Shown here: positions 1 to 64,000 of the stretch, piece after piece
How positions within the stretch are numbered: position 1 is the stretch's first letter
How the letters are laid out: each line of letters starts with the position of its first letter
Assembly (NCBI GenBank): GCA_018818835.1
Contig: JAHIRD010000070.1
Location: forward strand, 1 to 64,000
Length of the DNA: 64,000 nt
Source: Pseudomonadota bacterium
GTDB lineage: Bacteria; Desulfobacterota; Desulfobacteria; Desulfobacterales; Desulfolunaceae
Direction of reading: 5' to 3'
The notes under the pieces: generated by a model
Told to the model about the DNA's origin: nothing
The model's input: the letters and a program-made list of their open reading frames with translations, nothing else
Databases searched by the model: none
Made by a program: the position numbers and the translations under genes

Positions 1-3
1 AAA

Positions 4-852
4 ATGATGAAGCTGAGGAATTTGTCGTTTCGAACCGAAGGCTGTTATCTGCAAGCCGTTGAAAAACTCTCAAAGTATTGCAAGAAATCACCGGATAAGA
101 TCACACCCGAAGAGGTTCAGGACTATCTGGTCATGCTTCAAGTGGAAAAAAATCTGTCGTTCAGTACCTGCAATCAGGCACGATCCGGCATTGTGTTTTT
201 TTTCAGGTATGTAATGAAAGACAAACGTCTGGATGTAGAGCTTCCAAAACGGAAATCGGAAAAAAGAATAGTAGAAATCCTGAGCCAGGGCGAGGTGGTC
301 CGGCTTTTGGATGCCACGACGAATTTTCGTGATCGTTTGATATTCGAGCTGATTTACTCGGCGGGATTGCGGGGTAATGAAGCATTGAACTTGAAAGTAT
401 CCCATATCGACAACGCACGGATGATCATCCGGATTGTTCAGGCCAAAGGACACAAGGATCGGCATGTGACCTTATCTCAAACGGTATTGCATCGGCTTCG
501 ACAGTACCGGCAATCATGCAATCCTGAGGCGTATCTGTTCCCATCCGAAAATGAAATATCAGGCAAACCCATATCCATTTCAGCGGTCCAAAAACAGTTT
601 GCCAAGGCAAAGAAAAAAGCAGGGATCACCAAAACCGGCAGTCTGCATATGCTGCGGCACAGTTACGCCACTCATCTTCTTGAATCGGGCTACGATCCGA
701 GTGTCATTCAACGCCTTTTGGGACATTCGCAGATTGCAACAACCATGAAGTATTTGCATACGACATGCAAACCCGCCCAAGTGGTTAGTCCTTTGGATAT
801 GATTTACATCAAAAAGGAACTGCCCTGGGGGGATGATGACTCAGATAAATAA
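4..852 (+). CDS. Tyrosine recombinase of the IS91-type element
   Basis: Site-specific tyrosine recombinase (phage integrase family). It has an N-terminal SAM-like core-binding domain (about residues 5-85) and a catalytic domain. The catalytic set is visible: Arg123 in GLRGNE, Lys148 in AKGHKD, His215 and Arg218 in HMLRHS, His241 in LLGHS and the nucleophile Tyr250 in TMKYLH. All six are intact, so it is probably active. The reading frame is open to the window edge (an AAA codon precedes the two start ATGs), and relatives usually have about ten more N-terminal residues, so the true start may lie upstream. The gene overlaps the transposase gene by 20 bp, implying coupled translation. Its role in transposition of this IS91 subgroup is not established. 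Confidence 0.85.
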   Translation: MMKLRNLSFRTEGCYLQAVEKLSKYCKKSPDKITPEEVQDYLVMLQVEKNLSFSTCNQARSGIVFFFRYVMKDKRLDVELPKRKSEKRIVEILSQGEVVRLLDATTNFRDRLIFELIYSAGLRGNEALNLKVSHIDNARMIIRIVQAKGHKDRHVTLSQTVLHRLRQYRQSCNPEAYLFPSENEISGKPISISAVQKQFAKAKKKAGITKTGSLHMLRHSYATHLLESGYDPSVIQRLLGHSQIATTMKYLHTTCKPAQVVSPLDMIYIKKELPWGDDDSDK

Positions 853-2089
853 TGATTGCCGTGCATCACCTGACAAAACCGCACCGCATTCCCCGGAACT
901 GGCCGATATCCTGAGGCGCCATATCTCCGACTACCGACAGCATTACGCACTTCATCCGGAACACTACAAAGTGGTGGGGGATATCATGCAATGCCGGACA
1001 GCCTATCTCGGGGGCCATATGCATCACTGCAGCGCCTGCGATAAAGAGCTGAATGTATATAATTCATGCCGGAACCGCCATTGCCCCAAATGTCAGACCA
1101 TGACCAAGGCCAAATGGCTGGAAGACCGCAAGGCAGAACTTCTTCCGGTCACCTATTTTCATTCTGTGTTTACCTTACCCCACGACATCAATCCGGTGGC
1201 CTTGTGTAACAAGCGCAAGGTTTACGGAATTTTATTTCAAGCCGTATCGAAAACCCTGTTGAAGTTCGGCAGAAATCCGGAAAACGGGCTTGAGGGAAAA
1301 CTTGGGGTGATCGCCATTTTGCACACCTGGAACCAGAGACTCGAAGATCACATCCACCTGCATGGCGTCATCCCCGGCGGCGTGTTGTCATTTGACCACA
1401 CGGCCTTCCGGCCCTGTGCCCATGATTTTCTTTTTCCTGTGAAGGCCTTATCCAAAGTGTTTCGTGGTATTTTTATGGAGCTTTTTGTTGCGGCCTTTGA
1501 AAAAGGTGAGCTGATTTTCCCCGGCAGAACCGAGTGCTTTGGAACAAAAAGCGGGTTTAAAAAACTTAGGAAAACGCTCTGGTCAAAGGCTTGGGTCGTG
1601 TATGCCAAAAAGCCCTTTGACGGTCCCAAGGATGTTCTGGGTTACATTGCACGATACACCCATCGGGTGGCCATTTCGAATCATAGGATTGTGGCGTGCG
1701 AAGGAGGCAAGGTCACCTTTAATTACCGAAACAGAAAAGCAAACACCATTGAAAATGAAACCATTGATGCCGTAGAATTCATCCGCCGGTTTCTTCTGCA
1801 TGCGGTTCCCCCGAACTTCATGCGGATACGGCATTACGGTTTGTTCGCAAACCGGAATAAAAAAGCCAACATCAACCGGTGCCGGACTCTTTTGGGCATC
1901 AAAGGCGATTTGCCCCAACGGGTAAAAAAATCCGTTGAACAACTGATGCTGGAGCTCACCGGAAACGATATCAGTCGCTGTCCTTTTTGTAAAAAAGGCG
2001 TCATGAAGCAGATGATGACCATCCCACGGTTCAGCGGTCCCGGCTCCCATGAACTCCTGAACCGCAGAGCAGGAAAGGATTCGTCATGA
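833..2089 (+). CDS. IS91-family HUH/Y2 transposase
   Basis: Rolling-circle transposase of the IS91/IS801 type, 418 residues, full length for the family. An N-terminal zinc ribbon is visible (Cys66, Cys69, Cys79, Cys84, Cys87 in HCSAC and CRNRHCPKC). The metal-binding HUH-like motif is EDHIHLHG (His173/175/177). Candidate nucleophiles are Tyr271 and Tyr275 in YIARYTHR, matching the paired-tyrosine arrangement. A second Cys pair (CPFC, 383-386) lies near the C-terminus. No frameshift or stop interrupts it. It starts inside the preceding recombinase gene (20-bp overlap), so the two are probably co-translated. It would nick and move the element by replicative single-strand transfer. Confidence 0.9.
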   Translation: MMTQINNDCRASPDKTAPHSPELADILRRHISDYRQHYALHPEHYKVVGDIMQCRTAYLGGHMHHCSACDKELNVYNSCRNRHCPKCQTMTKAKWLEDRKAELLPVTYFHSVFTLPHDINPVALCNKRKVYGILFQAVSKTLLKFGRNPENGLEGKLGVIAILHTWNQRLEDHIHLHGVIPGGVLSFDHTAFRPCAHDFLFPVKALSKVFRGIFMELFVAAFEKGELIFPGRTECFGTKSGFKKLRKTLWSKAWVVYAKKPFDGPKDVLGYIARYTHRVAISNHRIVACEGGKVTFNYRNRKANTIENETIDAVEFIRRFLLHAVPPNFMRIRHYGLFANRNKKANINRCRTLLGIKGDLPQRVKKSVEQLMLELTGNDISRCPFCKKGVMKQMMTIPRFSGPGSHELLNRRAGKDSS

Positions 2090-2479
2090 TCTGAACCCGG
2101 CAGCGTCATCCATTTTTTTATTGAAACATGCATCATCAGGTGTAACCGGAGAGGTGTTTGTGACCGTTGGCTTTTCGGCAGAAACTCAGCCCGATTCTAA
2201 AAAAGATCTCTTCGGATGGATCTTGGGAGGTTATAATTTTAGGAATAACGTCCAGGCTTGTTGCCTGAAAAGAAACACTTGAAACATCACAAAATCAATC
2301 GCTGAAAAAATAACCCGCGATTAAATCCCCATAGTAACGTTCGCTGTCTCAGGCGACTCAGTCCAACAAGCTTTATAAAGCATCCCATTGACATTTCGAT
2401 TGATTTTTATCTTAGTTTCTGTAAAGTTTGATAAACTGTTCGTCCTTGTTGGACATGGGACGCTTTATAAAACTATACG
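2090..2479. other. Gap between transposase and intron ORF
   Basis: No gene is seen in these 390 bases. They should contain the right end (oriIS) of the IS91-type element and the junction with the group II intron fragment. The only clear structure is the pair of inverted repeats at 2361-2473, listed separately. Confidence 0.5.
2361..2473. repeat. Interleaved inverted repeats at element junction
   Basis: GTCCAACAAG (2361-2370) is a perfect 10-bp inverted match to CTTGTTGGAC (2445-2454). The following GCTTTATAAAGCATCCCA (2370-2387) is an inverted match with 16 of 18 positions to 2456-2473. The order is A-B-A'-B', which is interleaved rather than nested. The outer words also fit the integron core patterns RYYYAAC and GTTRRRY. 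It may be the IS91 end, a recombination site, or a pseudoknot-like DNA or RNA fold. Confidence 0.5.
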
Positions 2480-3244
2480 ATGGAACAATTATCCAATAAG
2501 ATACAAGACAAACGCTTTCTAAGATATATTCGAAGGATGTTTAAGGCAGGTATTCTCAGTAATGGAGAATTAACAGTAAGTGACGAAGGAGTGCCACAAG
2601 GTAGTGTCTGTAGCCCAATATTAGCCAATATCTATGCTCATTATGCACTTGATGACTGGTTTAACGGGACCGTTAAGAACTATTGTAAAGGTAGTGTTGA
2701 AATTATTCGCTATGCAGATGATGCAGTTATCTGTTGTGAAAATGCAAAAGATGCGGAAAGAATCAGGTCAGCTCTGCCAAAACGTTTATCTAAATTCAAA
2801 CTTGAGTTGAATAAAGACAAAACCAAAACAATTGTTTTTAACAGGTTTGAGAAGGAGAACAGTGAATCATTCGACTTTTTAGGATTCACATTTTACCTTG
2901 GATTAACAAAGGGTGGCATGGTTGTACCAAAACTAAAAAGCTGTGGTAAGAAATTAAGAAGTAAACTTACCAAAGTGAATTTATGGTGCAAAGATAATCG
3001 GAATACTTACCCATTACCGGAATTATGGAAATCTTTTTGTAGAAAATTAAGAGGACATGCTCAATATTACGGCATATCCTTTAATTCGAAAGCTGTTCAA
3101 GGCTTTATCCTTAAATCTGTAAAGATATTTTTCAAATGGATGAACAGGCGTAGTCAGAGGAAATCGATGACTTTTGAAAAGTTTTCACTGTTTCTATTGA
3201 AATTTCCGCCTCCAAAGGCAAAAATATACCATAGGTTATTTTGA
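2480..3244 (+). pseudogene. Group II intron reverse transcriptase/maturase, 5'-truncated
   Basis: C-terminal part of a group II intron-encoded protein. Visible are RT block 4 (VPQGSVCSPILANIY, about residues 38-52), the catalytic YADD (78-81), the following palm and thumb blocks (FDFLGFTF) and a maturase X domain with the NRRSQRKS motif. The protein ends without an HNH endonuclease domain. RT blocks 0-3, including the first catalytic aspartate, are missing, and an in-frame stop (2468-2470) precedes the ATG, so this fragment cannot be an active RT. The AT-rich composition differs from the housekeeping region. The missing half may have been separated by the IS91-type element and lie left of the window. 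Confidence 0.85.
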
Positions 3245-3272
3245 ATACCAAATTATACAAAGATATAATCGT

Positions 3273-3345
3273 GAGCCTATTGCCTTAATTGGGCACGATG
3301 GGTTCTAACGGGGATTACCTCAGGTGACTGTGGTTTTTACCCAAT
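3273..3345 (+). ncRNA. Group II intron domains V and VI
   Basis: Domain V is a 34-nt hairpin at 3273-3306. It begins GAGCC with the AGC triad, has a short terminal loop around TTAATT, carries a CACGA bulge region and closes with GGGTTC. After a 3-nt linker (AAC), domain VI at 3310-3342 has a GGG/CCC base, a CAG-GTGA-CTG tip with a GNRA-type tetraloop, and an unpaired A at 3339 that fits the branch-point. The intron probably ends in AAT at 3343-3345. This is 28 nt past the RT stop codon, as expected for a group II intron. Confidence 0.8.
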
Positions 3346-3394
3346 GCTGCTGAAAAGCACGAACTGACCAAAAATATAAAGCTTAAATACAGTC

Positions 3395-3634
3395 ATGTCA
3401 TATTGGAATTACAGAATTATTCGTAAATACCACAAGGAAAGTGATACAGATACTTTTCACGTTCATGAGGTATACTATAATGATGAGAATCAGATCGAGG
3501 GCTGGACAGAATCAGCTTGTGCACCAATGGGCGAAACCCTTTCAGAGTTGAAAGAGGATATTGAGCTGTTTTTAAAAGCTTTTGAAAAACCTGTTCTATT
3601 TGAAAAATTGAAAACAGTAAAGAATTATTGGTAG
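3395..3634 (+). CDS. Conserved small protein, function unknown
   Basis: A 79-residue acidic protein beginning MSYWNYRIIRK, with a central HEVYYNDENQIEGWTE stretch and a leucine-rich C-terminal half (LSELKEDIELFLKAFEKPVL). I recall similar small proteins (NYR motif, HEVYYD, GWTE, PVL ending) in cyanobacteria and proteobacteria, all uncharacterised. It has no signal peptide and no membrane segment. It lies between the intron end and the first attC-like site, so it may be a mobile cassette gene. No clear Shine-Dalgarno sequence is seen. Its function cannot be assigned. Confidence 0.6.
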   Translation: MSYWNYRIIRKYHKESDTDTFHVHEVYYNDENQIEGWTESACAPMGETLSELKEDIELFLKAFEKPVLFEKLKTVKNYW

Positions 3635-3651
3635 AAGATACTGCAATTATC

Positions 3652-3782
3652 TGTTAACAAGGCTGTTTCACTCGGATCGGGCTACAGCGGCGCGTTTTTT
3701 GAGCGGTGTTTTGGTTCAAATTTTTTCGTTTATCGGCGGTCTTCATTTTGCGCCGTCCGTCCGGTGAACAGCAGCGTTCTGC
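3652..3782 (+). other. attC-like hairpin site 1
   Basis: About 130 bases that fold end to end. An AAC core (3656-3658) faces GTTCTGC (3776-3782). GCTGTTTCAC (3662-3671) pairs with GTGAACAGC (3764-3772) leaving one T unpaired. CGGA (3673-3676) pairs with TCCG (3760-3763), and CGGCGC (3688-3693) pairs with GCGCCG (3750-3755). The unpaired bases are all on the left arm, as in integron attC sites. Short spacers (3 nt) and a GTTCTGC rather than GTTRRRY core make it non-canonical. Confidence 0.45.
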
Positions 3783-3797
3783 ACATAGAAACCTCAC

Positions 3798-3828
3798 TTG
3801 ACGTCATTTATATAGTATGATATATAAT
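3798..3828 (+). promoter_or_regulatory. Promoter of PIN toxin-antitoxin pair
   Basis: TTGACG (3798-3803) and TATAAT (3823-3828) are 19 bp apart in AT-rich DNA. The predicted start of transcription falls at or beside the ATG (3834), so the mRNA would be leaderless or nearly so. No ribosome-binding site precedes the ATG. Confidence 0.5.
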
Positions 3829-3833
3829 ACCAT

Positions 3834-4253
3834 ATGAAAATTGTTATCGATACAAATGTTTTAGTTTCATCGTTAAAATCACGGCGCGGAGCATCTTATA
3901 AACTGATTTCGATTCTTCCTAATCAGAATATTGTACCCGTTCTTTCAGTACCTTTGGTTGTTGAATACGAAGCCGTCTTAAAAAGAGCTGATTTGATAAC
4001 TGAAATATCACACAAAGACATTGAAACTTTTATTGATTATCTTTGTAATCTTTCAGAATTTCAGGATATTTACTTTTTATGGCGACCCTTTTTAGCCGAT
4101 CCTTTTGATGACCATATCTTAGAAGTGGCCGTAGCTTCAGGCTCTGATGCTATTATTACATATAATAAACGAGATTTTAGAGGCATCGAAAAATTTGGTT
4201 TAGAACTTCTTGATCCAAAAGAAATTTTGATCGAGATAGGAGAATTATCATGA
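3834..4253 (+). CDS. PIN-domain toxin (COG1569 type)
   Basis: A 139-residue PIN-domain ribonuclease, probably the toxin of a type II toxin-antitoxin pair. The N-terminal strand MKIVIDTNVLVSSL carries the first acidic residue (Asp6). Others are Glu44 (VVEYE), Asp89/Asp92/Asp93 (ADPFDD) and Asp105 or Asp114 (GSDAII, NKRDF), matching the acidic Mg2+ site of PIN nucleases. The protein is full length for the PIN_3 subgroup. It overlaps the antitoxin gene by 4 bp (ATGA), so translation is coupled, with the toxin gene first. It lies between two attC-like sites, like a mobile cassette. The RNA target is unknown. Confidence 0.85.
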   Translation: MKIVIDTNVLVSSLKSRRGASYKLISILPNQNIVPVLSVPLVVEYEAVLKRADLITEISHKDIETFIDYLCNLSEFQDIYFLWRPFLADPFDDHILEVAVASGSDAIITYNKRDFRGIEKFGLELLDPKEILIEIGELS

Positions 4254-4489
4254 GTACTTTAAGTTTAAGATTACCTAATTCACTTCATGAGAAATTACGC
4301 CAGTTGGCAAAACAGGAAGGGATTTCAATTAATCAATTTATTGCTTCCGCTGCAGCTGAAAAAATGGCTTCTTTACTAACCGAAAGTTATCTCAGGAATA
4401 GAGCTAAAAAAGCCGATTATAATAAATTCAAAGCTGTTTTAGATAAAGTCCCAGATGTTGAACCAGAGGAACGCGATAAAATAGAATAG
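4250..4489 (+). CDS. Ribbon-helix-helix (HicB/CopG-like) antitoxin
   Basis: A 79-residue protein whose N-terminus (STLSLRLPNSLHEKLRQLA) is a typical ribbon-helix-helix strand and helix, followed by GISINQFIASAAAEKMA as the second helix. The charged C-terminal tail (about residues 50-79) would wrap the toxin. It overlaps the PIN toxin gene by 4 bp. In this family the N-terminal domain binds operator DNA and the tail neutralises the toxin, so it probably represses its own promoter at 3798-3828. The exact subfamily (HicB-like or CopG-like) is not certain. Confidence 0.8.
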   Translation: MSTLSLRLPNSLHEKLRQLAKQEGISINQFIASAAAEKMASLLTESYLRNRAKKADYNKFKAVLDKVPDVEPEERDKIE

Positions 4490-4494
4490 TTTAT

Positions 4495-4621
4495 GCAGAA
4501 CAAGCGGTTACTATAGATCGCAGGGGCGGAGCCGCTTTAAATTATTTGAATAAATACGGCATTCTATCATTTATTAATTTTTTAGATAAGCCTCTGCGCC
4601 AGGAGAACCGCGACGTTCTAT
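4495..4621 (+). other. attC-like hairpin site 2
   Basis: A 127-base site with the same architecture as the one at 3652-3782. GCAGAAC (4495-4501) faces GTTCTAT (4615-4621), with AGAAC pairing GTTCT. GCGGTTACT (4504-4512) pairs with AGAACCGC (4604-4611), leaving one unpaired base on the left arm. GCAGGGG (4520-4526) pairs with CCTCTGC (4591-4597) with one G-T wobble. The site starts 6 bp after the antitoxin stop codon. Spacers of 2-3 nt are shorter than in classic attC sites. Confidence 0.5.
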
Positions 4622-4696
4622 TCCCTCAATCTCACCAACTCCAAATAATGTTGACATAAGGCAGGCATAAGGCAGACAAAAGCATATATTATTAAC

Positions 4697-4954
4697 ATGA
4701 AATATTTGAATTGGAATCCTGAAAAAAACGAAATTTTAAAAAAAGATCGCGGGATATCTTTTGAGGAAATAGCCTATTTCATGGAGTCTGGGCGAGTGAT
4801 CGGAATCGAAGAAAATCCGGGGCACCCCAATCAAAAGATGAAGGATTACCACCAAATTCAGATAAAGGCAATTGAAGAAGGCATACCATATCAAACACTT
4901 ATCTCAAGTCTCGTGCATAAATATCTGAACGGTTCCCTGACTCACGGATCATAG
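4697..4954 (+). pseudogene. Collapsed toxin-antitoxin locus (toxin head, antitoxin tail)
   Basis: An 85-residue ORF that appears to be two genes fused by deletion. Residues 1-48 (from MKYLNWNPEKNE through GHPNQKM) match the N-terminal half of a BrnT-like toxin. Residues about 49-85 (DYHQIQIKAIEEGIPYQTLI onward) match the C-terminal half of the CopG-type antitoxin that normally accompanies it. The junction lies near 4841. The toxin's C-terminal half and the antitoxin's N-terminal half are missing, so a functional pair is unlikely. The family reading is from memory of typical sequences. It sits just after the second attC-like site. Confidence 0.6.
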
Positions 4955-5227
4955 GAGGGAAATAGATTTTATGTTCTTCAAAACTAACGTCATTTTTATT
5001 TGTATAAATGATGCCGGATGTGATGACATAGAGATAATCGAAAGAGATCCATACCCTGAGATGGAGTACCAAAGCCGCAGGACTTAGGTATTTGCAAAGA
5101 AACCAAAAGTGCAAGATTTTTTAAAAATCGAGCAGATAAACTTTTGGTTGGCAGTTTTGGGCACGTGATGAAAGCGCAGCTTTGAAAAGATTCCAAAATA
5201 ATAGGCCTTCTTATAACTGGACAGCAT
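4955..5227. other. Gap with possible gene remnants
   Basis: A 37-codon ORF (4971-5084, MFFKTNVIFICIN...) has no relative I recognise and no good ribosome site. After it, 5085-5227 reads as short broken frames in AT-rich DNA, consistent with a decayed cassette. No attC-like fold as clear as the two upstream was found. Confidence 0.3.
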
Positions 5228-5932
5228 ATGGCTAAAACACTGATAGAAGAAGCATCTTCAAACATGAGGCATCAGAGCGTCGACGCTGGTGATTTCGGCT
5301 CTTGGCTCGCACAGGTTCAGGCGTCGTTTAGAGGAACAGACGGAACCGTCGTACCGTGTGGCGACTGTCGGGGTTGTTGTACATCTTCCCAGTTCATCCA
5401 TGTGTGTCCGCAGGAGACTCGGACGATTGTGTTCATACCAAAGAATCTGCTCGTGAAAGCACCTGGCTTGGAAGCTGGTCATATGGTTTTGGGCTTTTCT
5501 TCAGACGGATCATGCCCCATGTTTCTGGATAACATGTGTTCAATCTATGAACATCGCCCGAAGACATGCTGCGACTATGACTGCCGGGTGTTTGCCGCAG
5601 CCGGGCTTGACGCAGGAGGTCAAGAAAAGGGGCAAATTAATAAGCGCGTTCGAGCATGGCAATTTACATACTCGGCTGAGCGGGATAGTGATACGCACCA
5701 TGCAATAAAAGCAGCAGCTAAGTTCATTCAAGACCAGCGGGCTTCATTCCCCGGCGGCCGTGCACCCATTGCGCCGGGCGACATCGCTGTGTTGGCCATT
5801 AAGGTGTGCTCAGTCTTTCTGGCGCCAAAGGTAGCAATATGTGCCCCCGCAGAGATAGCCGCTGCCATTATTCGGGCAAGTCGGGAATTTGAAATGGAAC
5901 ATGCAACGTTACAACGGCGTTTCAAGGGATAA
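5228..5932 (+). CDS. YkgJ-type cysteine-cluster protein
   Basis: A 234-residue protein with the CxxCxxCC signature of the YkgJ/UPF0153 (PF03692) family: Cys44, Cys47, Cys50, Cys51 in PCGDCRGCC. More cysteines follow in GSCPMF, NMCSIY and RPKTCCDYDC. Family members are thought to bind Zn or an Fe-S cluster, but the biochemical role is unknown. The C-terminal half (ALAIKVCSVFLAP onward) is helical and not diagnostic. The start is uncertain: ATG 5228 has no ribosome site, and ATG 5264 is preceded by GAAGAAG about 12 bp upstream. GC content is higher than in the cassette genes before it. Confidence 0.7.
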   Translation: MAKTLIEEASSNMRHQSVDAGDFGSWLAQVQASFRGTDGTVVPCGDCRGCCTSSQFIHVCPQETRTIVFIPKNLLVKAPGLEAGHMVLGFSSDGSCPMFLDNMCSIYEHRPKTCCDYDCRVFAAAGLDAGGQEKGQINKRVRAWQFTYSAERDSDTHHAIKAAAKFIQDQRASFPGGRAPIAPGDIAVLAIKVCSVFLAPKVAICAPAEIAAAIIRASREFEMEHATLQRRFKG

Positions 5933-5968
5933 CCATTTACCTGAAATCAAAATTTAAAAGATTCGACG

Positions 5969-7036
5969 TCAACTGCTGAGCTTGTTGATCTGATTGGCTC
6001 GAAGCTGGCCGCAGGCCGCTGAAATATCCTTTCCCATACTTTTTCTTACAATCGCTGTATACCCCTTGTCGTGGAGAATGGACAGGAAATTCAAGATGGT
6101 TTCCTCGTCAGGTGTTTTGAACTCACAGCCTTCAAACTCATTGAACGGGATCAGGTTGATCTTTGCCTTGACCGGTGCAAGGAGCTTGGCAAGATCCAGG
6201 GCGTTTTTTTCCGAATCATTGATCCCTTTTATAAGGATGTATTCAAAGGTGATTTTTTCCCGCTTAGTCATGGGGAAACGAGCACAGGCATCGATTAGCT
6301 TTTCAATGGGATAAATCCGGTTTACTGGCATCAGTGAGGTCCGGGTTTCATTGTCCGTGGCATTGAGTGAGACCGCAAGATTGACGCCGAATCGATCTCC
6401 AAGGTCATTGAAACGTTCCACAAGGCCACAGGTGGACAGGGTTATTTTCCGTGAGGAAAATTTAAGCCCGTAATCCGAATCCATGATAATTTCAAGGGCA
6501 TCGGAAACATTGCTGAAATTGGCCAGAGGTTCTCCCATGCCCATGAAGACGATGTTCTGGAATGACTTTGCCGTGTCGGGCTCGCCTTCTTTTTTAGGGA
6601 TATCGTGGAGGATATCACGGATCTGTGAAACGATTTCACCGCTGGTGAGATTTCGTTTGAATCCACCCCGGGCCGTGAGACAGAAGCGGCAACCCTGGGC
6701 ACAACCCACCTGGCTTGAGATGCAGAGGGTGTAACGGTTTTTCCCCGGAATAAGGACGCATTCCGTATATTCTCCGTCTTCAAGGCGGAAGAGATATTTA
6801 ATTGTTCCATCAGATGATATTTCTGTGTTTGATTTTTCAAGACGATGTATGCTAAAGTTGTTTTTAAGAATCTCCCGTGTATTTTTACTGAGGTCGGTCA
6901 TCTCGTCAAACGAATCAGTCTGACGAAGATAGAGCCACTTGAAAACCTGTCCGGCGCGATAGGGTTTTTCGCCATTTTCTTGGAGCCAATCGGCTAATTT
7001 TTTTTGAGAAATTTCCTTAATGTCTTTTTTTTCCAT
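5969..7036 (-). CDS. rlmN: Dual-specificity RNA methyltransferase RlmN
   Basis: Radical-SAM enzyme that methylates C2 of A2503 in 23S rRNA and, in many bacteria, A37 of some tRNAs. The 4Fe-4S motif CxxxCxxC is visible in VGCAQGCRFCLTA. GMGEPLANF (SAM-binding) and the catalytic-cysteine region near the C-terminus (ISAACGQLRA) are present. I chose the internal ATG at 7036 (355 aa) because GGAA lies 7 bp upstream and residues from there match the family. An upstream ATG at 7087 would add 17 unlikely residues. It is transcribed divergently from ffh and stands alone, 36 bp from the YkgJ gene end. Confidence 0.93.
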   Translation of the reverse strand: MEKKDIKEISQKKLADWLQENGEKPYRAGQVFKWLYLRQTDSFDEMTDLSKNTREILKNNFSIHRLEKSNTEISSDGTIKYLFRLEDGEYTECVLIPGKNRYTLCISSQVGCAQGCRFCLTARGGFKRNLTSGEIVSQIRDILHDIPKKEGEPDTAKSFQNIVFMGMGEPLANFSNVSDALEIIMDSDYGLKFSSRKITLSTCGLVERFNDLGDRFGVNLAVSLNATDNETRTSLMPVNRIYPIEKLIDACARFPMTKREKITFEYILIKGINDSEKNALDLAKLLAPVKAKINLIPFNEFEGCEFKTPDEETILNFLSILHDKGYTAIVRKSMGKDISAACGQLRANQINKLSS

Positions 7037-7080
7037 GTATTTTCCATAAAAACCGTGTATAGTAAGGAGTTTTTTTGTTC

Positions 7081-7125
7081 TTGACATACCATTAATTTAA
7101 TTATAATTCCATGATTTTCTCATGG
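7081..7125 (+). promoter_or_regulatory. Candidate ffh promoter with palindrome at +1
   Basis: TTGACA (7081-7086) and TATAAT (7102-7107) are separated by 15 bp, slightly short. The expected start is near 7114, inside an inverted repeat CCATGA-TTTTC-TCATGG (7109-7125). The palindrome may be an operator or a 5' mRNA hairpin. Confidence 0.4.
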
Positions 7126-7170
7126 TGTTGAATTGTTGGTCGTTTAGGGTGAGGTCTGGTATCTGAAATT

Positions 7171-8499
7171 ATGTTCGAAAATTTAAGTGACAAGCTGGCT
7201 TCGGTTTTCAAAAACCTCAAGGGGCACGGCAAACTTACAGAAAATAATATTGAAGAGGCTTTAAAAGAGGTCCGCATGGCCCTCCTTGAGGCTGACGTTC
7301 ATTATAAGGTGACGAAAAATTTTGTCGCCGGAATCAAGGAACGTGCCATTGGGCATGAAGTCATGCAGAGCCTTACTCCTGGCCAACAGGTGGTCAAGAT
7401 TGTCAATGATTGTCTGACTGAATTGATGGGCGAAAGCCATGCCGACCTTGATCTTGGCGGAGAAAAACCCGTTTCCGTGATGTTGGTTGGCCTTCAGGGT
7501 TCAGGAAAGACGACCACTGCCGGAAAGTTAGCTTTATTTTTGCGAAAAAAGGGAAAGACACCCTACCTTGTTCCTGCAGATGTTTACAGGCCTGCAGCGA
7601 TTTTGCAATTAATGAAAGTGGCGGGTCAGTTGGATGTGCCCGTTTTCGAATCAACGCCCGATATGGACCCGGTGGAGATTTGTAAAAAAGCCCGCATTTC
7701 TGCGCAACAACAGGGGTGCGATGTCCTGATTATCGATACGGCGGGGCGACTTCATATCGATGAAGAGCTGATGGGGGAACTTGGGCGGATTAAAGAAGCC
7801 CTTAACCCGTCGGATATTCTTCTGGTGGCCGATGCCATGACGGGTCAGGATGCCGTGAATATCGCCGGAACATTTAATGAGGCCCTGGATATTGGCGGGG
7901 TTGTTCTGACCAAGATGGATGGCGATGCACGGGGTGGAGCGGCTTTGTCAATCAAGGCTGTAACCGGAAAGCCTATAAAATTCATCGGGCTCGGAGAAAA
8001 ATCAAGTGCATTTGAGGTTTTTCATCCGGATCGGATGGCATCGCGGATTCTCGGCATGGGCGATGTGCTCAGCCTGGTTGAAAAAGCCACGGAAATGGTG
8101 GATGCCAAGAAGGCAGCTGAACTTGAAAAAAAGTTTCGTAAAAATCAGTTCTCGTTAGATGATTTCAAAGATCAAATGATATCGATACGAAAAATGGGAT
8201 CCATTGGAGACATGCTTAAAATGATTCCCGGGGTTTCAAACAACAAGCAGCTTAAAAATATCGATGTGGATGAGAAAGAACTGGTTCGTGTGGAAGCCAT
8301 TATTAACTCCATGACTCCGGAAGAGCGGCGTAAACATCAGATTATCAACGGAAGCAGGAGAAAACGGATAGCCATGGGTAGTGGCACAAAAGTTCAGGAT
8401 GTTAACAAACTTTTGAAAAATTATACCCAAGTTACGAAAATGATGAAGAAATTTAATAAAGGCGGCATCAGATCACTAAGGGGAATGTTGCCGTTTTAA
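7171..8499 (+). CDS. ffh: Signal recognition particle protein Ffh
   Basis: SRP54-type GTPase that binds signal peptides and 4.5S RNA and delivers nascent membrane proteins to FtsY. Its 442 residues are full length. The N domain (about 1-90) is followed by the G domain with [14 protein letters not shown] (G1), the DTAGRL motif (G3) and [10 protein letters not shown] (G4). The C-terminal M domain is methionine-rich ([12 protein letters not shown], then [11 protein letters not shown] and RGMLPF). It heads the ffh-rpsP-khpA-rimM-trmD-rplS operon, a layout common in bacteria. No 4.5S RNA gene was recognised in the window. Confidence 0.97.
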
Positions 8500-8513
8500 C
8501 AAGGAGGATGCGA

Positions 8514-8768
8514 ATGTCAGTAAAAATCAGATTGGCCAGGAGAGGCGCGAAGAAGAAACCGTTTTATCGTATTGTTGTCGCGGACATTGAAGCGCCGCGA
8601 GATGGGAAATTTGTTGAAATCTTAGGTACTTATGACCCACTGCAGAACCCTGCAGCCGTGACTCTGAAGGAAGATCGGATCAACTACTGGATCGGTGAGG
8701 GTGCTATCCCCACAGGTACGGTCAGTGATATTCTGAAAAGGGAAGGTCTGCCCAAGGTTTCTGCGTAA
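8514..8768 (+). CDS. rpsP: 30S ribosomal protein bS16
   Basis: Small-subunit ribosomal protein, 84 residues. The sequence [20 protein letters not shown] and the later [10 protein letters not shown] are characteristic. ATG 8514 is preferred over ATG 8508, because AAGGAGG (8501-8507) abuts 8508 but is 6 bp from 8514, an ideal spacing. It lies 14 bp behind ffh and is co-transcribed. bS16 binds 16S rRNA early in 30S assembly, and the neighbouring RimM and KhpA also act on RNA. Confidence 0.97.
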
Positions 8769-8812
8769 CATCAAATCATCCAGATTCTCAAAGTCTAAAA
8801 AGGAGATGAGTT

Positions 8813-9043
8813 ATGAAAGAGCTGATCAACTATATTGCACAGGCACTCGTTGACAAACCAGACGAGGTAGAAGTTTCGGAGATAGAGGGGAACCAGACTT
8901 CTGTACTTGAGCTGAAAGTGGCGAAAGAGGATTTGGGGAAAGTGATAGGTAAACAGGGAAGAACTGCAAGAGCCATGCGTACGATTTTGAGCGCTGCCTC
9001 TGCCAAAGTCAAGAAACGTACGGTTCTTGAAATTGTAGAATAA
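8813..9043 (+). CDS. khpA: KH-domain RNA-binding protein KhpA (YlqC)
   Basis: A 76-residue single type-II KH-domain protein. The GxxG RNA-binding loop appears as [10 protein letters not shown], the family hallmark. KhpA commonly heterodimerises with KhpB/Jag and affects mRNA and sRNA levels. Its slot between rpsP and rimM is the usual one. A strong ribosome site (AAAGGAGATGAGTT then ATG) precedes it. No odd features. Confidence 0.93.
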
Positions 9044-9048
9044 GGGAG

Positions 9049-9558
9049 ATGACGGAAGACGATTATATCCTGATCGGACAAATCCGTGGAATACACGGTC
9101 TTCATGGAAATATGAAGGTGTATTCCTATACGGAAACCCTGGATTTGTATGAAAAAGGCCTCACACTTCTGATTCGTGAGCCTTCGAAGCCCGGTGAATA
9201 CCATACGATTAAAGAAGCAAAGCCTTATAAAAAAGGTGTGTTGCTTTCAATCGATGGGATAGAGGATATTTCTTCTGCTGAAAAACTTATTGGTTCGGAT
9301 ATATGGATAGCCAGAGATCTTCTTCCCGAAACGGATGATGATGAATACTACTGGTTTGAAATTATCGGATTGAGCGTTTATACAGTCACAGGGGAAGCTC
9401 TGGGCGTGGTGAAATCAATTTTCCCAACGGGCAGCAATGACGTTTATGTTGTTGAATCCAAAGGGGAAGAACGACTCATTCCTGCCCTTGAATCTGTCAT
9501 CATATCCATAGATTTAGACACGCGCACCATGACGGTTGACCTGCCCGAAGGCTTATGA
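9049..9558 (+). CDS. rimM: Ribosome maturation factor RimM
   Basis: A 169-residue protein assisting 30S head assembly and binding uS19. The N-terminal beta-barrel begins ILIGQIRGIHGLHGNMKV (typical G-x-HGLxG). The C-terminal PRC-barrel domain includes EYYWFEIIGLSV and VLxIPALESVI-like ends. The ATG lies 5 bp after the khpA stop codon, and GGGAG directly touches it, so translation is probably coupled to khpA. It overlaps trmD by 4 bp (ATGA). Confidence 0.95.
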   Translation: MTEDDYILIGQIRGIHGLHGNMKVYSYTETLDLYEKGLTLLIREPSKPGEYHTIKEAKPYKKGVLLSIDGIEDISSAEKLIGSDIWIARDLLPETDDDEYYWFEIIGLSVYTVTGEALGVVKSIFPTGSNDVYVVESKGEERLIPALESVIISIDLDTRTMTVDLPEGL

Positions 9559-10319
9559 TGGATGTCATCGTTCTGACGATTTTTCCTGAAATGGTTGAAC
9601 CTTATTTTTCATACGGAATGATACGAAAAGCGCATGAAGACGGCTTTATTCGCGTCTCTGCCATGAATATTCGGGATTATGCCCAGGGAAAACATCGTGT
9701 AACCGATGACAAACCTTACGGTGGTGGCTGTGGGATGGTTATGAAACCCGAACCTCTGGCAGCGGCCATTGATTCGGCTCTTCAGAAGTCACCCGGGGCA
9801 AAAGTGGTTCACATGACACCCCAGGGTCGGCCGTTTAATCAGGCCATTGCCCAGGAACTGTCACTTTGTGATGGGCTCATTTTTTTATGTGGCCGTTATG
9901 AAGGCATTGATGAACGCATCTGTCAGAACTATATTGACGATGAGATATCCATCGGGGATTATGTCCTTACCGGTGGTGAACTCGGTGCTCTGGTTGTGGC
10001 CGATGCCGTGATTCGTTTGATACCGGGAGTTCTTGGTGGAGATGACTCGGCTGAAAAAGACAGCTTTGCACACGGTCTTCTGGAACATGCCCAGTATACG
10101 AGGCCCTGTGAGTTCGATTCCATGCGTGTTCCCGATGTTCTTTTATCCGGTAACCATGCCTTGATCGATAAATGGCGACTTGAGACCTCTTTGATCAGGA
10201 CGTTTTTGAAACGACCGGATCTCCTTGGAATACGGTCGTTCAGTGTGGAAGAAAAAAAGATTCTAAAAAACTGGTACCTTAAACTTGAACACATCATACA
10301 AGGGGATGGACAAAAATGA
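9555..10319 (+). CDS. trmD: tRNA (guanine37-N1)-methyltransferase TrmD
   Basis: SPOUT-fold methyltransferase that makes m1G37 in tRNAs reading CNN codons, preventing +1 frameshifts. Family residues are visible: VLTIFPEM at the N-terminus, the knot loop LCGRYEGIDERI, then IGDYVLTGGELGALV and the YTRP motif before the C-terminal helical domain. Length is 254 residues (253 if the second ATG is used). Two adjacent ATGs (9555 and 9558) overlap the rimM stop codon, so either may start it. It is essential in most bacteria. Confidence 0.97.
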   Translation: MMDVIVLTIFPEMVEPYFSYGMIRKAHEDGFIRVSAMNIRDYAQGKHRVTDDKPYGGGCGMVMKPEPLAAAIDSALQKSPGAKVVHMTPQGRPFNQAIAQELSLCDGLIFLCGRYEGIDERICQNYIDDEISIGDYVLTGGELGALVVADAVIRLIPGVLGGDDSAEKDSFAHGLLEHAQYTRPCEFDSMRVPDVLLSGNHALIDKWRLETSLIRTFLKRPDLLGIRSFSVEEKKILKNWYLKLEHIIQGDGQK

Positions 10320-10349
10320 TCCTCGGGTGCGGTGTGAGCCGGAACATGT

Positions 10350-10931
10350 ATGAATGAGTCAGGTTCTGCCCAACTATATATTGCACTGATTCATCATCCG
10401 GTCTTGAATAAAAAAGGGGATGTGATCTGTTCCGCCATAACCAATCTTGATCTTCATGATATTGCGCGGGCGGCACAAACATTTGGTGTTAAACGGTATT
10501 ATGTGGTTAATCCCCTGACCGATCAGGTTGTTCTTGCTGATAAAATTGTGCATCACTGGACCGAGGGAAAAGGTGGTCAGGTGAATCCGGCCAGGCGAAA
10601 AGCCCTTAGCTTGATTCGAATTACATCATCCCTGGATGATGTGATCGAGGATATTGTCCTTGAAAGCGGTCAGCCTGTTAAGGTCATTGCGACCTCGGCC
10701 AGGCAAGAGTCTAGCACCATTTGTTTTTCAGATTTAAAAAAGGATTTGGCCTGCGGTGACAGCGTTCTACTTCTTTTTGGAACGGCCTGGGGCCTTGCCG
10801 AGGAAATTATGGATAAGGCACACGGTGTCCTTGAACCTGTCATGGGAAATGGAGAATACAACCATCTTTCAGTGCGTTCTGCCGTATCCATTATTCTTGA
10901 CCGCGTGATGTCATCCAGGGGCCGGTTATGA
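10350..10931 (+). CDS. SPOUT RNA methyltransferase, COG4752 type
   Basis: A 193-residue protein matching the family annotated as SAM-dependent RNA methyltransferase (PF09936, COG4752), found next to trmD in deltaproteobacteria and some other phyla. The SPOUT-type knot is suggested by VLLLFGTAWGLAEEI and the closing LSVRSAVSIILDRV. Its opening LYIALIHHPVLNKKGDVICSA is typical. The substrate RNA is not known to me. It lies 30 bp behind trmD and before rplS, so it probably belongs to the same translation operon. Confidence 0.8.
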   Translation: MNESGSAQLYIALIHHPVLNKKGDVICSAITNLDLHDIARAAQTFGVKRYYVVNPLTDQVVLADKIVHHWTEGKGGQVNPARRKALSLIRITSSLDDVIEDIVLESGQPVKVIATSARQESSTICFSDLKKDLACGDSVLLLFGTAWGLAEEIMDKAHGVLEPVMGNGEYNHLSVRSAVSIILDRVMSSRGRL

Positions 10932-11041
10932 AAATAGATATAAATTACGATTGGATATTGACGGGTTGATGTTTTGTCTGATATAGACTATCGGATTTTA
11001 AAATATGTGTGATTCATGTGATTTTTGTTTGGGAGAAAATA

Positions 11042-11386
11042 ATGGATATCATCAAAAAGATTGAAAATGAGCAGTTGCGCCTTGATATGCCGGCATTCAA
11101 GTCCGGAGATACAGTTAAGGTATATGTGAAGATAGTCGAGGGCGAAAAAACCCGTATTCAGGTTTTTGAAGGCGTCGTTATCAGCAAGACCCGCGGTGGA
11201 GCTAATGCACATTTTACCGTCCGAAAGATCTCAAGCGGGATCGGTGTTGAACGTGTATTTCCTTTAAGCTCGCCTGTTCTTGATAAAATAGAATTGGTCA
11301 GCCGTGGTCGTGTTCGACGTTCAAAAATATACTATCTTCGTGATTTACGCGGTAAAGCGGCACGTATCAAAGAACTCAGAAACTAA
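11042..11386 (+). CDS. rplS: 50S ribosomal protein bL19
   Basis: Large-subunit ribosomal protein at the 30S-50S interface, 114 residues. Diagnostic parts are the [11 protein letters not shown] segment, [21 protein letters not shown] and the [20 protein letters not shown] tail. ATG 11042 is chosen because GGGAG lies about 6 bp upstream; an in-frame upstream ATG at 11009 would add an unlikely extension. It is the last ribosomal gene of the operon. The next terminator-like hairpin is at 11479-11503, inside rnhB. Confidence 0.97.
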
Positions 11387-11459
11387 TTCCGGAAATAGAT
11401 TTTTTTATTTTTTGAATTTTTCTCTCTGGGCTATTTGTCTGGTCTGAACCGGGGAAAAC

Positions 11460-12059
11460 ATGATGTGGTCTTATGAAGAAAAAGCCGCTTTAAGCGGCTT
11501 TTTGACGATTGCAGGTGTTGACGAAGCAGGGCGCGGTCCCCTGGCTGGACCTGTTGTTTCCGCAGCTGTGGTTCTCCCGGTTGATTTTCCTTCCGAGGGA
11601 ATTACCGATTCAAAAAAGTTGAGCCCGGGGAAACGAGATCGGCTTTACGACCGTATCGTTAAAAAAGCCATTGCCGTTGGTGTGGGAATGGCTGAACCCG
11701 AAGAAATTGACACCATTAATATTCTTCAAGCCTCCCTTCTTTCCATGGAGCGAGCTGTTCATGATCTTCATGTGATTCCCGATTATCTTCTTATTGACGG
11801 AATCTTCACCATTTCATACGATGCACCCCAAGAGGCAATCAAGAAAGGGGATATGCTGAGTATATCCATTGCATCCGCATCCATTGTGGCCAAGGTGACC
11901 CGTGACAGGATTATGAAATCCTATGACCTCATCTATCCGGACTATGGGCTGGCCGGGCATAAGGGCTATCCCACAAAAAACCACAAAGATGCCATTGCCG
12001 CTTTCGGCGTGAGCCCCATCCACAGAAAAAGCTTCAAAGGGGTCAAAGAATACCTCTGA
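11460..12059 (+). CDS. rnhB: Ribonuclease HII
   Basis: RNase HII removes ribonucleotides from DNA-RNA hybrids and DNA. Of 199 residues, the core opens at residue 20 with AGVDEAGRGPLAGPVV, which carries the first catalytic acids (DEAGRG). LLIDG (third acidic residue) and ASIVAKVTRD follow, and the end GYPTKNHKDAI..FGVSPIHRKSF is typical. The first 15 codons form a strong terminator-like inverted repeat (11479-11503). Starting at 11460 fits relatives with a short N-terminal stretch before AGVDE. It sits 73 bp behind rplS. Confidence 0.95.
   Translation: MMWSYEEKAALSGFLTIAGVDEAGRGPLAGPVVSAAVVLPVDFPSEGITDSKKLSPGKRDRLYDRIVKKAIAVGVGMAEPEEIDTINILQASLLSMERAVHDLHVIPDYLLIDGIFTISYDAPQEAIKKGDMLSISIASASIVAKVTRDRIMKSYDLIYPDYGLAGHKGYPTKNHKDAIAAFGVSPIHRKSFKGVKEYL
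11479..11503 (+). terminator. Terminator-like hairpin within rnhB codons 7-15
   Basis: AAAAAGCCGC (11479-11488) and GCGGCTTTTT (11494-11503) form a perfect 10-bp stem with a 5-nt loop and a run of five T at the end of the stem. It is the first intrinsic-terminator structure after rplS, so it probably ends or attenuates the ribosomal operon, yet it lies inside the rnhB coding sequence. Confidence 0.6.
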
Positions 12060-12151
12060 TTTATTATGGACGGGCTTTTTTATATCCGGATGACCGAGCG
12101 TGCTATAAATAGGCCGATTTCATCATAAATAAATAGGGCACTGATTGATTC

Positions 12152-12526
12152 ATGCTTAATATTCGTCAACTATTTGGGAAATCCGGAGAAAGTCTTGCCC
12201 TAAGCTATTTGAAAAAAAAAGGATACCGGATTTTAGAAACCAATTATCGAAACAAGATGGGTGAAATCGATATTATTGCCTTGGATAAGGATGTGATTGT
12301 TTTTGTCGAAGTAAAAACCAGACAGAGCACATTTTTTTCCCATCCCAAGGAAGCGGTGACCGTGACAAAGCAGGTGACAATGTCACGGGTTGCCCAGGCA
12401 TGGTTGAAGTCCAGGAACAAAAATGATTCCAAAGCCCGATTCGACGTGGTGGCGATTTTGTCTGACAACAACACACATGAGATTGAGTTGATAAAAAATG
12501 CCTTTGACCTTAGATCCGGTACATGA
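12152..12526 (+). CDS. YraN (UPF0102) nuclease-fold protein
   Basis: A 124-residue member of UPF0102/YraN, which has a restriction-endonuclease-like (PD-(D/E)XK) fold. The likely active-site residues are visible in MGEIDIIALD (Glu/Asp) and IVFVEVKTRQS (ExK). The N-terminal GKSGESLALSYLKKKGYRIL helix is typical. Substrate and function are unestablished, though the gene often sits next to rnhB, as here. It is followed by rsmI, whose likely start (12534) lies 7 bp beyond the stop codon. Confidence 0.85.
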   Translation: MLNIRQLFGKSGESLALSYLKKKGYRILETNYRNKMGEIDIIALDKDVIVFVEVKTRQSTFFSHPKEAVTVTKQVTMSRVAQAWLKSRNKNDSKARFDVVAILSDNNTHEIELIKNAFDLRSGT

Positions 12527-12533
12527 AAATGTA

Positions 12534-13382
12534 ATGGCCCCAAAAGGGGTTCTTTATATCGTTGCAACCCCTATAGGGAACTTGGACGATATTACCCTCA
12601 GAGCCTTGAATGTACTGAAATCCGTTGATATTATCGCCGCTGAAGACACACGCCATACCGTAAAACTTCTTTCACGATATTCTATCAAAAAGCACCTTTT
12701 TTCATTCCATGACCATAATGAACGTGACCGAATGGATATTCTTCTGTCCAAAATCAAAGAAGGAAACAGTGTGGCCCTGGTCTCCGATGCGGGGACGCCG
12801 TCAGTTTCCGATCCTGGGTTCAGGCTTGTTCGAGAGGCGGCAAGTCAAGGGCTGACCATTGTGCCCGTGCCTGGAGTGTCTGCTGCAGTCACTGCTCTCT
12901 GTGCCTCTGGCCTGCCCACGGATGCCTTTGTTTTCTTAGGGTTCCCCCCCAGAAAAAAAGGAAAGAGAATTGAATTTTTGTCTGATCTGAAAGATGAAAA
13001 AAAGACCCTGATTTTTTATGAATCTCCCCATAGGATTATTCAGTTTATTGACGAAGCCATAGACATTCTGGGGCCCAGGGAAGCGGTTCTTGCACGGGAA
13101 ATGACCAAGATACATGAAGAATTTATAAGGGGCTCTTTTGAGGATATCAAAGGGTCACTATCCCGTAGAGAGCAGATCCGGGGTGAATGTACGCTGATTG
13201 TATCAGGTGCCCAGGATTGTGTCGTGGATGTTTCCATGCTGGACCAGGAAATACGTGATAAACTCCTTCGGGGAACACCTCCACCTTCGGTTCTGGCCAA
13301 GGATCTTTCCATGAAATATCCGGTGAAGAAGCGTGATATTTATGAAAAGATACTTCGTATACGTGATACACTTACTGGCTAA
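12534..13382 (+). CDS. rsmI: 16S rRNA C1402 2'-O-methyltransferase RsmI
   Basis: Tetrapyrrole-methylase-fold enzyme that 2'-O-methylates C1402 in the 30S decoding centre. The N-terminus GVLYIVATPIGNLDDITLRAL is the family hallmark. EDTRHTVKLL, SDAGTPSVSDPGF and PGVSAAVTAL, which form the SAM and substrate pocket, follow. I start it at ATG 12534 (282 aa), which avoids overlap with yraN; ATG 12498 would add 12 residues and overlap by 29 bp. It probably belongs to the rnhB-yraN-rsmI group. Confidence 0.93.
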   Translation: MAPKGVLYIVATPIGNLDDITLRALNVLKSVDIIAAEDTRHTVKLLSRYSIKKHLFSFHDHNERDRMDILLSKIKEGNSVALVSDAGTPSVSDPGFRLVREAASQGLTIVPVPGVSAAVTALCASGLPTDAFVFLGFPPRKKGKRIEFLSDLKDEKKTLIFYESPHRIIQFIDEAIDILGPREAVLAREMTKIHEEFIRGSFEDIKGSLSRREQIRGECTLIVSGAQDCVVDVSMLDQEIRDKLLRGTPPPSVLAKDLSMKYPVKKRDIYEKILRIRDTLTG

Positions 13383-13412
13383 CGATTGCTTGAACGGGAG
13401 CAGCCTTAAGAT

Positions 13413-14798
13413 ATGCCAAATACTGACGAAATAACAAGCAGATCCAAACAAACTCGGTTCAAGCCCCAGCTGACCATTTCAGTTAAGATGCTTGTCGGCT
13501 ATATTCCCCTGGTTGTTTTTGCCATTGTGATGTCAATTTATGTTCTTTGGGGCCTGAATACGGTCAATGACATCAATCGTCGAATCATAGAAAATGATAC
13601 CTCCATTATTTCATTTGCAGGGATGCTGGTTGACGATCTTTTGGGCCAGGAATCCTATGGCCAGAAGTTTGTGATTATGGGCAGCGAAGAAATGAAGGGC
13701 CTTTTCCTCCAACGAAGCCAGGATTTCAGGACGGTTCTTTACCAGATGGGGAATACATCCCCGGATGATCGTGATCTGTTGCAAATCATAAGGAGCCTTC
13801 ATGATGAATACCTCGATTTTTATGAGGATTATTTTAAAATGGACCCGAAAAGTCAGGGACTCGCTAATGAAGCCTATGACAGTCGTATCAAGACGGTTGT
13901 TGATCAGATCCTTAAATCCATTGACCGCCTTTCCAGGAGCGTTGAACAGAGGCGCTCCGCAAATCTTTTGAGAATTGGTGAAATCAGCCAACAGATGTTC
14001 AGGGTCATATCGGTGATGACATGTGTCGGGATAATTATCGGTATGGGAGCCGCTTTTATAATCACACGGGATGTGTCAGGCGCCATTACCAAGCTGACAA
14101 AAGCAACAGACCTGATATCTGAAGGTAAATTTGATCCTGCGCTTCCCCTTGAACGAAATGATGAGCTGGGGGATCTTGCCAGGGCCTTCGGTGAAATGGC
14201 CCATCGTTTGTCCCGCTGGGAGGAAATGTATCTGGATGCAAGCCCACTCACCCGATTACCTGGGGGGGTTGCCATTGACAATGTTCTTAAAAAAAGATTG
14301 GATGCGGGTAAAGCCATTTCTTTCTGCCTTCTGGATATCGACAATTTCAAGTCATATAATGATAAATATGGTTATTCACGGGGAAATACGGTTATCCAGA
14401 ATACAGCCAGAATCATTGAAACCACGGTGGCGCGTCTTGGTAATGGGGATGACTTTATCGGGCATATCGGTGGTGATGATTTTGTGGTCATAACCACCCC
14501 GGATAAGTATTCCGATTTGATTCAGGAAATACTTGATGACTTTGATAAGGCAATTCCCGGATTATATGATGAAGACGACAGGGCAACGGGATATATCCGG
14601 GGTAAGACCAGGCAGGGAGAGCCGGTCAATTTCCCGACCATGACCTTGTCAGTGGCCGTCGTATCCAATGATAAGGTAAATATTACAAATTATTTGGATG
14701 TGGGTGAAATCGTTGCAGAACTGAAGGACCACGCCAAACTGATCCCGGGCAGTAAAATGGTGACGAACCGAAGAGCCAGTGATGAAAAAAATGTGTGA
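13413..14798 (+). CDS. Membrane HAMP-GGDEF protein, divergent signature
   Basis: Predicted inner-membrane sensor of 461 residues. It has one membrane helix at about residues 26-48, a periplasmic helical region (about 50-196), a second helix (about 197-218), a HAMP linker (about 219-271) and a GGDEF domain. The metal-binding Asp308 and LLDIDNFKSYND motif are present. The signature reads GGDDF (353-357) instead of GGDEF; this variant occurs in a subgroup with the GHIGGDDF context. Whether it makes cyclic-di-GMP is uncertain. The ligand sensed by the periplasmic part is unknown. It lies 30 bp after rsmI. Confidence 0.8.
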   Translation: MPNTDEITSRSKQTRFKPQLTISVKMLVGYIPLVVFAIVMSIYVLWGLNTVNDINRRIIENDTSIISFAGMLVDDLLGQESYGQKFVIMGSEEMKGLFLQRSQDFRTVLYQMGNTSPDDRDLLQIIRSLHDEYLDFYEDYFKMDPKSQGLANEAYDSRIKTVVDQILKSIDRLSRSVEQRRSANLLRIGEISQQMFRVISVMTCVGIIIGMGAAFIITRDVSGAITKLTKATDLISEGKFDPALPLERNDELGDLARAFGEMAHRLSRWEEMYLDASPLTRLPGGVAIDNVLKKRLDAGKAISFCLLDIDNFKSYNDKYGYSRGNTVIQNTARIIETTVARLGNGDDFIGHIGGDDFVVITTPDKYSDLIQEILDDFDKAIPGLYDEDDRATGYIRGKTRQGEPVNFPTMTLSVAVVSNDKVNITNYLDVGEIVAELKDHAKLIPGSKMVTNRRASDEKNV

Positions 14799-14823
14799 AC
14801 GATTCATGAAAAAGGATATTCCC

Positions 14824-15339
14824 ATGACGATTTATCGGGCAGGTTATCGAGCACTGGCATGTGTCATGAGTTGCCTGATTGTTCTTGTCTTGATGTCATG
14901 CATACCCCTTAGAAAGAATGACATTTCATCGAAACCATATCTTATCAAGGACGTTGAACAGAGTTCTTCCATTCAGGGCAATGGGTCAGGTGATGAAAAT
15001 CCAGCCCCTTGCCTGGGTCTGGATGACTTTCAAGATATTCTGTTTTTTTCTGATCCTTCAAATCCGGGTCTGGATTATGCCCGTGCCATGGAGTCCCTTG
15101 CTCTATATTTAGCCCGAAGCAAGGACGAGAATCGCACATCCATGGGAATGCATTTGTCTGCCATGGTGAGAACACTTGACCACCAATCCTCACGCATCCA
15201 TGGCCTGTTAAAGGAAAATGAAACGTTGAAACATGACAATAACATCCTGACAGAAAGTATAAAAAAAATGGAGGAAAAACTTTCAGAGCTGAAATCCCTG
15301 GATATCCGCCTGGAAGAAAAAAGGAGTCAGGCACGTTGA
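14824..15339 (+). CDS. Putative lipoprotein with coiled-coil tail
   Basis: A 171-residue predicted lipoprotein. Its N-terminal signal (MTIYRAGYRALACVMSCLIV) ends in a lipobox LMSC with Cys26 as the acylated residue. The C-terminal third (LLKENETLKHDNNILTESIK onward) is strongly charged and heptad-like, suggesting a coiled coil. No family is recognised. An in-frame ATG at 14779 lies inside the GGDEF gene; 14824 is preferred because the signal peptide starts there. The overlap with the GGDEF gene's end would otherwise be 20 bp, so the two may be co-transcribed. Confidence 0.55.
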   Translation: MTIYRAGYRALACVMSCLIVLVLMSCIPLRKNDISSKPYLIKDVEQSSSIQGNGSGDENPAPCLGLDDFQDILFFSDPSNPGLDYARAMESLALYLARSKDENRTSMGMHLSAMVRTLDHQSSRIHGLLKENETLKHDNNILTESIKKMEEKLSELKSLDIRLEEKRSQAR

Positions 15340-15353
15340 TCATGTTTTATAAA

Positions 15354-15381
15354 TTCGTAAAACGTCGACGTATGGCTTATG
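15354..15381 (+). repeat. Possible eroded left end of the MITE-like repeat
   Basis: TTCGTAAAACGTCGACGTAT resembles the left end of the dispersed repeat (CTCGTAAAAAGTCGAC then ATGACTATGG). The resemblance covers about 28 bases only, with no clear right end, so this is a weak call. It lies in the non-coding gap after the lipoprotein gene. Confidence 0.25.
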
Positions 15382-15463
15382 ACGGGTTGGTTTAATAATT
15401 ATTACTTGCTGTTTCATGGGCAATTCTTTATAAATATCGGATTGATCGACAACGAGAAATTGT

Positions 15464-15516
15464 TATGAACTCGCAAAAAGTCGACGGATGATTATGGGAC
15501 TTTTTACGACGCCATC
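15464..15516 (+). repeat. MITE-like repeat, short copy
   Basis: A 53-bp internally deleted copy of the dispersed repeat. It joins the left end (ATGAACTCGCAAAAAGTCGAC) to the right end (ACTTTTTACGACGCCATC) through a shared TATGG. A perfect 6-bp direct repeat AATTGT flanks it (15458-15463 and 15517-15522), as expected for a target-site duplication. It also supplies the first codons of a longer but unlikely reading frame of the next gene. Confidence 0.8.
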
Positions 15517-15562
15517 AATTGTAAACGTTTTGAATCATAAACCAGTTATTATGGAGTCAGAT

Positions 15563-15895
15563 ATGGATGATCAAAAGAAAGGAACCGGCGAAAAGGGGTT
15601 TGTCATGAGTGACGGCGAAAAAATCGATCCCAAAAGTACGCGGATGCCCTTAATCGATTTCTCAACGTTTATATTTTCATTGAATTCCTCTGCTCTGGTT
15701 CATCTTGGTATAATCAGCGAACCAGGCAGTGATAAAAAAATGAAAAGTTTGCCCTTGGCAAAGCAGACCATCGACATTCTCGGGATGCTTCAGGAAAAAA
15801 CAAAGGGAAATCTTACCAATGACGAAGAAAATCTTTTTAAAAACATGCTTCATGATTTAAGGCTGATGTATGTCCGGGAGAAAGACAAAGCCTAA
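15563..15895 (+). CDS. DUF1844-domain protein
   Basis: A 110-residue protein whose second half (FSTFIFSLNSSALVHLGIIS, then LAKQTIDILGMLQEKTKGNLT) matches DUF1844, a small uncharacterised family found mainly in deltaproteobacteria and acidobacteria. The long upstream reading frame begins inside the inserted repeat, so a start there is unlikely. ATG 15563 has GGAG 6 bp upstream and is preferred. ATG 15605, with AAGGGG 6 bp upstream, is an alternative (96 aa). It ends 1 bp before the ATG chosen for ispE, suggesting coupled translation. No function is known. Confidence 0.7.
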   Translation: MDDQKKGTGEKGFVMSDGEKIDPKSTRMPLIDFSTFIFSLNSSALVHLGIISEPGSDKKMKSLPLAKQTIDILGMLQEKTKGNLTNDEENLFKNMLHDLRLMYVREKDKA

Positions 15896-15896
15896 A

Positions 15897-16757
15897 ATGG
15901 AATTACTGTCCCCTGCAAAAATCAATCTTTTTCTCCATGTCACAGGCAAACGTTCGAATGGATATCATGACCTTTATATGCTGGTCTCTGCCGTGACGTT
16001 GTTTGACCGGATCACACTTGATCCCGATGCAGAAAACTTCACCATTTCATGCTCATCACCCCATATCCCCACCGATGAAACAAATCTGGCTCAAAGGGCA
16101 GCACGATTATTCAAGGAACGATTGAATGTTGGGGGTGGGGTGGCCATTCATCTTGAAAAAAATATCCCTGCCGGTGCGGGACTTGGAGGTGGGAGCAGCA
16201 ATGCTGCTACGGTTCTTAGGGGTTTGAACGCCTATTTCAATAACCCTTTCTCTGACCAGGAGCTGATCAGTATGGGATTGACCTTAGGGTCGGATGTCCC
16301 CTTTTTTATCCATGGCCGGCCCGCATGGGTAAGTGGCTTGGGTGAAAAAATTGAATTTTGTGAAAAAATAAAGCCTTACAAGGTGGTCATTATTTTCCCC
16401 GGCATTGGGCTTTCCACGGCAGAGGTCTACAAAAAACTGAATTTTGGATTGACAAAAAGTGAAAAAAAAATTAAAAGTCCTCTGTTGAATAAAGGGTTGG
16501 TGGACCCGGTAAAGCATCTGTCCAATGATCTGGAAATATCTGCATTCTCAATATGTAGTGATATTAAGGGGTTGAAAGATGTCTTGACGATTCAAAATGC
16601 TGAAGGGGTTTTAATGTCCGGTAGCGGATCTTCAGTGTTTGGCCTTTATTCTGATGGAGACCATGCCAGCGCCGCCTGTGAGAACATAAAAAAATATGCT
16701 CTCGAACAGGGCGGTACCAAAAAATGGCAGGTGTTTCTGGCCGATATAATTATGTGA
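15897..16757 (+). CDS. ispE: 4-diphosphocytidyl-2-C-methyl-D-erythritol kinase IspE
   Basis: GHMP kinase of the non-mevalonate (MEP) isoprenoid pathway; it phosphorylates CDP-ME at the 2-hydroxyl. The substrate segment SPAKINLFLHVTGKRSNGYHDL is at the N-terminus and the ATP-binding loop PAGAGLGGGSSNAA is intact. The C-terminal GHMP motif MSGSGSSVFGL is present. Length is 286 residues from ATG 15897. An upstream in-frame ATG at 15870 would overlap the previous gene and add nine residues; I cannot exclude it. Its presence shows the organism uses the MEP route. Confidence 0.94.
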   Translation: MELLSPAKINLFLHVTGKRSNGYHDLYMLVSAVTLFDRITLDPDAENFTISCSSPHIPTDETNLAQRAARLFKERLNVGGGVAIHLEKNIPAGAGLGGGSSNAATVLRGLNAYFNNPFSDQELISMGLTLGSDVPFFIHGRPAWVSGLGEKIEFCEKIKPYKVVIIFPGIGLSTAEVYKKLNFGLTKSEKKIKSPLLNKGLVDPVKHLSNDLEISAFSICSDIKGLKDVLTIQNAEGVLMSGSGSSVFGLYSDGDHASAACENIKKYALEQGGTKKWQVFLADIIM

Positions 16758-16761
16758 TTAT

Positions 16762-16836
16762 TGGGGCGTCGTCAAGCGGTAAGACACAGGATTTTGATTC
16801 CTGCATTCGGAGGTTCGAATCCTCCCGCCCCAGCCA
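16762..16836 (+). tRNA. tRNA-Gln (anticodon UUG)
   Basis: A 75-nt cloverleaf. The acceptor stem TGGGGCG (16762-16768) pairs with CGCCCCA (16826-16832). The anticodon stem CAGGA/TCCTG encloses a TTTTGAT loop, giving anticodon TTG. The T-loop GTTCGAATC is normal and the CCA end is encoded (16834-16836). It decodes CAA (and CAG by wobble). It lies 5 bp after the ispE stop codon and before prs, probably in one transcript. Confidence 0.95.
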
Positions 16837-16877
16837 TTTTGATAACGTTAAACTGCTTGATCCGGGAAAAGGGAAAC

Positions 16878-17819
16878 ATGAACGATCTTTCGATATTTAC
16901 CGGTAACTCAAACCCTGGCCTTGCCGATAAAGTCTCCAAGTACCTTTTTAAAAAACTTGGAAGCGCCAAGGTCAACCGATTCAGTGATGGTGAGATACAG
17001 ATTGAGATTAAGGAAAATGTTCGTTCGAAAGATGTTTTCATTATTCAATCCACATGTAATCCGGTCAATGACAATCTCATGGAACTTCTGTTGATGCTTG
17101 ATGCCATGAGACGATCATCCGCATCTCGTATCACGGCCGTTATTCCTTACTACGGTTATGCGCGTCAGGATAAGAAAGTCGCCCCACGTGTCCCCATTTC
17201 AGCCAAAGTCGTGGCAGATTTGTTGACCCATGCCGGGGCAAACAGGGTCATTACCATGGATCTCCATGCCGGACAGATCCAAGGTTTTTTTAATATCCCC
17301 GTTGATAATCTGTACGCGGCTCCGGTTTTGATCGAGCATATCCGGCATAAGTTCTGCGATCAGGATCTGGTGGTGGTATCACCCGATGCCGGAGGCGTTG
17401 AGCGTGCACGTGCATTTGCGAAACGCCTGGACGCGGGACTTGCCATTGTTGACAAACGGCGTGACAAGCCAAACGAGGCCAAAGCCATGGCAGTTATTGG
17501 TGATGTTGCCGATAAAGTGGCTATTATTCTTGATGATATGGTTGATACAGCCGGAACACTTACGGAAGCGTCAAACGCCATCAATGAAAAGGGAGCAAAA
17601 GAAGTTCATGCCTGCTGCGCTCATGCTGTTTTATCAGGGCCTGCAGTGGGTCGAATAGAGAAATCGGCATTAAAAACTCTGGTGACGACCGATACAATTC
17701 CTTTGAGTGAAGAGGCAACGATGTGTGATAAGATTGAGGTTCTTTCTATTGCACCTCTTGTTGGTGAAGCGATCATACGAAGCCACAGGGGTGATTCCGT
17801 CACCACACTGTTTGTGTAG
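16878..17819 (+). CDS. prs: Ribose-phosphate pyrophosphokinase
   Basis: Makes PRPP from ribose 5-phosphate and ATP for nucleotide, NAD, His and Trp synthesis. Its 313 residues are full length. The N-terminal [10 protein letters not shown], the flexible catalytic region [13 protein letters not shown], the metal-binding [12 protein letters not shown], the conserved VDKRR segment, and the PRPP-loop [10 protein letters not shown] are all present. ATG 16878 has GGGAAA upstream. An upstream in-frame start at 16761 would run through tRNA-Gln and is rejected. The gene is followed by rplY and pth, a common bacterial order. Confidence 0.97.
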
Positions 17820-17868
17820 AACATGCCGCTAAATATAATAATGTTATGTGGGTTAGGAGGATTAACTT

Positions 17869-18492
17869 TTGGAACTTTTTGAGCTAAAAGCAAATATACG
17901 CGAGAACACAGGGAAGGGAACCGCACGGAAACTTCGCATGAACGAAAGTATTCCTGCAGTCCTTTACGGACCGAAAACCGAACCTATCAGCCTGACAGTC
18001 CATTCAAAGCTGATTGAAAACGCTTTTAAAGAGAGTGAACGCTCTCAGGTTCTGGTCAATTTAACGGTGCTGGACGCAGATGGAAAAGAAATACGTACAT
18101 GTCCGGCCATTATCAAGGACGTCCAATTATCACCCCTTTCAAAAGAACTCCTTCATACGGATTTCATGGAGATAGACCTGAGTAAAAAAGTCCGGGTGAA
18201 TGTTCCTGTTGAACCGATCGGTAAATCAAAAGGCGTCGAACTGGGAGGTCTGCTTCAGGTGATCCGCCGTGAACTTGAGGTTTTTTGCATGCCCCTTGAA
18301 ACCCCTGAAAGTATCCAGGTGGATATAACCAATCTGGACGTGGGTGATTCTGTCCATGTGCATGAAATCAAGGTGGATGGCATTGAAATCCCCTCGGATG
18401 TAAACTTTACCGTGATCACCATTGTCGCACCTAAATCAGGTCCTGCAGGTGAGGGTGAAGAAGAGGACGAAGGGACAGAAGCGAGCGCATAG
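17869..18492 (+). CDS. rplY: 50S ribosomal protein bL25 (CTC type)
   Basis: 5S rRNA-binding ribosomal protein with the C-terminal CTC/TL5 extension, 207 residues. The N-terminal bL25 domain has RENTGKGTARKLR and IPAVLYGPKTEP, and the extension has the beta-barrel pattern VRVNVPVEPIGKSKGVELGG. The C-terminus is acidic (GEGEEEDEGTEASA). The start codon is TTG (17869), set by GGAGG about 8 bp upstream. The order prs-rplY-pth is widespread. TTG initiation may lower its expression. Confidence 0.93.
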   Translation: MELFELKANIRENTGKGTARKLRMNESIPAVLYGPKTEPISLTVHSKLIENAFKESERSQVLVNLTVLDADGKEIRTCPAIIKDVQLSPLSKELLHTDFMEIDLSKKVRVNVPVEPIGKSKGVELGGLLQVIRRELEVFCMPLETPESIQVDITNLDVGDSVHVHEIKVDGIEIPSDVNFTVITIVAPKSGPAGEGEEEDEGTEASA

Positions 18493-18574
18493 CGTGCGTC
18501 TCCACTTACGATCAGTACCACGGTGGGGCAGTGTTTGCTCTTTTATAAATTGAACGCAGCGTGATGGGGTATGT

Positions 18575-19156
18575 ATGTCCGATAAGAGAATTGTCCTCAT
18601 AGCCGGTCTTGGCAATCCCGGGGATAAGTATGAAAAAACCCGGCACAATGCCGGATTTCTCGTTGTCGATGGGCTTTCTCACTCTTTTTCAATCCCTCTT
18701 GTCAAAAACAAGTTTGATCTTGTCTTTGGTCGGGGGACCATGGAGGGTGTTGATGTCATTCTCGCAAAACCCATGGCATATATGAACAGAAGTGGCCCTC
18801 CCATAAAAAAGCTTGCGGATTATTACGGAATTAAATGTGAGGATCTTTTTATCATTTATGATGATATTGATCTCACGTTCGAGCGGATAAGAATAAAGGA
18901 AAAAGGGGGTCATGGGGGTCATAATGGAATAAGGTCCCTTATTGATGCCTTCGGGACAAATGACTTTCCTCGTCTTCGTTTGGGCATAGGACGTCCTGGT
19001 TCGTCGACCGATGTCACCGGACATGTACTGGGGAGATTTACTGTAGAAGAAGCAGAAATTTTTACCAGGATGGTTGATTGTGCTGGAAAAGCTGTTGTCG
19101 CTGTTTTAAAAGACGGGTTAACAGTGGCTATGAACAATTTTAATTGTTTGAGATAG
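18575..19156 (+). CDS. pth: Peptidyl-tRNA hydrolase
   Basis: Releases tRNA from peptidyl-tRNA that dropped off ribosomes. Of 193 residues, AGLGNPGDKYEKTRHNAGF carries the catalytic His (TRHNAG), and IIYDDIDL the supporting Asp. KPMAYMNRSG and KEKGGHGGHNG, with RLRLGIGRP, are further family motifs. It lies 82 bp after rplY. Start ATG 18575 is preceded by GGGGT; a second ATG four bases upstream is out of frame. Confidence 0.96.
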   Translation: MSDKRIVLIAGLGNPGDKYEKTRHNAGFLVVDGLSHSFSIPLVKNKFDLVFGRGTMEGVDVILAKPMAYMNRSGPPIKKLADYYGIKCEDLFIIYDDIDLTFERIRIKEKGGHGGHNGIRSLIDAFGTNDFPRLRLGIGRPGSSTDVTGHVLGRFTVEEAEIFTRMVDCAGKAVVAVLKDGLTVAMNNFNCLR

Positions 19157-19200
19157 TGTTCACGTTTTAAAACTTTTTAACTATTTTGATGGAGGTAAGA

Positions 19201-21222
19201 ATGGAAAATTTACCGTTGTTGTGTACGTATGCGGGTCTTGCCGGTGTTGCTTTTGCAATTGCCATGGCAATTGCCGTAAAAGCGGCTCCCGCAGGTAACG
19301 AAAAAATGAATGAAATTGCCGATGCGATTAAAGCGGGTGCCATCGCTTATCTTAATCGTCAGGCAAAAAGCATGGGTATTACCGGTATCATTATTGCCGC
19401 AATTATCTATTTTGCTCCCGGTTATGGCCTTTATGCCACATTAGGCTTTGTGGTTGGTGCTCTTGCATCTTACCTTGCAGGCTATGTCGGAATGCGCGTT
19501 TCCGTTATCGCCAATGTGCGAACTGCTGAAGCTTCACGTCACGGCCTCAATGCCGGTCTTCGTATGGCTTTCAATGGCGGTACAGTTACAGGTATGATGG
19601 TTGCCGGTCTTGCCCTTACCGTTTGTGCAGGTCTCTATACATTCCTTGTTTTCAAAGCCATTGATCCTAAACAGATCAACGTTGCCCTTATCGCCCTTGG
19701 TTTTGGAGGTAGTCTTATCTCTATCTTCGCCCGTTTGGGTGGTGGTATTTTCACCAAAGGTGCTGATGTTGGAGCTGACCTTGTAGGTAAAATCGAAGCC
19801 GGTATTCCCGAAGATGACCCACGAAACCCTGCAACCATCGCAGATAACGTCGGTGACAACGTGGGTGACTGTGCCGGTATGGCTGCCGATCTTTTCGAAA
19901 CGTATGCGGTAACCACCGTTGCGGCCATGGTTCTTGCTGAGATTCTTTTCCCGAAAAACAACATGGCCATTATTCTTCCCCTTATTTTGGGTGCCATTTC
20001 AATTTTTGCTTCCGGTATTGCGACATTTTTTGTTCGCCTTAACGAAGGTGACGATTACATCATGGGTGCTCTTTATAAAGGACAGTTCGGAGCTGCTATC
20101 ATCGCTGCTGCCGGGTTCTTTTTCGTATTCAAGAAAATCGGTGTTATTGGTGACTACACTGTAGCTCAGCTTTATGCAAGTTCTCTTGTTGGCCTTGTTC
20201 TTACCGTTGTGATCGTTATTATCACAGAATACTACACCGGTATTTACGCACCGGTTAAAGGTATTGCCGAAGCGTCAACAACCGGTCATGGTACAAACAT
20301 GATCGCTGGTCTTGCCGTATCCATGGTTTCAACGGCAGCTCCTGTTCTTGCCATCTGTGCTTCAATCTATACTGCTAATCATTATGCCGGCCTTTATGGT
20401 ATTGCTATTGCCGCTGTTTCCATGCTGTCCATGACAGGTATGGTTATTGCCATCGACGCATACGGTCCTATTACCGATAACGCCGGTGGTATTGCAGAAA
20501 TGGCCGGTATGGATGATTCTGTTCGTGCTGTAACTGATCCTCTGGATGCTGTTGGTAACACCACAAAAGCTGTAACCAAAGGTTATGCCATCGGTTCTGC
20601 AGCCCTTGCAGCCATGGTTCTTTTTTCAGCTTACACCCAGGAATTTGCACATGCCGGTACAAAACTTCTCTTTGACCTTTCACAGGTTGAAGTTCTGATC
20701 GGTCTTTTCATTGGTGGTCTTCTTCCTTACCTGTTCGGTGCCATGGCCATGAAAGCAGTTGGTAAAGCCGGTCATGCTGTTGTTAACGAAGTTCGTCGTC
20801 AGTTTAAAGAAATTCCGGGTATCATGGAAGGTACAGCCAAACCTGATTACGCTGCATGTGTTGACATCGTAACCAAGTTCGCTCTTTCCGAAATGATGAT
20901 TCCTGCACTTCTTCCGATCGTCGTTCCTGTTATCGTTGGTTTTGTTCTTGGGCCAGAAGCTCTTGGCGGACTCCTCATTGGTAGTATTATTACCGGTCTT
21001 TTCGTGGGTATCTCCATGACAACCGGTGGTGCTGCATGGGATAATGCAAAAAAATACATCGAAGACGACCATTACGGCGGAAAAGGCAGCGATGCCCATA
21101 AAGCTGCTGTTACCGGTGACACCGTAGGTGACCCCTACAAAGATACAGCCGGTCCTGCGATCAACCCGATGATTAAAATCCTCAACGTTGTCGCACTTCT
21201 TCTGGTTCCCTTTATTGGCTAA
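19201..21222 (+). CDS. hppA: K+-independent H+-pumping membrane pyrophosphatase
   Basis: Integral-membrane enzyme coupling pyrophosphate hydrolysis to proton transport. Its 673 residues contain about 16 predicted helices. The substrate region [18 protein letters not shown], plus DDRDxxxA-type [17 protein letters not shown] near the C-terminus, is intact. The sequence [14 protein letters not shown] has Lys where K+-dependent members have Ala, so I class it as K+-independent. ATG 19201 has GGAGG 5 bp upstream. Codons are heavily biased to T-ending ones (GGT, CTT), unlike neighbours, suggesting high expression. It lies behind pth and is closed by a terminator. Confidence 0.95.
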
Positions 21223-21254
21223 GCCAGCGGACCGATAGAAAGTTGATCTCCTAA

Positions 21255-21283
21255 GGGGGTGGCGTAAGCCACCCCCTTTTTTT
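21255..21283 (+). terminator. Terminator of hppA
   Basis: GGGGGTGGC (21255-21263) and GCCACCCCC (21268-21276) form a 9-bp perfect stem with loop GTAA, followed by seven T (21277-21283). It lies 32 bp after the hppA stop codon. Confidence 0.95.
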
Positions 21284-21475
21284 ATTGAACAAAATCTTCG
21301 ACTGTGATATAACATGAATACGTTTGATTATTGTCTTACTATTACAATTTAATGGGTTCAGCACGACGGCATAATGCGAACTGTTAACGTCATTGTTGAC
21401 GTTTATAGCTTCGTGTACCTCAACGCTAATTCAAGGGGATAAGTGTTGCTGTCGGGCGTCTCACAGGTGGTGAAA

Positions 21476-22012
21476 ATGGAACAGGATGCGATAAGAGCGT
21501 TTCAGGTAGGCGACCTTGCGGTTTATCCCGCACATGGAGTCGGCCGGATAGAGTCCATCGAATCGCGTGAAATCGGTGGCGAGGATATGGACTTTTATAT
21601 TATGAAAGTTCTTGAAAACGGTATGGTTATAATGATTCCGACCAGTAATGTGGAATCAGTCGGCTTGAGAAGCTTGATTGGCGAAAGCGATATCCCAAAA
21701 GTTTACGAAATCATAACCAAGAAAAAAGATTGCTCACTGGATAACCAGACGTGGAACCGACGATACAGAGAATATATGGATAAAATCAAAACCGGTTCAC
21801 TCTTTGATGTGGCCGAAGTCTTCCGCGATCTCTTTCTGCTTCGACTGACCAAAGATCTATCCTTTGGGGAACGAAAGTTACTCGACACAGCCCAGAGCCT
21901 TCTTCTCAAAGAACTCTGTACAGCCAAAGATATGAATGAAAAAGAAATGATGGCTGAAATCGAATCTTTATTTGTAAAAGCCGGTTGTAACCCGGATGCT
22001 CAGGCCAGTTAG
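21476..22012 (+). CDS. CarD-family transcription regulator
   Basis: A 178-residue CarD-type protein that binds the RNA polymerase beta subunit through an N-terminal Tudor-like (RID) domain. The opening FQVGDLAVYPAHGVGRIESI and MIPTSNVESVGLR are diagnostic. The C-terminal helical part (WNRRYREYMDKIKTG, then DLSFGERKLLDTAQSLL) is typical. CarD proteins stabilise open complexes at rRNA and stress promoters. ATG 21476 has AGGTGG 5 bp upstream; a GTG at 21443 (AAGGGG upstream) is an alternative. It precedes rluD by 27 bp, so the pair may be one transcript. Confidence 0.9.
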   Translation: MEQDAIRAFQVGDLAVYPAHGVGRIESIESREIGGEDMDFYIMKVLENGMVIMIPTSNVESVGLRSLIGESDIPKVYEIITKKKDCSLDNQTWNRRYREYMDKIKTGSLFDVAEVFRDLFLLRLTKDLSFGERKLLDTAQSLLLKELCTAKDMNEKEMMAEIESLFVKAGCNPDAQAS

Positions 22013-22039
22013 ACAGGTGAGGCCATTCTGAGCGAAAAA

Positions 22040-23029
22040 ATGGTGGATAAACAAGGCGCTTTTAAGATCGTTGCAAATGACAATGACTATGGAAAGCGCC
22101 TTGACTATTTTTTGAAAGAAGCCATAGACCAAGGACAGCGATCCCGCATTGTTGATTTGGTCAAACAAAAGTCCATTTTCGTCAACGGATCGTCCAAAAA
22201 ACCCTCGTATAAACTAAAGCCCGGTGACATTGTCACGGGAGACATTCCCCCCATTGAACACATTCCCTTTGAACCTGAAGACATCAGTCTGGACATTCTG
22301 TTCGAGGACAAGGATATGGTTGTGATAAACAAGCAGGCCGGGCTGGTGGTCCATCCTGCGCCGGGAAACTGGACAGGGACTCTGGTCAATGGCCTTCTCT
22401 ACCATTACCCTGGCATACAGTCCTGTGACGATGAAATCCGCCCCGGGATCGTTCATCGGCTGGACAGGGATACCTCGGGGGTCATGGTCGTTGCCAAGAA
22501 CAGAGACGCCCTTTTTAAGCTATCTGAATTGTTTCGAACACGTGAGGTCACCAAGCGATACCTCGCCATTGTTCATGGTGTTGTGAAACAGGACGCGTCC
22601 ATCATCGATTTAAGCATTGGCCGGCATCCTGTGGACAGAAAAAAAATGAGCACCATGAGTCCACGCGGAAAAAAGGCCGAAACCCATTTTCGTGTTGAAA
22701 AACGATATCCCCATGCAACGGTCTTACAGTGCGAGATTAAAACAGGCCGAACACATCAGATCCGCGTTCATTGCCAGTCCATGAACCACCCCTTGGTGGG
22801 CGATAAAATTTATATCGGTGGAAAACGAGTTGTAAAAAAAGGGGAGATATCCCCATGGGAGCGGACTTTAAATGATGTCAAACGCCAGATGCTTCATTCC
22901 TTTTTTTTAAAATTTACTCATCCGGTAACCGGAAAAAACGTTGAATTCCAGGCTCCCTTACCCCAGGACATGCTTGCACTTATCAACGAACTTGAGCTAT
23001 CCATTGCGGCTGATATACCTGCTTCATAA
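22040..23029 (+). CDS. RluA-family 23S rRNA pseudouridine synthase
   Basis: A 329-residue pseudouridine synthase, most like RluD/RluA. An N-terminal S4 RNA-binding domain (about 20-80) precedes the catalytic domain. The signature GIVHRLDRDTSGVMVVAKN holds the catalytic Asp. THQIRVH and HPLVGD are also conserved. RluD modifies helix 69 of 23S rRNA (positions 1911/1915/1917 in E. coli), and by length and the S4 domain this is the likeliest specificity, but RluC or RluB-like alternatives are possible. It precedes a dispersed repeat. Confidence 0.9.
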   Translation: MVDKQGAFKIVANDNDYGKRLDYFLKEAIDQGQRSRIVDLVKQKSIFVNGSSKKPSYKLKPGDIVTGDIPPIEHIPFEPEDISLDILFEDKDMVVINKQAGLVVHPAPGNWTGTLVNGLLYHYPGIQSCDDEIRPGIVHRLDRDTSGVMVVAKNRDALFKLSELFRTREVTKRYLAIVHGVVKQDASIIDLSIGRHPVDRKKMSTMSPRGKKAETHFRVEKRYPHATVLQCEIKTGRTHQIRVHCQSMNHPLVGDKIYIGGKRVVKKGEISPWERTLNDVKRQMLHSFFLKFTHPVTGKNVEFQAPLPQDMLALINELELSIAADIPAS

Positions 23030-23059
23030 ATCATTCTATTAATCTACGTCCCTTTGTTT

Positions 23060-23212
23060 GATGAACTCCTAAAAAATCGACAGATGACTATGGAAAAATG
23101 CCCATAGGCAAGGCATCGTGTTTGGCCGGGCGTGAAGGCATACTTTTACTTGTATGTCGAACGTCAGGCCAAACGCTATAACGCCGCATATGGGCCATTT
23201 TACGACGCCATC
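23060..23212 (+). repeat. MITE-like repeat, full-length copy 1
   Basis: A 153-bp repeat with terminal inverted repeats: GATG at both ends, and a CTCxTAAAAA-type left end facing TTTTACGACGCCATC at the right. The middle folds: GTTTGGCC (23119-23126) faces GGCCAAAC (23167-23174). The perfect 6-bp direct repeat TTGTTT flanks it (23054-23059 and 23213-23218), a target-site duplication. It carries no ORF. The copy at 35178-35331 matches in opposite orientation. Confidence 0.9.
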
Positions 23213-23292
23213 TTGTTTAAAAAAACTTGCGGGATAATAATAAGGAAATTAATCATTTAAAACAAGTCCCTCCAAAATCCTTCAAAAAGCCC

Positions 23293-23318
23293 TTGACTAA
23301 TCCGGCATTGTTTATAAT
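23293..23318 (+). promoter_or_regulatory. Candidate nuo operon promoter
   Basis: TTGACT (23293-23298) and TATAAT (23313-23318) lie 14 bp apart, shorter than ideal. The region is AT-rich and precedes nuoA by about 135 bp, leaving a long leader. No other promoter-like sequence was evident. The rest of 23213-23452 holds nothing else that I recognise. Confidence 0.35.
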
Positions 23319-23452
23319 AGTGTCCCGAAAATCTGTTGTGTTGCAATAGCAGATAGTGCTTCATTCATTTATATATATTAAAAATTGTTTAACTATTTTC
23401 GTCGTAATAAGGTGTCTGCGCTAATCGACCTTGTTAAGAGGGGGGTCATCCG

Positions 23453-23851
23453 ATGACTGAAAGCTGCCTCACTGACTACATGTACATTCTTTTGTTCATG
23501 GTGGGAGGATGTCTTGCCGTATTTTTACCCTTCGTTATTGCCTATTATCTCCGTCCCAAAACAACAGAATATGTGAGATCGTTTCAGGCCTATGAGTGCG
23601 GCGTTACTCCCTTTAATCAGATGTGGGATTATCGTTTTGGTGTTTCATACTATTTATATGCACTTATTTTTCTAGCCTTTGATGTGGACGTACTTTATCT
23701 ATTTCCTGTTGCCACGGTGTATAACACGGATGTTGTATCCAAGATCAGGGGTATTTCAGAATTGTTTATTTTCATAGGTATTTTGTCGCTGGCTATCATT
23801 TATGCCTGGGTCAAAGGAGTTTTCAAGTGGGAGAGGAAAATAAAATCATAA
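23453..23851 (+). CDS. nuoA: Complex I subunit NuoA
   Basis: Small membrane subunit of the quinone-reducing, proton-pumping complex, 132 residues. Three membrane helices are evident (about 8-33, 65-87, 100-120). YECGVTPF and the acidic [14 protein letters not shown] (conserved between helices) are family hallmarks. It starts the nuoABCDHIJK... operon, and its last 25 bp overlap nuoB. Its acidic helix ends help form the quinone-to-proton channel coupling site. Confidence 0.96.
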
Positions 23852-24423
23852 AACAGGTTGACGCGTTTGCATGTCAGCTTCGTGAAGAATCGGATCAAGG
23901 CGCCATTGAGCATGAAGGGGCTCTTCTGAGTCAGCTTCTTCTGACAGACAAAGTTCTTAAAGTCTGTCAGGCAAACTCCTTGTGGCCCCTGACCTTTGGT
24001 TTGGCCTGTTGTGCCATTGAGATGATGGCCACGGGTATGGCCAGAATCGATATCTCCAGGTATGGCGCTGAAGTTTTCAGGCCATCGGCAAGACAGTGCG
24101 ACCTTTTGATCATATCCGGTACGGTCAATAAAAAAATGGCCCCGGCGGTGGTGACACTCTATGAACAGATGCCAGCGCCCAAATGGGTCATTGCCATGGG
24201 GAACTGTGCCATTTCAGGGGGGCCCTTTGCCGTTGAGGAAAACTACAATGTCATTGAAGGGGTCGATAAGATTATACCTGTTGATGTGTATATTCCCGGA
24301 TGTCCTCCGCGGCCTGAAGCTCTTATCGAAGGGATTTTGAAACTCCAGGAGAAAATCGCCGGGGTCCGGCATCCCTGGCCCCAGAGAAAGATGCCTGAAA
24401 ATCCGGAGGTAATAAAGATATGA
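23827..24423 (+). CDS. nuoB: Complex I subunit NuoB (N2 cluster)
   Basis: Hydrophilic connecting subunit holding the terminal 4Fe-4S cluster N2, 198 residues. Cluster ligands appear as Cys-Cys in [20 protein letters not shown] and [10 protein letters not shown]. It starts with GTG inside nuoA (25-bp overlap), so its translation is coupled. It overlaps nuoC by 4 bp. Length is slightly above the common 150-190 residues because of an N-terminal stretch (about 40 residues) before the core. It passes electrons to quinone at the NuoD interface. Confidence 0.96.
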
Positions 24424-24950
24424 GCCTGACACAAGAACTTATCAGCACCCTTACTGCCATGCAGGTTGAGGCAGGAGAAACTGACTATTCAAAATGTGGA
24501 TACCATATTGGGGTTCATCTTAAAGACGACCAGGTGAGAAACTTTGCCCAGGCTATGCTTGAAAAGGGTTTCTACCTGGATTTTGTTACGGCCATTCATG
24601 TCACGCCTCAATTTCAGATCGTGTATCAATTTGCAAAATTTGAAGAGGCTTGCCGGGTGAATGCCAAAGCTCTTGCCCTTGACGATGGGTCCATTCCGAC
24701 CATCTCGGATATTTATCATGGTGCAGACTGGCACGAACGAGAAACCCATGACTTTTATGGCGTTTCCTTCACGGGCCACCAGGATCTGAGAACGCTTTTG
24801 CTTTGTGACGAGGACAGCGATTTGAAACCCCTTCTGAAAAAAGAGGAAAAGCTGTTATCCATTGAAGGAATTACCCGGAAGGCCGTTGAAAACAAAGATA
24901 CAAAGGCTGAAAAAACGGAAAAAACGAATCATAGCCCGGAGCAAGAGTGA
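24420..24950 (+). CDS. nuoC: Complex I subunit NuoC (30 kDa)
   Basis: A 176-residue subunit of the peripheral arm. The signature [26 protein letters not shown] (split here in reading [12 protein letters not shown] and HQDLRTLLL) is the family hallmark. The N-terminal part is shorter than in E. coli, where NuoC is fused to NuoD; here they are separate genes. The C-terminal tail ([19 protein letters not shown]) is acidic and low-complexity. It overlaps nuoB (4 bp) and nuoD. Confidence 0.94.
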
Positions 24951-26068
24951 TGGCAACACAAACAAAATTTGACACCCAGGATAAACATCGTTTTTTATTG
25001 AACATGGGACCTCAGCATCCTGCAACCCACGGGGTTTTACGCGTTGTTCTTGAAATGGACGGCGAGTATACCATGGGCATTGATCCCATCCTCGGCTACG
25101 GACATCGAATGCAGGAAAAAATGGGTGAGAGCAAGGTCTGGCCAGGTTTTTATCCCAACACAGGCCGAATGGACTATGTTGGCGCCATGCCTTTCAACCA
25201 TGGGTATGTTGCTCTGATTGAGCGCATGGCCGGCGTCACCGTTCCGGAACGTGCCGAGTACATCCGTGTGATCACCTCGGAATTGAACAGGATTTCAAGC
25301 CATCTTCTTGGAATTGGAGCCTATGTTCTTGATCTTGGAGCCTTTACGCCGATTCTGTATGCCTTTGATGATCGCGAAGACATTCTTGACGCCTTGGAAG
25401 ATATCACCGGATCACGGTTGACTTATTGCTACTACCGTGCGGGAGGTGTTTCCAAAGATATCGATGATACCTTTATAAGACGAACACGGGCATTCATTGA
25501 GAACTTTAGAACACGCATCCCCATGTACAACGACCTTGTGACCAATAATATTATTTTCATCAAACGGACCAAGGATGTGGGTATCATTACAGCGGATATG
25601 GCCCGGCGTTACGGTGCAACTGGTCCGGTTTTAAGGGGATCGGGTATTGCCTATGATATCCGTAAAAGTGAACCGTACTCGGTCTACTCTCAGTTTGATT
25701 TTGACATTCCCACCGGAGAAAACGGCGATTCCCTGGACAGATACAATGTTCGGATCCATGAAATGGAACAGAGTTTAAGGATCATTGAGCAGGCGTTGGA
25801 TAAATTGCCCGACGGGCCTGTGTATGAAAAGCCCAAGAAAGTAAAGCTCCAGCCCGGTGACTGCAGTTTCTCCGTCGAAACGGCTCGGGGCGCACTCACC
25901 TATTATCTTGTGGGTGATGGCAGTGAAACACCTTACAAATTAAAAATCAGAGTTCCTTCGTTCAGTAATTTGAGCCTGCTCAGAGAAATGTGCGAAGGCA
26001 TGCTTATCGCAGATCTTGTTTCTGCCATGGGTAGCCTTGATCTGGTTATTCCGGAAATCGACAGGTAG
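24950..26068 (+). CDS. nuoD: Complex I subunit NuoD (49 kDa)
   Basis: Quinone-site subunit related to the large subunit of NiFe hydrogenases, 372 residues. The N-terminal MGPQHPATHGVLRVVLEM and the C-terminal GSLDLVIPEIDR are characteristic. The hydrogenase metal-binding cysteines are absent, as in true NuoD. ATG 24950 is chosen; the stop codon of nuoC overlaps it (TGA 24948-24950). A GTG at 24947 is possible. Together with NuoB it makes the quinone cavity. Confidence 0.97.
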   Translation: MATQTKFDTQDKHRFLLNMGPQHPATHGVLRVVLEMDGEYTMGIDPILGYGHRMQEKMGESKVWPGFYPNTGRMDYVGAMPFNHGYVALIERMAGVTVPERAEYIRVITSELNRISSHLLGIGAYVLDLGAFTPILYAFDDREDILDALEDITGSRLTYCYYRAGGVSKDIDDTFIRRTRAFIENFRTRIPMYNDLVTNNIIFIKRTKDVGIITADMARRYGATGPVLRGSGIAYDIRKSEPYSVYSQFDFDIPTGENGDSLDRYNVRIHEMEQSLRIIEQALDKLPDGPVYEKPKKVKLQPGDCSFSVETARGALTYYLVGDGSETPYKLKIRVPSFSNLSLLREMCEGMLIADLVSAMGSLDLVIPEIDR

Positions 26069-26073
26069 GGTAT

Positions 26074-27078
26074 ATGGAACAGATTATCAAATTCATTCAG
26101 ACGTACAGTTTATTGCGGATGCTTCTGGCCTTTTGCTGCCTGATCGGGATTATATTTGCAAATGCCATTGTCATGGGTTACCTGGAACGCAAGATCGCAG
26201 CACGAATTCAGCGCCGATGGGGACCCATGGAAGTCGGTCTTCAGGGTTGGCTCCAGATGATTCTAGATGGGGTTAAAATTCTGAGCAAACAGCTGATCGT
26301 GCCCAAGGATGCCAACAGATTCCTTTTTCGGCTGGCACCTCTTCTTTGTTTCACGCCGGTGGCCATGGTATTTGTCGCTCTTCCTATTAGTCGATCCTTG
26401 TACGGTATCAACCTGAATATCGGCCTTATCTATATCATCGCCATGGGGTCCATCAATGTGTTTTCCATTCTGATTGCAGGATGGAGCTCAAATAATAAAT
26501 ATTCATTGTTCGGTGCCATGCGATCGGTGGCCCAGAACATCGCTTATGAAGTTCCGATTCTTTTGTCGCTTCTTGCGGTGGTCTTGACAACGTCCACCTT
26601 TGACCTCCAGGAAATTGTCAAGGCACAGAGCGGCCCTATCTGGTTCGTTCTTTATCCAAATCTGTTTGTGGCCTTTGTGATCTATCTGATCGCCGGATGC
26701 GCCGAAACCAACAGGGCGCCCTTTGACCTTCCCGAGGCTGAAAGCGAACTTACCGCGGGTTACCACACCGAATACAGTGGATTTGCCTTCGGACTCTTTG
26801 CCATTGCGGAATACGGCAACCTCTTTATTATGGCTTCCATTGCCACCATAATGTTTCTGGGTGGTTGGAATGGTCCTTTTGGATTTTTAAGCGGCCCTGT
26901 CATGGGGGCAATCTGGTTTTTGTCGAAAGTATTTATCCTAATGCTGACCATGATGTGGGTCAGATGGACCTATCCCAGGGTCCGTTTTGATCAGCTCATG
27001 AACCTTGCATGGAAATACCTGATCCCCTTTTCATTGGTCAATCTTTTAATTACAGCATTGGTAGTGAAGATAATATGA
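26074..27078 (+). CDS. nuoH: Complex I subunit NuoH
   Basis: Membrane subunit linking the quinone site to the proton pumps, 334 residues with about eight helices. Conserved parts include YLERKIAARIQRRWGPMEVG, SNNKYSLFGAMRSVAQNIAYEVP and RAPFDLPEAESELTAGYHTEYSG, which carry acidic residues of the E-channel. It starts 6 bp after nuoD. Its last codons overlap nuoI (4 bp). Confidence 0.97.
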   Translation: MEQIIKFIQTYSLLRMLLAFCCLIGIIFANAIVMGYLERKIAARIQRRWGPMEVGLQGWLQMILDGVKILSKQLIVPKDANRFLFRLAPLLCFTPVAMVFVALPISRSLYGINLNIGLIYIIAMGSINVFSILIAGWSSNNKYSLFGAMRSVAQNIAYEVPILLSLLAVVLTTSTFDLQEIVKAQSGPIWFVLYPNLFVAFVIYLIAGCAETNRAPFDLPEAESELTAGYHTEYSGFAFGLFAIAEYGNLFIMASIATIMFLGGWNGPFGFLSGPVMGAIWFLSKVFILMLTMMWVRWTYPRVRFDQLMNLAWKYLIPFSLVNLLITALVVKII

Positions 27079-27515
27079 GCGGATATTTTAGTGAAATATA
27101 TACCGGTGGAAAAAGTCTTCTCATTGGTCTGGGCGTAACCTTCAGGGCGTTTATCAAACCCGTTGTCACGGTTCAGTATCCAAGGGAAAAGATAGACGTA
27201 AGCCCCAATATCCGGGGCCACATCGAACTCATTAAATGTAACGACATCGAGGCAAAACATGATTGCCGTGTTTGTGGCATGTGTGCAAAAAACTGCCCCT
27301 GTAACTGTATTGTCGTTGAGGGTGAAAAACAGGAAGGCGTCAAGGGTAAGGTCCTCACCGTATTTACGGTGGATTTCACCAAGTGCAGTCTTTGCGGACT
27401 TTGCGTGGAAACATGCAGCCGTTCAGCTTTGCGGTTTTCCAATGAATACGAACTCGCCGGTTTTACACGTGAAGAGTTCCATTTTGATTTGATCAAGCGG
27501 CTTGAGGAAAAATAA
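27075..27515 (+). CDS. nuoI: Complex I ferredoxin-like subunit NuoI
   Basis: Carries two 4Fe-4S clusters (N6a, N6b), 146 residues. The motifs CRVCGMCAKNCP and CSLCGLCVETCS are both CxxCxxCxxxC, with all eight cysteines present. The start at 27075 overlaps the nuoH stop codon (ATGA). An in-frame upstream ATG at 27009 lies inside nuoH and is rejected. In NuoEFG-less complexes this subunit is the likely entry for electrons from a ferredoxin-like donor, an inference from similar complexes. Confidence 0.95.
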   Translation: MSGYFSEIYTGGKSLLIGLGVTFRAFIKPVVTVQYPREKIDVSPNIRGHIELIKCNDIEAKHDCRVCGMCAKNCPCNCIVVEGEKQEGVKGKVLTVFTVDFTKCSLCGLCVETCSRSALRFSNEYELAGFTREEFHFDLIKRLEEK

Positions 27516-28042
27516 TGAATGCGTATTACCAGTTTGTCGCGGAAGTTTTTTTTGTCATGTTTATTCTGCTCACACTCATAGGTAGCTGGCTTGCCGTGAA
27601 TGCGCGGATTCTTATGCACTCGGTTCTGGGCCTTGCGGTCAGTCTTCTGGGTGTGGCCGGGCTTTATTTTTACCTGGGAAGCATGTTCCTGACCATGATG
27701 CAGATTCTGATTTATATGGGAGCGGTCTGTATCGTTCTTGTCTTTGGAATCATGGTGGGCTACACACCCAACGAAAGTGCCGATAAACATGAACTCAGCA
27801 GAAACATGATGCTTGGTCTGGTGACATCAGGCGTTGCTGCCTTTCTGCTGATTGTGGTTGCCATAGGAAAAACAACCTGGACACAGGCGGTACAGACAAC
27901 AGGAAATTTCAGTATCGAGTGGCTTGGGAAGAGTCTGCTTCTTGAATACTGTCTGGCCTTTGAACTTATTTCGGTTGTTCTGTTGATCGCCATTGTCGGG
28001 GCAATTATTTTAGCACGTGGTGGAAGGGAGGAAGAGATATGA
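27515..28042 (+). CDS. nuoJ: Complex I subunit NuoJ
   Basis: Membrane subunit of 175 residues with five predicted helices. The conserved segment MQILIYMGAVCIVLVFGIMV is the pi-bulge helix that gates proton coupling. It shares one base with the nuoI stop codon and overlaps nuoK by 4 bp. The C-terminus ends GGREEEI. No odd features. Confidence 0.95.
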   Translation: MNAYYQFVAEVFFVMFILLTLIGSWLAVNARILMHSVLGLAVSLLGVAGLYFYLGSMFLTMMQILIYMGAVCIVLVFGIMVGYTPNESADKHELSRNMMLGLVTSGVAAFLLIVVAIGKTTWTQAVQTTGNFSIEWLGKSLLLEYCLAFELISVVLLIAIVGAIILARGGREEEI

Positions 28043-28359
28043 TCTTATTAAGCCAGAGTTTAAATACCTATCTCATTCTTGCAGTGTTTCTCCTTGTGAT
28101 CGGGATTTACGGGATGATCCGCCACAAGACGTTCATAGGTATGCTTGTTTCGACTGAACTTGTGTTAAATGGCGCGGGATTGAATTTCATGGCCTTTAAC
28201 AAATTTACGGGACCGGACCCGGCTGTCGGCCAGGTTTTTACCTTGTTTATCATGGGGATTGCAGCAGCGGAAGCGGCTATTGTGGTGAGCTTTATTCTTG
28301 CTGTTTACCGCAAGTACCAAACGAGCGATCCTGAAAATGTCAACGGACTTCAGGGTTAA
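28039..28359 (+). CDS. nuoK: Complex I subunit NuoK
   Basis: Small three-helix membrane subunit of 106 residues. The helix-2 motif STELVLNGAGLNFMAF and helix-3 IAAAEAAIVVSFIL contain the glutamates that line the central proton path. It overlaps nuoJ by 4 bp. After it, 53 bp separate the next gene, so the operon continues. Confidence 0.95.
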   Translation: MILLSQSLNTYLILAVFLLVIGIYGMIRHKTFIGMLVSTELVLNGAGLNFMAFNKFTGPDPAVGQVFTLFIMGIAAAEAAIVVSFILAVYRKYQTSDPENVNGLQG

Positions 28360-28412
28360 CTGTAACGGATTAAAGTACTTATTGGGTATTTACTGAGAAG
28401 GTTTATTATTTT

Positions 28413-29945
28413 ATGGATATTTCAAACACACCCAGCTTGATTTTTCTGACGACGGCCATACCCATGATTACATCGTTGTTTTTGATGGTATCTGGAAAAC
28501 GTCCGAATGTCCGCGAGTCCTGGTCAGTCATAGGAGCGATACTGACTTTCCTTTCCGTCCTGAATCTTCTGCCCTATATCTTGTCAGGCGTTCCCCTTGA
28601 GCATACTTTTTTTACGATTTACCCTGGTGTATGTGTTAAATTCAGGCTTGACGGCATGGGTCTCCTTTTTGCCGGTACCTCATCCTTTTTATGGATCCTT
28701 GCCGCATTTTACTGCGTGGGATACATGCGGGGACTTGATGAACATGCCCAGACACGGTTTTACGCATGCTATGCCATCTCGGTGGGCGGAGCCATGGGAG
28801 CCGCCTTTGCTGGCAATCTTTTTACACTTTACCTTTTCTATGAAATCGTATCCATTGCAACCTATCCTCTGGTCATGCATCATCAGGACAAGGAAGGCTA
28901 TGAGGGTGGGAAAAAATACATTGTCTATCTTTTCTTTACCTCCAAAGCGTTCCTGCTCACCGGTATGGTTCTCTTGTACATGCAATGCAATACCTTGGAT
29001 TTCGATGCAACGGGAATTGTCAATGGGATCTTGCCTGCAGGCGCTAACCGTACCCTGGTGACCATCACCTACCTGATGTTTTTGTTCGGTTTTGCCAAGT
29101 CGGGGATCATGCCCCTTCATAACTGGCTCCCGTCAGCCATGGTCGCCCCCACTCCGGTCAGTGCCCTTCTCCATGCGGTGGTGGTTGTTAAGGTCGGTGT
29201 GTTCTCAACGGCCCGTGTCATGCTCTCAATTTTCGGAACACAACTTCTTTCGGATACGGGACTTGGAATTTTTACGGCCTATTTTGTGTCCATCACCATT
29301 GTAACGGCCTCGGTGATCGCCCTGACCAAAACCAATTTGAAAGCAAGGCTGGCCTATTCAACGGTCAGTCAGTTATCCTATATTCTTCTGGGTGTGGCCA
29401 TGCTCACGCCCAACAGCGTGACCGGTGGTCTGATTCATATCACCAACCATGCGTTTTCAAAAATCACACTCTTCTTCTGCGCGGGCTGCATCTTTGTGGC
29501 TACCGGGAAGAAGGATATCAAGGAAATGGGCGGGCTTGGATACAGGATGCCCTTTACCATGGTGGCATTTGCCCTGGCTTCCTTAAGCATGATCGGCGTT
29601 CCGCCGGTCTCCGGTTTTGTCACCAAGTGGTATCTGGCCATAGGAGCCATGGATATCCACAACTGGATCATTCTGACCATTTTGCTGGTGAGCAGTCTAT
29701 TGAATGCGGGCTATTTTGTTCCGGTTGTTATTCAGGCTTTCTACGGGAAACCTCTTCCCGAAGATGAAGGGTTGACAACGAGTCTTGAAAAGAGACCCCT
29801 GATCTTGTTCATGGTGATTCCGCTCATGATAACGGCTGCATTTTCCGTTATCTTCGGATTTTATCCTGATTTGTTCATCAGGTTAGTCGGTGCAGTGGAT
29901 AAAGGTTTTTTTGGACATATAATTAATGGAATAGCGGGGTCATGA
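28413..29945 (+). CDS. Antiporter-like proton channel subunit, MrpD/NuoM type (extra copy 1)
   Basis: A 510-residue polytopic membrane protein of the NuoL/M/N-MrpA/D superfamily, with about 14 helices. Typical motifs are IMPLHNWLPSAMVAPTPVSALLHAVVVVKVG (proton-channel region; parts given) and LAYSTVSQLSYILLG. It resembles MrpD and similar monovalent-cation/H+ antiporter subunit D proteins more than E. coli NuoL. It occupies the usual nuoL slot after nuoK. It lacks a NuoL-like long C-terminal lateral helix, as far as can be judged. It is one of four antiporter-like subunits in this operon. It overlaps the next small gene by one base. Confidence 0.85.
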   Translation: MDISNTPSLIFLTTAIPMITSLFLMVSGKRPNVRESWSVIGAILTFLSVLNLLPYILSGVPLEHTFFTIYPGVCVKFRLDGMGLLFAGTSSFLWILAAFYCVGYMRGLDEHAQTRFYACYAISVGGAMGAAFAGNLFTLYLFYEIVSIATYPLVMHHQDKEGYEGGKKYIVYLFFTSKAFLLTGMVLLYMQCNTLDFDATGIVNGILPAGANRTLVTITYLMFLFGFAKSGIMPLHNWLPSAMVAPTPVSALLHAVVVVKVGVFSTARVMLSIFGTQLLSDTGLGIFTAYFVSITIVTASVIALTKTNLKARLAYSTVSQLSYILLGVAMLTPNSVTGGLIHITNHAFSKITLFFCAGCIFVATGKKDIKEMGGLGYRMPFTMVAFALASLSMIGVPPVSGFVTKWYLAIGAMDIHNWIILTILLVSSLLNAGYFVPVVIQAFYGKPLPEDEGLTTSLEKRPLILFMVIPLMITAAFSVIFGFYPDLFIRLVGAVDKGFFGHIINGIAGS

Positions 29946-30190
29946 TGGCTAGATTGATCACTTATCTGCGGGACCATTCCCGGGCATTGAAATATGTATT
30001 TTTTGCCTATCTTGTTTTTACAATTGCCTTTGATTATTTTGCCGAAAGGCATGTGCCCCATTTCTTCGGTGATTCGATCATAGGATTCTGGGCTTTTTTC
30101 GGAACGGTAGGATGCCTTGGAATGGCGGTTGTCTGTAAGGGGCTGTATAACAACTGGCTGCATCAGGATGAGGATTATTATGATAAGTAA
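29945..30190 (+). CDS. Small two-helix membrane protein of nuo operon
   Basis: An 81-residue membrane protein with two predicted helices (about residues 16-32 and 44-64), ending in the charged tail NNWLHQDEDYYDK. No family is recognised. It lies exactly between the two extra antiporter-like genes and overlaps both (1 bp upstream, 11 bp downstream), so it is certainly co-translated with them. Its placement suggests an accessory subunit or spacer helix pair of the membrane arm. Two start ATGs are adjacent (29942, 29945); the second is used here. Confidence 0.65.
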   Translation: MARLITYLRDHSRALKYVFFAYLVFTIAFDYFAERHVPHFFGDSIIGFWAFFGTVGCLGMAVVCKGLYNNWLHQDEDYYDK

Positions 30191-31988
30191 CAGTATTTTT
30201 ATGCACCCGGCAACCTTGTTTATTCTGGGTGCGCTATTATTGCCGATCTTAAAACGCATCCATATCAGTTTGCAGAAAGTCATTCTTGTGGTGATTCCCA
30301 TTCTTGCAATCATTCAGATTTATCATCTGCCTGATAGCTTCGGGATAACACGGTATATGGGCTTTGACCTTATTTTCGGCCGTGTGGACCAACTGACCCG
30401 GGTGTTTTTGAATGTCTTTACGATTATGGCCCTGATCGGAACCATCTATGGCCTTCATGTGAATGAAAGCGGTCAGCATATAGCCGGATGGCTCTATGTG
30501 GCCGGTTCATTGGGAGTGACCCTATGCGGGGATTATCTGACCCTTTTTATATTCTGGGAACTCATGGCCTTTGCTTCCACCTTTCTTGTCTGGTATCGCA
30601 AGAAAAAACGTTCCATTGAAGCAGGGTTCAGGTATCTTCTCGTTCATACGGCAGGCGGTCTGATTCTCCTTGCCGGTATCTTTCTGCGATACAAAAATGT
30701 GGGTATGGAAGGCCTTCGCTTTGAACAAATTGCGGTGGATGGAGCAACCCTTGCTGATTATCTGATCATGATCGGCTTTATGTTGAATGCAGCTGTTCCA
30801 CCTATCCACGCCTGGCTGCCCGATGCCTATCCCGAAGCCACGGTGACCGGGGCGGTTTTCATGTGCGCCTTTACCACAAAAACAGCCGTTTATGTTCTGG
30901 CTCGTGCCTTTCCGGGCTTTGAAGTTTTGGCCATCATGGGAGCCATCATGACGCTCTATGGTGTCGGCTACGCGATCATTGAGAACGATGCCCGAAGGAT
31001 TTTAGCCTATCATATTGTCAGTCAGGTCGGTTACATGGTCTGCGGCATTGGAATCGGCACGGCCATGGCCATCAACGGTGCCTGTGCCCATGCCTATGCC
31101 CATATCCTCTATAAAGCCCTTCTGTTCATGGGCGTGGGTGCTGTTCTGGAAATGACCGGGAAATCCAAACTCAGCGAGCTTGGCGGCTTGTACGCCAAAA
31201 TGCCATTGGCTTTGATATTCACCGTCATCGGCGGCATATCAATCTCGGGTTTTCCTCTGACCAGCGGGTTTATCAGTAAGTCCATGATTATTGCAGCTGC
31301 CGGTGAAAATCACCAGGTTGTGATCATGGTGATGCTTCTTTTGGCTGCCGTGGGAACCTTTCTTTCTGTGGGCATTAAACTGCCCTACTTTATCTGGTTC
31401 GGCGGTAAAAAAGACAGTGAATGTAAAATTGATGCCAAGGACGCCCCCTGGAACATGACCCTGGGTATGGCCATGGCAGCGTTTTTCTGTATTGCCCTGG
31501 GTTTCAAAGGTCATTTCTTCGGGTATAACTGGTTGTATGACATGCTTCCCACAGCGGTTCACTGGGATCCCTATACATCCTATCACCTGTCTGAGACCTT
31601 TCAACTGTTAGGCTTTACCGGTTTTGGTTTCTATCTTCTGGTGAAATTCCTGAAACCCAAGCCTTATATTGCCCTTGACCTGGACTGGTTTTACAGAAAG
31701 GGTGCCCGGGTGTTCATGTGGTTTGCGTCAAAACCCATCAATGCTGTGAATGAATTTGCAGACAATGTATGGAAAAATATCGGGATCGCCTTTACCATGC
31801 TCGTGGCCAGGTTTTTCTCATGGTTCGATAAGGAAGCGATTGACTGGGTCATTGATGGCTCGGCCCAATCTGTTGTTGAAGGCGGGAATCAATTACGTCA
31901 GATAGAAACCGGAAAAATTCAGCAGTACATTGGCGCTGCTGTCTTGATCATGTTTGTCATTTTGCTTGCCGTTGTCCTTAATGCATAA
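30180..31988 (+). CDS. Antiporter-like proton channel subunit with C-terminal extension (extra copy 2)
   Basis: A 602-residue membrane protein of the NuoL/MrpA/MrpD superfamily. The channel motifs are PPIHAWLPDAYPEATVTGAVF and AYHIVSQVGYMVCG. The C-terminal 200 residues add a long polar stretch and a final helix (about 580-600) after VEGGNQLRQIETGKIQQYIG, which resembles the end of NuoL after its lateral helix. So this may be the true NuoL equivalent. It starts at 30180 within the small gene (11-bp overlap); an upstream in-frame start at 30117 is rejected. Confidence 0.82.
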   Translation: MISNSIFMHPATLFILGALLLPILKRIHISLQKVILVVIPILAIIQIYHLPDSFGITRYMGFDLIFGRVDQLTRVFLNVFTIMALIGTIYGLHVNESGQHIAGWLYVAGSLGVTLCGDYLTLFIFWELMAFASTFLVWYRKKKRSIEAGFRYLLVHTAGGLILLAGIFLRYKNVGMEGLRFEQIAVDGATLADYLIMIGFMLNAAVPPIHAWLPDAYPEATVTGAVFMCAFTTKTAVYVLARAFPGFEVLAIMGAIMTLYGVGYAIIENDARRILAYHIVSQVGYMVCGIGIGTAMAINGACAHAYAHILYKALLFMGVGAVLEMTGKSKLSELGGLYAKMPLALIFTVIGGISISGFPLTSGFISKSMIIAAAGENHQVVIMVMLLLAAVGTFLSVGIKLPYFIWFGGKKDSECKIDAKDAPWNMTLGMAMAAFFCIALGFKGHFFGYNWLYDMLPTAVHWDPYTSYHLSETFQLLGFTGFGFYLLVKFLKPKPYIALDLDWFYRKGARVFMWFASKPINAVNEFADNVWKNIGIAFTMLVARFFSWFDKEAIDWVIDGSAQSVVEGGNQLRQIETGKIQQYIGAAVLIMFVILLAVVLNA

Positions 31989-32042
31989 ATGGATGTGATC
32001 CCAAAATAATTTTCGACTATTATTTAGGAAGAATGGGAAAGT

Positions 32043-33668
32043 ATGGAACACTATTTAATTGAAAATGCACTGAGTTATCCCATATTGACGGTTTTAATCC
32101 TTGTGCCCCTCATTGGTGCAGGTGTTACTTTATTCCTTAAAAGTGATTTAATGATTAAAGCATGGGGATTGATGGTTACCGTTTTAACGGCTGCTTTATC
32201 ACTGCCCCTGTTTTTCAACTGGGATTTTCAGACACCCAAGTATCAATTTGCCCAGCTCTCGGAATGGTTTCCTATTCTTCACCTGAATTATGTGGTGGGA
32301 GTGGATGGCATCAGCGTCCTTCTGGTTCTTCTGACCACCTTTGTGATGCCCCTTTGCATTCTCTGTTCCTGGACATATATCAAGACACGATTCAAGGAGT
32401 TTGTTCTGGTCACACTTCTGATGGAAACAGCCATGATCGGTGTTTTTATCAGCCTGAACACCGTCCTTTTCTTTGTTTTCTGGGAAGCCATGCTGGTTCC
32501 CATGTATCTTCTGATCGCCATATGGGGCGGTGAGAGAAAAGATTATGCATCCATCAAGTTTTTTCTCTACACCCTTTTGGGAAGTATTTTTCTTCTGGTA
32601 TCCATTGTGGCCCTCTACGTTAAAACAGGGACCTTTTTTATCCCTGAACTGATGACCCACACCTACAGTTTCGGCTTTCAGATGTGGATTTTTCTTGCCT
32701 TTACTCTTGCTTTTGCCATCAAGGTTCCCATGTTTCCATTTCACACATGGTTACCGGCTGCCCATGTTGAAGCCCCTGTGGCAGGCAGTGTGATTCTTGC
32801 AAGTATTCTTTTGAAAATGGGCGGTTATGGTTTTTTAAGGTTCTGCCTTCCCATGGCACCGGCTGCAACCAATTATTGTATGCCATACCTGATTTTGTTT
32901 TCAGTGATATCCATTGTGGTGGGCGGGTACCTGGCTCTGGGCCAGTCCGACATTAAAAAGTTGATCGCTTATTCCAGCGTGGGCCATATGGGGTTTGTGA
33001 CCCTGGGTATTTTTCTGCTCAGCGACGAAGGTCTTAAAGGCGCCATGATGCAGATGATCAATCACGGCGTGACCACGGGTGCACTGTTCATCCTGGTGGG
33101 GATCATATATGAGAGGACCCACAGCAGGGAGATTGCTGACAATTCGGCCCTGGGTATGCTGATGCCTGCCTATGTGACCTTTTTGGTTCTTTTCTCTTTG
33201 GCATCTTTTGGCTTCCCTGGAACAAACGGTTTTGTGGGTGAGTTCCTGGTTCTTCTGGCTGTTTTTAAAACCCATAAAGTTGCCGGTGCTTTCAGCATCG
33301 TGGGAGCTATCCTCGCGGCGGCATACATGCTGCGTCTTGTACAGAAAATGGTCTGGTCCGATTCGGACGGGCATGCCCACCATGATCATGGCGATGGACA
33401 CGGAGATAGTCATGGCGGCCATCATGCACTTTATGATTTAAACATGCGTGAAGCTGGCACCCTTATTTTTCTCCTCTGCTTCGTGTTCTGGATCGGCTTG
33501 AATCCCAAACCCCTGCTTGATGTCATGGATGTCAGCGTGACCCATCTTTTGCAGCAGGTCAGTGATGGGGCGCAGATTATTCCGACAGGTGGTGAACATG
33601 GTGGCGGACATCATGCCTCACTCATGGAATGGGGTCAGAATATAAAGCAGTTTTTTGCTTTCAGATAA
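32043..33668 (+). CDS. nuoM: Complex I subunit NuoM, histidine-rich loop
   Basis: Proton-pumping subunit of 541 residues with about 14 helices. VPMFPFHTWLPAAHVEAP and LIAYSSVGHMGFVTLG are the family hallmarks. Between the last helices a polar loop (about residues 438-463) is rich in His and Asp (HAHHDHGDGHG, SHGGHH), and the C-terminal tail adds GGEHGGGHH. Such His clusters are absent from typical NuoM. They may bind metal or simply be tolerated insertions. GGGAAAGT precedes the ATG. It lies 54 bp after the previous gene. Confidence 0.93.
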   Translation: MEHYLIENALSYPILTVLILVPLIGAGVTLFLKSDLMIKAWGLMVTVLTAALSLPLFFNWDFQTPKYQFAQLSEWFPILHLNYVVGVDGISVLLVLLTTFVMPLCILCSWTYIKTRFKEFVLVTLLMETAMIGVFISLNTVLFFVFWEAMLVPMYLLIAIWGGERKDYASIKFFLYTLLGSIFLLVSIVALYVKTGTFFIPELMTHTYSFGFQMWIFLAFTLAFAIKVPMFPFHTWLPAAHVEAPVAGSVILASILLKMGGYGFLRFCLPMAPAATNYCMPYLILFSVISIVVGGYLALGQSDIKKLIAYSSVGHMGFVTLGIFLLSDEGLKGAMMQMINHGVTTGALFILVGIIYERTHSREIADNSALGMLMPAYVTFLVLFSLASFGFPGTNGFVGEFLVLLAVFKTHKVAGAFSIVGAILAAAYMLRLVQKMVWSDSDGHAHHDHGDGHGDSHGGHHALYDLNMREAGTLIFLLCFVFWIGLNPKPLLDVMDVSVTHLLQQVSDGAQIIPTGGEHGGGHHASLMEWGQNIKQFFAFR

Positions 33669-33736
33669 TGGATGATCTATAGAAGCTTTGGAAAACGAAT
33701 TTTCCATGATTTAATGAAGATTGGCGTAAGGAATAT

Positions 33737-35173
33737 ATGAACATGTCTCTATTTCTACCAGAGTTGGCACTGATATCAATGGCCTTGGTTTTCTTTTTCA
33801 TGTCCCTTGGAAAGCCTAAATCCTCTTTTCTTCAAGGGGTTGCCCTTGCCCAGGCTGCGATTGTCGTTTTCATTGCTCTGTTTGCATTCAAGTTTTCATG
33901 CAATCAGCCTGCACAGACCATGTTTTACGATGCGTACCGCGTTGATGCTTTTTCCCAGCTATTTAAGATTATTCTTACTTTCGGACTCTTTCTTGTGATC
34001 TATCTGGGGGCGGGCCTTAAAGGAATCACCGATAATCTCAAAGCCGAATATTACATGTTCATGACCTTGAGTGTTCTTGGTCTTGTCTTTCTCAGCTCCG
34101 CTGTTGAACTTCTGACCATTGTGATCAGCCTTGAAATATCATCCTTTGCCCTCTATGTCATTATTCCTTTCCGTTTTCAAAAAGGATACAGAAAGCAGAT
34201 GGAAGCCGGTATCAAATATGTGATGTTCGGTGCCATGGCAACGGGTATTTCATTGTATGGCATGAGCTATATTTACGGCATGGCCCATACAACGTATTTG
34301 AATGAGCTTGTTCAGGTTCTGCCGGGTATGCTTAAACATCAACCGGCCATTATCATTGGTCTTATTTTGATGATGGCCAGTTTCTTTTATAAACTGGCCA
34401 TGTTTCCCATGCACTTCTGGGCACCGGATGTGTATGAAGGCTCATCCAATGAAACCGCAGGTTTTATCGCCACCTTGCCCAAGGTGGGCGCTGTTGCGCT
34501 TTTGATACGGCTTGTGGCCCTGGCTGGTATTGAGATCAATCAGATTACAGGTATTCTTGCAATTTTTGCCATTTTATCCATGGTGGTGGGGAACCTTTCC
34601 GCCTTGGTCCAGGACGATTTGAAACGCCTTCTTGCCTACTCAAGTATTGCCCATGCAGGCTATGTCATGGTGGCCATCTTGTGCGTCAACACCCTGGGGT
34701 TTTCTGCTGCGATTTATTACATTGCAGGATACCTGGTGATGAATCTGGCCTGTTTTTATGTGATTTATAATATTTCTCCCAAAGGGGAAAATGTGACATT
34801 TGCCGATTTAAAAGGGCTGTATAAAAACTCACCCATGCTTGCATTGACTTTGGTGCTCGGCGCATTTGGTATGGCCGGAATCCCACCCACCGTCGGTTTT
34901 TTCGGAAAGTTTTTCATTTTTACTGCCGCCATTGAAAAGTCCTTGTATGCCATTGTTATTCTCACGGTGATCAATGCCGGTATATCCGCTTTCTACTATT
35001 TGAAAATGGTCCGGGCCGCCTTCATGACAAGCGATGAAGAAAGTTCAGTCATTCAAATGGATCTTTCCGCATACATTCTCGGTCTGATACTCATTGTAAC
35101 GATTCTCGGAATCGGGATTTTTCCACAGACATTTATGCATTATGCTGAAATGGCTGCGGGCACTATTTTATAA
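33737..35173 (+). CDS. nuoN: Complex I subunit NuoN
   Basis: Proton-pumping subunit of 478 residues with about 14 helices. Diagnostic parts are MFPMHFWAPDVYEGSSNETAG and LLAYSSIAHAGYVMVA. AAGGAA precedes ATG 33737 by a normal gap; a second ATG at 33743 is possible. It is the last gene of the nuo operon. The dispersed repeat begins 5 bp after its stop codon and an intrinsic terminator follows at 35360. Confidence 0.95.
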   Translation: MNMSLFLPELALISMALVFFFMSLGKPKSSFLQGVALAQAAIVVFIALFAFKFSCNQPAQTMFYDAYRVDAFSQLFKIILTFGLFLVIYLGAGLKGITDNLKAEYYMFMTLSVLGLVFLSSAVELLTIVISLEISSFALYVIIPFRFQKGYRKQMEAGIKYVMFGAMATGISLYGMSYIYGMAHTTYLNELVQVLPGMLKHQPAIIIGLILMMASFFYKLAMFPMHFWAPDVYEGSSNETAGFIATLPKVGAVALLIRLVALAGIEINQITGILAIFAILSMVVGNLSALVQDDLKRLLAYSSIAHAGYVMVAILCVNTLGFSAAIYYIAGYLVMNLACFYVIYNISPKGENVTFADLKGLYKNSPMLALTLVLGAFGMAGIPPTVGFFGKFFIFTAAIEKSLYAIVILTVINAGISAFYYLKMVRAAFMTSDEESSVIQMDLSAYILGLILIVTILGIGIFPQTFMHYAEMAAGTIL

Positions 35174-35177
35174 AATT

Positions 35178-35331
35178 GATGGCGTCGTAAAAAGTCCCAT
35201 ATGCGGCGTTATAGCGTTTGGTCGGACGTTCGACATACGACCAAGTATGCCTTCACGCCCGGCCAAACACTATGCCTTGCCTATGGACCTTTTTCCATAG
35301 CCATCCTTTGTCGACTTTTTACGAGTTCATC
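35178..35331 (-). repeat. MITE-like repeat, full-length copy 2
   Basis: A 154-bp copy in the opposite orientation to that at 23060-23212. It begins GATGGCGTCGTAAAAAGTCC on the plus strand and ends with TCGTAAAAAG-type inverted sequence (CTTTTTACGAGTTCATC). The perfect 6-bp direct repeat AAAATT flanks it (35172-35177 and 35332-35337). It sits 5 bp from the nuoN stop codon. Internal arms GTTTGG and CCAAAC allow a hairpin. Confidence 0.92.
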
Positions 35332-35359
35332 AAAATTAGTTCAATTTTTTTTAACAAAA

Positions 35360-35391
35360 GGGGTATGCACGGCGTGTATACCCCTTTTTTT
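35360..35391 (+). terminator. Terminator of nuo operon
   Basis: GGGGTATGCAC (35360-35370) pairs with GTGTATACCCC (35374-35384) with one G-T pair and a 3-nt loop, followed by seven T (35385-35391). It lies beyond the repeat copy, 187 bp after nuoN. Confidence 0.92.
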
Positions 35392-35477
35392 GTTTATAAA
35401 TCCTTAAGTTTATGTTAGGAGTATAAAACTTATCTCATCTACTATCTATGTATAACGTCAAATTATGGGGAAACATT

Positions 35478-36977
35478 ATGAAGAACATGTTGCTTAAGGG
35501 GTGTTGTGCGTTATCTGTAATGATTATAGCTTGTTGGCTTGTTGGCGTTCCCTTTGTTTTTTCAGATAGCCTGGGTGCAAGGGGTGATGCCAAAGTGAAT
35601 CTTTTCAATTCAGCAGACCAGGCATTAAAAGAAGCCCAGCTCAATAAGGCGGAATTGTTTTCACCAAGGGCATATAAAGAAGGTGTGGAATACTACAATG
35701 ATGCAGATGAGGCTTTTTCAAAAGGTAAAGATCTTGCCGGTATAGAAAGAAAACTATCCAAGGCCGTTGAATATTTTAAAAAAGCCCTGGAAACCAGTGG
35801 GCATGCCTCGGAATTTTTTCAGAAAGCCAAAAAAGCACGGGATGATGCTGAAAATGTCGACGCACTCAAGTACGAGTACAAACTCTGGAAAGAGGCGGAT
35901 GATCGTTTTAATAAGGCCATCCTGCGTTATGAAAACGGAGATCTGGATAAGGCCCGCACGGATGCCAAGGATGCAGAAAAACTGTACCGGGATGCAGAAC
36001 TTGAAACCATTAAGACCAGCTATCTTGATAGTGTCCGTAAAGACATCCGGACCCTGAAAGACCTTGGTAAAAAGAACAATGCGCCCAAAATTTTCACGAA
36101 GGCAGAAAAGCTTACATTAAATGCTGCAAAGGAAATTGAACGTCAACGTTACAGCAATGATAATGCAGGCCAAATCGTCGCCGAGGCCGGTTATGAAAGC
36201 AAACATGCTCTTTATGTCCATCATTTGATCCGAAAAATGAAAGATGCAGATTATACCTTTGAGGATGTCGTTCTTGAAGGAGAACGCTCCTTGACCCGCA
36301 TCTGTGATGAGGCGGGTATCGTCCCTAAATTTGACAAAGGCTTGGGTGACGTGGATAGAGCCATTGTCGATGAAATAAAAAAGCTGAAATTTAAAAACAA
36401 CCAGCTGGAAAAAAATCTCCAGGTCATGAATGAAAAGGCCATAAGCTTGGAAAGCCAGATTTCACGCTTGATGAATGACGAGGAAGAACTCAAGCGCCAG
36501 AGACATCTGGCCGAAGACGCACTGAAAAAGCAGAAGATGAAACAGGCCCAGCATGAAAAAAAGATCCAGAGCATTCGATCGGCCTTTGCCCATGATGAGG
36601 GTAAGGTGCTTATGGATGGGAAGAATGTCATTATCCGTTTGTACGGTTTGAATTTCCCCAGCGGTAAAGCGGTGATCGAACCCAGGTATTTCGGGCTTTT
36701 GACCAAAGTAAAAAAATCATTTGCTATGTTCAGGGATTGCGAAGTGGTTATCGAAGGTCACACGGACGCCCTTGGAAGTGATGCCGTGAACCAGAAACTT
36801 TCCGAAGAACGGGCCGAAGCCGTCAAACAATATATCCTTGCCAATGCAGCGATTCCAGAAAGCCGCATCACGGCCATTGGTTACGGCGAAACAAAACCCG
36901 TTGCCAGCAACGAAACCGAAGCGGGTCAGACCAAAAACCGGCGTATTGATGTTGTCATTGTTCCCGCCACCGAATAG
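35478..36977 (+). CDS. OmpA-family envelope protein with long helical region
   Basis: A 499-residue exported protein. The signal peptide begins MKNMLLKGCCALSVMIIACW. The middle (about 40-390) is helical and charged with repeated lysine/glutamate-rich, TPR- or coiled-coil-like segments. The C-terminal OmpA domain (about 395-495) has VVIEGHTDALGSDAVNQKLS and GYGETKPVASN, the peptidoglycan-binding motifs. So it probably anchors an envelope structure to peptidoglycan. ATG 35478 has GGGG 7 bp upstream; an in-frame upstream ATG (35448) would precede the signal peptide. The structured middle has no assigned family. Confidence 0.85.
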   Translation: MKNMLLKGCCALSVMIIACWLVGVPFVFSDSLGARGDAKVNLFNSADQALKEAQLNKAELFSPRAYKEGVEYYNDADEAFSKGKDLAGIERKLSKAVEYFKKALETSGHASEFFQKAKKARDDAENVDALKYEYKLWKEADDRFNKAILRYENGDLDKARTDAKDAEKLYRDAELETIKTSYLDSVRKDIRTLKDLGKKNNAPKIFTKAEKLTLNAAKEIERQRYSNDNAGQIVAEAGYESKHALYVHHLIRKMKDADYTFEDVVLEGERSLTRICDEAGIVPKFDKGLGDVDRAIVDEIKKLKFKNNQLEKNLQVMNEKAISLESQISRLMNDEEELKRQRHLAEDALKKQKMKQAQHEKKIQSIRSAFAHDEGKVLMDGKNVIIRLYGLNFPSGKAVIEPRYFGLLTKVKKSFAMFRDCEVVIEGHTDALGSDAVNQKLSEERAEAVKQYILANAAIPESRITAIGYGETKPVASNETEAGQTKNRRIDVVIVPATE

Positions 36978-36994
36978 GTGTGATCCTGATTGAT

Positions 36995-37030
36995 AAAAAA
37001 TTCCCCTCCTTATGAGGAGGGGAATTTTTT
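36995..37030 (+). terminator. Terminator after the OmpA-family gene
   Basis: A perfect 16-bp inverted repeat: AAAAAATTCCCCTCCT (36995-37010) and AGGAGGGGAATTTTTT (37015-37030), with a TATG loop. The closing six T are part of the stem. It is symmetric and could work in both directions. It lies 18 bp after the stop codon. Confidence 0.95.
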
Positions 37031-37058
37031 AACACACTGCTTTTTTGAAGGTTTTGTC

Positions 37059-38009
37059 ATGTTTTCAAAATTAAAGAAACTTATAAAAAGCGGTAAAAAT
37101 AAATTCGGGAAATCAGAAAAACGGGTCCATGACCGCCATGATTCGCACCAGGATACGAGTATAAGCCCTCCTGTCACCGTAACTCCCATAGCCAAGCCCC
37201 ATAAAAAATCGGCTCCCGTTCGATTTAACAAAAAAGGTATCAGGGTTTTTGAAAATGACCAGGATGTCTCTCAGCTATTTGGCATAGACGATACCGGGGC
37301 CAACGAGCTTGCAGAACGAGTTGAAGATATAATCTGTGTCAAAGGACCCCAAAAGAAAGTGCATGTTCCTAAACCCCGGTTTAATAGGCATGGGTTCCCC
37401 ATTCTGGACCAGGAAGAAGACCTTGGGGCTTTGATGGCAGTACGAGGCTTAAAAGATAATATGTCAGAGCGTGAGTCAGATGACAGGCCCCAGAAAAAAG
37501 TTTCAAAAAAAGATGCCCCCAAGGATAAGCACGGAATCCCCATCCTTGAACCGGGTGCCAGTCTTTTCGGGTCAAAGGACTCTTCCGGACAGAGCGAGAG
37601 TTTCAACGACCTTCTGTTGGAGTCCCTGGGTGACAAGAGTTTTGATGTCCTTCTGCATGAAAAGAAAGATCTGATTAAAAAACGAAAAAAACTCAGCCTC
37701 AAGCAGATGCTCAAAGCCTTTCCCTTGCCCCAGGGTCGTCTGGACCTGCATGGCTACACAGCCCTCAAGGCAGAACTCAGAGCCGAGTCCTACCTTAAAA
37801 ACGCTTTTTACAATCAGACCCACACCGTGATTATCATTGTGGGTAAGGGCCTCCACTCGGATGAGGGGGCTGTTTTGCCCGATGTGGTCGAAGGAAAGGT
37901 GATTCACCTCAAGAAGGAAGGCCTTGTTCTTGCCTATGAGTGGGATAATAAAAAGAAATCACGAAGTGGCGCCGTGACCGTATTTTTGAATAATATGGCG
38001 TTCGGTTGA
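37059..38009 (+). CDS. Smr-domain protein with a repeated linker motif
   Basis: A 316-residue protein with a C-terminal Smr domain (about 225-310), seen as GRLDLHGYTALKAE, IIIVGKGLHSDEGAVLPDVV. Smr domains are nucleic acid-binding or nicking modules. The N-terminal half contains three short similar segments: FNKKGIRVFENDQDV, FNRHGFPILDQEEDL and KDKHGIPILEPG, a degenerate repeat. ATG 37059 has GAAGG upstream; the longer ORF start at 36990 is rejected because it runs through the terminator. It differs from standalone Smr proteins by its long charged N-terminus. Confidence 0.82.
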   Translation: MFSKLKKLIKSGKNKFGKSEKRVHDRHDSHQDTSISPPVTVTPIAKPHKKSAPVRFNKKGIRVFENDQDVSQLFGIDDTGANELAERVEDIICVKGPQKKVHVPKPRFNRHGFPILDQEEDLGALMAVRGLKDNMSERESDDRPQKKVSKKDAPKDKHGIPILEPGASLFGSKDSSGQSESFNDLLLESLGDKSFDVLLHEKKDLIKKRKKLSLKQMLKAFPLPQGRLDLHGYTALKAELRAESYLKNAFYNQTHTVIIIVGKGLHSDEGAVLPDVVEGKVIHLKKEGLVLAYEWDNKKKSRSGAVTVFLNNMAFG

Positions 38010-38077
38010 AAAAAACAGATGATTACGATGAACTATGGAGTAGGGCAGGCGTGAACGATTTCCGTAATAGATACACC

Positions 38078-38152
38078 TTGACCCATTATGTTTATTGTTA
38101 TACGATATGGTCGTATAATATAGTTGACAAATATTCTTTTTAATCATATATA
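38078..38152 (+). promoter_or_regulatory. Promoters and operator of the ATPase gene
   Basis: Two promoter-like pairs are present: TTGACC (38078-38083) with TACGAT (38101-38106), 17 bp apart; and TTGACA (38124-38129) with TATATA (38147-38152), 17 bp apart. A perfect inverted repeat TTATACGA-TATGG-TCGTATAA (38098-38118) overlaps the first -10 and lies just before the second -35. The second promoter would start transcription at about 38159, the start codon itself. Confidence 0.6.
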
Positions 38153-38158
38153 TCAATA

Positions 38159-39331
38159 ATGGATGAAATCTTATATCAGTATAATCCCTGGTGGGAAGAA
38201 CTTGCTTTCAATGAAGACCTTAAGCCCAGGGAACGCTATCTTAGTAAGCTTAGAGGGTATTTGGATAATAAACAAATCATTTCCCTGACAGGATTACGTC
38301 GTGTTGGTAAAACGACTTTGATGAAGTTGATTATTGAAGAACTTATTCGAAAAGGTATACCTCCAAAATCAATCCTTTATGTCAGCTTAGATGATTACCT
38401 TTTTCAGCAGAACAGCATCATTGAAATTATTAATGAATATAGAAAACTTCATAAGCATAAAATTGAAGAGAAAATCTACCTTTTTCTGGATGAAGTTACC
38501 TTTAAACAGGACGTTCATGTACAACTAAAAAATATTTATGATTCCCAAAATACAAAAATTTTTGCTGCATCTTCTTCTGCTTCAATGTTAAGAGATAAAA
38601 ATGCCAGTTTAACCGGTCGAGCTATAACCCTTGAAATAAAGCCCTTAGATTTGGAGGAGTACCTTTATTTTAAGGGGATTACCTTAAAGAAACGTGATAA
38701 ACAACTCAATAAATCATATTTTCTTGACTACATCAAGGATGGGGGCTTGCCGGAAAATGTTTTGAATCCGAGTAGAGAATATCTGATGAATCTGGTTGAC
38801 GATATTATCCAAAAGGATATTACAGCCTTTCATGGTTTGAAGAACCATAGAATTCTCAGAGATTACTTCATGCTTTTAATGGAGAGGAGCGGGAAACAAT
38901 TAAGTATTAACAAAATCGCAAAAATCTTGAGTATATCACCCGATACATCAAAAAGATATTTAAGCTATTTCGAATCGACTTATCTTATACATCTGCTCCC
39001 TCGTTGGGGTAAAACCAATCAGAAACTATTGTCTCCCAAAAAAATATATGCGTCCGACCTGGGTATAAAGCATCTTTTCATGGGCAGCAGAGATCTTGGG
39101 AGCTATTTTGAAAATTACATATATTTGGTATTACGCAACAAAAAAACAGTCTACTATTTATACGAAAATACCGTTGAGATAGACTTTTATACGGATGATT
39201 CGATTTTAATCGAATCAAAATTTTATTCACCGCTCAATGAGAAACAAAAAGCGTTGTTTTCCGAATATCCTGCAAATAAAAAAATTGTCATAGACTCAGT
39301 TGATAAATTAGACCTTCTCTATGATTTGTAA
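38159..39331 (+). CDS. AAA-type ATPase with DUF4143-like C-terminal part
   Basis: A 390-residue ATPase of the widespread family of standalone AAA proteins that pair with a C-terminal DUF4143 domain. Walker A is TGLRRVGKTTLM, Walker B is IYLFLDEVTF. A winged-helix-like segment (SINKIAKILSISPDTSKRYL) follows, and the C-terminal part reads TVEIDFYTDDSILIESKF, which recalls a PD-(D/E)XK-type acidic pattern. The function is unknown. Base composition is AT-rich, unlike its neighbours, suggesting recent transfer. The predicted promoter makes the transcript leaderless; no ribosome site is seen. It converges with the next gene (27 bp). Confidence 0.8.
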   Translation: MDEILYQYNPWWEELAFNEDLKPRERYLSKLRGYLDNKQIISLTGLRRVGKTTLMKLIIEELIRKGIPPKSILYVSLDDYLFQQNSIIEIINEYRKLHKHKIEEKIYLFLDEVTFKQDVHVQLKNIYDSQNTKIFAASSSASMLRDKNASLTGRAITLEIKPLDLEEYLYFKGITLKKRDKQLNKSYFLDYIKDGGLPENVLNPSREYLMNLVDDIIQKDITAFHGLKNHRILRDYFMLLMERSGKQLSINKIAKILSISPDTSKRYLSYFESTYLIHLLPRWGKTNQKLLSPKKIYASDLGIKHLFMGSRDLGSYFENYIYLVLRNKKTVYYLYENTVEIDFYTDDSILIESKFYSPLNEKQKALFSEYPANKKIVIDSVDKLDLLYDL

Positions 39332-39357
39332 ACGGAGGGTTCGCATATTGGACAGGA

Positions 39358-41697
39358 TTAAATCCTGAGCTGGATATCGGTGATATGGCCTGTGACTCCG
39401 GTGCGAATATGGGCGGCGTTGGCTTCGTCCGTATCAATATGCATGGCCAGTTTGAATTTGGGACTGACCCGGACCAGAACATCACCGAAAATCAGTTCCC
39501 GATCTCCATGGATCTGAACCCGGACCACATCCCGGTCGTGGAGGCCGAATTCAATGGCGTCTTCGGGTGTCATGTGGATGTGCCTGAGGGCACAAATCAC
39601 ACCTTTGTCAATGGTGACTTGGCCTTCAGACCCTTCAAGGGTGATTCCCGGTGTATTGATGATATTTCCCGACGCGCGTATGGGGGGCTGGATCCCTAAT
39701 TGGAACTGTTCTGTCATGGATATTTCCACCTGGGTATCATTACGGACAGGCCCAAGGATTCGGACCCGTTCTACCCGGCCCTTGGGTCCGATAAGGGCCA
39801 CCTGCTCTTCGCAGGCAAACTGGCCGGGCTGGGAAAGCTCGGATTTGGGGGTCAGGGTATGGCCTTTTCCGTAAAGGGCTTCCACGTGCTCCTGGGTCAG
39901 ATGGACATGATGGGCAGACACTTCGATCATCAAGGGGGCATGTTTGCGTTTCAAAACGTGGGTCACGGCATGGTACTTCATGGTCTTCAAAGACTCACGA
40001 GCGATCATCCTCTCTTCATCTGTTGGAATGACCAGAACAAAGATGCGTGAGTCATCGGTTGAAATGATTATGGGCTCATTGCAGGTTGATGCCTGTTTGT
40101 TTTTTTCAGGATCAATGATGATCCCCATGCATTCAAGGCCCTGGCAGGCCTGGCTTCTGACGCTGTGATCACTTTGGCCGAGCCATCCCGTGAATACAAG
40201 GGCATCGATGCCCTCCATGGCTGCAATATAGGCACCGATGTATTTTCGAATTCTGTAACAGAAGGCTTTAAATGCAAGCAGGGCACGATGATCGCCCTTG
40301 TTTGCCGCCTCCATGATTTCGGGCATGCTGTTAGATATGCCGGACAATCCTTTGAGACCGCTTTCTCTGTTCAAGAGTATTTCCAGTTCATCCACAGACA
40401 GGTTTTTATCCCGCATGAGTTTAAGGATCACCGAGGGGTCTATGTCCCCGCACCGTGTTCCCATCATCAGGCCTTCGGTGGGGGACAGGCCCATGGTGGT
40501 GTCCACGGAGCGCCCATGGTCCACGGCACAAAGGGAGGCCGTGTTTTCCAGATGGCAGGTGACGATTTCAAGTTTGTTGTAGGGCCGCTTGAGGATTTCG
40601 GCTGTTTTTAATGAGGCGTAGGCATGGGACATGCCATGGAATCCGTAACGCCGTATCTTGTGTTGTTCGTAAAATTCGTAAGGGATGCCGTAAAGGTAGG
40701 CGTAAGGGGGCATGGTGTGATGAAATGCCGTATCAAAAACAGCCACATGCAAGGCATCCTGGAAAAACGCCATGCCTTTATTTATGCCGATAAGATTGAA
40801 GGGGTTATGCTGGGGGGCCAGGGGGGATAAGTCCTTGATCTTTGAGATGATATCCTCGGTGATCACTGCGGGGGTTTCAAAGTCACTTCCTCCATGAACC
40901 ACCCGGTGGCCCACCAGAGTCACATCAAAGGGAGAGTCGATGACACCGTTTTTTTTGTCTGTCAGCTGTTCAAACATGAGTTTAAAGGCCGTATCATGGT
41001 CAATATTCCCCAGGTCATGGCTGATTTGCCCTTTTGAGTATGTGTAGATATGGCGGCCTTTGTCCGATCCCAGATGGATGATTCGCCCCGTGATGTTCAG
41101 ACTTTCGTCGGCGGTATTGTAAAGATTGTATTTAAGGGAGGAGGCCCCGCAGTTGATCACCATAATCTTGATGGGTTCACTGGACTGGAGTTTGAAGCCA
41201 TAGAGATCTCTGTTTTTCCCAAAGGCCCGTGCTGCATTTTCGCGCCCCTCTTCATCAATGGTAAATGTATGAAGGAGCTTGCTCATCATCTTTGTGATCA
41301 CCCGAATGGTGGGCAGATGGGTGAGAATAAGGCTTGCGAAAACCGTCTGTGGGATCACAAGCACTCTGCACCGGCTGACCCCGATGATGTCCGAGGGATT
41401 GAGTTCGCCTGTCATCATGGGGATCAGGCCGATGATGCCACCGGGTCCCAGGGTCAAAAGGACATTTTGCTCTCCAAGATTGTTGGTGACCGATGCCACG
41501 GCTTTACCCTCAAGGATGATACCCAAAAAATGGGCTTCTTCACCGAATTCCACGATGCCTTCGTTTTCTTCAAATGTTTTTTCATAGGAGTCCTTGAGCA
41601 GCTCTGCCAGTTGCTCATCGGAAAAGTGGGTGAATAATTCCGTTTTGGTTTTAAGAATATCAATAAGCGCCATGGTATTCATATGTGCTGTCTCCAT
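39358..41697 (-). CDS. Fused cNMP-like sensor / acetate kinase / PduL phosphotransacylase
   Basis: A 779-residue triple fusion. (1) Residues about 20-140 form a cyclic nucleotide-binding (Crp-like) fold; the phosphate cassette GGIIGLIPMMTGELNPSDIIG lacks the usual Glu and Arg, so cAMP may not be the ligand. (2) About 177-570 is an acetate/propionate kinase: INCGASSLKYNLY, GHRVVHGG (263-270), FDTAFHH, GTRCGDIDP (413-421), PTDEER. The loops HLGNG and GGIGEN are changed to HLENT (382-386) and GWLGQS (504-509). (3) About 588-775 is PduL phosphotransacylase: SAHHVHL and RHIHM (Zn ligands), HIDTDEANA. Together it would link acetyl-CoA, acetyl phosphate and acetate. The start codon could also be Met6 or Met9. 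Confidence 0.9.
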   Translation of the reverse strand: METAHMNTMALIDILKTKTELFTHFSDEQLAELLKDSYEKTFEENEGIVEFGEEAHFLGIILEGKAVASVTNNLGEQNVLLTLGPGGIIGLIPMMTGELNPSDIIGVSRCRVLVIPQTVFASLILTHLPTIRVITKMMSKLLHTFTIDEEGRENAARAFGKNRDLYGFKLQSSEPIKIMVINCGASSLKYNLYNTADESLNITGRIIHLGSDKGRHIYTYSKGQISHDLGNIDHDTAFKLMFEQLTDKKNGVIDSPFDVTLVGHRVVHGGSDFETPAVITEDIISKIKDLSPLAPQHNPFNLIGINKGMAFFQDALHVAVFDTAFHHTMPPYAYLYGIPYEFYEQHKIRRYGFHGMSHAYASLKTAEILKRPYNKLEIVTCHLENTASLCAVDHGRSVDTTMGLSPTEGLMMGTRCGDIDPSVILKLMRDKNLSVDELEILLNRESGLKGLSGISNSMPEIMEAANKGDHRALLAFKAFCYRIRKYIGAYIAAMEGIDALVFTGWLGQSDHSVRSQACQGLECMGIIIDPEKNKQASTCNEPIIISTDDSRIFVLVIPTDEERMIARESLKTMKYHAVTHVLKRKHAPLMIEVSAHHVHLTQEHVEALYGKGHTLTPKSELSQPGQFACEEQVALIGPKGRVERVRILGPVRNDTQVEISMTEQFQLGIQPPIRASGNIINTPGITLEGSEGQVTIDKGVICALRHIHMTPEDAIEFGLHDRDVVRVQIHGDRELIFGDVLVRVSPKFKLAMHIDTDEANAAHIRTGVTGHITDIQLRI

Positions 41698-41808
41698 TTT
41701 CTTGGGTCGTTTAAACGATGCAAGGCCAGGGACGGCTTAGTGTAAATGGTCTGAAAGGCTTGCATCACAGAGTGGTGTCAGGGAAGCTAAATGGGTATAA
41801 TATGTTTC

Positions 41809-41863
41809 TGGACTATTCTTGCTTATTTTTGTATAATATCAATCAACCTTGAATAATTCAAGG
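41809..41863 (+). promoter_or_regulatory. Promoter with operator-like palindrome, upstream of binding-protein gene
   Basis: TGGACT (41809-41814) and TATAAT (41832-41837) are 17 bp apart. The perfect 17-bp palindrome CCTTGAAT-A-ATTCAAGG (41847-41863) begins about 3 bp past the predicted start site, a usual operator position. The rest of 41698-42021 shows no gene. Confidence 0.5.
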
Positions 41864-42021
41864 CATATCGACATATCGCAAACAAATCCGTTCGTTAAGA
41901 TATCATTATATTCAAAATCTTACATTTGTTGATCATTTCGTAAAGAAGGTGGATCTGAATGCATATGCAAACAGAGTGTCCTCCCGTCTAAACATAAAAA
42001 AATAAGTTGAAGGAGATTTCT

Positions 42022-43011
42022 ATGAAAGCGATGAAATTCGTCTGTATTGTGTTGTGTGTGGCAGGGATGATTTTTTGTTCAACGGCATGGGCTGCGAAAA
42101 CGGTTGTGGTTATATCCGGAGTCAGCAAGGAATCAGCCATTAAGGTGGGATATGGCCAAGTGTTTGAGGGTATCAAGGAAGGCTTTAAACCCGCAGGGAT
42201 TGAACCGGTATTTCAATGGGTGGAACTGGATACATTGGCGACGGAAGAGCTTAAGGCAGTGGCCGGAGCAAAGGCCCTGGCCGAGGTAAGGAAGCTCAAG
42301 CCGGACCTTATCGTGACATTGAATGATGATTGCCTTAAATATGTGGGAACGAAAGTTGATGATCTTCCCGTTGTATTTGCCTGGATTTTCGGCCATCCCC
42401 AAACCCTTGGCTTGCCTAAAGCAAATATCACCGGAGTGACCCGGGGGTCCTATGCCGTGGATACCTGGATCATGGCCAAACAATTGACCGGAGCTAAAAC
42501 CGTGGCTTTGCTCAGTAAAGACAGCAACTCCATGGCGGGTGTCAAACAGTACCTGGCAGCAGGGGCAGATAAACTGGAGGCTGCTTCAGGTGTTCGCTAT
42601 AAAGATATGTATCTGCTGAACACCTTTGCGGAGTGGGAAAAGGCTGTCAATGATTTTGCCTATGATTTTATTTATCTGGCCGATACAAGCCGGATTATAA
42701 AAGATGGCAAGGAACTTACCCGGGCCGAAACCGTGGGCTGGACCGTGGAACATGCCAAGGTTCCAGTCATTGCTGCAAGTGAGACCGATGTTGAAGCAGG
42801 AGCCCTTTACGCCATCGTAACCTCTGAAAGAACGATTGGTAACATGGCTGCCGAATCAGCCATAAAAATACTGAATGGTGCCAAGCTGGCTGATGTCCCC
42901 TATGTGACGACGACCAAGGGCAAACTGGTGATCAATGTGAAAACGGCGAATAAATATAAAATTGAAATCCCTTACGATATATTATCATCTGCAGAAAAGA
43001 TTTACGAATAG
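42022..43011 (+). CDS. ABC-type periplasmic substrate-binding protein (PF04392 type)
   Basis: A 329-residue exported binding protein. The signal peptide is MKAMKFVCIVLCVAGMIFCS followed by TAWAAK. The core resembles the ABC_sub_bind (TrpX-like) family: LKPDLIVTLNDDCLKYV, LPVVFAWIFGHP and VIAASETDVEAGAL. No ABC transporter permease or ATPase gene lies nearby; a chemoreceptor gene follows by 39 bp. So it probably presents its ligand to that chemoreceptor rather than to a transporter. The ligand is unknown. AGGAG precedes ATG 42022 by 6 bp. Confidence 0.85.
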   Translation: MKAMKFVCIVLCVAGMIFCSTAWAAKTVVVISGVSKESAIKVGYGQVFEGIKEGFKPAGIEPVFQWVELDTLATEELKAVAGAKALAEVRKLKPDLIVTLNDDCLKYVGTKVDDLPVVFAWIFGHPQTLGLPKANITGVTRGSYAVDTWIMAKQLTGAKTVALLSKDSNSMAGVKQYLAAGADKLEAASGVRYKDMYLLNTFAEWEKAVNDFAYDFIYLADTSRIIKDGKELTRAETVGWTVEHAKVPVIAASETDVEAGALYAIVTSERTIGNMAAESAIKILNGAKLADVPYVTTTKGKLVINVKTANKYKIEIPYDILSSAEKIYE

Positions 43012-43050
43012 ATGACGAGGACCAAACTTTTTGACCAGGGAATATGACAT

Positions 43051-45024
43051 ATGGGAAATTTGTGGAAGAAAATGACGCTGCGAAACAAGTTTTTGCTACC
43101 CACCGTTTTTTTGATGTTGATTGGCATGGGGATATCTGCCACGATTTCTTCATTGTCTTCGAAGAATACCTTGAACGATATCTTTACGAAAGACATCAAA
43201 AAGACCGCCAATCTCACGGCAAAGATGCTTGACAGCTGGACCAAGGACCGGACCCTGGATGTCCAGAACTGGGCCCAGCAAAAGATCTATCTTGCATCTC
43301 TCCAGGAGACCTTTATGGGTAAGGCTGCTGCCAAAGGTGCCAGTGTGGAACTTGTGAAGCTCAAAGAGGGTTATGGCTATTACAAAAGCATTCTTCTGGT
43401 TAAGCCTGACGGAAAAATCGCAGCGTCAGCCAGCCCTGAAGATATCGGAAAACAGAGTGATACAGAAGCCTCGTATTTTAAAACGGTGATGGGGGGGGCT
43501 CCCTTTGTTCATGCAGTTCAAAAAAATCCTGAAACCGGAAAACCTGAATTGATTCTGTCGGCATATGTCAGTGATGGAAAACAATCTCCCGGTGCCATTG
43601 TTTGCATCATCGAAATAGAAAAACTTCATCAGTTGTTTATTGACACAATCAAGGTGGGGGATACGGGTTACGCCTTCGTCATTGACGATTCAGGGCAAAT
43701 GATCGTCCACCCCAACCGGGATATGGAGTTGAATTTCAACCTGGGCAGCCAGCCCGAGTATCAATCCTGGAAAGGGAAAACGGAGGGAGTCTATGCTTAT
43801 GAGTTTAATGGTGTCAAGAAATGGGCCGCATTTAAAGAACTTACAGCCATTCCCTGGCTGGTGACCATTACCGTGAGCGAGGATGAGATCATCGCACCAG
43901 CCCGTAAGCTGGGTAAAATTAATCTGGTGGTCACCCTTGTGGCTGTATTTATTGCAGGGGTGATGATGTATCTGATCGCTGTTTCCGTTGCCAGGCCCAT
44001 CAAGGATGTTGTCCAGGGTCTGAAAGATGCGGCCGAAGGTGAAGGCGATCTGACCAAACGGATTTATGTGAACAGCGAGGATGAAGTGGGAGATCTGGCC
44101 AGCTGGTTCAATATTTTTATCGAAAAAGTGCAGGTGATCATAAGGGATGTGGCCGGTTATGCCGGGCAGATCAAAACAAGCAGCAGTGACCTGTATGGCA
44201 TTTCGGTGACCATGGCAACCGGTGCCAATCAAACCATGGAACGTTCTCATTCTGTGGCTTCTGCATCCGAAGAGATGAGTGCCAACATGGTCTCGGTGGC
44301 ATCGGCCATGGAGGAGACATCCACCAATGTGAATATGGTTGCCACAGCAACAGAGGAAATGAGTGTCACGATCAATGAAATTGCCCAAAATGCCGAGAAG
44401 GCCAGAGGGGTAACGGACAATGCGGTTGCCCAGGCCCGGGAAGCATCAGACCAAGTGGATGAACTGGGTCGGGTGGCATTGGGAATTGAAAAATTTATTG
44501 AAACGGTGACGGAAATTTCCGAACAGGTCAATCTGTTGGCGTTGAATGCTACCATTGAGGCTGCCCGCGCCGGAGATGCCGGCCGGGGTTTTGCCGTGGT
44601 TGCCAATGAGATCAAAGAGTTGGCTAAGCAGACTGCCGCGGCAACCGGTGAAATTAAAAATCAGGTGGCCAGCATCAAGTCATCGACCCAGTTCACCGTT
44701 TCAAAAATTGGGGCCATCACGACCGTGGTAGGCGAAGTCTCAGACATTGTTTCCATGATTGCCACAGCCGTGGAGGAACAATCGGCCACAACCCGGGAAA
44801 TCGCAAGTAACGTGTCAGAGGCTTCCATCGGCATCGGTGATGTGAATGTCCGTGTGAGTCAAAGTAATACCGTTGCTGCGGATATTGCCAAGGAAATCGC
44901 TGGTGTCACACATGAAGCGGGTAACATGAGTGAGGGGAGTACCCAGGTCAAAGTCAATGCCGAAGAAATGGCCAAGCTGGCCAATCATCTGGATGAGTCC
45001 GTGGGTAAATTTAAAATTTCTTAG
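43051..45024 (+). CDS. Methyl-accepting chemotaxis protein (Cache sensor)
   Basis: A 657-residue chemoreceptor. The first membrane helix (about 13-35) and the second (about 290-312) bracket a periplasmic dCache-like domain (about 36-288) with the pattern [20 protein letters not shown] and [22 protein letters not shown] follows (about 313-365). The signalling hairpin tip reads [20 protein letters not shown] then [15 protein letters not shown], the 24-to-44-helical conserved region. It sits directly behind the periplasmic binding protein, with which it probably acts. The stop codon falls in a hairpin. Confidence 0.93.
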
Positions 45025-45051
45025 GGGCACAGCAACCGTGCCCCTAAGAAA
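45017..45051. terminator. Hairpin between convergent genes
   Basis: TTTCTTAGGGGCAC (45017-45030) pairs with GTGCCCCTAAGAAA (45038-45051) over 14 bp with a 7-nt loop. On the plus strand an A run follows. On the minus strand only TTTT follows. So it is a hairpin shared by convergent genes, perhaps a weak terminator, and the MCP stop codon (45022-45024) lies within it. Confidence 0.5.
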
Positions 45052-45064
45052 AAAAAATAAAAAA

Positions 45065-48000
45065 TCAGAATGTGATGGCCTGGGAGTTCTTCAATAATCG
45101 CTCCAATTCCAGAATCCAGTTATTCCCACCTGTTTTCAATGCCAGTTCAACAGCCATATGACGTGGAATGGCTCCGGTGTCCATATTCCGCCCCAGACCC
45201 TGGATACAGGCCGGGCAGTTGGTGAGGATGACCTTGGGACTGTTTCCCACGGCAGCCTGGAGGGTCCTTCGTTTTCTATCCAGCATGGCATTGGAAATAT
45301 CCGGGCGGGATAAGGGCATGGTTCCACTTTCGGAACAGCAATGGGGGGTCGGGGTCACGCTATACCCTGCACGGCTTTTCAGAATATCCACCGCTTTTCC
45401 CTGGAGTGAGTCATGGCAGGGTGCATGGTAGAGAAACTGGCCTTCTCCTTTGACCTTCAATCCGTTTTCAAGCACAAAGGCACTGATATCGGTAATGGGA
45501 CTTTTGAAAATATTTTCAGCATCAACTTCCATCAGGGCTTCACGGCAGGTTCCGCAACTGATAATGCAGGCACTGAAGTTGATGTAGTTGAGCATTTCCC
45601 GGATCTGGCTGAAAATGATTGTGTTTTTCAAGGTGATCCGGTCGTGCTGGTCCACTTTTGCGTTGACTTTCAAGGGGAATCCGCAGCAGAGGAACGGGGG
45701 TGGCAGGACCACCTGGATGCCGGCCTTGAGCAGAATATAAATGGAGGCCTTAGAGATATCTGAGAAAAGCCGTTCAGAGCCGCAACCCGGAAAATAAAAT
45801 ACGGATGTGTCACTATTCCCCGGAGGATTGATCACCAGGGCCTGGTTATTCTGGCAGGCGGGCAGGAGATCTCTCAGTGTCGTTTCTGATGGTTTTGGCA
45901 AAGGAGATTTGAGCATCTGCATCACATAGAGATCTTTGATCTGTCTGTATTGCTCAAGGGGCCGGGTCAGTTTGTGCCCCAGCCGTTGAGCGTTTCCTCC
46001 CCAGGTGAGAACGACTTTTCTGAATGTGGCATTGATGATTTTGGACTGACTCTGCAGATACCTGAGGGACAGCCGTGTGGCCATGGATGTATGCTTGAAT
46101 TTTTTGGCGGAAAGGATATTCCTCTCCAATATGGACACGGAACCTGTGTCAATGGACACCGGGCAGGGGGCCAGGCACTTGTGGCACACGGTGCAATGAT
46201 CCGCTATGTCTTCCAATTGTTTCAAATGCTTGAAACGGGTGGAGTGGGACCGGAGCACATCATACAAGATGGCCTCAATCAAGGATGCAATGGCCAGGTT
46301 TTTATTCCTGGGATGATAGAACATATTGGTTTTTGGATAAAAGGTGCAGCAATCGATCTTGCATTTCCCGCAACGAACACAGGTGGAGATACGCGCTGCC
46401 AGATCTTCCAGTGAGCCGTGCTGGAGTATCCGTGCTTCCAGTTCCAGAAGATTAAACGATGGGGTAAATACCTTCTCATGGATTTTGGGGTCCCTCAGCT
46501 GGCCAGGGTTCATCACGCCCCTTGGATCCACGGATTTTCTGTATTCGGAAAGGGCTTTCACATGCTTCGGGTCCAGGTATTTCATTTTGGTAATCCCGAT
46601 GCCATGTTCACCGCTGACCACACCATTAAGAGATACGGCTTTGTCCATGACAGCATCGGCTGTTTGGGCGGCCCGTGCCATCATCTCCATGTCGTTGGAA
46701 AAAACGGGGATGTTTACATGGATGTTACCGTCTCCGGCATGCATGTGTGTGGCAATCACAATACATCGTTCCCGGTTGGCTTGATAGAGTCGCTTTATTT
46801 CCGCAAGAATGCGCTCATAGCCTCTGAAAAACTCCAGAAGATCGGATAACAGCCGTTTGGAAAAGGCTTCGTGTTTGAGCACCTCCGGGATTGCAGCCTT
46901 GAGCTCGGTCACGGCGTGAAGGCAAAGCTCTTTGGCCTTTGGCAGCCGGGCAATGAGCCACTCCCGGTCTTCCAGGGGTTCAGCAAGATCCAGATAAGCC
47001 AGAACCTCATGGATAAAAGATTCCTGATTGAAACGGTCTTCCTCGATATTGTAGAGGTCGGTAAATGACGTGAATTCACCGAGGGCATCCAGGGGAAGGA
47101 CGATGTCTTCATTGAGTTTGAAGGCATTGGTTCGTTTGGCAATGGCCCCCAGTTTTTTTCTGTCCTTCCAGAAACGCTCGGCTTCGTGTTCGTCCTTGGC
47201 CACAAAAATATAGGTGTTTGCATAGGGTTCGAGAAGGGTCTCAAGACGGTTGACCCCGGATTCGATCTGGTCTGTTGTGTGCCCCACCATGTCGATGAGC
47301 AAGGCTGCCTTGGGGCTTTCTTTCCGGGGGGCTTTAACCTTGTAATTGATTGCCGCCATGTATTCGTCATCAAAGTGTTCCAGGGCGATAAGGGCTTCTT
47401 TGCCCTCATTGACGAATTCTTTGGAAATTTCAACAATCACACGGCTGGCTTCTTCCATGTCATTGCCGAAAAATTCCAGGCAGAAGGTTTTTTTGCACTC
47501 GTATTCCGGGTAAAGAATGAAACGGGCGGAGGTGATAATGCCGTCGGTGCCTTCTTTCTGGATGCCCGGGAGTCCGTTCAGGGCTTTGTTGGTAATGTCT
47601 TTCCCAAGGCCGGCTTTTCTGATATCGCTTCCGGAAAGAACAATGGTCCGGTCCAGCTTGCCTGTTTCATCAAAAACGGAAAAACTCACCGTGTCACTGT
47701 GCAGAATTTTTCGCAAGGGGTGGTCGTCCCTTCGGACTTCCAGGGACCTTCCTCCGGGCATGGCAATACGGTAGGATACCAGATTGTCGATGGCGGTTCC
47801 CCACATGACGGCTTTTTTACCACCGGCATTTTCGGCGATATTTCCGCCGATGGTGCAAGCCCAGGAACTGGTGGGGTCTGTGGCAAAGACAAGTCCTTGC
47901 CTGGATGCATATTCCATGGCATTCTGTGTGATAACACCTGATTCCAGGTGGAGAAGGCTCATGGTCACAGTGCCATTGTCTTGGGTGTCGAACTCACAGG

Positions 48001-48670
48001 GCTCGATCCCTCGGATGGTGTTGAGCTTTTCCGTATTGATGATCACGCAATTGGGAGAAACCGGCACACAACCACCGGTGAGCCCAGTGCCAGCACCCCT
48101 GGGTATCACGTGGAGATTCAACTCCTCCACACCTTTTAAAAGAGGGGCAATCTGGTCTTCACGGGTGGGTCTAAGAACAGCCAAGGGCAGATAAAGCCTC
48201 CAGTCTGTGGCATCCGTGGAATGGCTGATCAGGGTGAAGGGGTCAAAAAAAATATTTTCCTTCCCGATGACAGCACCCAGAACCCTTTTCATTCGCCGCC
48301 TTTTTTGAGCATGGTGGGTAATCCCATCGGATAGTTTTTTTAAATATTTCCGGCAGAGTTTGATGATTCTGGCTACTTCGGCACCGGAACCTGTTTTTTC
48401 AATAATGGCCAGGTCATGGGTGGCGGTTGTGAAAAAACGCCGTTTTCTGGGAAGGGAGTCCACCAGGTCCTGATACAGGAAGGGGTTCCGCCTCAGAATA
48501 AACATATCTCCCATCAGGCGCATTAACAGTTTTGCTGAACGGCCGGTGATTCTCCTGCTGCGAAGGGCTTCCAGGTCATTCCATACGGAATCCCCGAACA
48601 GGTGTTTGACGATCAACTCGTCATGGGCTGATGTATAGTTGTAGGGTATTTCCCTGAATTTTTTGCTCAT
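45065..48670 (-). CDS. DUF3683 FAD/Fe-S dehydrogenase (lactate-dehydrogenase-like)
   Basis: A 1201-residue single-chain oxidoreductase. The N-terminal DUF3683-like part (REIPYNYTSAHDELI) is followed by an FAD-binding domain (about 160-390; IPRGAGTGLTGGCVP at 189-203), an FAD-oxidase C-terminal domain (THMHAGDGNIHVN, SGEHGIGITK), a 4Fe-4S ferredoxin part (CVRCGKCKIDC; CTVCHKCLAPCP) and two CCG cysteine domains (FPGCGSERLF, FLCCGFP; SCGTCREAL, HAPCHDSL). Together these match GlcD/DLD and GlpC-like subunits fused. The substrate is probably a 2-hydroxyacid such as D-lactate, unproven. It would pass electrons through the Fe-S clusters to a quinone or another acceptor. Confidence 0.87.
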   Translation of the reverse strand: MSKKFREIPYNYTSAHDELIVKHLFGDSVWNDLEALRSRRITGRSAKLLMRLMGDMFILRRNPFLYQDLVDSLPRKRRFFTTATHDLAIIEKTGSGAEVARIIKLCRKYLKKLSDGITHHAQKRRRMKRVLGAVIGKENIFFDPFTLISHSTDATDWRLYLPLAVLRPTREDQIAPLLKGVEELNLHVIPRGAGTGLTGGCVPVSPNCVIINTEKLNTIRGIEPCEFDTQDNGTVTMSLLHLESGVITQNAMEYASRQGLVFATDPTSSWACTIGGNIAENAGGKKAVMWGTAIDNLVSYRIAMPGGRSLEVRRDDHPLRKILHSDTVSFSVFDETGKLDRTIVLSGSDIRKAGLGKDITNKALNGLPGIQKEGTDGIITSARFILYPEYECKKTFCLEFFGNDMEEASRVIVEISKEFVNEGKEALIALEHFDDEYMAAINYKVKAPRKESPKAALLIDMVGHTTDQIESGVNRLETLLEPYANTYIFVAKDEHEAERFWKDRKKLGAIAKRTNAFKLNEDIVLPLDALGEFTSFTDLYNIEEDRFNQESFIHEVLAYLDLAEPLEDREWLIARLPKAKELCLHAVTELKAAIPEVLKHEAFSKRLLSDLLEFFRGYERILAEIKRLYQANRERCIVIATHMHAGDGNIHVNIPVFSNDMEMMARAAQTADAVMDKAVSLNGVVSGEHGIGITKMKYLDPKHVKALSEYRKSVDPRGVMNPGQLRDPKIHEKVFTPSFNLLELEARILQHGSLEDLAARISTCVRCGKCKIDCCTFYPKTNMFYHPRNKNLAIASLIEAILYDVLRSHSTRFKHLKQLEDIADHCTVCHKCLAPCPVSIDTGSVSILERNILSAKKFKHTSMATRLSLRYLQSQSKIINATFRKVVLTWGGNAQRLGHKLTRPLEQYRQIKDLYVMQMLKSPLPKPSETTLRDLLPACQNNQALVINPPGNSDTSVFYFPGCGSERLFSDISKASIYILLKAGIQVVLPPPFLCCGFPLKVNAKVDQHDRITLKNTIIFSQIREMLNYINFSACIISCGTCREALMEVDAENIFKSPITDISAFVLENGLKVKGEGQFLYHAPCHDSLQGKAVDILKSRAGYSVTPTPHCCSESGTMPLSRPDISNAMLDRKRRTLQAAVGNSPKVILTNCPACIQGLGRNMDTGAIPRHMAVELALKTGGNNWILELERLLKNSQAITF

Positions 48671-48725
48671 GGTTGCACCTAATGTATATTTCGGCCGGGA
48701 TTTTGATCAGTGCCCGGCAGTTATG

Positions 48726-50327
48726 TCAGTTGAATTCCCGGGTTTTCTTAAACCGGATATCCGGGTTCTGTTCCATAACAAAACCCAGTTGCCACTCACT
48801 CGTGGTCAGATAACTTAAATGCCCTTCCGAATCAAGGGCAAGGTTCGACAGGTTCTTTTCTTTGAACGAGTCCAGGGTTTTGGGGTTTGTGCAATCCACC
48901 CATCGTGTGACGCCGTAGTCCACGTGTTCATAAATTGCATCAACACTGTATTCGTTTTTAAGCCTGGCCATGGTCACCTCGAACTGTAATTCTCCAACGG
49001 CCCCTAATATGAATTGGCCTCCGCGCATGGGTTTGAAAACTTGAACAGTTCCTTCTTCGGCCAGCTGGGTCAACCCTTTCTGGAGCTGTTTTGTTTTCAG
49101 GGGGTTTTTCAGGATCACCCGTTTGAAATGTTCGGGGGCAAAACTTGGAATACCCGTGAATTTAAGCTCTTCCTTGATGGAAAAGGTGTCTCCTATCTTG
49201 ATGGTTCCGTGATTGTGGAGCCCGATGATGTCTCCGGGATAGGCTTCTTCCACATGGGTTCTGTCCTGGGCCATAAAAATCGTGGCATTGGAAAGGGTGA
49301 TTTCTTTTCCAATGCGGTGGTGACGTACTTTCATTCCTTTGGTGAATTTACCTGAACAGATTCGTAAGAACGCAATGCGGTCCCTGTGTGCAGGGTCCAT
49401 GTTGGCCTGGATTTTAAACACAAAGCCGGAAAAGGGTTCTTCATATGGTGAAATTTCCCGGGTCAGGGTCATCCGGGGTATGGGTTTTGGCGCCATGGTC
49501 ACAAAGACTTCAAGGAGTTCACGGACTCCGAAATTGTTCACGGCGCTTCCAAAAAATACCGGAGTCTGCGTGCCTTTAAGGTATAGATCCAGATCCAGGG
49601 GGTCGGCAGCACCTTCGATCAGCTCAATATCTTCCCTGAGTTCATCGGCCTGGCTTCCCAGAAGATCATTCAGTTTGGGATCATTCAGATCTTTAATGGT
49701 GATACCCGCGCCATCCATGGCGTTACTTCCCGGCGAGAACAAATGAAGCTCTTTTTTGTAGATGTTATAAACCCCTTTGAAACGCTTGCCCATTCCGATG
49801 GGCCAGGTCAGGGGGGTGCATTCAATCTGAAGTTTGTCTTCGATATCCCCCATGATGTCCAAGGGGTTCATTCCCTCACGGTCCAGTTTGTTGATGAAGG
49901 TCATGATGGGCGTATTCCTCATGCGGCAGACGGCCATGAGCTTTTCAGTCTGGTTTTCAACACCTTTGGCACTATCAATAACCATCATGGCACTGTCCAC
50001 CGCCGTTAGAACCCGGTACGTGTCTTCGGAAAAATCCTTGTGCCCCGGGGTGTCCAGGAGATTAATTTCAAAGTTTTTGTAATTGAATTTCATCACCGAG
50101 GAGGTGACGGAAATCCCACGCTCCTGTTCGATGGTCATCCAGTCACTGGTGGTATGGCGATCATTTTTTCTTGCCTTGACAGCCCCGGCCTGCTGAATGG
50201 CCCCTCCGAACAGAAGAAGTTTTTCCGTAAGGGTCGTTTTCCCTGCATCCGGGTGGCTGATGATTCCAAAGGTCCTTCGTTTGTCGATTTCTTTGATATC
50301 TGAAGATTTTAAGGCCGTAACAGTCAT
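48726..50327 (-). CDS. prfC: Peptide chain release factor RF3
   Basis: Class II release-factor GTPase that recycles RF1 and RF2, 533 residues. G1 is [13 protein letters not shown], the switch region has [25 protein letters not shown] (G3) and [10 protein letters not shown] (G4). The pattern distinguishes RF3 from EF-G and Typ[14 protein letters not shown] with [16 protein letters not shown]. It lies divergently from the histidine kinase gene and behind the DUF3683 gene, with 55 bp between them. The gap upstream (50328-50676) separates the divergent starts. Confidence 0.96.
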
Positions 50328-50676
50328 AATGAACTATATTCCATAGGTTTATTATCAATAAAATTTATCCTATCCTTTTTTTAAAAGGAAAGCTTACATT
50401 ATATTAAAAACAAAAGTTTAATTAAATAAAATAATTATATTTTTGAAAGAAAAGAAAGCATGGGCAATTTATGAAGGTCTTTTGTTAGGGGATGCCGGAA
50501 AGATTTTATTGACTTAAAGGCATTCTTGAAATAGATTTTTTTATATTTATTTATTTTATTATTGTGTTATCTGTTCAGTGATTACCGAATTCATCTCGTG
50601 ACGTTTTATCATTATGACGTTGTTTGATGCTAAGTACCATGTTTTTTTCTGTTATTAATCAATAGCAAAATAAATT
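50328..50676. other. AT-rich divergent intergenic region
   Basis: 349 bases between prfC and the kinase gene. They are AT-rich and must hold both promoters. I see no clear -35/-10 pair, no terminator and no conserved motif. Confidence 0.4.
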
Positions 50677-52740
50677 ATGCCTAAAATTCTGACCATTGAT
50701 GACATAGAAGACAATCTTATCATTCAGTCTGTTATCCTGACACGATACATACCTGATTGTACTGTTATTACAGCAACATCTGGCCTTGATGGTATTGAAA
50801 AAGCCATCAAGGAACTTCCGGACACTATCCTGCTTGATATCATGATGCCTGGACTGGACGGTTTTGAAGTTTGCCGACGCTTGAAATGCATTGACGAAAC
50901 ACGTTCTATCCCTGTGATTATGCTCACGGGTGTCAGGATGGATACCCGGAATCGCGTGAAGGGTCTGGATGTAGGAGCGGATGCTTTTTTGACCAAGCCC
51001 GTGGAAGCCATTGAACTGGTGGCCCAGGTGAATGTCATGCTCAGGATCAAACATGCCGAGGCAGAGCTCCGCCAGGAAAAAGAACACCTGGAACAGGTGG
51101 TCAGGAAACGGACCCGGGCACTCCAGACCCTGAGTCACTGCAGCAGGGCCCTGGTTCATTCGGAAAGTGAACTGGAATTCGTTCAGGATATTTGCCGTAT
51201 CGTCGTTGAACAAGGCCAGTACCGGATGGCCTGGGTGGGATTTTCCGATGATGATAATGATAAAACAGTCCATTCCATTGCCTATTGGGGAGACAGGGAC
51301 TGGTATCAGTCTCTGACAAAGGTGAAACTCACCTGGGATGATGCAGGGATCGGTATGGGTCCTGTGGGCTCAGCGATCAGAACTGGAAAACCCTGCGTGG
51401 TCCATGACCTGAAAAACGATCCGTTTTATCAACAATGGCGGGCAGATGCCCTTAACAAAGGATGCGCTTCGGTGATTGCACTTCCCTTGATGAATGGGGA
51501 TAATGCCATCGGAGTCTTGAATATCATTGCCGAGGAAACCGGCGTGTTTGTGGATACGGAATACGATCTTTTAATGGAACTGGCCGATGATCTGGCCTAT
51601 GGTATTATGATGTTCCGGCTTCAGGTGGAGCGGGAAGCTGCACAGGCCGCACTGAAAAACAGTGAGGAACAGTACCGCAGCCTGTTCAACGGTGTCCCTG
51701 TGGGCATATACAGGGCCTCCACGGATGGCAAGGTTATTGATGCCAATCCTACCCTTTATCATATTCTCGGGAGTACAGATCAAGGTGCCTTACAATCCAT
51801 CAATTTTATCAAAACTTACCTGACCGAAGAAGAAGCCGGACGTTTGTTCGCAGAAGTGAGGGACACCGGGAAAGTGGATAATTTTGAAACACGGATCATA
51901 ACGTTTGCAGGAAATGAAATCTGGATTTCACTGAAACTCCAGGCCGTGTATGATAATCAGAAAAAAAGGATTCTCTATGTGGAAGGGGCGGTGGAAGATA
52001 TCACCCACCGGAAACGTTCCGAAGAGCATATCCATACCCTTACCCAGGAACTGATCAAAGCCCAGGAAAGCGAACGTCAACGTATCGCACGGGATCTGCA
52101 TGACCACGTGGCCCAGAATCTGGGAGCTCTAAAAATAACATGTAATACGCTTATTATGAATCAGCTGGATAACCCCGAGTTGATGAAAAAAAGCATCATC
52201 AATTTTTCGGAGGTGCTTTCCGAATCCATTTCCTCTGTCCGGGATATTGCCTACAATCTTCGGCCACCCAATCTGGACCAGATGGGCCTGATCAGGACCA
52301 TCGCCCAGTATTGCGACGATTTTTCGGATAGAAGTAACATGATGGTTGACTTTTATTCCGCCGGCATGGAACATGTCAATCTTGATTTCGATATGGAAAT
52401 CAATTTGTACCGTCTGATTCAGGAAGCTCTGAACAACATCAGGAAACATTCCGAAGCCCGCAACGTCATGATTCGGATTGTGGCGTCTTCACCGGATATT
52501 ATCGTGCGAATAGAGGATGACGGGAAAGGCTTTGAGGTGGAAAAGAGGATGTTTGACGCCTTCCAGGAAAAAAGGATGGGCCTCAAAAGCATGGAGGAGA
52601 GGGTCAGTCTTTTGGGGGGAAGTATGAGCATCAAATCCCGTCTCAACGAAGGCACGAAAATTGTTATCAAAGTGAAAAACATCAACCCGGATGCCGTCAT
52701 GAATGCCTTTGAGGGGATCCGGGAAATTGATTTCGGTTAA
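50677..52740 (+). CDS. Hybrid REC-GAF-PAS histidine kinase (HisKA_3 type)
   Basis: A 687-residue cytoplasmic kinase. An N-terminal receiver domain (1-125) has acidic pocket TIDDIEDN, phospho-acceptor Asp54 in LLDIMMPG and Lys in TKPVEAIE. A GAF domain (about 165-310), a PAS domain (about 330-450), and a HisKA_3 dimerisation domain with ARDLHDHVAQNLGAL (phospho-His) follow, then an HATPase (EALNNIRKHSEAR and DDGKGF). NarX/DesK-type kinases normally pair with NarL-type regulators; none lies within the window. It starts at ATG 50677 and ends 5 bp before a degenerate repeat that serves as terminator. Confidence 0.9.
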   Translation: MPKILTIDDIEDNLIIQSVILTRYIPDCTVITATSGLDGIEKAIKELPDTILLDIMMPGLDGFEVCRRLKCIDETRSIPVIMLTGVRMDTRNRVKGLDVGADAFLTKPVEAIELVAQVNVMLRIKHAEAELRQEKEHLEQVVRKRTRALQTLSHCSRALVHSESELEFVQDICRIVVEQGQYRMAWVGFSDDDNDKTVHSIAYWGDRDWYQSLTKVKLTWDDAGIGMGPVGSAIRTGKPCVVHDLKNDPFYQQWRADALNKGCASVIALPLMNGDNAIGVLNIIAEETGVFVDTEYDLLMELADDLAYGIMMFRLQVEREAAQAALKNSEEQYRSLFNGVPVGIYRASTDGKVIDANPTLYHILGSTDQGALQSINFIKTYLTEEEAGRLFAEVRDTGKVDNFETRIITFAGNEIWISLKLQAVYDNQKKRILYVEGAVEDITHRKRSEEHIHTLTQELIKAQESERQRIARDLHDHVAQNLGALKITCNTLIMNQLDNPELMKKSIINFSEVLSESISSVRDIAYNLRPPNLDQMGLIRTIAQYCDDFSDRSNMMVDFYSAGMEHVNLDFDMEINLYRLIQEALNNIRKHSEARNVMIRIVASSPDIIVRIEDDGKGFEVEKRMFDAFQEKRMGLKSMEERVSLLGGSMSIKSRLNEGTKIVIKVKNINPDAVMNAFEGIREIDFG

Positions 52741-52744
52741 GTGT

Positions 52745-52820
52745 GATAGCGTCGTAAAAAGCCCCATTTGCTGCCGTGCATAGGGGGCTTTTTCCATCGC
52801 TGTCGTCTTTTTACGCGTAT
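52745..52820 (-). repeat. MITE-like repeat, degenerate copy 4
   Basis: A shortened, diverged copy in the same orientation as 35178-35331. Its start GATAGCGTCGTAAAAAG and end CTTTTTACGC match the terminal inverted repeats, but the middle is missing. No perfect target duplication is seen. It lies 5 bp after the kinase stop codon. Confidence 0.6.
52756..52793 (+). terminator. Terminator within repeat copy 4
   Basis: AAAAAGCCCC (52756-52765) pairs with GGGGCTTTTT (52784-52793) with an 18-nt loop. The T run lies at the 3' side of the stem. It is the only terminator-like structure after the kinase gene. Confidence 0.6.
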
Positions 52821-52878
52821 TGACTTAAGAACGTCTTATGATATGGAATACGGGGTAAGTTTTTTGTTAGGATCCCGT

Positions 52879-53157
52879 TTAATGAACCGTATGTGAACTG
52901 ATGGTGTACTTGAATTCTTTTTCCAGGATGCTCAGAATAAGTTCCAGAATATAATCGTCAACCGCTTGTGCCTGCCAGCCCAGAACTTCAAGCTCCTGGT
53001 TAATGTAACCCACCGTAAAAACGCCACCTTCTTTGAGGATGTTGAAAACATCCTTGACCAGCTGATTGACCTGGGTCGGTATTAAACCCTGCTCGGAAAG
53101 ATGCCAGAAAAGTGTGGAACATATATCTGTGGTATTGACTTCTTCTCTTTGTTCCAT
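52879..53157 (-). CDS. Small helical protein, function unknown
   Basis: A 92-residue protein starting MEQREEVNTTDICSTLFWHL, mainly helical, with no membrane segment. A strong ribosome site (AAGGAG 7 bp upstream) supports it as a real gene. I do not recognise a family. It lies between the histidine kinase (opposite strand) and the sigma-54 regulator, and could be an accessory gene of either. No motif for a metal or nucleotide is visible. Confidence 0.55.
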   Translation of the reverse strand: MEQREEVNTTDICSTLFWHLSEQGLIPTQVNQLVKDVFNILKEGGVFTVGYINQELEVLGWQAQAVDDYILELILSILEKEFKYTISSHTVH

Positions 53158-53375
53158 GAAACACTCCTTTCATTGATAATGACACAAACCATGTCCTGGA
53201 ACATCAGGAACGCACACATATCTTTTTCAAGAAATATGCCAGCCCTGTTGGAAAATGTAATAAGTAACAAACTAAGATAGATAGCGTGTGTATCCCGGAG
53301 AGAGGTGACGAGAGATCCGTGTGTCAGAACGATGTTATTAGAACGGGTGTTCACAAAAGTGGAAAAGTGTTCAGT

Positions 53376-54872
53376 TTATGACATCCCCAGGCTATTTTCA
53401 GATGACCATCCGAACCGGGAGATGTTATACTTTTTTAAAAGGGTATAGAGCCGTGTCCTACCCAGGCCTGAAATTTGGCAGGATTGTTTTATGTTGCCTT
53501 GGGTCAGCATCATCAGGTTCTTGAGGTAGCGGATATCCGCCTCTTCAAGGGCATCTTCCCGGGACCCCATGGTTTTCAGGGACATTACCTTTGCGATATC
53601 ATGGTTGTCTGATGTTGATCCGTCTGATTTTTCAAGCGATTTCTGGACGAAATAGGCGTGATGATCCGGTTTGTTTTTGTTTATTTTAAGGTCCACAGAT
53701 GAACGTATCACATGGACTCTGATGGTCTCCGGCAGGTGTTTGGGAAAAAGAATGGGTTCGTCGTAAGCCTTACTGACGGACCCTTCAAGGGTGTTGACCA
53801 GTTCGCGGATATTGCCGGGCCATTTATAGCGGGAAAGGGTGCTCATGAAGTCCGGGGAGCAGCCTTTGACTTCGAGACTAAGGCCGATGCAGATCCGTTT
53901 AATATGAAAAAGGACGATTTCATTGATGTCTTCCGCATGGCTTCGAAGGGCCGGAAGTTCTATGGTGATTGTTTTCAGACGGTAGAGAATGTCATTCCTG
54001 AACTGGTTATTTTTGACCATGGTTTCCAGATTACGGTTGGTGGCGGCAACCAGCCGGAAATCGCTTTTGATTTCCGATTTACCCCCTACCGGCCTGAATC
54101 GTTTTTCCTGGAGAACCCGTAAGAAAACCTTCTGGAGGGTCGGGTTAAGTTCACCGACTTCATCCAGGAAAAGGGTTCCGCCATCCGCCTGTTTCACAAG
54201 ACCTTCCGCTGCATTGTCCGCCCCTGTGAAAGCACCTTTGGCATGCCCGAAAAGAGCACTTTCCTTGAGAGATTCAGGGAGTGCTGCACAGTCAACCACA
54301 ACGAAATTCCCATTGGATCGTTTGCTGTTTGCATGGAGTGCCCGGGCAAATAATTCTTTACCGGTACCTGTTTCTCCGGTGATCAGTACGTTGGCATCAT
54401 TTCGTGAGGCCTGGGCCAGGATGGTCAGGCATTCATGGATTTCCTTACCGCTTCCGATGATGCCTTCGCGCTTCAGAACCACAGCTGGGGCCAGGCTGGC
54501 TTCCAGATTGTCCCGGTATTGAAGAACCCGGGTCAAGGGTAAGGTGATATCATTTAAAGAAAAGGGCTTTTGGAGATAGTCCCAGGCACCGTTTTTGATG
54601 GCCATTTCAGCGCCGTCAGGATCACCGGCACCTGTGATGATGATGACTTCCGGTTTTGACGGTGTCGCTCGAATGTTGCTGATGGACTGCAGCCCGTTCC
54701 CGTCAGGCATACCCACATCAAGAAAGACCACATCAAATTTTTCCTTGCTTACACAGTCGAGGCCGTCTCTCAGGGTATATTCACAGGAGGCATGGTGACC
54801 TATTCGCTGGACAAGATTACAAAGAATTTCGCAGATAACACTGTCGTCATCAATAATCAGTACATTGGCCAT
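53376..54872 (-). CDS. Sigma-54-dependent response regulator
   Basis: A 498-residue NtrC-family activator. The receiver domain has Asp52 in VVFLDVGMPD. The AAA+ domain has Walker A GETGTGKE (166-173) and the GAFTGAD loop (213-219) that contacts sigma-54. Sensor parts ATNRNLETMV and ILYRLK follow. The C-terminal Fis-type helix-turn-helix (about 455-490) reads NIKQSCQISGLGRTRLYTLL. It lies 191 bp downstream of its likely partner kinase at 55064-57502. Its targets are unknown. Confidence 0.95.
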   Translation of the reverse strand: MANVLIIDDDSVICEILCNLVQRIGHHASCEYTLRDGLDCVSKEKFDVVFLDVGMPDGNGLQSISNIRATPSKPEVIIITGAGDPDGAEMAIKNGAWDYLQKPFSLNDITLPLTRVLQYRDNLEASLAPAVVLKREGIIGSGKEIHECLTILAQASRNDANVLITGETGTGKELFARALHANSKRSNGNFVVVDCAALPESLKESALFGHAKGAFTGADNAAEGLVKQADGGTLFLDEVGELNPTLQKVFLRVLQEKRFRPVGGKSEIKSDFRLVAATNRNLETMVKNNQFRNDILYRLKTITIELPALRSHAEDINEIVLFHIKRICIGLSLEVKGCSPDFMSTLSRYKWPGNIRELVNTLEGSVSKAYDEPILFPKHLPETIRVHVIRSSVDLKINKNKPDHHAYFVQKSLEKSDGSTSDNHDIAKVMSLKTMGSREDALEEADIRYLKNLMMLTQGNIKQSCQISGLGRTRLYTLLKKYNISRFGWSSENSLGMS

Positions 54873-55063
54873 GAAAAATTCCGAAGAGCTAATATGAGTT
54901 AAAAAAATATACCCTGTATGCCCTTATGTACGGGCATAATGTTTCGAATGGACGACATCGAAAACTGGGACTTACGGCTGTGAGGGGAGATCAAAAGAAA
55001 TTCAACCGGAAAACGCCGAAAACAGATTATTATTCTATAATGTAACAAGTTCGGGGATGTTTT

Positions 55064-57502
55064 TCAATGGGGAAGTTGTATCAAAAATGTAGTCCCCTGT
55101 CCTGGTTTGCTTTCGCAGGTGATCTGCCCATTTAATTTACCGGTCACGATGTTGTAAACAATATGCATGCCCAGACCCGTTCCGCCCGAAGCACGTTTGG
55201 TGGTGTAAAAGGGGTCGTATACATGCTTCAGGGTCTTTTCGTCCATGCCTTTTCCATCATCACGGTATTCGATGAACAGGATTTGGTGGGTTGCCCACAT
55301 CTTTACATTGATGTCTCCCTTATCCTGTGCGTCAAAGCCGTGAATCAGGGAATTCATCACCAGATTGGTTAAAATTTGAGATAAGGCACCCGGAAAGCTT
55401 TCCACCGTGATGTGATCGGGACAGTCAAGCTGGATTCTGAAGGCGGTTCGTTTGAATCGTGGATTCAGGCTATGGAGGATACTTTGGGTATAGCTTTTGA
55501 GATTGAAATGACGCTTCATCTCATTGGATTGGTCAACGGAAATCTGTTTGAAGCTGTTGATCAACTCCGAGGCCCTGTTTAAGTTGTTCGAGATCATGGC
55601 CGTGGACTCAAGGGCCAGGTTGATGTATGTGTCTAAATCTTTTATTGTGAGTCGGCCCTCTTTTTTTTTAAGTTCGAATTCGGCTGTTTTTTGCTGGAGA
55701 AAGGAGGATGCGGTGACACTGATGCCCAGAGGGGTGCTAATTTCATGGGACACACCGGCCACCAGGCTGCCCAGAGCGGCCATTTTTTCAGATTGGATAA
55801 GTTGCTCCTGGGTTTTCTGTAGGGCTTCCCAGGATGTTATGGCTTTGCCCTCGGCTTTTTTCCGTTCACTGATATCCCGGGTGACCCCGACAAGACCCAC
55901 GTAATTCCCTTCAGTGTCCCGGATGAAGGAGACTTTGACTTCTGCCCAGTAATGTGTGCCTGATTTATGAATGTGCTCAAGTTCAAGCAGGATGAATGGG
56001 TTATAGGCTTCCATTTTTGTGCCATTGTTTTTCATAAGAGCATCCAAGGTCTGCAAAAGCAGAATCCCGGATTCATGGGTCATGTGAGTGCCAACCGGGC
56101 AATTCATCAGCTCATCCATGGAATAGCCGGTCATGGGACAGGCCGACGGACTATAGTAAATGGGCTTCCGGTCCAGGCTTGATGTCCATATCACATCCAT
56201 GGCGTTCTCGGCCAGAAGCCTGTAGAGCTTTTCACTTTTTAAGAGGGCCTTTACTGCATTTCGCCGTTCTCTGGAAAGGTTATCAAGATCGTATTTGATT
56301 AGGGCTATGGCTTCGAAGACATGGCTGAACGGGTGTGCAGAAGGAATCTTTCCCATGGTGCTGTCCAGCCCGTCGATTTCCCAGTTGATATTCCCCAGAA
56401 AATGGAGCAACTCATCCACATAATGTTCTATCTGAACCGAGAAATGAGGGCTTTTATAGGTAACCAGGTCCTTCCATGATGAAAAAAAATTGTAAGGGGG
56501 AATCTGGCCGGTATGGTGATGATAATCCATGGCTGAGATGGCCATACGAATGGCTTTTTCATAATTTGGAACCACTTGGACCGGACAAATGGGACGTACC
56601 AGCCGTTTCCCCACATTGAGTGAAAATTTTACACCCACGGGGGCATTGAAGGCGATAAACCCTATGATGCGATTTTTATCCACCAGCATTTGTTCGATAA
56701 AAAGGTGACGCATGTTTTTTGGCGGTGTCCGTGTGGTTCCATAGTCCTTGATTTCAAAAAAAGGCTTATCCGTGCCAAAGGCTTCCTGGATGACGTTCGC
56801 CCTCATCTTGAAAAAACTCTTAAATTCGTCAAAACCAGCACGGCCACAGGGGTCGGCCCAAAGGATGCTGTTGCCGATGATTTTAAATGTGGCAGAATAA
56901 CCATTGCCGAAATCCACCTGGGTCCATTCAGGCCTCGTGTATATGGGTAGACCCGACACAGGGCAGTATTCATCGGTCTCAAACGCGGTGAAGGGCTTGA
57001 GGGTGGTGTCCACCTGGAGCTGGCTGCTCGCCGGGATATGGGTGTTGATCAGTTTCACGGCCAGATTAACCGCTTCGTCGTAATTATTGACAATGTGGGC
57101 TCCGAAGCCCACCTGGTTCAGTTTCCGTCCAAGCCGCATGGAGATATTGAACATCAGGGATGTGTTGTAAAAAATATGGCCGAGAACCCCTTTCCGCCTC
57201 TGGATGACCCGTTGATAATTTTTACGGGAAGCCAGTGAAAACCCCGTGCTTTCTTTCATATCAAAGATCTGGACAAAACCTCCGGCTGTATTCAAATATT
57301 CGGGAATGATTTGATCGAAAACATGGGCTGTTTTACGGCTTTCCTGCCGGGTTGAATAACCGTGGATTTCCGCTTTAAGAATCTGGTTTCCCAAAATGGA
57401 GATTGCCGCCCTGTAATTTTTTTCAGGGACGGCAACGTTCCATTCGGGTTTGCCTATAATTTTCAAGCCTGTGATCGGGCAGGTGGATTGAAGCTCATCC
57501 AC
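55064..57502 (-). CDS. Sensor histidine kinase with tandem unknown sensor domains
   Basis: An 812-residue kinase with no membrane segment. The N-terminus holds two similar domains of unknown family: repeat 1 (about 8-152, opening CPITGLKIIGKPEW) and repeat 2 (about 180-325, opening CPVSGLPIYTRPEW). A PAS/PAC domain (about 425-548) and kinase core (His586 in AGVSHEISTPLG; DDGKGMDEKTLKHVYDPFYT) follow. The start is GTG 57502, with AAGGA 7 bp upstream. It precedes the sigma-54 regulator gene and probably phosphorylates it. The ligand is unknown. Confidence 0.88.
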   Translation of the reverse strand: MDELQSTCPITGLKIIGKPEWNVAVPEKNYRAAISILGNQILKAEIHGYSTRQESRKTAHVFDQIIPEYLNTAGGFVQIFDMKESTGFSLASRKNYQRVIQRRKGVLGHIFYNTSLMFNISMRLGRKLNQVGFGAHIVNNYDEAVNLAVKLINTHIPASSQLQVDTTLKPFTAFETDEYCPVSGLPIYTRPEWTQVDFGNGYSATFKIIGNSILWADPCGRAGFDEFKSFFKMRANVIQEAFGTDKPFFEIKDYGTTRTPPKNMRHLFIEQMLVDKNRIIGFIAFNAPVGVKFSLNVGKRLVRPICPVQVVPNYEKAIRMAISAMDYHHHTGQIPPYNFFSSWKDLVTYKSPHFSVQIEHYVDELLHFLGNINWEIDGLDSTMGKIPSAHPFSHVFEAIALIKYDLDNLSRERRNAVKALLKSEKLYRLLAENAMDVIWTSSLDRKPIYYSPSACPMTGYSMDELMNCPVGTHMTHESGILLLQTLDALMKNNGTKMEAYNPFILLELEHIHKSGTHYWAEVKVSFIRDTEGNYVGLVGVTRDISERKKAEGKAITSWEALQKTQEQLIQSEKMAALGSLVAGVSHEISTPLGISVTASSFLQQKTAEFELKKKEGRLTIKDLDTYINLALESTAMISNNLNRASELINSFKQISVDQSNEMKRHFNLKSYTQSILHSLNPRFKRTAFRIQLDCPDHITVESFPGALSQILTNLVMNSLIHGFDAQDKGDINVKMWATHQILFIEYRDDGKGMDEKTLKHVYDPFYTTKRASGGTGLGMHIVYNIVTGKLNGQITCESKPGQGTTFLIQLPH

Positions 57503-57539
57503 GGCATTCCTTTCGTATTTTCCAAGCTAAAGAATGGGT

Positions 57540-59222
57540 TTAACGGGTCATCTGCCTGTATTTGATTCTGTGTGGCTGATCCGCGGCAATGCCTAGACGT
57601 TTTTTTCTGTCTTTTTCGTATTCCGTATAGTTCCCATCAAACCAGATCACCTGACTGTCTCCCTCAAAGGCAAGAATATGAGTGACAATCCTGTCCAGAA
57701 ACCACCGGTCATGGCTGATGACCACGGCGCAGCCTGCAAAATTTTCAAGGGCTTCTTCCAGGGCACGCATGGTGTTGACATCCAGGTCGTTGGTTGGCTC
57801 ATCCAACAGCAGGACATTGGCCCCAGTTTTTAAAATTCGAGCCAGATGAACTCGGTTTCTCATACCCCCTGACAGGGTGCTGACTTTCTGTTGCTGATCG
57901 GAACCTGAAAAATTGAATTTGGACACATAGGCCCTTGAATTCACTTCACGGTTTCCAAGGACCACCGTATCCTGTCCTTCGGCAATGGTTTCCCAGATGG
58001 TTTTGTTGGGATCAAGTATATCCCGGCTTTGGTCCACATAACCCAGTTTGGCAGTTTGACCGATGGTGATGGTTCCGTTTTCGGCTTTTTCCATCCCGGT
58101 GATCAGCTTGAACAGGGTCGTTTTCCCGGCGCCATTGGGGCCGATTACACCGATGATGCCTCCAGGGGGCAAGGAAAAATTCATGTTTTCAAAAAGCAGT
58201 TTGCCCTCAAAGGATTTGGAAAGATTTTCAGCCGTGATGACAACATCGCCCAGACGTGGTCCGGGTGGAATATAAATTTCGATTTCCTTTTCTTGTTTTG
58301 ATACATCTTCGTTGAGCATTTTTTCATAGGAATTGATACGGGCCTTGGACTTGGTATGGCGGCCTTTGGGGGACAAGCCGATCCATTCGAGTTCTCTCTC
58401 AAGGGTTTTCTGACGCTGGCTCTGGGATTTTTCTTCCTGTTTGAGTCGTTTGCTTTTCTGTTCCAGCCAGGAGGAATAGTTTCCTTTCCAGGGAATGCCC
58501 TCGCCACGGTCAAGTTCGAGAATCCAGCCTGCCACGTTGTCCAGGAAATACCGGTCATGGGTTACGGCAATGACGGTTCCCTCATACCGCTGGAGGTGGT
58601 GTTCCAGCCAGGCAACCGACTCGGCATCCAGATGGTTGGTGGGTTCATCCAGGAGGAGGATGTCGGGTTTTTTCAAAAGCAGCCGACAGAGGGCCACACG
58701 CCTTTTTTCTCCACCTGAGAGCAGGGCTGTTTTTGAATCACCCGGTGGGCAACGAAGGGCGTCCATGGCCATTTCAAGCCTGGAATCCAAATCCCAGGCA
58801 TCAAGATTGTCCAGTTTTTCCTGGACATTGCCTTGCCGTGTGATTAGAGCATCCATGGCGTCATCACTCATGGGTTCTGCAAATTTCTCGTTAATGGCCT
58901 CGTATTCCTTCATCAAGTCCACCACGTCCTGGACCCCTTCCTCGACAAGTTGGCGAACCGTTTTGGCCGGATCAAGGTTAGGCTCCTGCTCAAGAAAGCC
59001 CACAGTCAAACCCGGTGAAATAATGGTTTCACCGTTGAAGTCCTTGTCCACACCGGCAAGGATGCGTAAGAGTGAGCTTTTCCCCGACCCATTGAGGCCG
59101 AGAACACCGATTTTGGCTCCGTAGAAATAGGATAAGGAAATATCTTTGATAACCGGTTTTTTGTCATAATACTTACTGACTTTGATCATGGAATAAATGA
59201 TTTTATTGGGCTCGTTGGCCAT
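57540..59222 (-). CDS. ettA: ABC-F translation factor EttA
   Basis: A 560-residue ABC-F protein with two nucleotide-binding domains and no membrane part. Walker A motifs are GLNGSGKSSLLR and GPNGAGKTTLFK; the signatures are LLSGGEKRRVAL and TLSGGMRNRVHL. The linker holds the ABC-F interdomain (KSKRLKQEEKSQSQRQKTLE). EttA throttles translation initiation in response to the ATP/ADP ratio. The start ATG has GGAAGGA upstream. It is separated from the amidase gene by 295 bases. Confidence 0.93.
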   Translation of the reverse strand: MANEPNKIIYSMIKVSKYYDKKPVIKDISLSYFYGAKIGVLGLNGSGKSSLLRILAGVDKDFNGETIISPGLTVGFLEQEPNLDPAKTVRQLVEEGVQDVVDLMKEYEAINEKFAEPMSDDAMDALITRQGNVQEKLDNLDAWDLDSRLEMAMDALRCPPGDSKTALLSGGEKRRVALCRLLLKKPDILLLDEPTNHLDAESVAWLEHHLQRYEGTVIAVTHDRYFLDNVAGWILELDRGEGIPWKGNYSSWLEQKSKRLKQEEKSQSQRQKTLERELEWIGLSPKGRHTKSKARINSYEKMLNEDVSKQEKEIEIYIPPGPRLGDVVITAENLSKSFEGKLLFENMNFSLPPGGIIGVIGPNGAGKTTLFKLITGMEKAENGTITIGQTAKLGYVDQSRDILDPNKTIWETIAEGQDTVVLGNREVNSRAYVSKFNFSGSDQQQKVSTLSGGMRNRVHLARILKTGANVLLLDEPTNDLDVNTMRALEEALENFAGCAVVISHDRWFLDRIVTHILAFEGDSQVIWFDGNYTEYEKDRKKRLGIAADQPHRIKYRQMTR

Positions 59223-59517
59223 GGTGGTCCTTCCTTTATATGTGTTGAATGCTGTGATTTTTTATATGAAAATACATGTCGACGTACAATATCAAACCCG
59301 GCAGAAAGCTGCAAGTGGCATTGAAATTTGAAGCATTATAAGATTGTATATGTTCTCAGATGTGTGACCCAAGACGAAGATGTGATCATCAAAAACTGGT
59401 TCGGTGGTTTTATAGCACTTATGAGACGTATGGGACCTATATCATTGCCACAATGATCTCATCCGCACAATCAACTGAGCCAGTCCAGTTTCAGTATCCT
59501 GCGTTCTTTTCCGACTG
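59223..59517. other. Gap upstream of ettA
   Basis: 295 bases between the amidase end and ettA start. I see no gene, terminator or conserved motif. It should hold the ettA promoter on the minus strand. Confidence 0.4.
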
Positions 59518-61200
59518 TTAATGTGGACTGGTTTTTTTGATATAGGTCCTAACACCTTCAACAATAGAATCGCAGATTCGGTCCTGGTAGGCGTTGCTCC
59601 TTAGGCGGGTGCATTCCCTTTTATTGCTGATAAACGAGGTTTCAACCAGGATGGCGGGCATGCGTGCTCCGAGCAGGACATAGAATGGCGCTTGTTTGAC
59701 ACCTTTGTTTTTGACGGAGCTGTATTTTTTTCTCATGCCGGCATAGAGGTCATCCTGGACATAGGTGGCCAGTTTGCTTGATTCTATGATTTTGGTGTTT
59801 CGCATCAGACTGTCCAGGATGGTTTGGAGGTCGCTGATGTTTTTTTCCGAGGTGGCATTTTCCCTGGCGGCAACAGACACCGAATGCTTGTCTTTAGCCA
59901 GGTTCAGAAAATAGGTTTCTATACCGTAGGCCCGTTTGTCCCGTGAGGCATTGGTGTGGATGGAGATGAACAGATCGGCTTTTTTTCTATTGGCCATCTG
60001 GGTTCTCTCTTCAAGGGTGATGAAGGTGTCATCCGATCGCGTCATGATCACTTCCAGATCCAGCTCTTTCGTCAGCTTTGCGGCCAGTTTTTTTGCAAGG
60101 GACAGGACGATATCTTTTTCATAGACCCCTTTGAAATATCCGGGGGCTCCCCGGTCCTGGCCGCCGTGGCCGGGATCAATAACCACCCGCTTGACACCCA
60201 GCTGCAATTGTTTGGCCAGATCCTTGGTATTGATGATGGAGTTGATCGTGGTGCTGGCCACAGTGGTGTCGGTGTCGTCCTGCTCCTGTTCGTCTTCTAA
60301 CTCGGGTGAAGAAGATTTTCCCCATACGTCGATGACCACACGGGAGGGACTTCTAAGGGAAAATATTTTATAATCTTTGAAGGTTTTGATGTCGATGGCC
60401 ACCCTGACTACGTTGTTGCTCTGGGCTGCCGTTCTTATCCCCATAACGCGCTCATCATCAATGGTGATATCTGTTTTTGCCTTTGGAGAAAGCTGGCTGT
60501 TACGGATATCGATATACAGACGTTGGAGTTTGTTGTTTTCAGGGTCTTTTCTTAAAAGTCCATGCTTGTAGGATACGGCATTGTCTGTGTCGATCACGAT
60601 GCGGGTTCGGGTGGGCAGGGTGCCAAATCTCAAGTCCTTGACGGTGGTCTGGGACGATCGTGTGTCGGTCTTCGATTGAGTTGTATTTTTGATCGTCTCT
60701 TGGACCGGGTTTCTTGTTTCAGGTTCTTTTTCTTTTTTGACCTGGGGCAGGGCCCTCAATAGCTTGACCGCTTCAAGACTGTATTTGCTTTTTCTGAAAT
60801 CAGTTGTTTTCTCAAGGAGTTCTATGGCTTGACTCAGGTCTTCGGACCGTGAGGAATAATTATACAGGTTTTTGCTTAAAAGTCCTGCCATATAGAGACC
60901 AGCCGGAGCCCATGGCCCGTCGGGCTCCTGATCGTAAACTTTTTTAAAGCCGTTGATGCATGAGACCCATTTATCCCGTCGGCTTTTAAGTTTGGGGCTT
61001 TTTAGAAGGGTATTGTATGCCTTTTCTGCTTTATAGTAATTGCATTCCGGGGTGGTACACCCGGATGCGGCCAGGACATTCCCTTTGATTCCGGGGCATG
61101 ACAGAAAAAGGATTATAAAAAGGGTCATGACCCAGGTTACGGATTCAAGGGATTTTATAAGGGATCCTATCATAAAAAAACTATTATTCTTCCCAGGCAT
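59518..61200 (-). CDS. N-acetylmuramoyl-L-alanine amidase with AMIN domain
   Basis: Exported cell-wall amidase of the AmiC type, about 560 residues. From ATG 61200 a signal-like hydrophobic segment (TWVMTLFIILFLS) precedes a tetratricopeptide-like part and an AMIN domain (about 170-305), which anchors to the septum. The Amidase_3 catalytic domain (about 345-550) has VVIDPGHGGQDRGAPG and SIHTNAS (Zn ligands) and VETSFISNK. A longer ORF start (61272) overlaps mutS by 53 bp; a later ATG at 61173 is possible but has no ribosome site. A role in septal peptidoglycan splitting is expected. Confidence 0.88.
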   Translation of the reverse strand: MPGKNNSFFMIGSLIKSLESVTWVMTLFIILFLSCPGIKGNVLAASGCTTPECNYYKAEKAYNTLLKSPKLKSRRDKWVSCINGFKKVYDQEPDGPWAPAGLYMAGLLSKNLYNYSSRSEDLSQAIELLEKTTDFRKSKYSLEAVKLLRALPQVKKEKEPETRNPVQETIKNTTQSKTDTRSSQTTVKDLRFGTLPTRTRIVIDTDNAVSYKHGLLRKDPENNKLQRLYIDIRNSQLSPKAKTDITIDDERVMGIRTAAQSNNVVRVAIDIKTFKDYKIFSLRSPSRVVIDVWGKSSSPELEDEQEQDDTDTTVASTTINSIINTKDLAKQLQLGVKRVVIDPGHGGQDRGAPGYFKGVYEKDIVLSLAKKLAAKLTKELDLEVIMTRSDDTFITLEERTQMANRKKADLFISIHTNASRDKRAYGIETYFLNLAKDKHSVSVAARENATSEKNISDLQTILDSLMRNTKIIESSKLATYVQDDLYAGMRKKYSSVKNKGVKQAPFYVLLGARMPAILVETSFISNKRECTRLRSNAYQDRICDSIVEGVRTYIKKTSPH

Positions 61201-61219
61201 GGTGACATTCCATGACGCG

Positions 61220-63898
61220 TTAACAGTATGAATCATCATGAGATATGTTTTTTGCCTGTTCTTTGAGTTCATTTAATATATTTATGGCATCAAGAGGAGT
61301 CATTACAGAAATATCGATATTTTGCAACTGTTCTATGACCGGATGAGCCGGTTTTTTAAAAAGACTGAGTTGAATCGGTTTTTTTTGTTTTTCCGATTCC
61401 TTGTCCTCGGGATGTGCGTTTTTATCCAAGGCTGTTCCAAGACTTTGTCCCAGACTCCGATTTAACCCTTCGGAACCATTTTCAATGGAGGTAAGGACTT
61501 TTTTGGCACGACGGATAATGGATGCCGGAACACCGGCAAGCCGAGCCACCTGGATACCGTAACTCCGGTTTGTGGAACCTTCCACCAGCTTTCTCAGGAA
61601 AATGATAGTGTCATTCCACTCCTTGACAGCAATGTTGAAATTTTTCACCCGTGGTTTCAGACGGGCAAGGTCTGTCAACTCGTGGTAATGGGTGGCGAAC
61701 AGGGTTTTAACCCCTTTGCCCTGAAGCTCATGGAGATATTCAGCCACGGCCCAGGCAATGGAAAGCCCGTCAAAGGTACTGGTTCCCCGGCCGATTTCAT
61801 CCATGATGATCAAGCTGTCAGGTGTGGCGTTATTCATGATGTTGGCGGTTTCTTCCATCTCAACCATGAAGGTGCTTTGTCCCTGGGATAGGTTGTCCAG
61901 AGCCCCCACCCGTGTGAAGATCCTGTCCGTGATGGCAATGGTCGCCGAATTGGCAGGAACAAAGGAGCCGATCTGGGCCATGATGCTGATCAACGCCACC
62001 TGGCGTAATACGGTGGATTTTCCTGCCATGTTCGGGCCGGTGATCAGCAGTACCTGGTTCTCCTCATTGTCCAGACTGATGGTGTTGGGAACATAACGTT
62101 CATTTTTCATCATCTGTTCAACCACAGGATGGCGGCCGTCTTCGATATGAATTTTACCCAGGGTGTTGATGTCCGGCCGTATATAGCGGTTGTGGTCGGC
62201 AATTTCGGAAAGGTTGAGCAGAACATCCACCAGGGCCAGATGACGGGAAACCGCCTGGATGGACGGGATATGTCCAAGGACCTCATTTTTAATGGCGGTG
62301 TAAATCTCGTATTCACGACTGCATCGCTTTTCCTGGGCTTCAAGTACCCTGACTTCGAAATCTTTCAGGTCTTCCGTGATGTAACGTTCCGCATTGACCA
62401 GGGTCTGCTTCCGGATATAATGGGCAGGCGCATCTTTGGCCTGGCCTTTTGAAAGTTCGATAAAATATCCGAAGACTCTATTGTATTTGACTTTGAGGGA
62501 GCTGAGTCCGGTCTGTTTTTTTTCGCGTGTCTCCAGCTCGGCAATAAAACTTTTACTGTCCCTACTGAGTCTGATCAGCTCATCCACGTCAGGATCATAT
62601 CCTGTTTTGATGATGCCCCCCTCGGTGACAAGGGGCGGGGCGTCTTCCCGGATGGCTCGTTCTATGATGTCTTCAAGGGTTTGCAGGGGCTTGATATCCA
62701 CCGATGAATGGAGCAGGGGCGATGCAAAGCCATGGATTCCCCTAAACACGTCCGGAAGGACAGAAAGAGACTGTTTGAGTGCCGTGAGGTCTCGTGCATT
62801 GGACTGACCCATGGCAATTTTACTGGATAGCCTTTCCAGGTCATACATTGATTTCAGCGACGTTCTGATAGACTGCCTTAAAGGGATATTATTTTTAGCC
62901 TCTTCCACCGCATCCAGACGTTCCCGGATGGCCTTTTCATGGATCAGGGGATATTTCAGCCAGGTTTTGATCAACCGACTTCCCATGGACGTGACGGTTT
63001 TGTCTATAACACTCAAAAGGGTCCCCTGGCGGGTTCCGTTCCGGATATTGTGGGTCAGCTCAAGATTCCGGCAGCTTGAATCATCAATGATCATATGATC
63101 ACTCAACTGGTAGGTTTCAATACCTTCGAGGTGTTCAATTTTTCGAAGCTGGGTTTCCCGGACATAAAAAAGAAGGGCGCCGGCAGCCCCCACGCCCGCC
63201 TTTAGATTTTCGCAGCCAAAGCCTTCCAGGGATCGGGTGTTGAACTGTTCAATGATTCGATCACGCCCCCGTTTGTATTCAAATTCCCGGTCATCCAAAA
63301 ATGTGATGGCCGTCTTTGATAAAGACGCAGCAATTTTTGAAAAAGAATGGTGATTCTTAAATGATTCGGACAAAAGAACTTCGCTGGGAGATAATTTTAA
63401 GGTTTCATCCAGGAGGGATTTGAAATCCGGTGACTCGGAAAGTCTGAACAGACCCGTTGAAATATCCAGACAAGCCAGACCCGATATGCCGTTTTTTCTG
63501 ACAAGGGAGAGGATGAAATTGTTTGAACTGGCGTCCAGGAGGGTGTTGTCCAGAATCATGCCGGGTGTGATAATACGAACCACTTCACGTTTGACAAGGC
63601 CTTTGGCTGTGGCAGGATCTTCGACCTGCTCACAGACCGATACTTTCCGACCGCTTGAAATAAGACGGGCAATATAGTTATCTGCCGCCTTGACCGGAAC
63701 ACCGCACATGGGAATGGGGAAGTCGGATTTTTTGTCTCGGGACGTCAGGGTGATTTCGAGGATTTCCGAGGCTTCCTTTGCATCGTCGAAAAACATCTCG
63801 TAAAAATCACCCATTCGGTAGAACAAGATGGAATCAGGGTGTTTCTCCTTGATTCTTAAATACTGGGCCATCATGGGTGTGGCTGTTTGTTGGGTCAT
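61220..63898 (-). CDS. mutS: DNA mismatch repair protein MutS
   Basis: Full-length MutS (892 residues). The mismatch-binding FYRMGDFYEMF motif holds the Phe-x-Glu. The ATPase has Walker A TGPNMAGKSTVLRQ, the conserved DNLSQGQSTFMVEM and DEIGRGTSTFDGL (Walker B, signature). The C-terminal part continues beyond the ATPase core. It stands alone on the minus strand, ahead of the amidase gene, and no mutL is seen in the window. It recognises base mismatches and small loops. Confidence 0.97.
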   Translation of the reverse strand: MTQQTATPMMAQYLRIKEKHPDSILFYRMGDFYEMFFDDAKEASEILEITLTSRDKKSDFPIPMCGVPVKAADNYIARLISSGRKVSVCEQVEDPATAKGLVKREVVRIITPGMILDNTLLDASSNNFILSLVRKNGISGLACLDISTGLFRLSESPDFKSLLDETLKLSPSEVLLSESFKNHHSFSKIAASLSKTAITFLDDREFEYKRGRDRIIEQFNTRSLEGFGCENLKAGVGAAGALLFYVRETQLRKIEHLEGIETYQLSDHMIIDDSSCRNLELTHNIRNGTRQGTLLSVIDKTVTSMGSRLIKTWLKYPLIHEKAIRERLDAVEEAKNNIPLRQSIRTSLKSMYDLERLSSKIAMGQSNARDLTALKQSLSVLPDVFRGIHGFASPLLHSSVDIKPLQTLEDIIERAIREDAPPLVTEGGIIKTGYDPDVDELIRLSRDSKSFIAELETREKKQTGLSSLKVKYNRVFGYFIELSKGQAKDAPAHYIRKQTLVNAERYITEDLKDFEVRVLEAQEKRCSREYEIYTAIKNEVLGHIPSIQAVSRHLALVDVLLNLSEIADHNRYIRPDINTLGKIHIEDGRHPVVEQMMKNERYVPNTISLDNEENQVLLITGPNMAGKSTVLRQVALISIMAQIGSFVPANSATIAITDRIFTRVGALDNLSQGQSTFMVEMEETANIMNNATPDSLIIMDEIGRGTSTFDGLSIAWAVAEYLHELQGKGVKTLFATHYHELTDLARLKPRVKNFNIAVKEWNDTIIFLRKLVEGSTNRSYGIQVARLAGVPASIIRRAKKVLTSIENGSEGLNRSLGQSLGTALDKNAHPEDKESEKQKKPIQLSLFKKPAHPVIEQLQNIDISVMTPLDAINILNELKEQAKNISHDDSYC

Positions 63899-63925
63899 AA
63901 CGCGTTGTTTAAATAATACCTTTTT

Positions 63926-64000
63926 TTAACCTTGCACTGCTGTATTTTCTTCAGGGAGATTTATTTCCATAGAGGCCTCAGGAGTCGGACGGACATGGTT
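63926..64000 (-). CDS. C-terminal end of a further minus-strand gene (partial)
   Basis: The last codons of an open frame reach the window edge: the read-through ends ...PEENTAVQG then stop at 63926-63928, upstream of mutS on the minus strand. Only 24 codons are visible, so no family can be named. It could be a chance frame. Confidence 0.35.
   Translation of the reverse strand, partial: NHVRPTPEASMEINLPEENTAVQG

Follow-up and report, generated by a model that had tools for sequence, protein, structure and literature searches.

A single open reading frame that joins a Crp-like sensor fold, an acetate kinase (Ack) and a PduL phosphotransacylase raises the question of whether its product is a self-contained route from acyl-CoA to free acid or whether one of its parts has taken on a different task. 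We examined this frame in the window, by which we mean the whole stretch of 64,000 nucleotides that was analyzed, and find that the active sites of the fusion hold more of interest than the order of its domains: the architecture was already partly known, whereas the active-site remodelling is new. Residues are numbered in the 779-aa reading of the protein, and the features within the gene are as follows.

39358–41697, minus strand: fusion ORF at its first-read extent, 779 codons, uninterrupted
39358–41682, minus strand: probable coding sequence, starting at Met6 (774 aa), with GGAG before the ATG at 41680–41682 and homologue L011 starting alike
41260–41676, minus strand: Crp-like cNMP-binding-fold domain (cNBD), residues 8–146 (PF00027, 1.3e-12; AlphaFold pLDDT 90.4)
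41380–41430, minus strand: phosphate-binding-cassette region, residues 90–106, with L91 and N100 in place of Glu and Arg, D103 conserved
39997–41169, minus strand: acetate kinase domain, residues 177–567 (PF00871, 444.8 bits; TIGR00016; TM 0.95 to 1g99)
40540–40548, minus strand: PHOSPHATE2 motif HLGNG changed to HLENT, residues 384–386 being E, N, T at MtACK Gly210, Asn211 and Gly212
40183–40185, minus strand: Trp505, at MtACK Gly331 by residue mapping, in the ADENOSINE motif TAGIGENS changed to TGWLGQSD
39406–39930, minus strand: PduL phosphotransacylase domain, residues 590–764 (PTAC/PduL, PF06130, 262.7 bits, full profile)

The frame of 779 codons reported by the first-pass annotation exists, but it is encoded on the minus strand (many stops interrupt the opposite strand across the same interval), and its natural start is probably Met6 at 41682, because a GGAG stands 9 nt upstream of that ATG and L011, with 73% identity, starts from the aligned Met, which is preceded by AGGAGG. 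The claim that three full domains share one chain was borne out: the Pfam profiles cNMP_binding, Acetate_kinase and PTAC/PduL all match above their curated cut-offs, and AlphaFold models the whole fusion confidently as three domains (mean pLDDT 86), only the linkers at residues 147–162 and 581–585 being weak. Two ways in which the fusion might have been unreal had been named, assembly errors at the junctions and separate translation of the domains. Neither is the case: the ORF contains no internal stop or frameshift, and the same domain order recurs in 61 homologues (56 loci from public genomes and five from a search of the phylum), so that junctions and domains alike are no artefacts of the source assembly. 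Pseudogene decay is likewise rejected by the purifying selection seen between the window gene and L011, with dN ≈ 0.19 and dS ≈ 1.5 over the whole gene and each domain alike.

The PduL domain retains the metal- and phosphate-binding residues of the enzyme family, in which these ligand roles have been defined (PMC4784909). The zinc-binding histidines H597, H599, H706, H708 and H753 and the phosphate-binding R652 are all present, and the same set occurs in 91 of 91 fusions; the HVHL and RHIHM motifs had already been read as intact, to which the third site, H753, can be added. The Foldseek alignment of this half with R. palustris PduL (5cuo) gives a TM of 0.95–0.96 at 45% identity.

The acetate kinase half is also complete, its match to PF00871 spanning profile positions 1–392 of 392, its full-length TIGR00016 (ackA) score standing at 443 against a cut-off of 293, and its fold superposing on M. 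thermophila acetate kinase (1g99, Foldseek) with a TM of 0.95 at 44% identity. The acyl-phosphate and catalytic residues N182, R265, H297, D322, H354, R415 and E561 are intact and correspond, in order, to Asn7, Arg91, His123, Asp148, His180, Arg241 and Glu384 of the M. thermophila enzyme (MtACK). The ATP-site motif HLGNG and Gly331 are missing, with HLENT and Trp505 in their place; in MtACK numbering the changes are Gly331→Trp, Gly210→Glu, Gly212→Thr and Arg285→Pro, together with positions 334 and 335, while Asn211, Gly239, the Mg-site Glu384, Ser12 and Lys14 are kept. Leu122 is replaced by Gln, a change that may shift acyl preference.

These positions matter in characterized enzymes. Gly331, which is reported to be shared by all ATP-ACKs, touches the alpha and beta phosphates, and the G331Q substitution lowers MtACK activity ≈117-fold (PMC4390882; PMC5517563). 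Asn211, Gly239 and Gly331 govern nucleotide use, replacements cutting activity 6- to 200-fold (Ingram-Smith et al. 2015, PMC4390882), and Gly331, completely conserved in ATP-dependent Acks, is Gln in the E. histolytica PPi enzyme (Dang and Ingram-Smith 2017, PMC5517563). Closing the MtACK pocket lowered ATP use without abolishing it and brought no gain of PPi use, and Asp at position 331 was found in a few anaerobic bacteria, the acceptor of these enzymes being left unexplained (PMC5517563). Read against this background, the sequence suggests that the pocket for adenosine and the alpha and beta phosphates of ADP/ATP has been rebuilt in the lineage of the window protein.

The N-terminal domain is a cNBD by profile and by predicted fold. 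Its Pfam core covers residues 40–126 (47.9 bits), and the domain modelled alone (pLDDT 90.4) matches solved cNBDs with Z scores of 17–20 and a maximum of 20.4. No match to the helix-turn-helix of Crp/Fnr regulators was found in the fusion; residue 146 is followed by the low-confidence linker and then by acetate kinase. The first-pass annotation was right that the usual Glu/Arg phosphate cassette is absent, L91 and N100 occupying those positions. The cyclic-phosphate-binding Arg occurs in none of the 61 three-domain proteins, and Asp is present at position 103 in 58 of them. Since the fold lacks this Arg, a role in binding a ligand other than a cyclic nucleotide, or in scaffolding, is reasonable, and cAMP sensing is judged unlikely.

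To place the protein among its relatives, we scanned one genome per species, plus loci fetched from relatives of the window's source, which yielded 56 three-domain and 26 two-domain Ack-PduL homologues. The search of the phylum added five further three-domain proteins, for a total of 61 three-domain and ≈30 two-domain forms across many phyla. They are carried by, among others, a Desulforapulum MAG and members of the Planctomycetota, Hydrogenedentota, Verrucomicrobiota, Fibrobacterota and Chloroflexota, and by numerous Rhodocyclales such as Dechloromonas, Zoogloea, Thauera and Azonexus. Occurrence is patchy: at a threshold of E ≤ 1e-140, two- and three-domain forms together appear in 10 of the 395 genomes from the window's phylum, the three-domain form in two of 58 genomes in the search of relatives (the window's own included) and the fusion in three of 200 genomes of the order of Dechloromonas. 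The cNBD-Ack-PduL order is thus uncommon, yet not singular, and the notion of a unique, one-off module must be given up, the more so because PduL-Ack fusions were noted, with channelling suggested, by Erbilgin et al. (2016; PMC4784909), who described them as free of encapsulation peptides. It had been foreseen that the order might prove common and described, and this came true in part: homologues are widespread and the PduL-Ack fusion is published, but the order remains uncommon, and in the open-access literature we found no paper on the form joining a cNBD to acetate kinase.

Residues were mapped to MtACK numbering in the 61 three-domain proteins, 30 two-domain fusions and 26 stand-alone Acks. 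Asn7, Arg91, His123, Asp148, His180 and Arg241 are unchanged in all 61 three-domain proteins, and Gly331 is kept in all 30 two-domain fusions and all 26 stand-alone Acks. Among the three-domain proteins, three types can be told apart. Type A, from Planctomycetota, Hydrogenedentota, Verrucomicrobiota and others, retains Gly331. Type B, two distinct sequences comprising the window protein and a Desulforapulum homologue (Desulfobacteraceae), has Gly331→Trp, Gly210→Glu, Gly212→Thr and Arg285→Pro/Thr. Type C, from Rhodocyclales, carries in most members Ser10→Ile/Leu, Ser12→Gln, Lys14→His, Asn211→Ile, Gly239→Pro, Gly331→Asp/Glu, Asn335→Thr and Glu384→Asp/Asn; the window protein is less changed than this type because it keeps Asn211, Gly239 and Glu384.

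In a tree of the Ack domain built without the nucleotide-motif sites, the cNBD-bearing proteins group in a single clade (95/97) that branches from within the two-domain fusions. This is most simply read as a single Ack-PduL fusion that later gained the cNBD once and was transferred from phylum to phylum. The Trp and Asp/Glu clades each have support of 100/100 and are separated by Gly331 members, with the nodes between them supported at 91/81 and 92/70. Because types B and C are separate, supported clades with Gly331 members between them, the remodelling of the nucleotide site probably arose at least two times. The cNBD follows the same division: the cassette Glu, which contacts ribose, is present in 16 of 16 Gly331 three-domain proteins and gone from 44 of 45 remodelled ones, the sole remodelled fusion to retain it being a basal Rhodocyclales member (L022). 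Since the cassette Glu tracks Gly331 across the 61 proteins, the cNBD cassette and the kinase nucleotide site have changed together, in two branches. In trypanosomatid PKA the Arg of the cNBD is lost and purine nucleosides are bound instead (PMC10959531); this precedent, together with the control of the mycobacterial Pat by a cNBD (4avb), suggests that the type A domain senses a nucleoside-like ligand and that those of types B and C do not.

Genomic context gives the fusion no constant partner. In the mapped loci there is no conserved operon partner; the gene is a solitary one, and its neighbors are not the same even in the window and in the locus of its homologue with 73% identity. With rough gene calls, no microcompartment shell or signature-enzyme genes were recognized by eye beside the gene in these loci; a microcompartment role is set aside on this ground and on the published lack of encapsulation peptides in such fusions (PMC4784909). 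Upstream of the fusion, past two plus-strand genes, the nearest gene on the minus strand lies at 45065–48670 and encodes a 1201-aa putative fusion, named by eye, of an FAD-linked lactate/glycolate-type dehydrogenase with an Fe-S (CCG) subunit. In some Azonexaceae only, the remodelled fusion sits directly behind or near cysI, cysH or cysD, cysN-like genes, again recognized by eye:

L045, 7006–9917: sulfate-assimilation-like genes near the fusion
L019, 5879–6604 and 14928–17143: sulfate-assimilation-like genes near the fusion

The cell from which the window derives also has a canonical ackA-pta pair on a separate contig (C129). Ack and Pta were sought in 35 further genomes, and the separate Acks were classed by their motifs. 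Of the 16 genomes with a remodelled fusion, 14 have a separate canonical Ack (12 of 14 Rhodocyclales and both type B genomes), as against two of 20 with a canonical fusion, four others of which have a divergent second Ack; Fisher's test gives p = 4e-6, or 8e-4 if divergent Acks are counted as separate Acks, over what are only two evolutionary events and many incomplete MAGs. This distribution fits canonical fusions carrying the Ack duty of the cell and remodelled fusions having been released from it. Divergent stand-alone second Acks of planctomycetal and verrucomicrobial genomes (L143–L146, L150) carry Arg91→Lys, Asp148→Glu, Asn211→Gly, Gly212→Ser, Gly239→Asn and Thr240→Asn, and are possibly another non-standard Ack group. 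In addition, an ackA-like gene beside a phosphotransbutyrylase-like gene (G000:C204:30284–31410; L004, L005) is split between two frames with in-frame stops, and represents either a broken gene or an assembly frameshift.

We put a probability of about 0.5 on the reading that the protein is a fused PduL-Ack with an N-terminal cNBD-fold regulator or scaffold blind to cyclic nucleotides, whose kinase half probably does not use ADP/ATP in the ordinary way. The zinc ligands being intact, acetyl-CoA or another short acyl-CoA would react with phosphate at the two-zinc PduL site, and the acyl phosphate would then pass locally to the kinase half, with its intact acyl-phosphate-binding and catalytic residues. 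Because the nucleotide pocket is rebuilt, that half would use an acceptor other than ADP, or ADP at strongly reduced efficiency, and the ordinary ATP-forming work in the source cell would fall to the separate ackA-pta operon. A further step, which we consider unlikely, is that the kinase switched at least twice from ADP to another acceptor (Pi to give PPi, for example) while the attached cNBD lost its nucleotide-type contact alongside.

The rival that survives best, though we still think it improbable on balance, is an ordinary ATP-forming module in which ADP/ATP is used as before, local rearrangement accommodates the altered loops and the fusion channels acetyl phosphate. The acyl-side residues and Glu384 are all intact, TIGR00016 is matched over its full length above the cut-off, many three-domain relatives have canonical sites, and a bulky residue at MtACK 331 lowers ATP use without abolishing it (PMC4390882). 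Against this, Gly331→Trp is accompanied by changes at 210, 212, 285, 334 and 335, Gly331 is reported as invariant in ATP-ACKs (PMC5517563) and the same cell keeps a separate canonical Ack. The first-pass annotation had proposed a self-contained acyl-CoA to acid module; since the nucleotide-binding motifs of the kinase half are changed, ATP formation by it cannot be assumed.

Less plausible again is a PPi-type kinase as in Entamoeba histolytica, converting acetyl phosphate and Pi to acetate and PPi. The net reaction of the module would be acetyl-CoA + 2 Pi → acetate + CoA + PPi, and energy could be recovered by a membrane H+-PPase, which is encoded in the window.

19240–21204, plus strand: membrane H+-pyrophosphatase (PF03030, 859 bits)

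The E. histolytica enzyme also has another residue at Gly331 (PMC4390882; PMC5517563), some Azonexaceae have sulfate-assimilation genes (cysIH or cysDN) next to a remodelled homologue, and, as circumstantial support, the 6.75 Mb genome encodes ATP sulfurylase and, of three pyrophosphatase families searched, only the H+-PPase (PF03030), with no PF00719 or PF02833 member. However, the extra Gly of the E. histolytica PHOSPHATE2 motif is missing (CHLENTAS aligns with CHLGNGSS without an insertion), pocket closure in MtACK yielded no PPi use and the authors left the acceptor of Asp-331 bacterial Acks unexplained (both PMC5517563), sulfate reducers commonly have an H+-PPase for unrelated reasons, and a PPi-dependent acetate kinase was sought without success in Desulfobulbus propionicus (PMC3072085). 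Least probable is a pseudokinase that binds acetyl phosphate without transfer and, as sensor or scaffold, controls PduL together with the cNBD: the remodelled motifs, strongest in Rhodocyclales (Glu384→Asp/Asn; Ser12 and Lys14→Gln and His), and the separate canonical Ack of the same genomes would suit it, but the catalytic Arg91, His180, Asp148 and Arg241, which a pure scaffold would not need, are invariant, and the window's branch also keeps Glu384, Ser12 and Lys14.

The fusion family bears on how acetate kinases choose their donor, a single PPi enzyme being known (PMC5517563). It offers close homologues with and without the Gly331 change, in two independent branches and with canonical controls in the same genomes, and its cNBDs may be viewed as a natural series, with the cassette Glu at one end and without it at the other. 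Should the acceptor be something other than ADP, an energy yield deduced from an 'ackA' annotation in such genomes would be wrong; if the kinase has indeed switched acceptor, the family would provide a CoA-linked equivalent, in bacteria, of the PPi-forming acetate kinase of Entamoeba.

Among known systems, the published PduL-Ack fusions (PMC4784909) share the joining of PduL (PF06130) to acetate kinase without an encapsulation peptide, but their description covers neither a cNBD nor the kinase nucleotide site, whereas the window protein has a cNBD and a remodelled site. The ATP-dependent AckA enzymes of M. thermophila (1g99/1tuy) and T. maritima (2iir) have the same full-length fold and acyl-phosphate-side residues; the window protein differs from them by Gly331→Trp, HLGNG→HLENT, Arg285→Pro and Leu122→Gln, and in being fused on both sides. 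With the E. histolytica PPi Ack and the Asp-331 Acks of Anaerolineae (PMC5517563) it has in common the replacement of Gly331, by the same Asp in the Rhodocyclales homologues, but it lacks the extra PHOSPHATE2 Gly of the former (4h0o), to which it is 29% identical. R. palustris PduL (5cuo) agrees in fold, in all zinc-binding His and in the phosphate Arg, the window domain differing in having no encapsulation peptide and in forming the C-terminal part of a multidomain enzyme. At the other end of the chain, the mycobacterial Pat Rv0998 (4avb; Z 18.1 over 138 residues) is a parallel in architecture: there too a cNBD stands at the N-terminus of an enzyme that acts in acetyl-CoA metabolism, in this case an acetyltransferase that uses acetyl-CoA. 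Pat, however, binds cAMP, whereas the window cNBD lacks the cassette Arg and Glu and the catalytic parts are unrelated. The cNBD of the trypanosomatid PKA regulatory subunit (6flo and 6hyq, Foldseek ranks 3 and 12; PMC10959531) likewise lacks the cassette Arg; that subunit binds purine nucleosides, and the window protein departs from it in having lost the family Glu as well.
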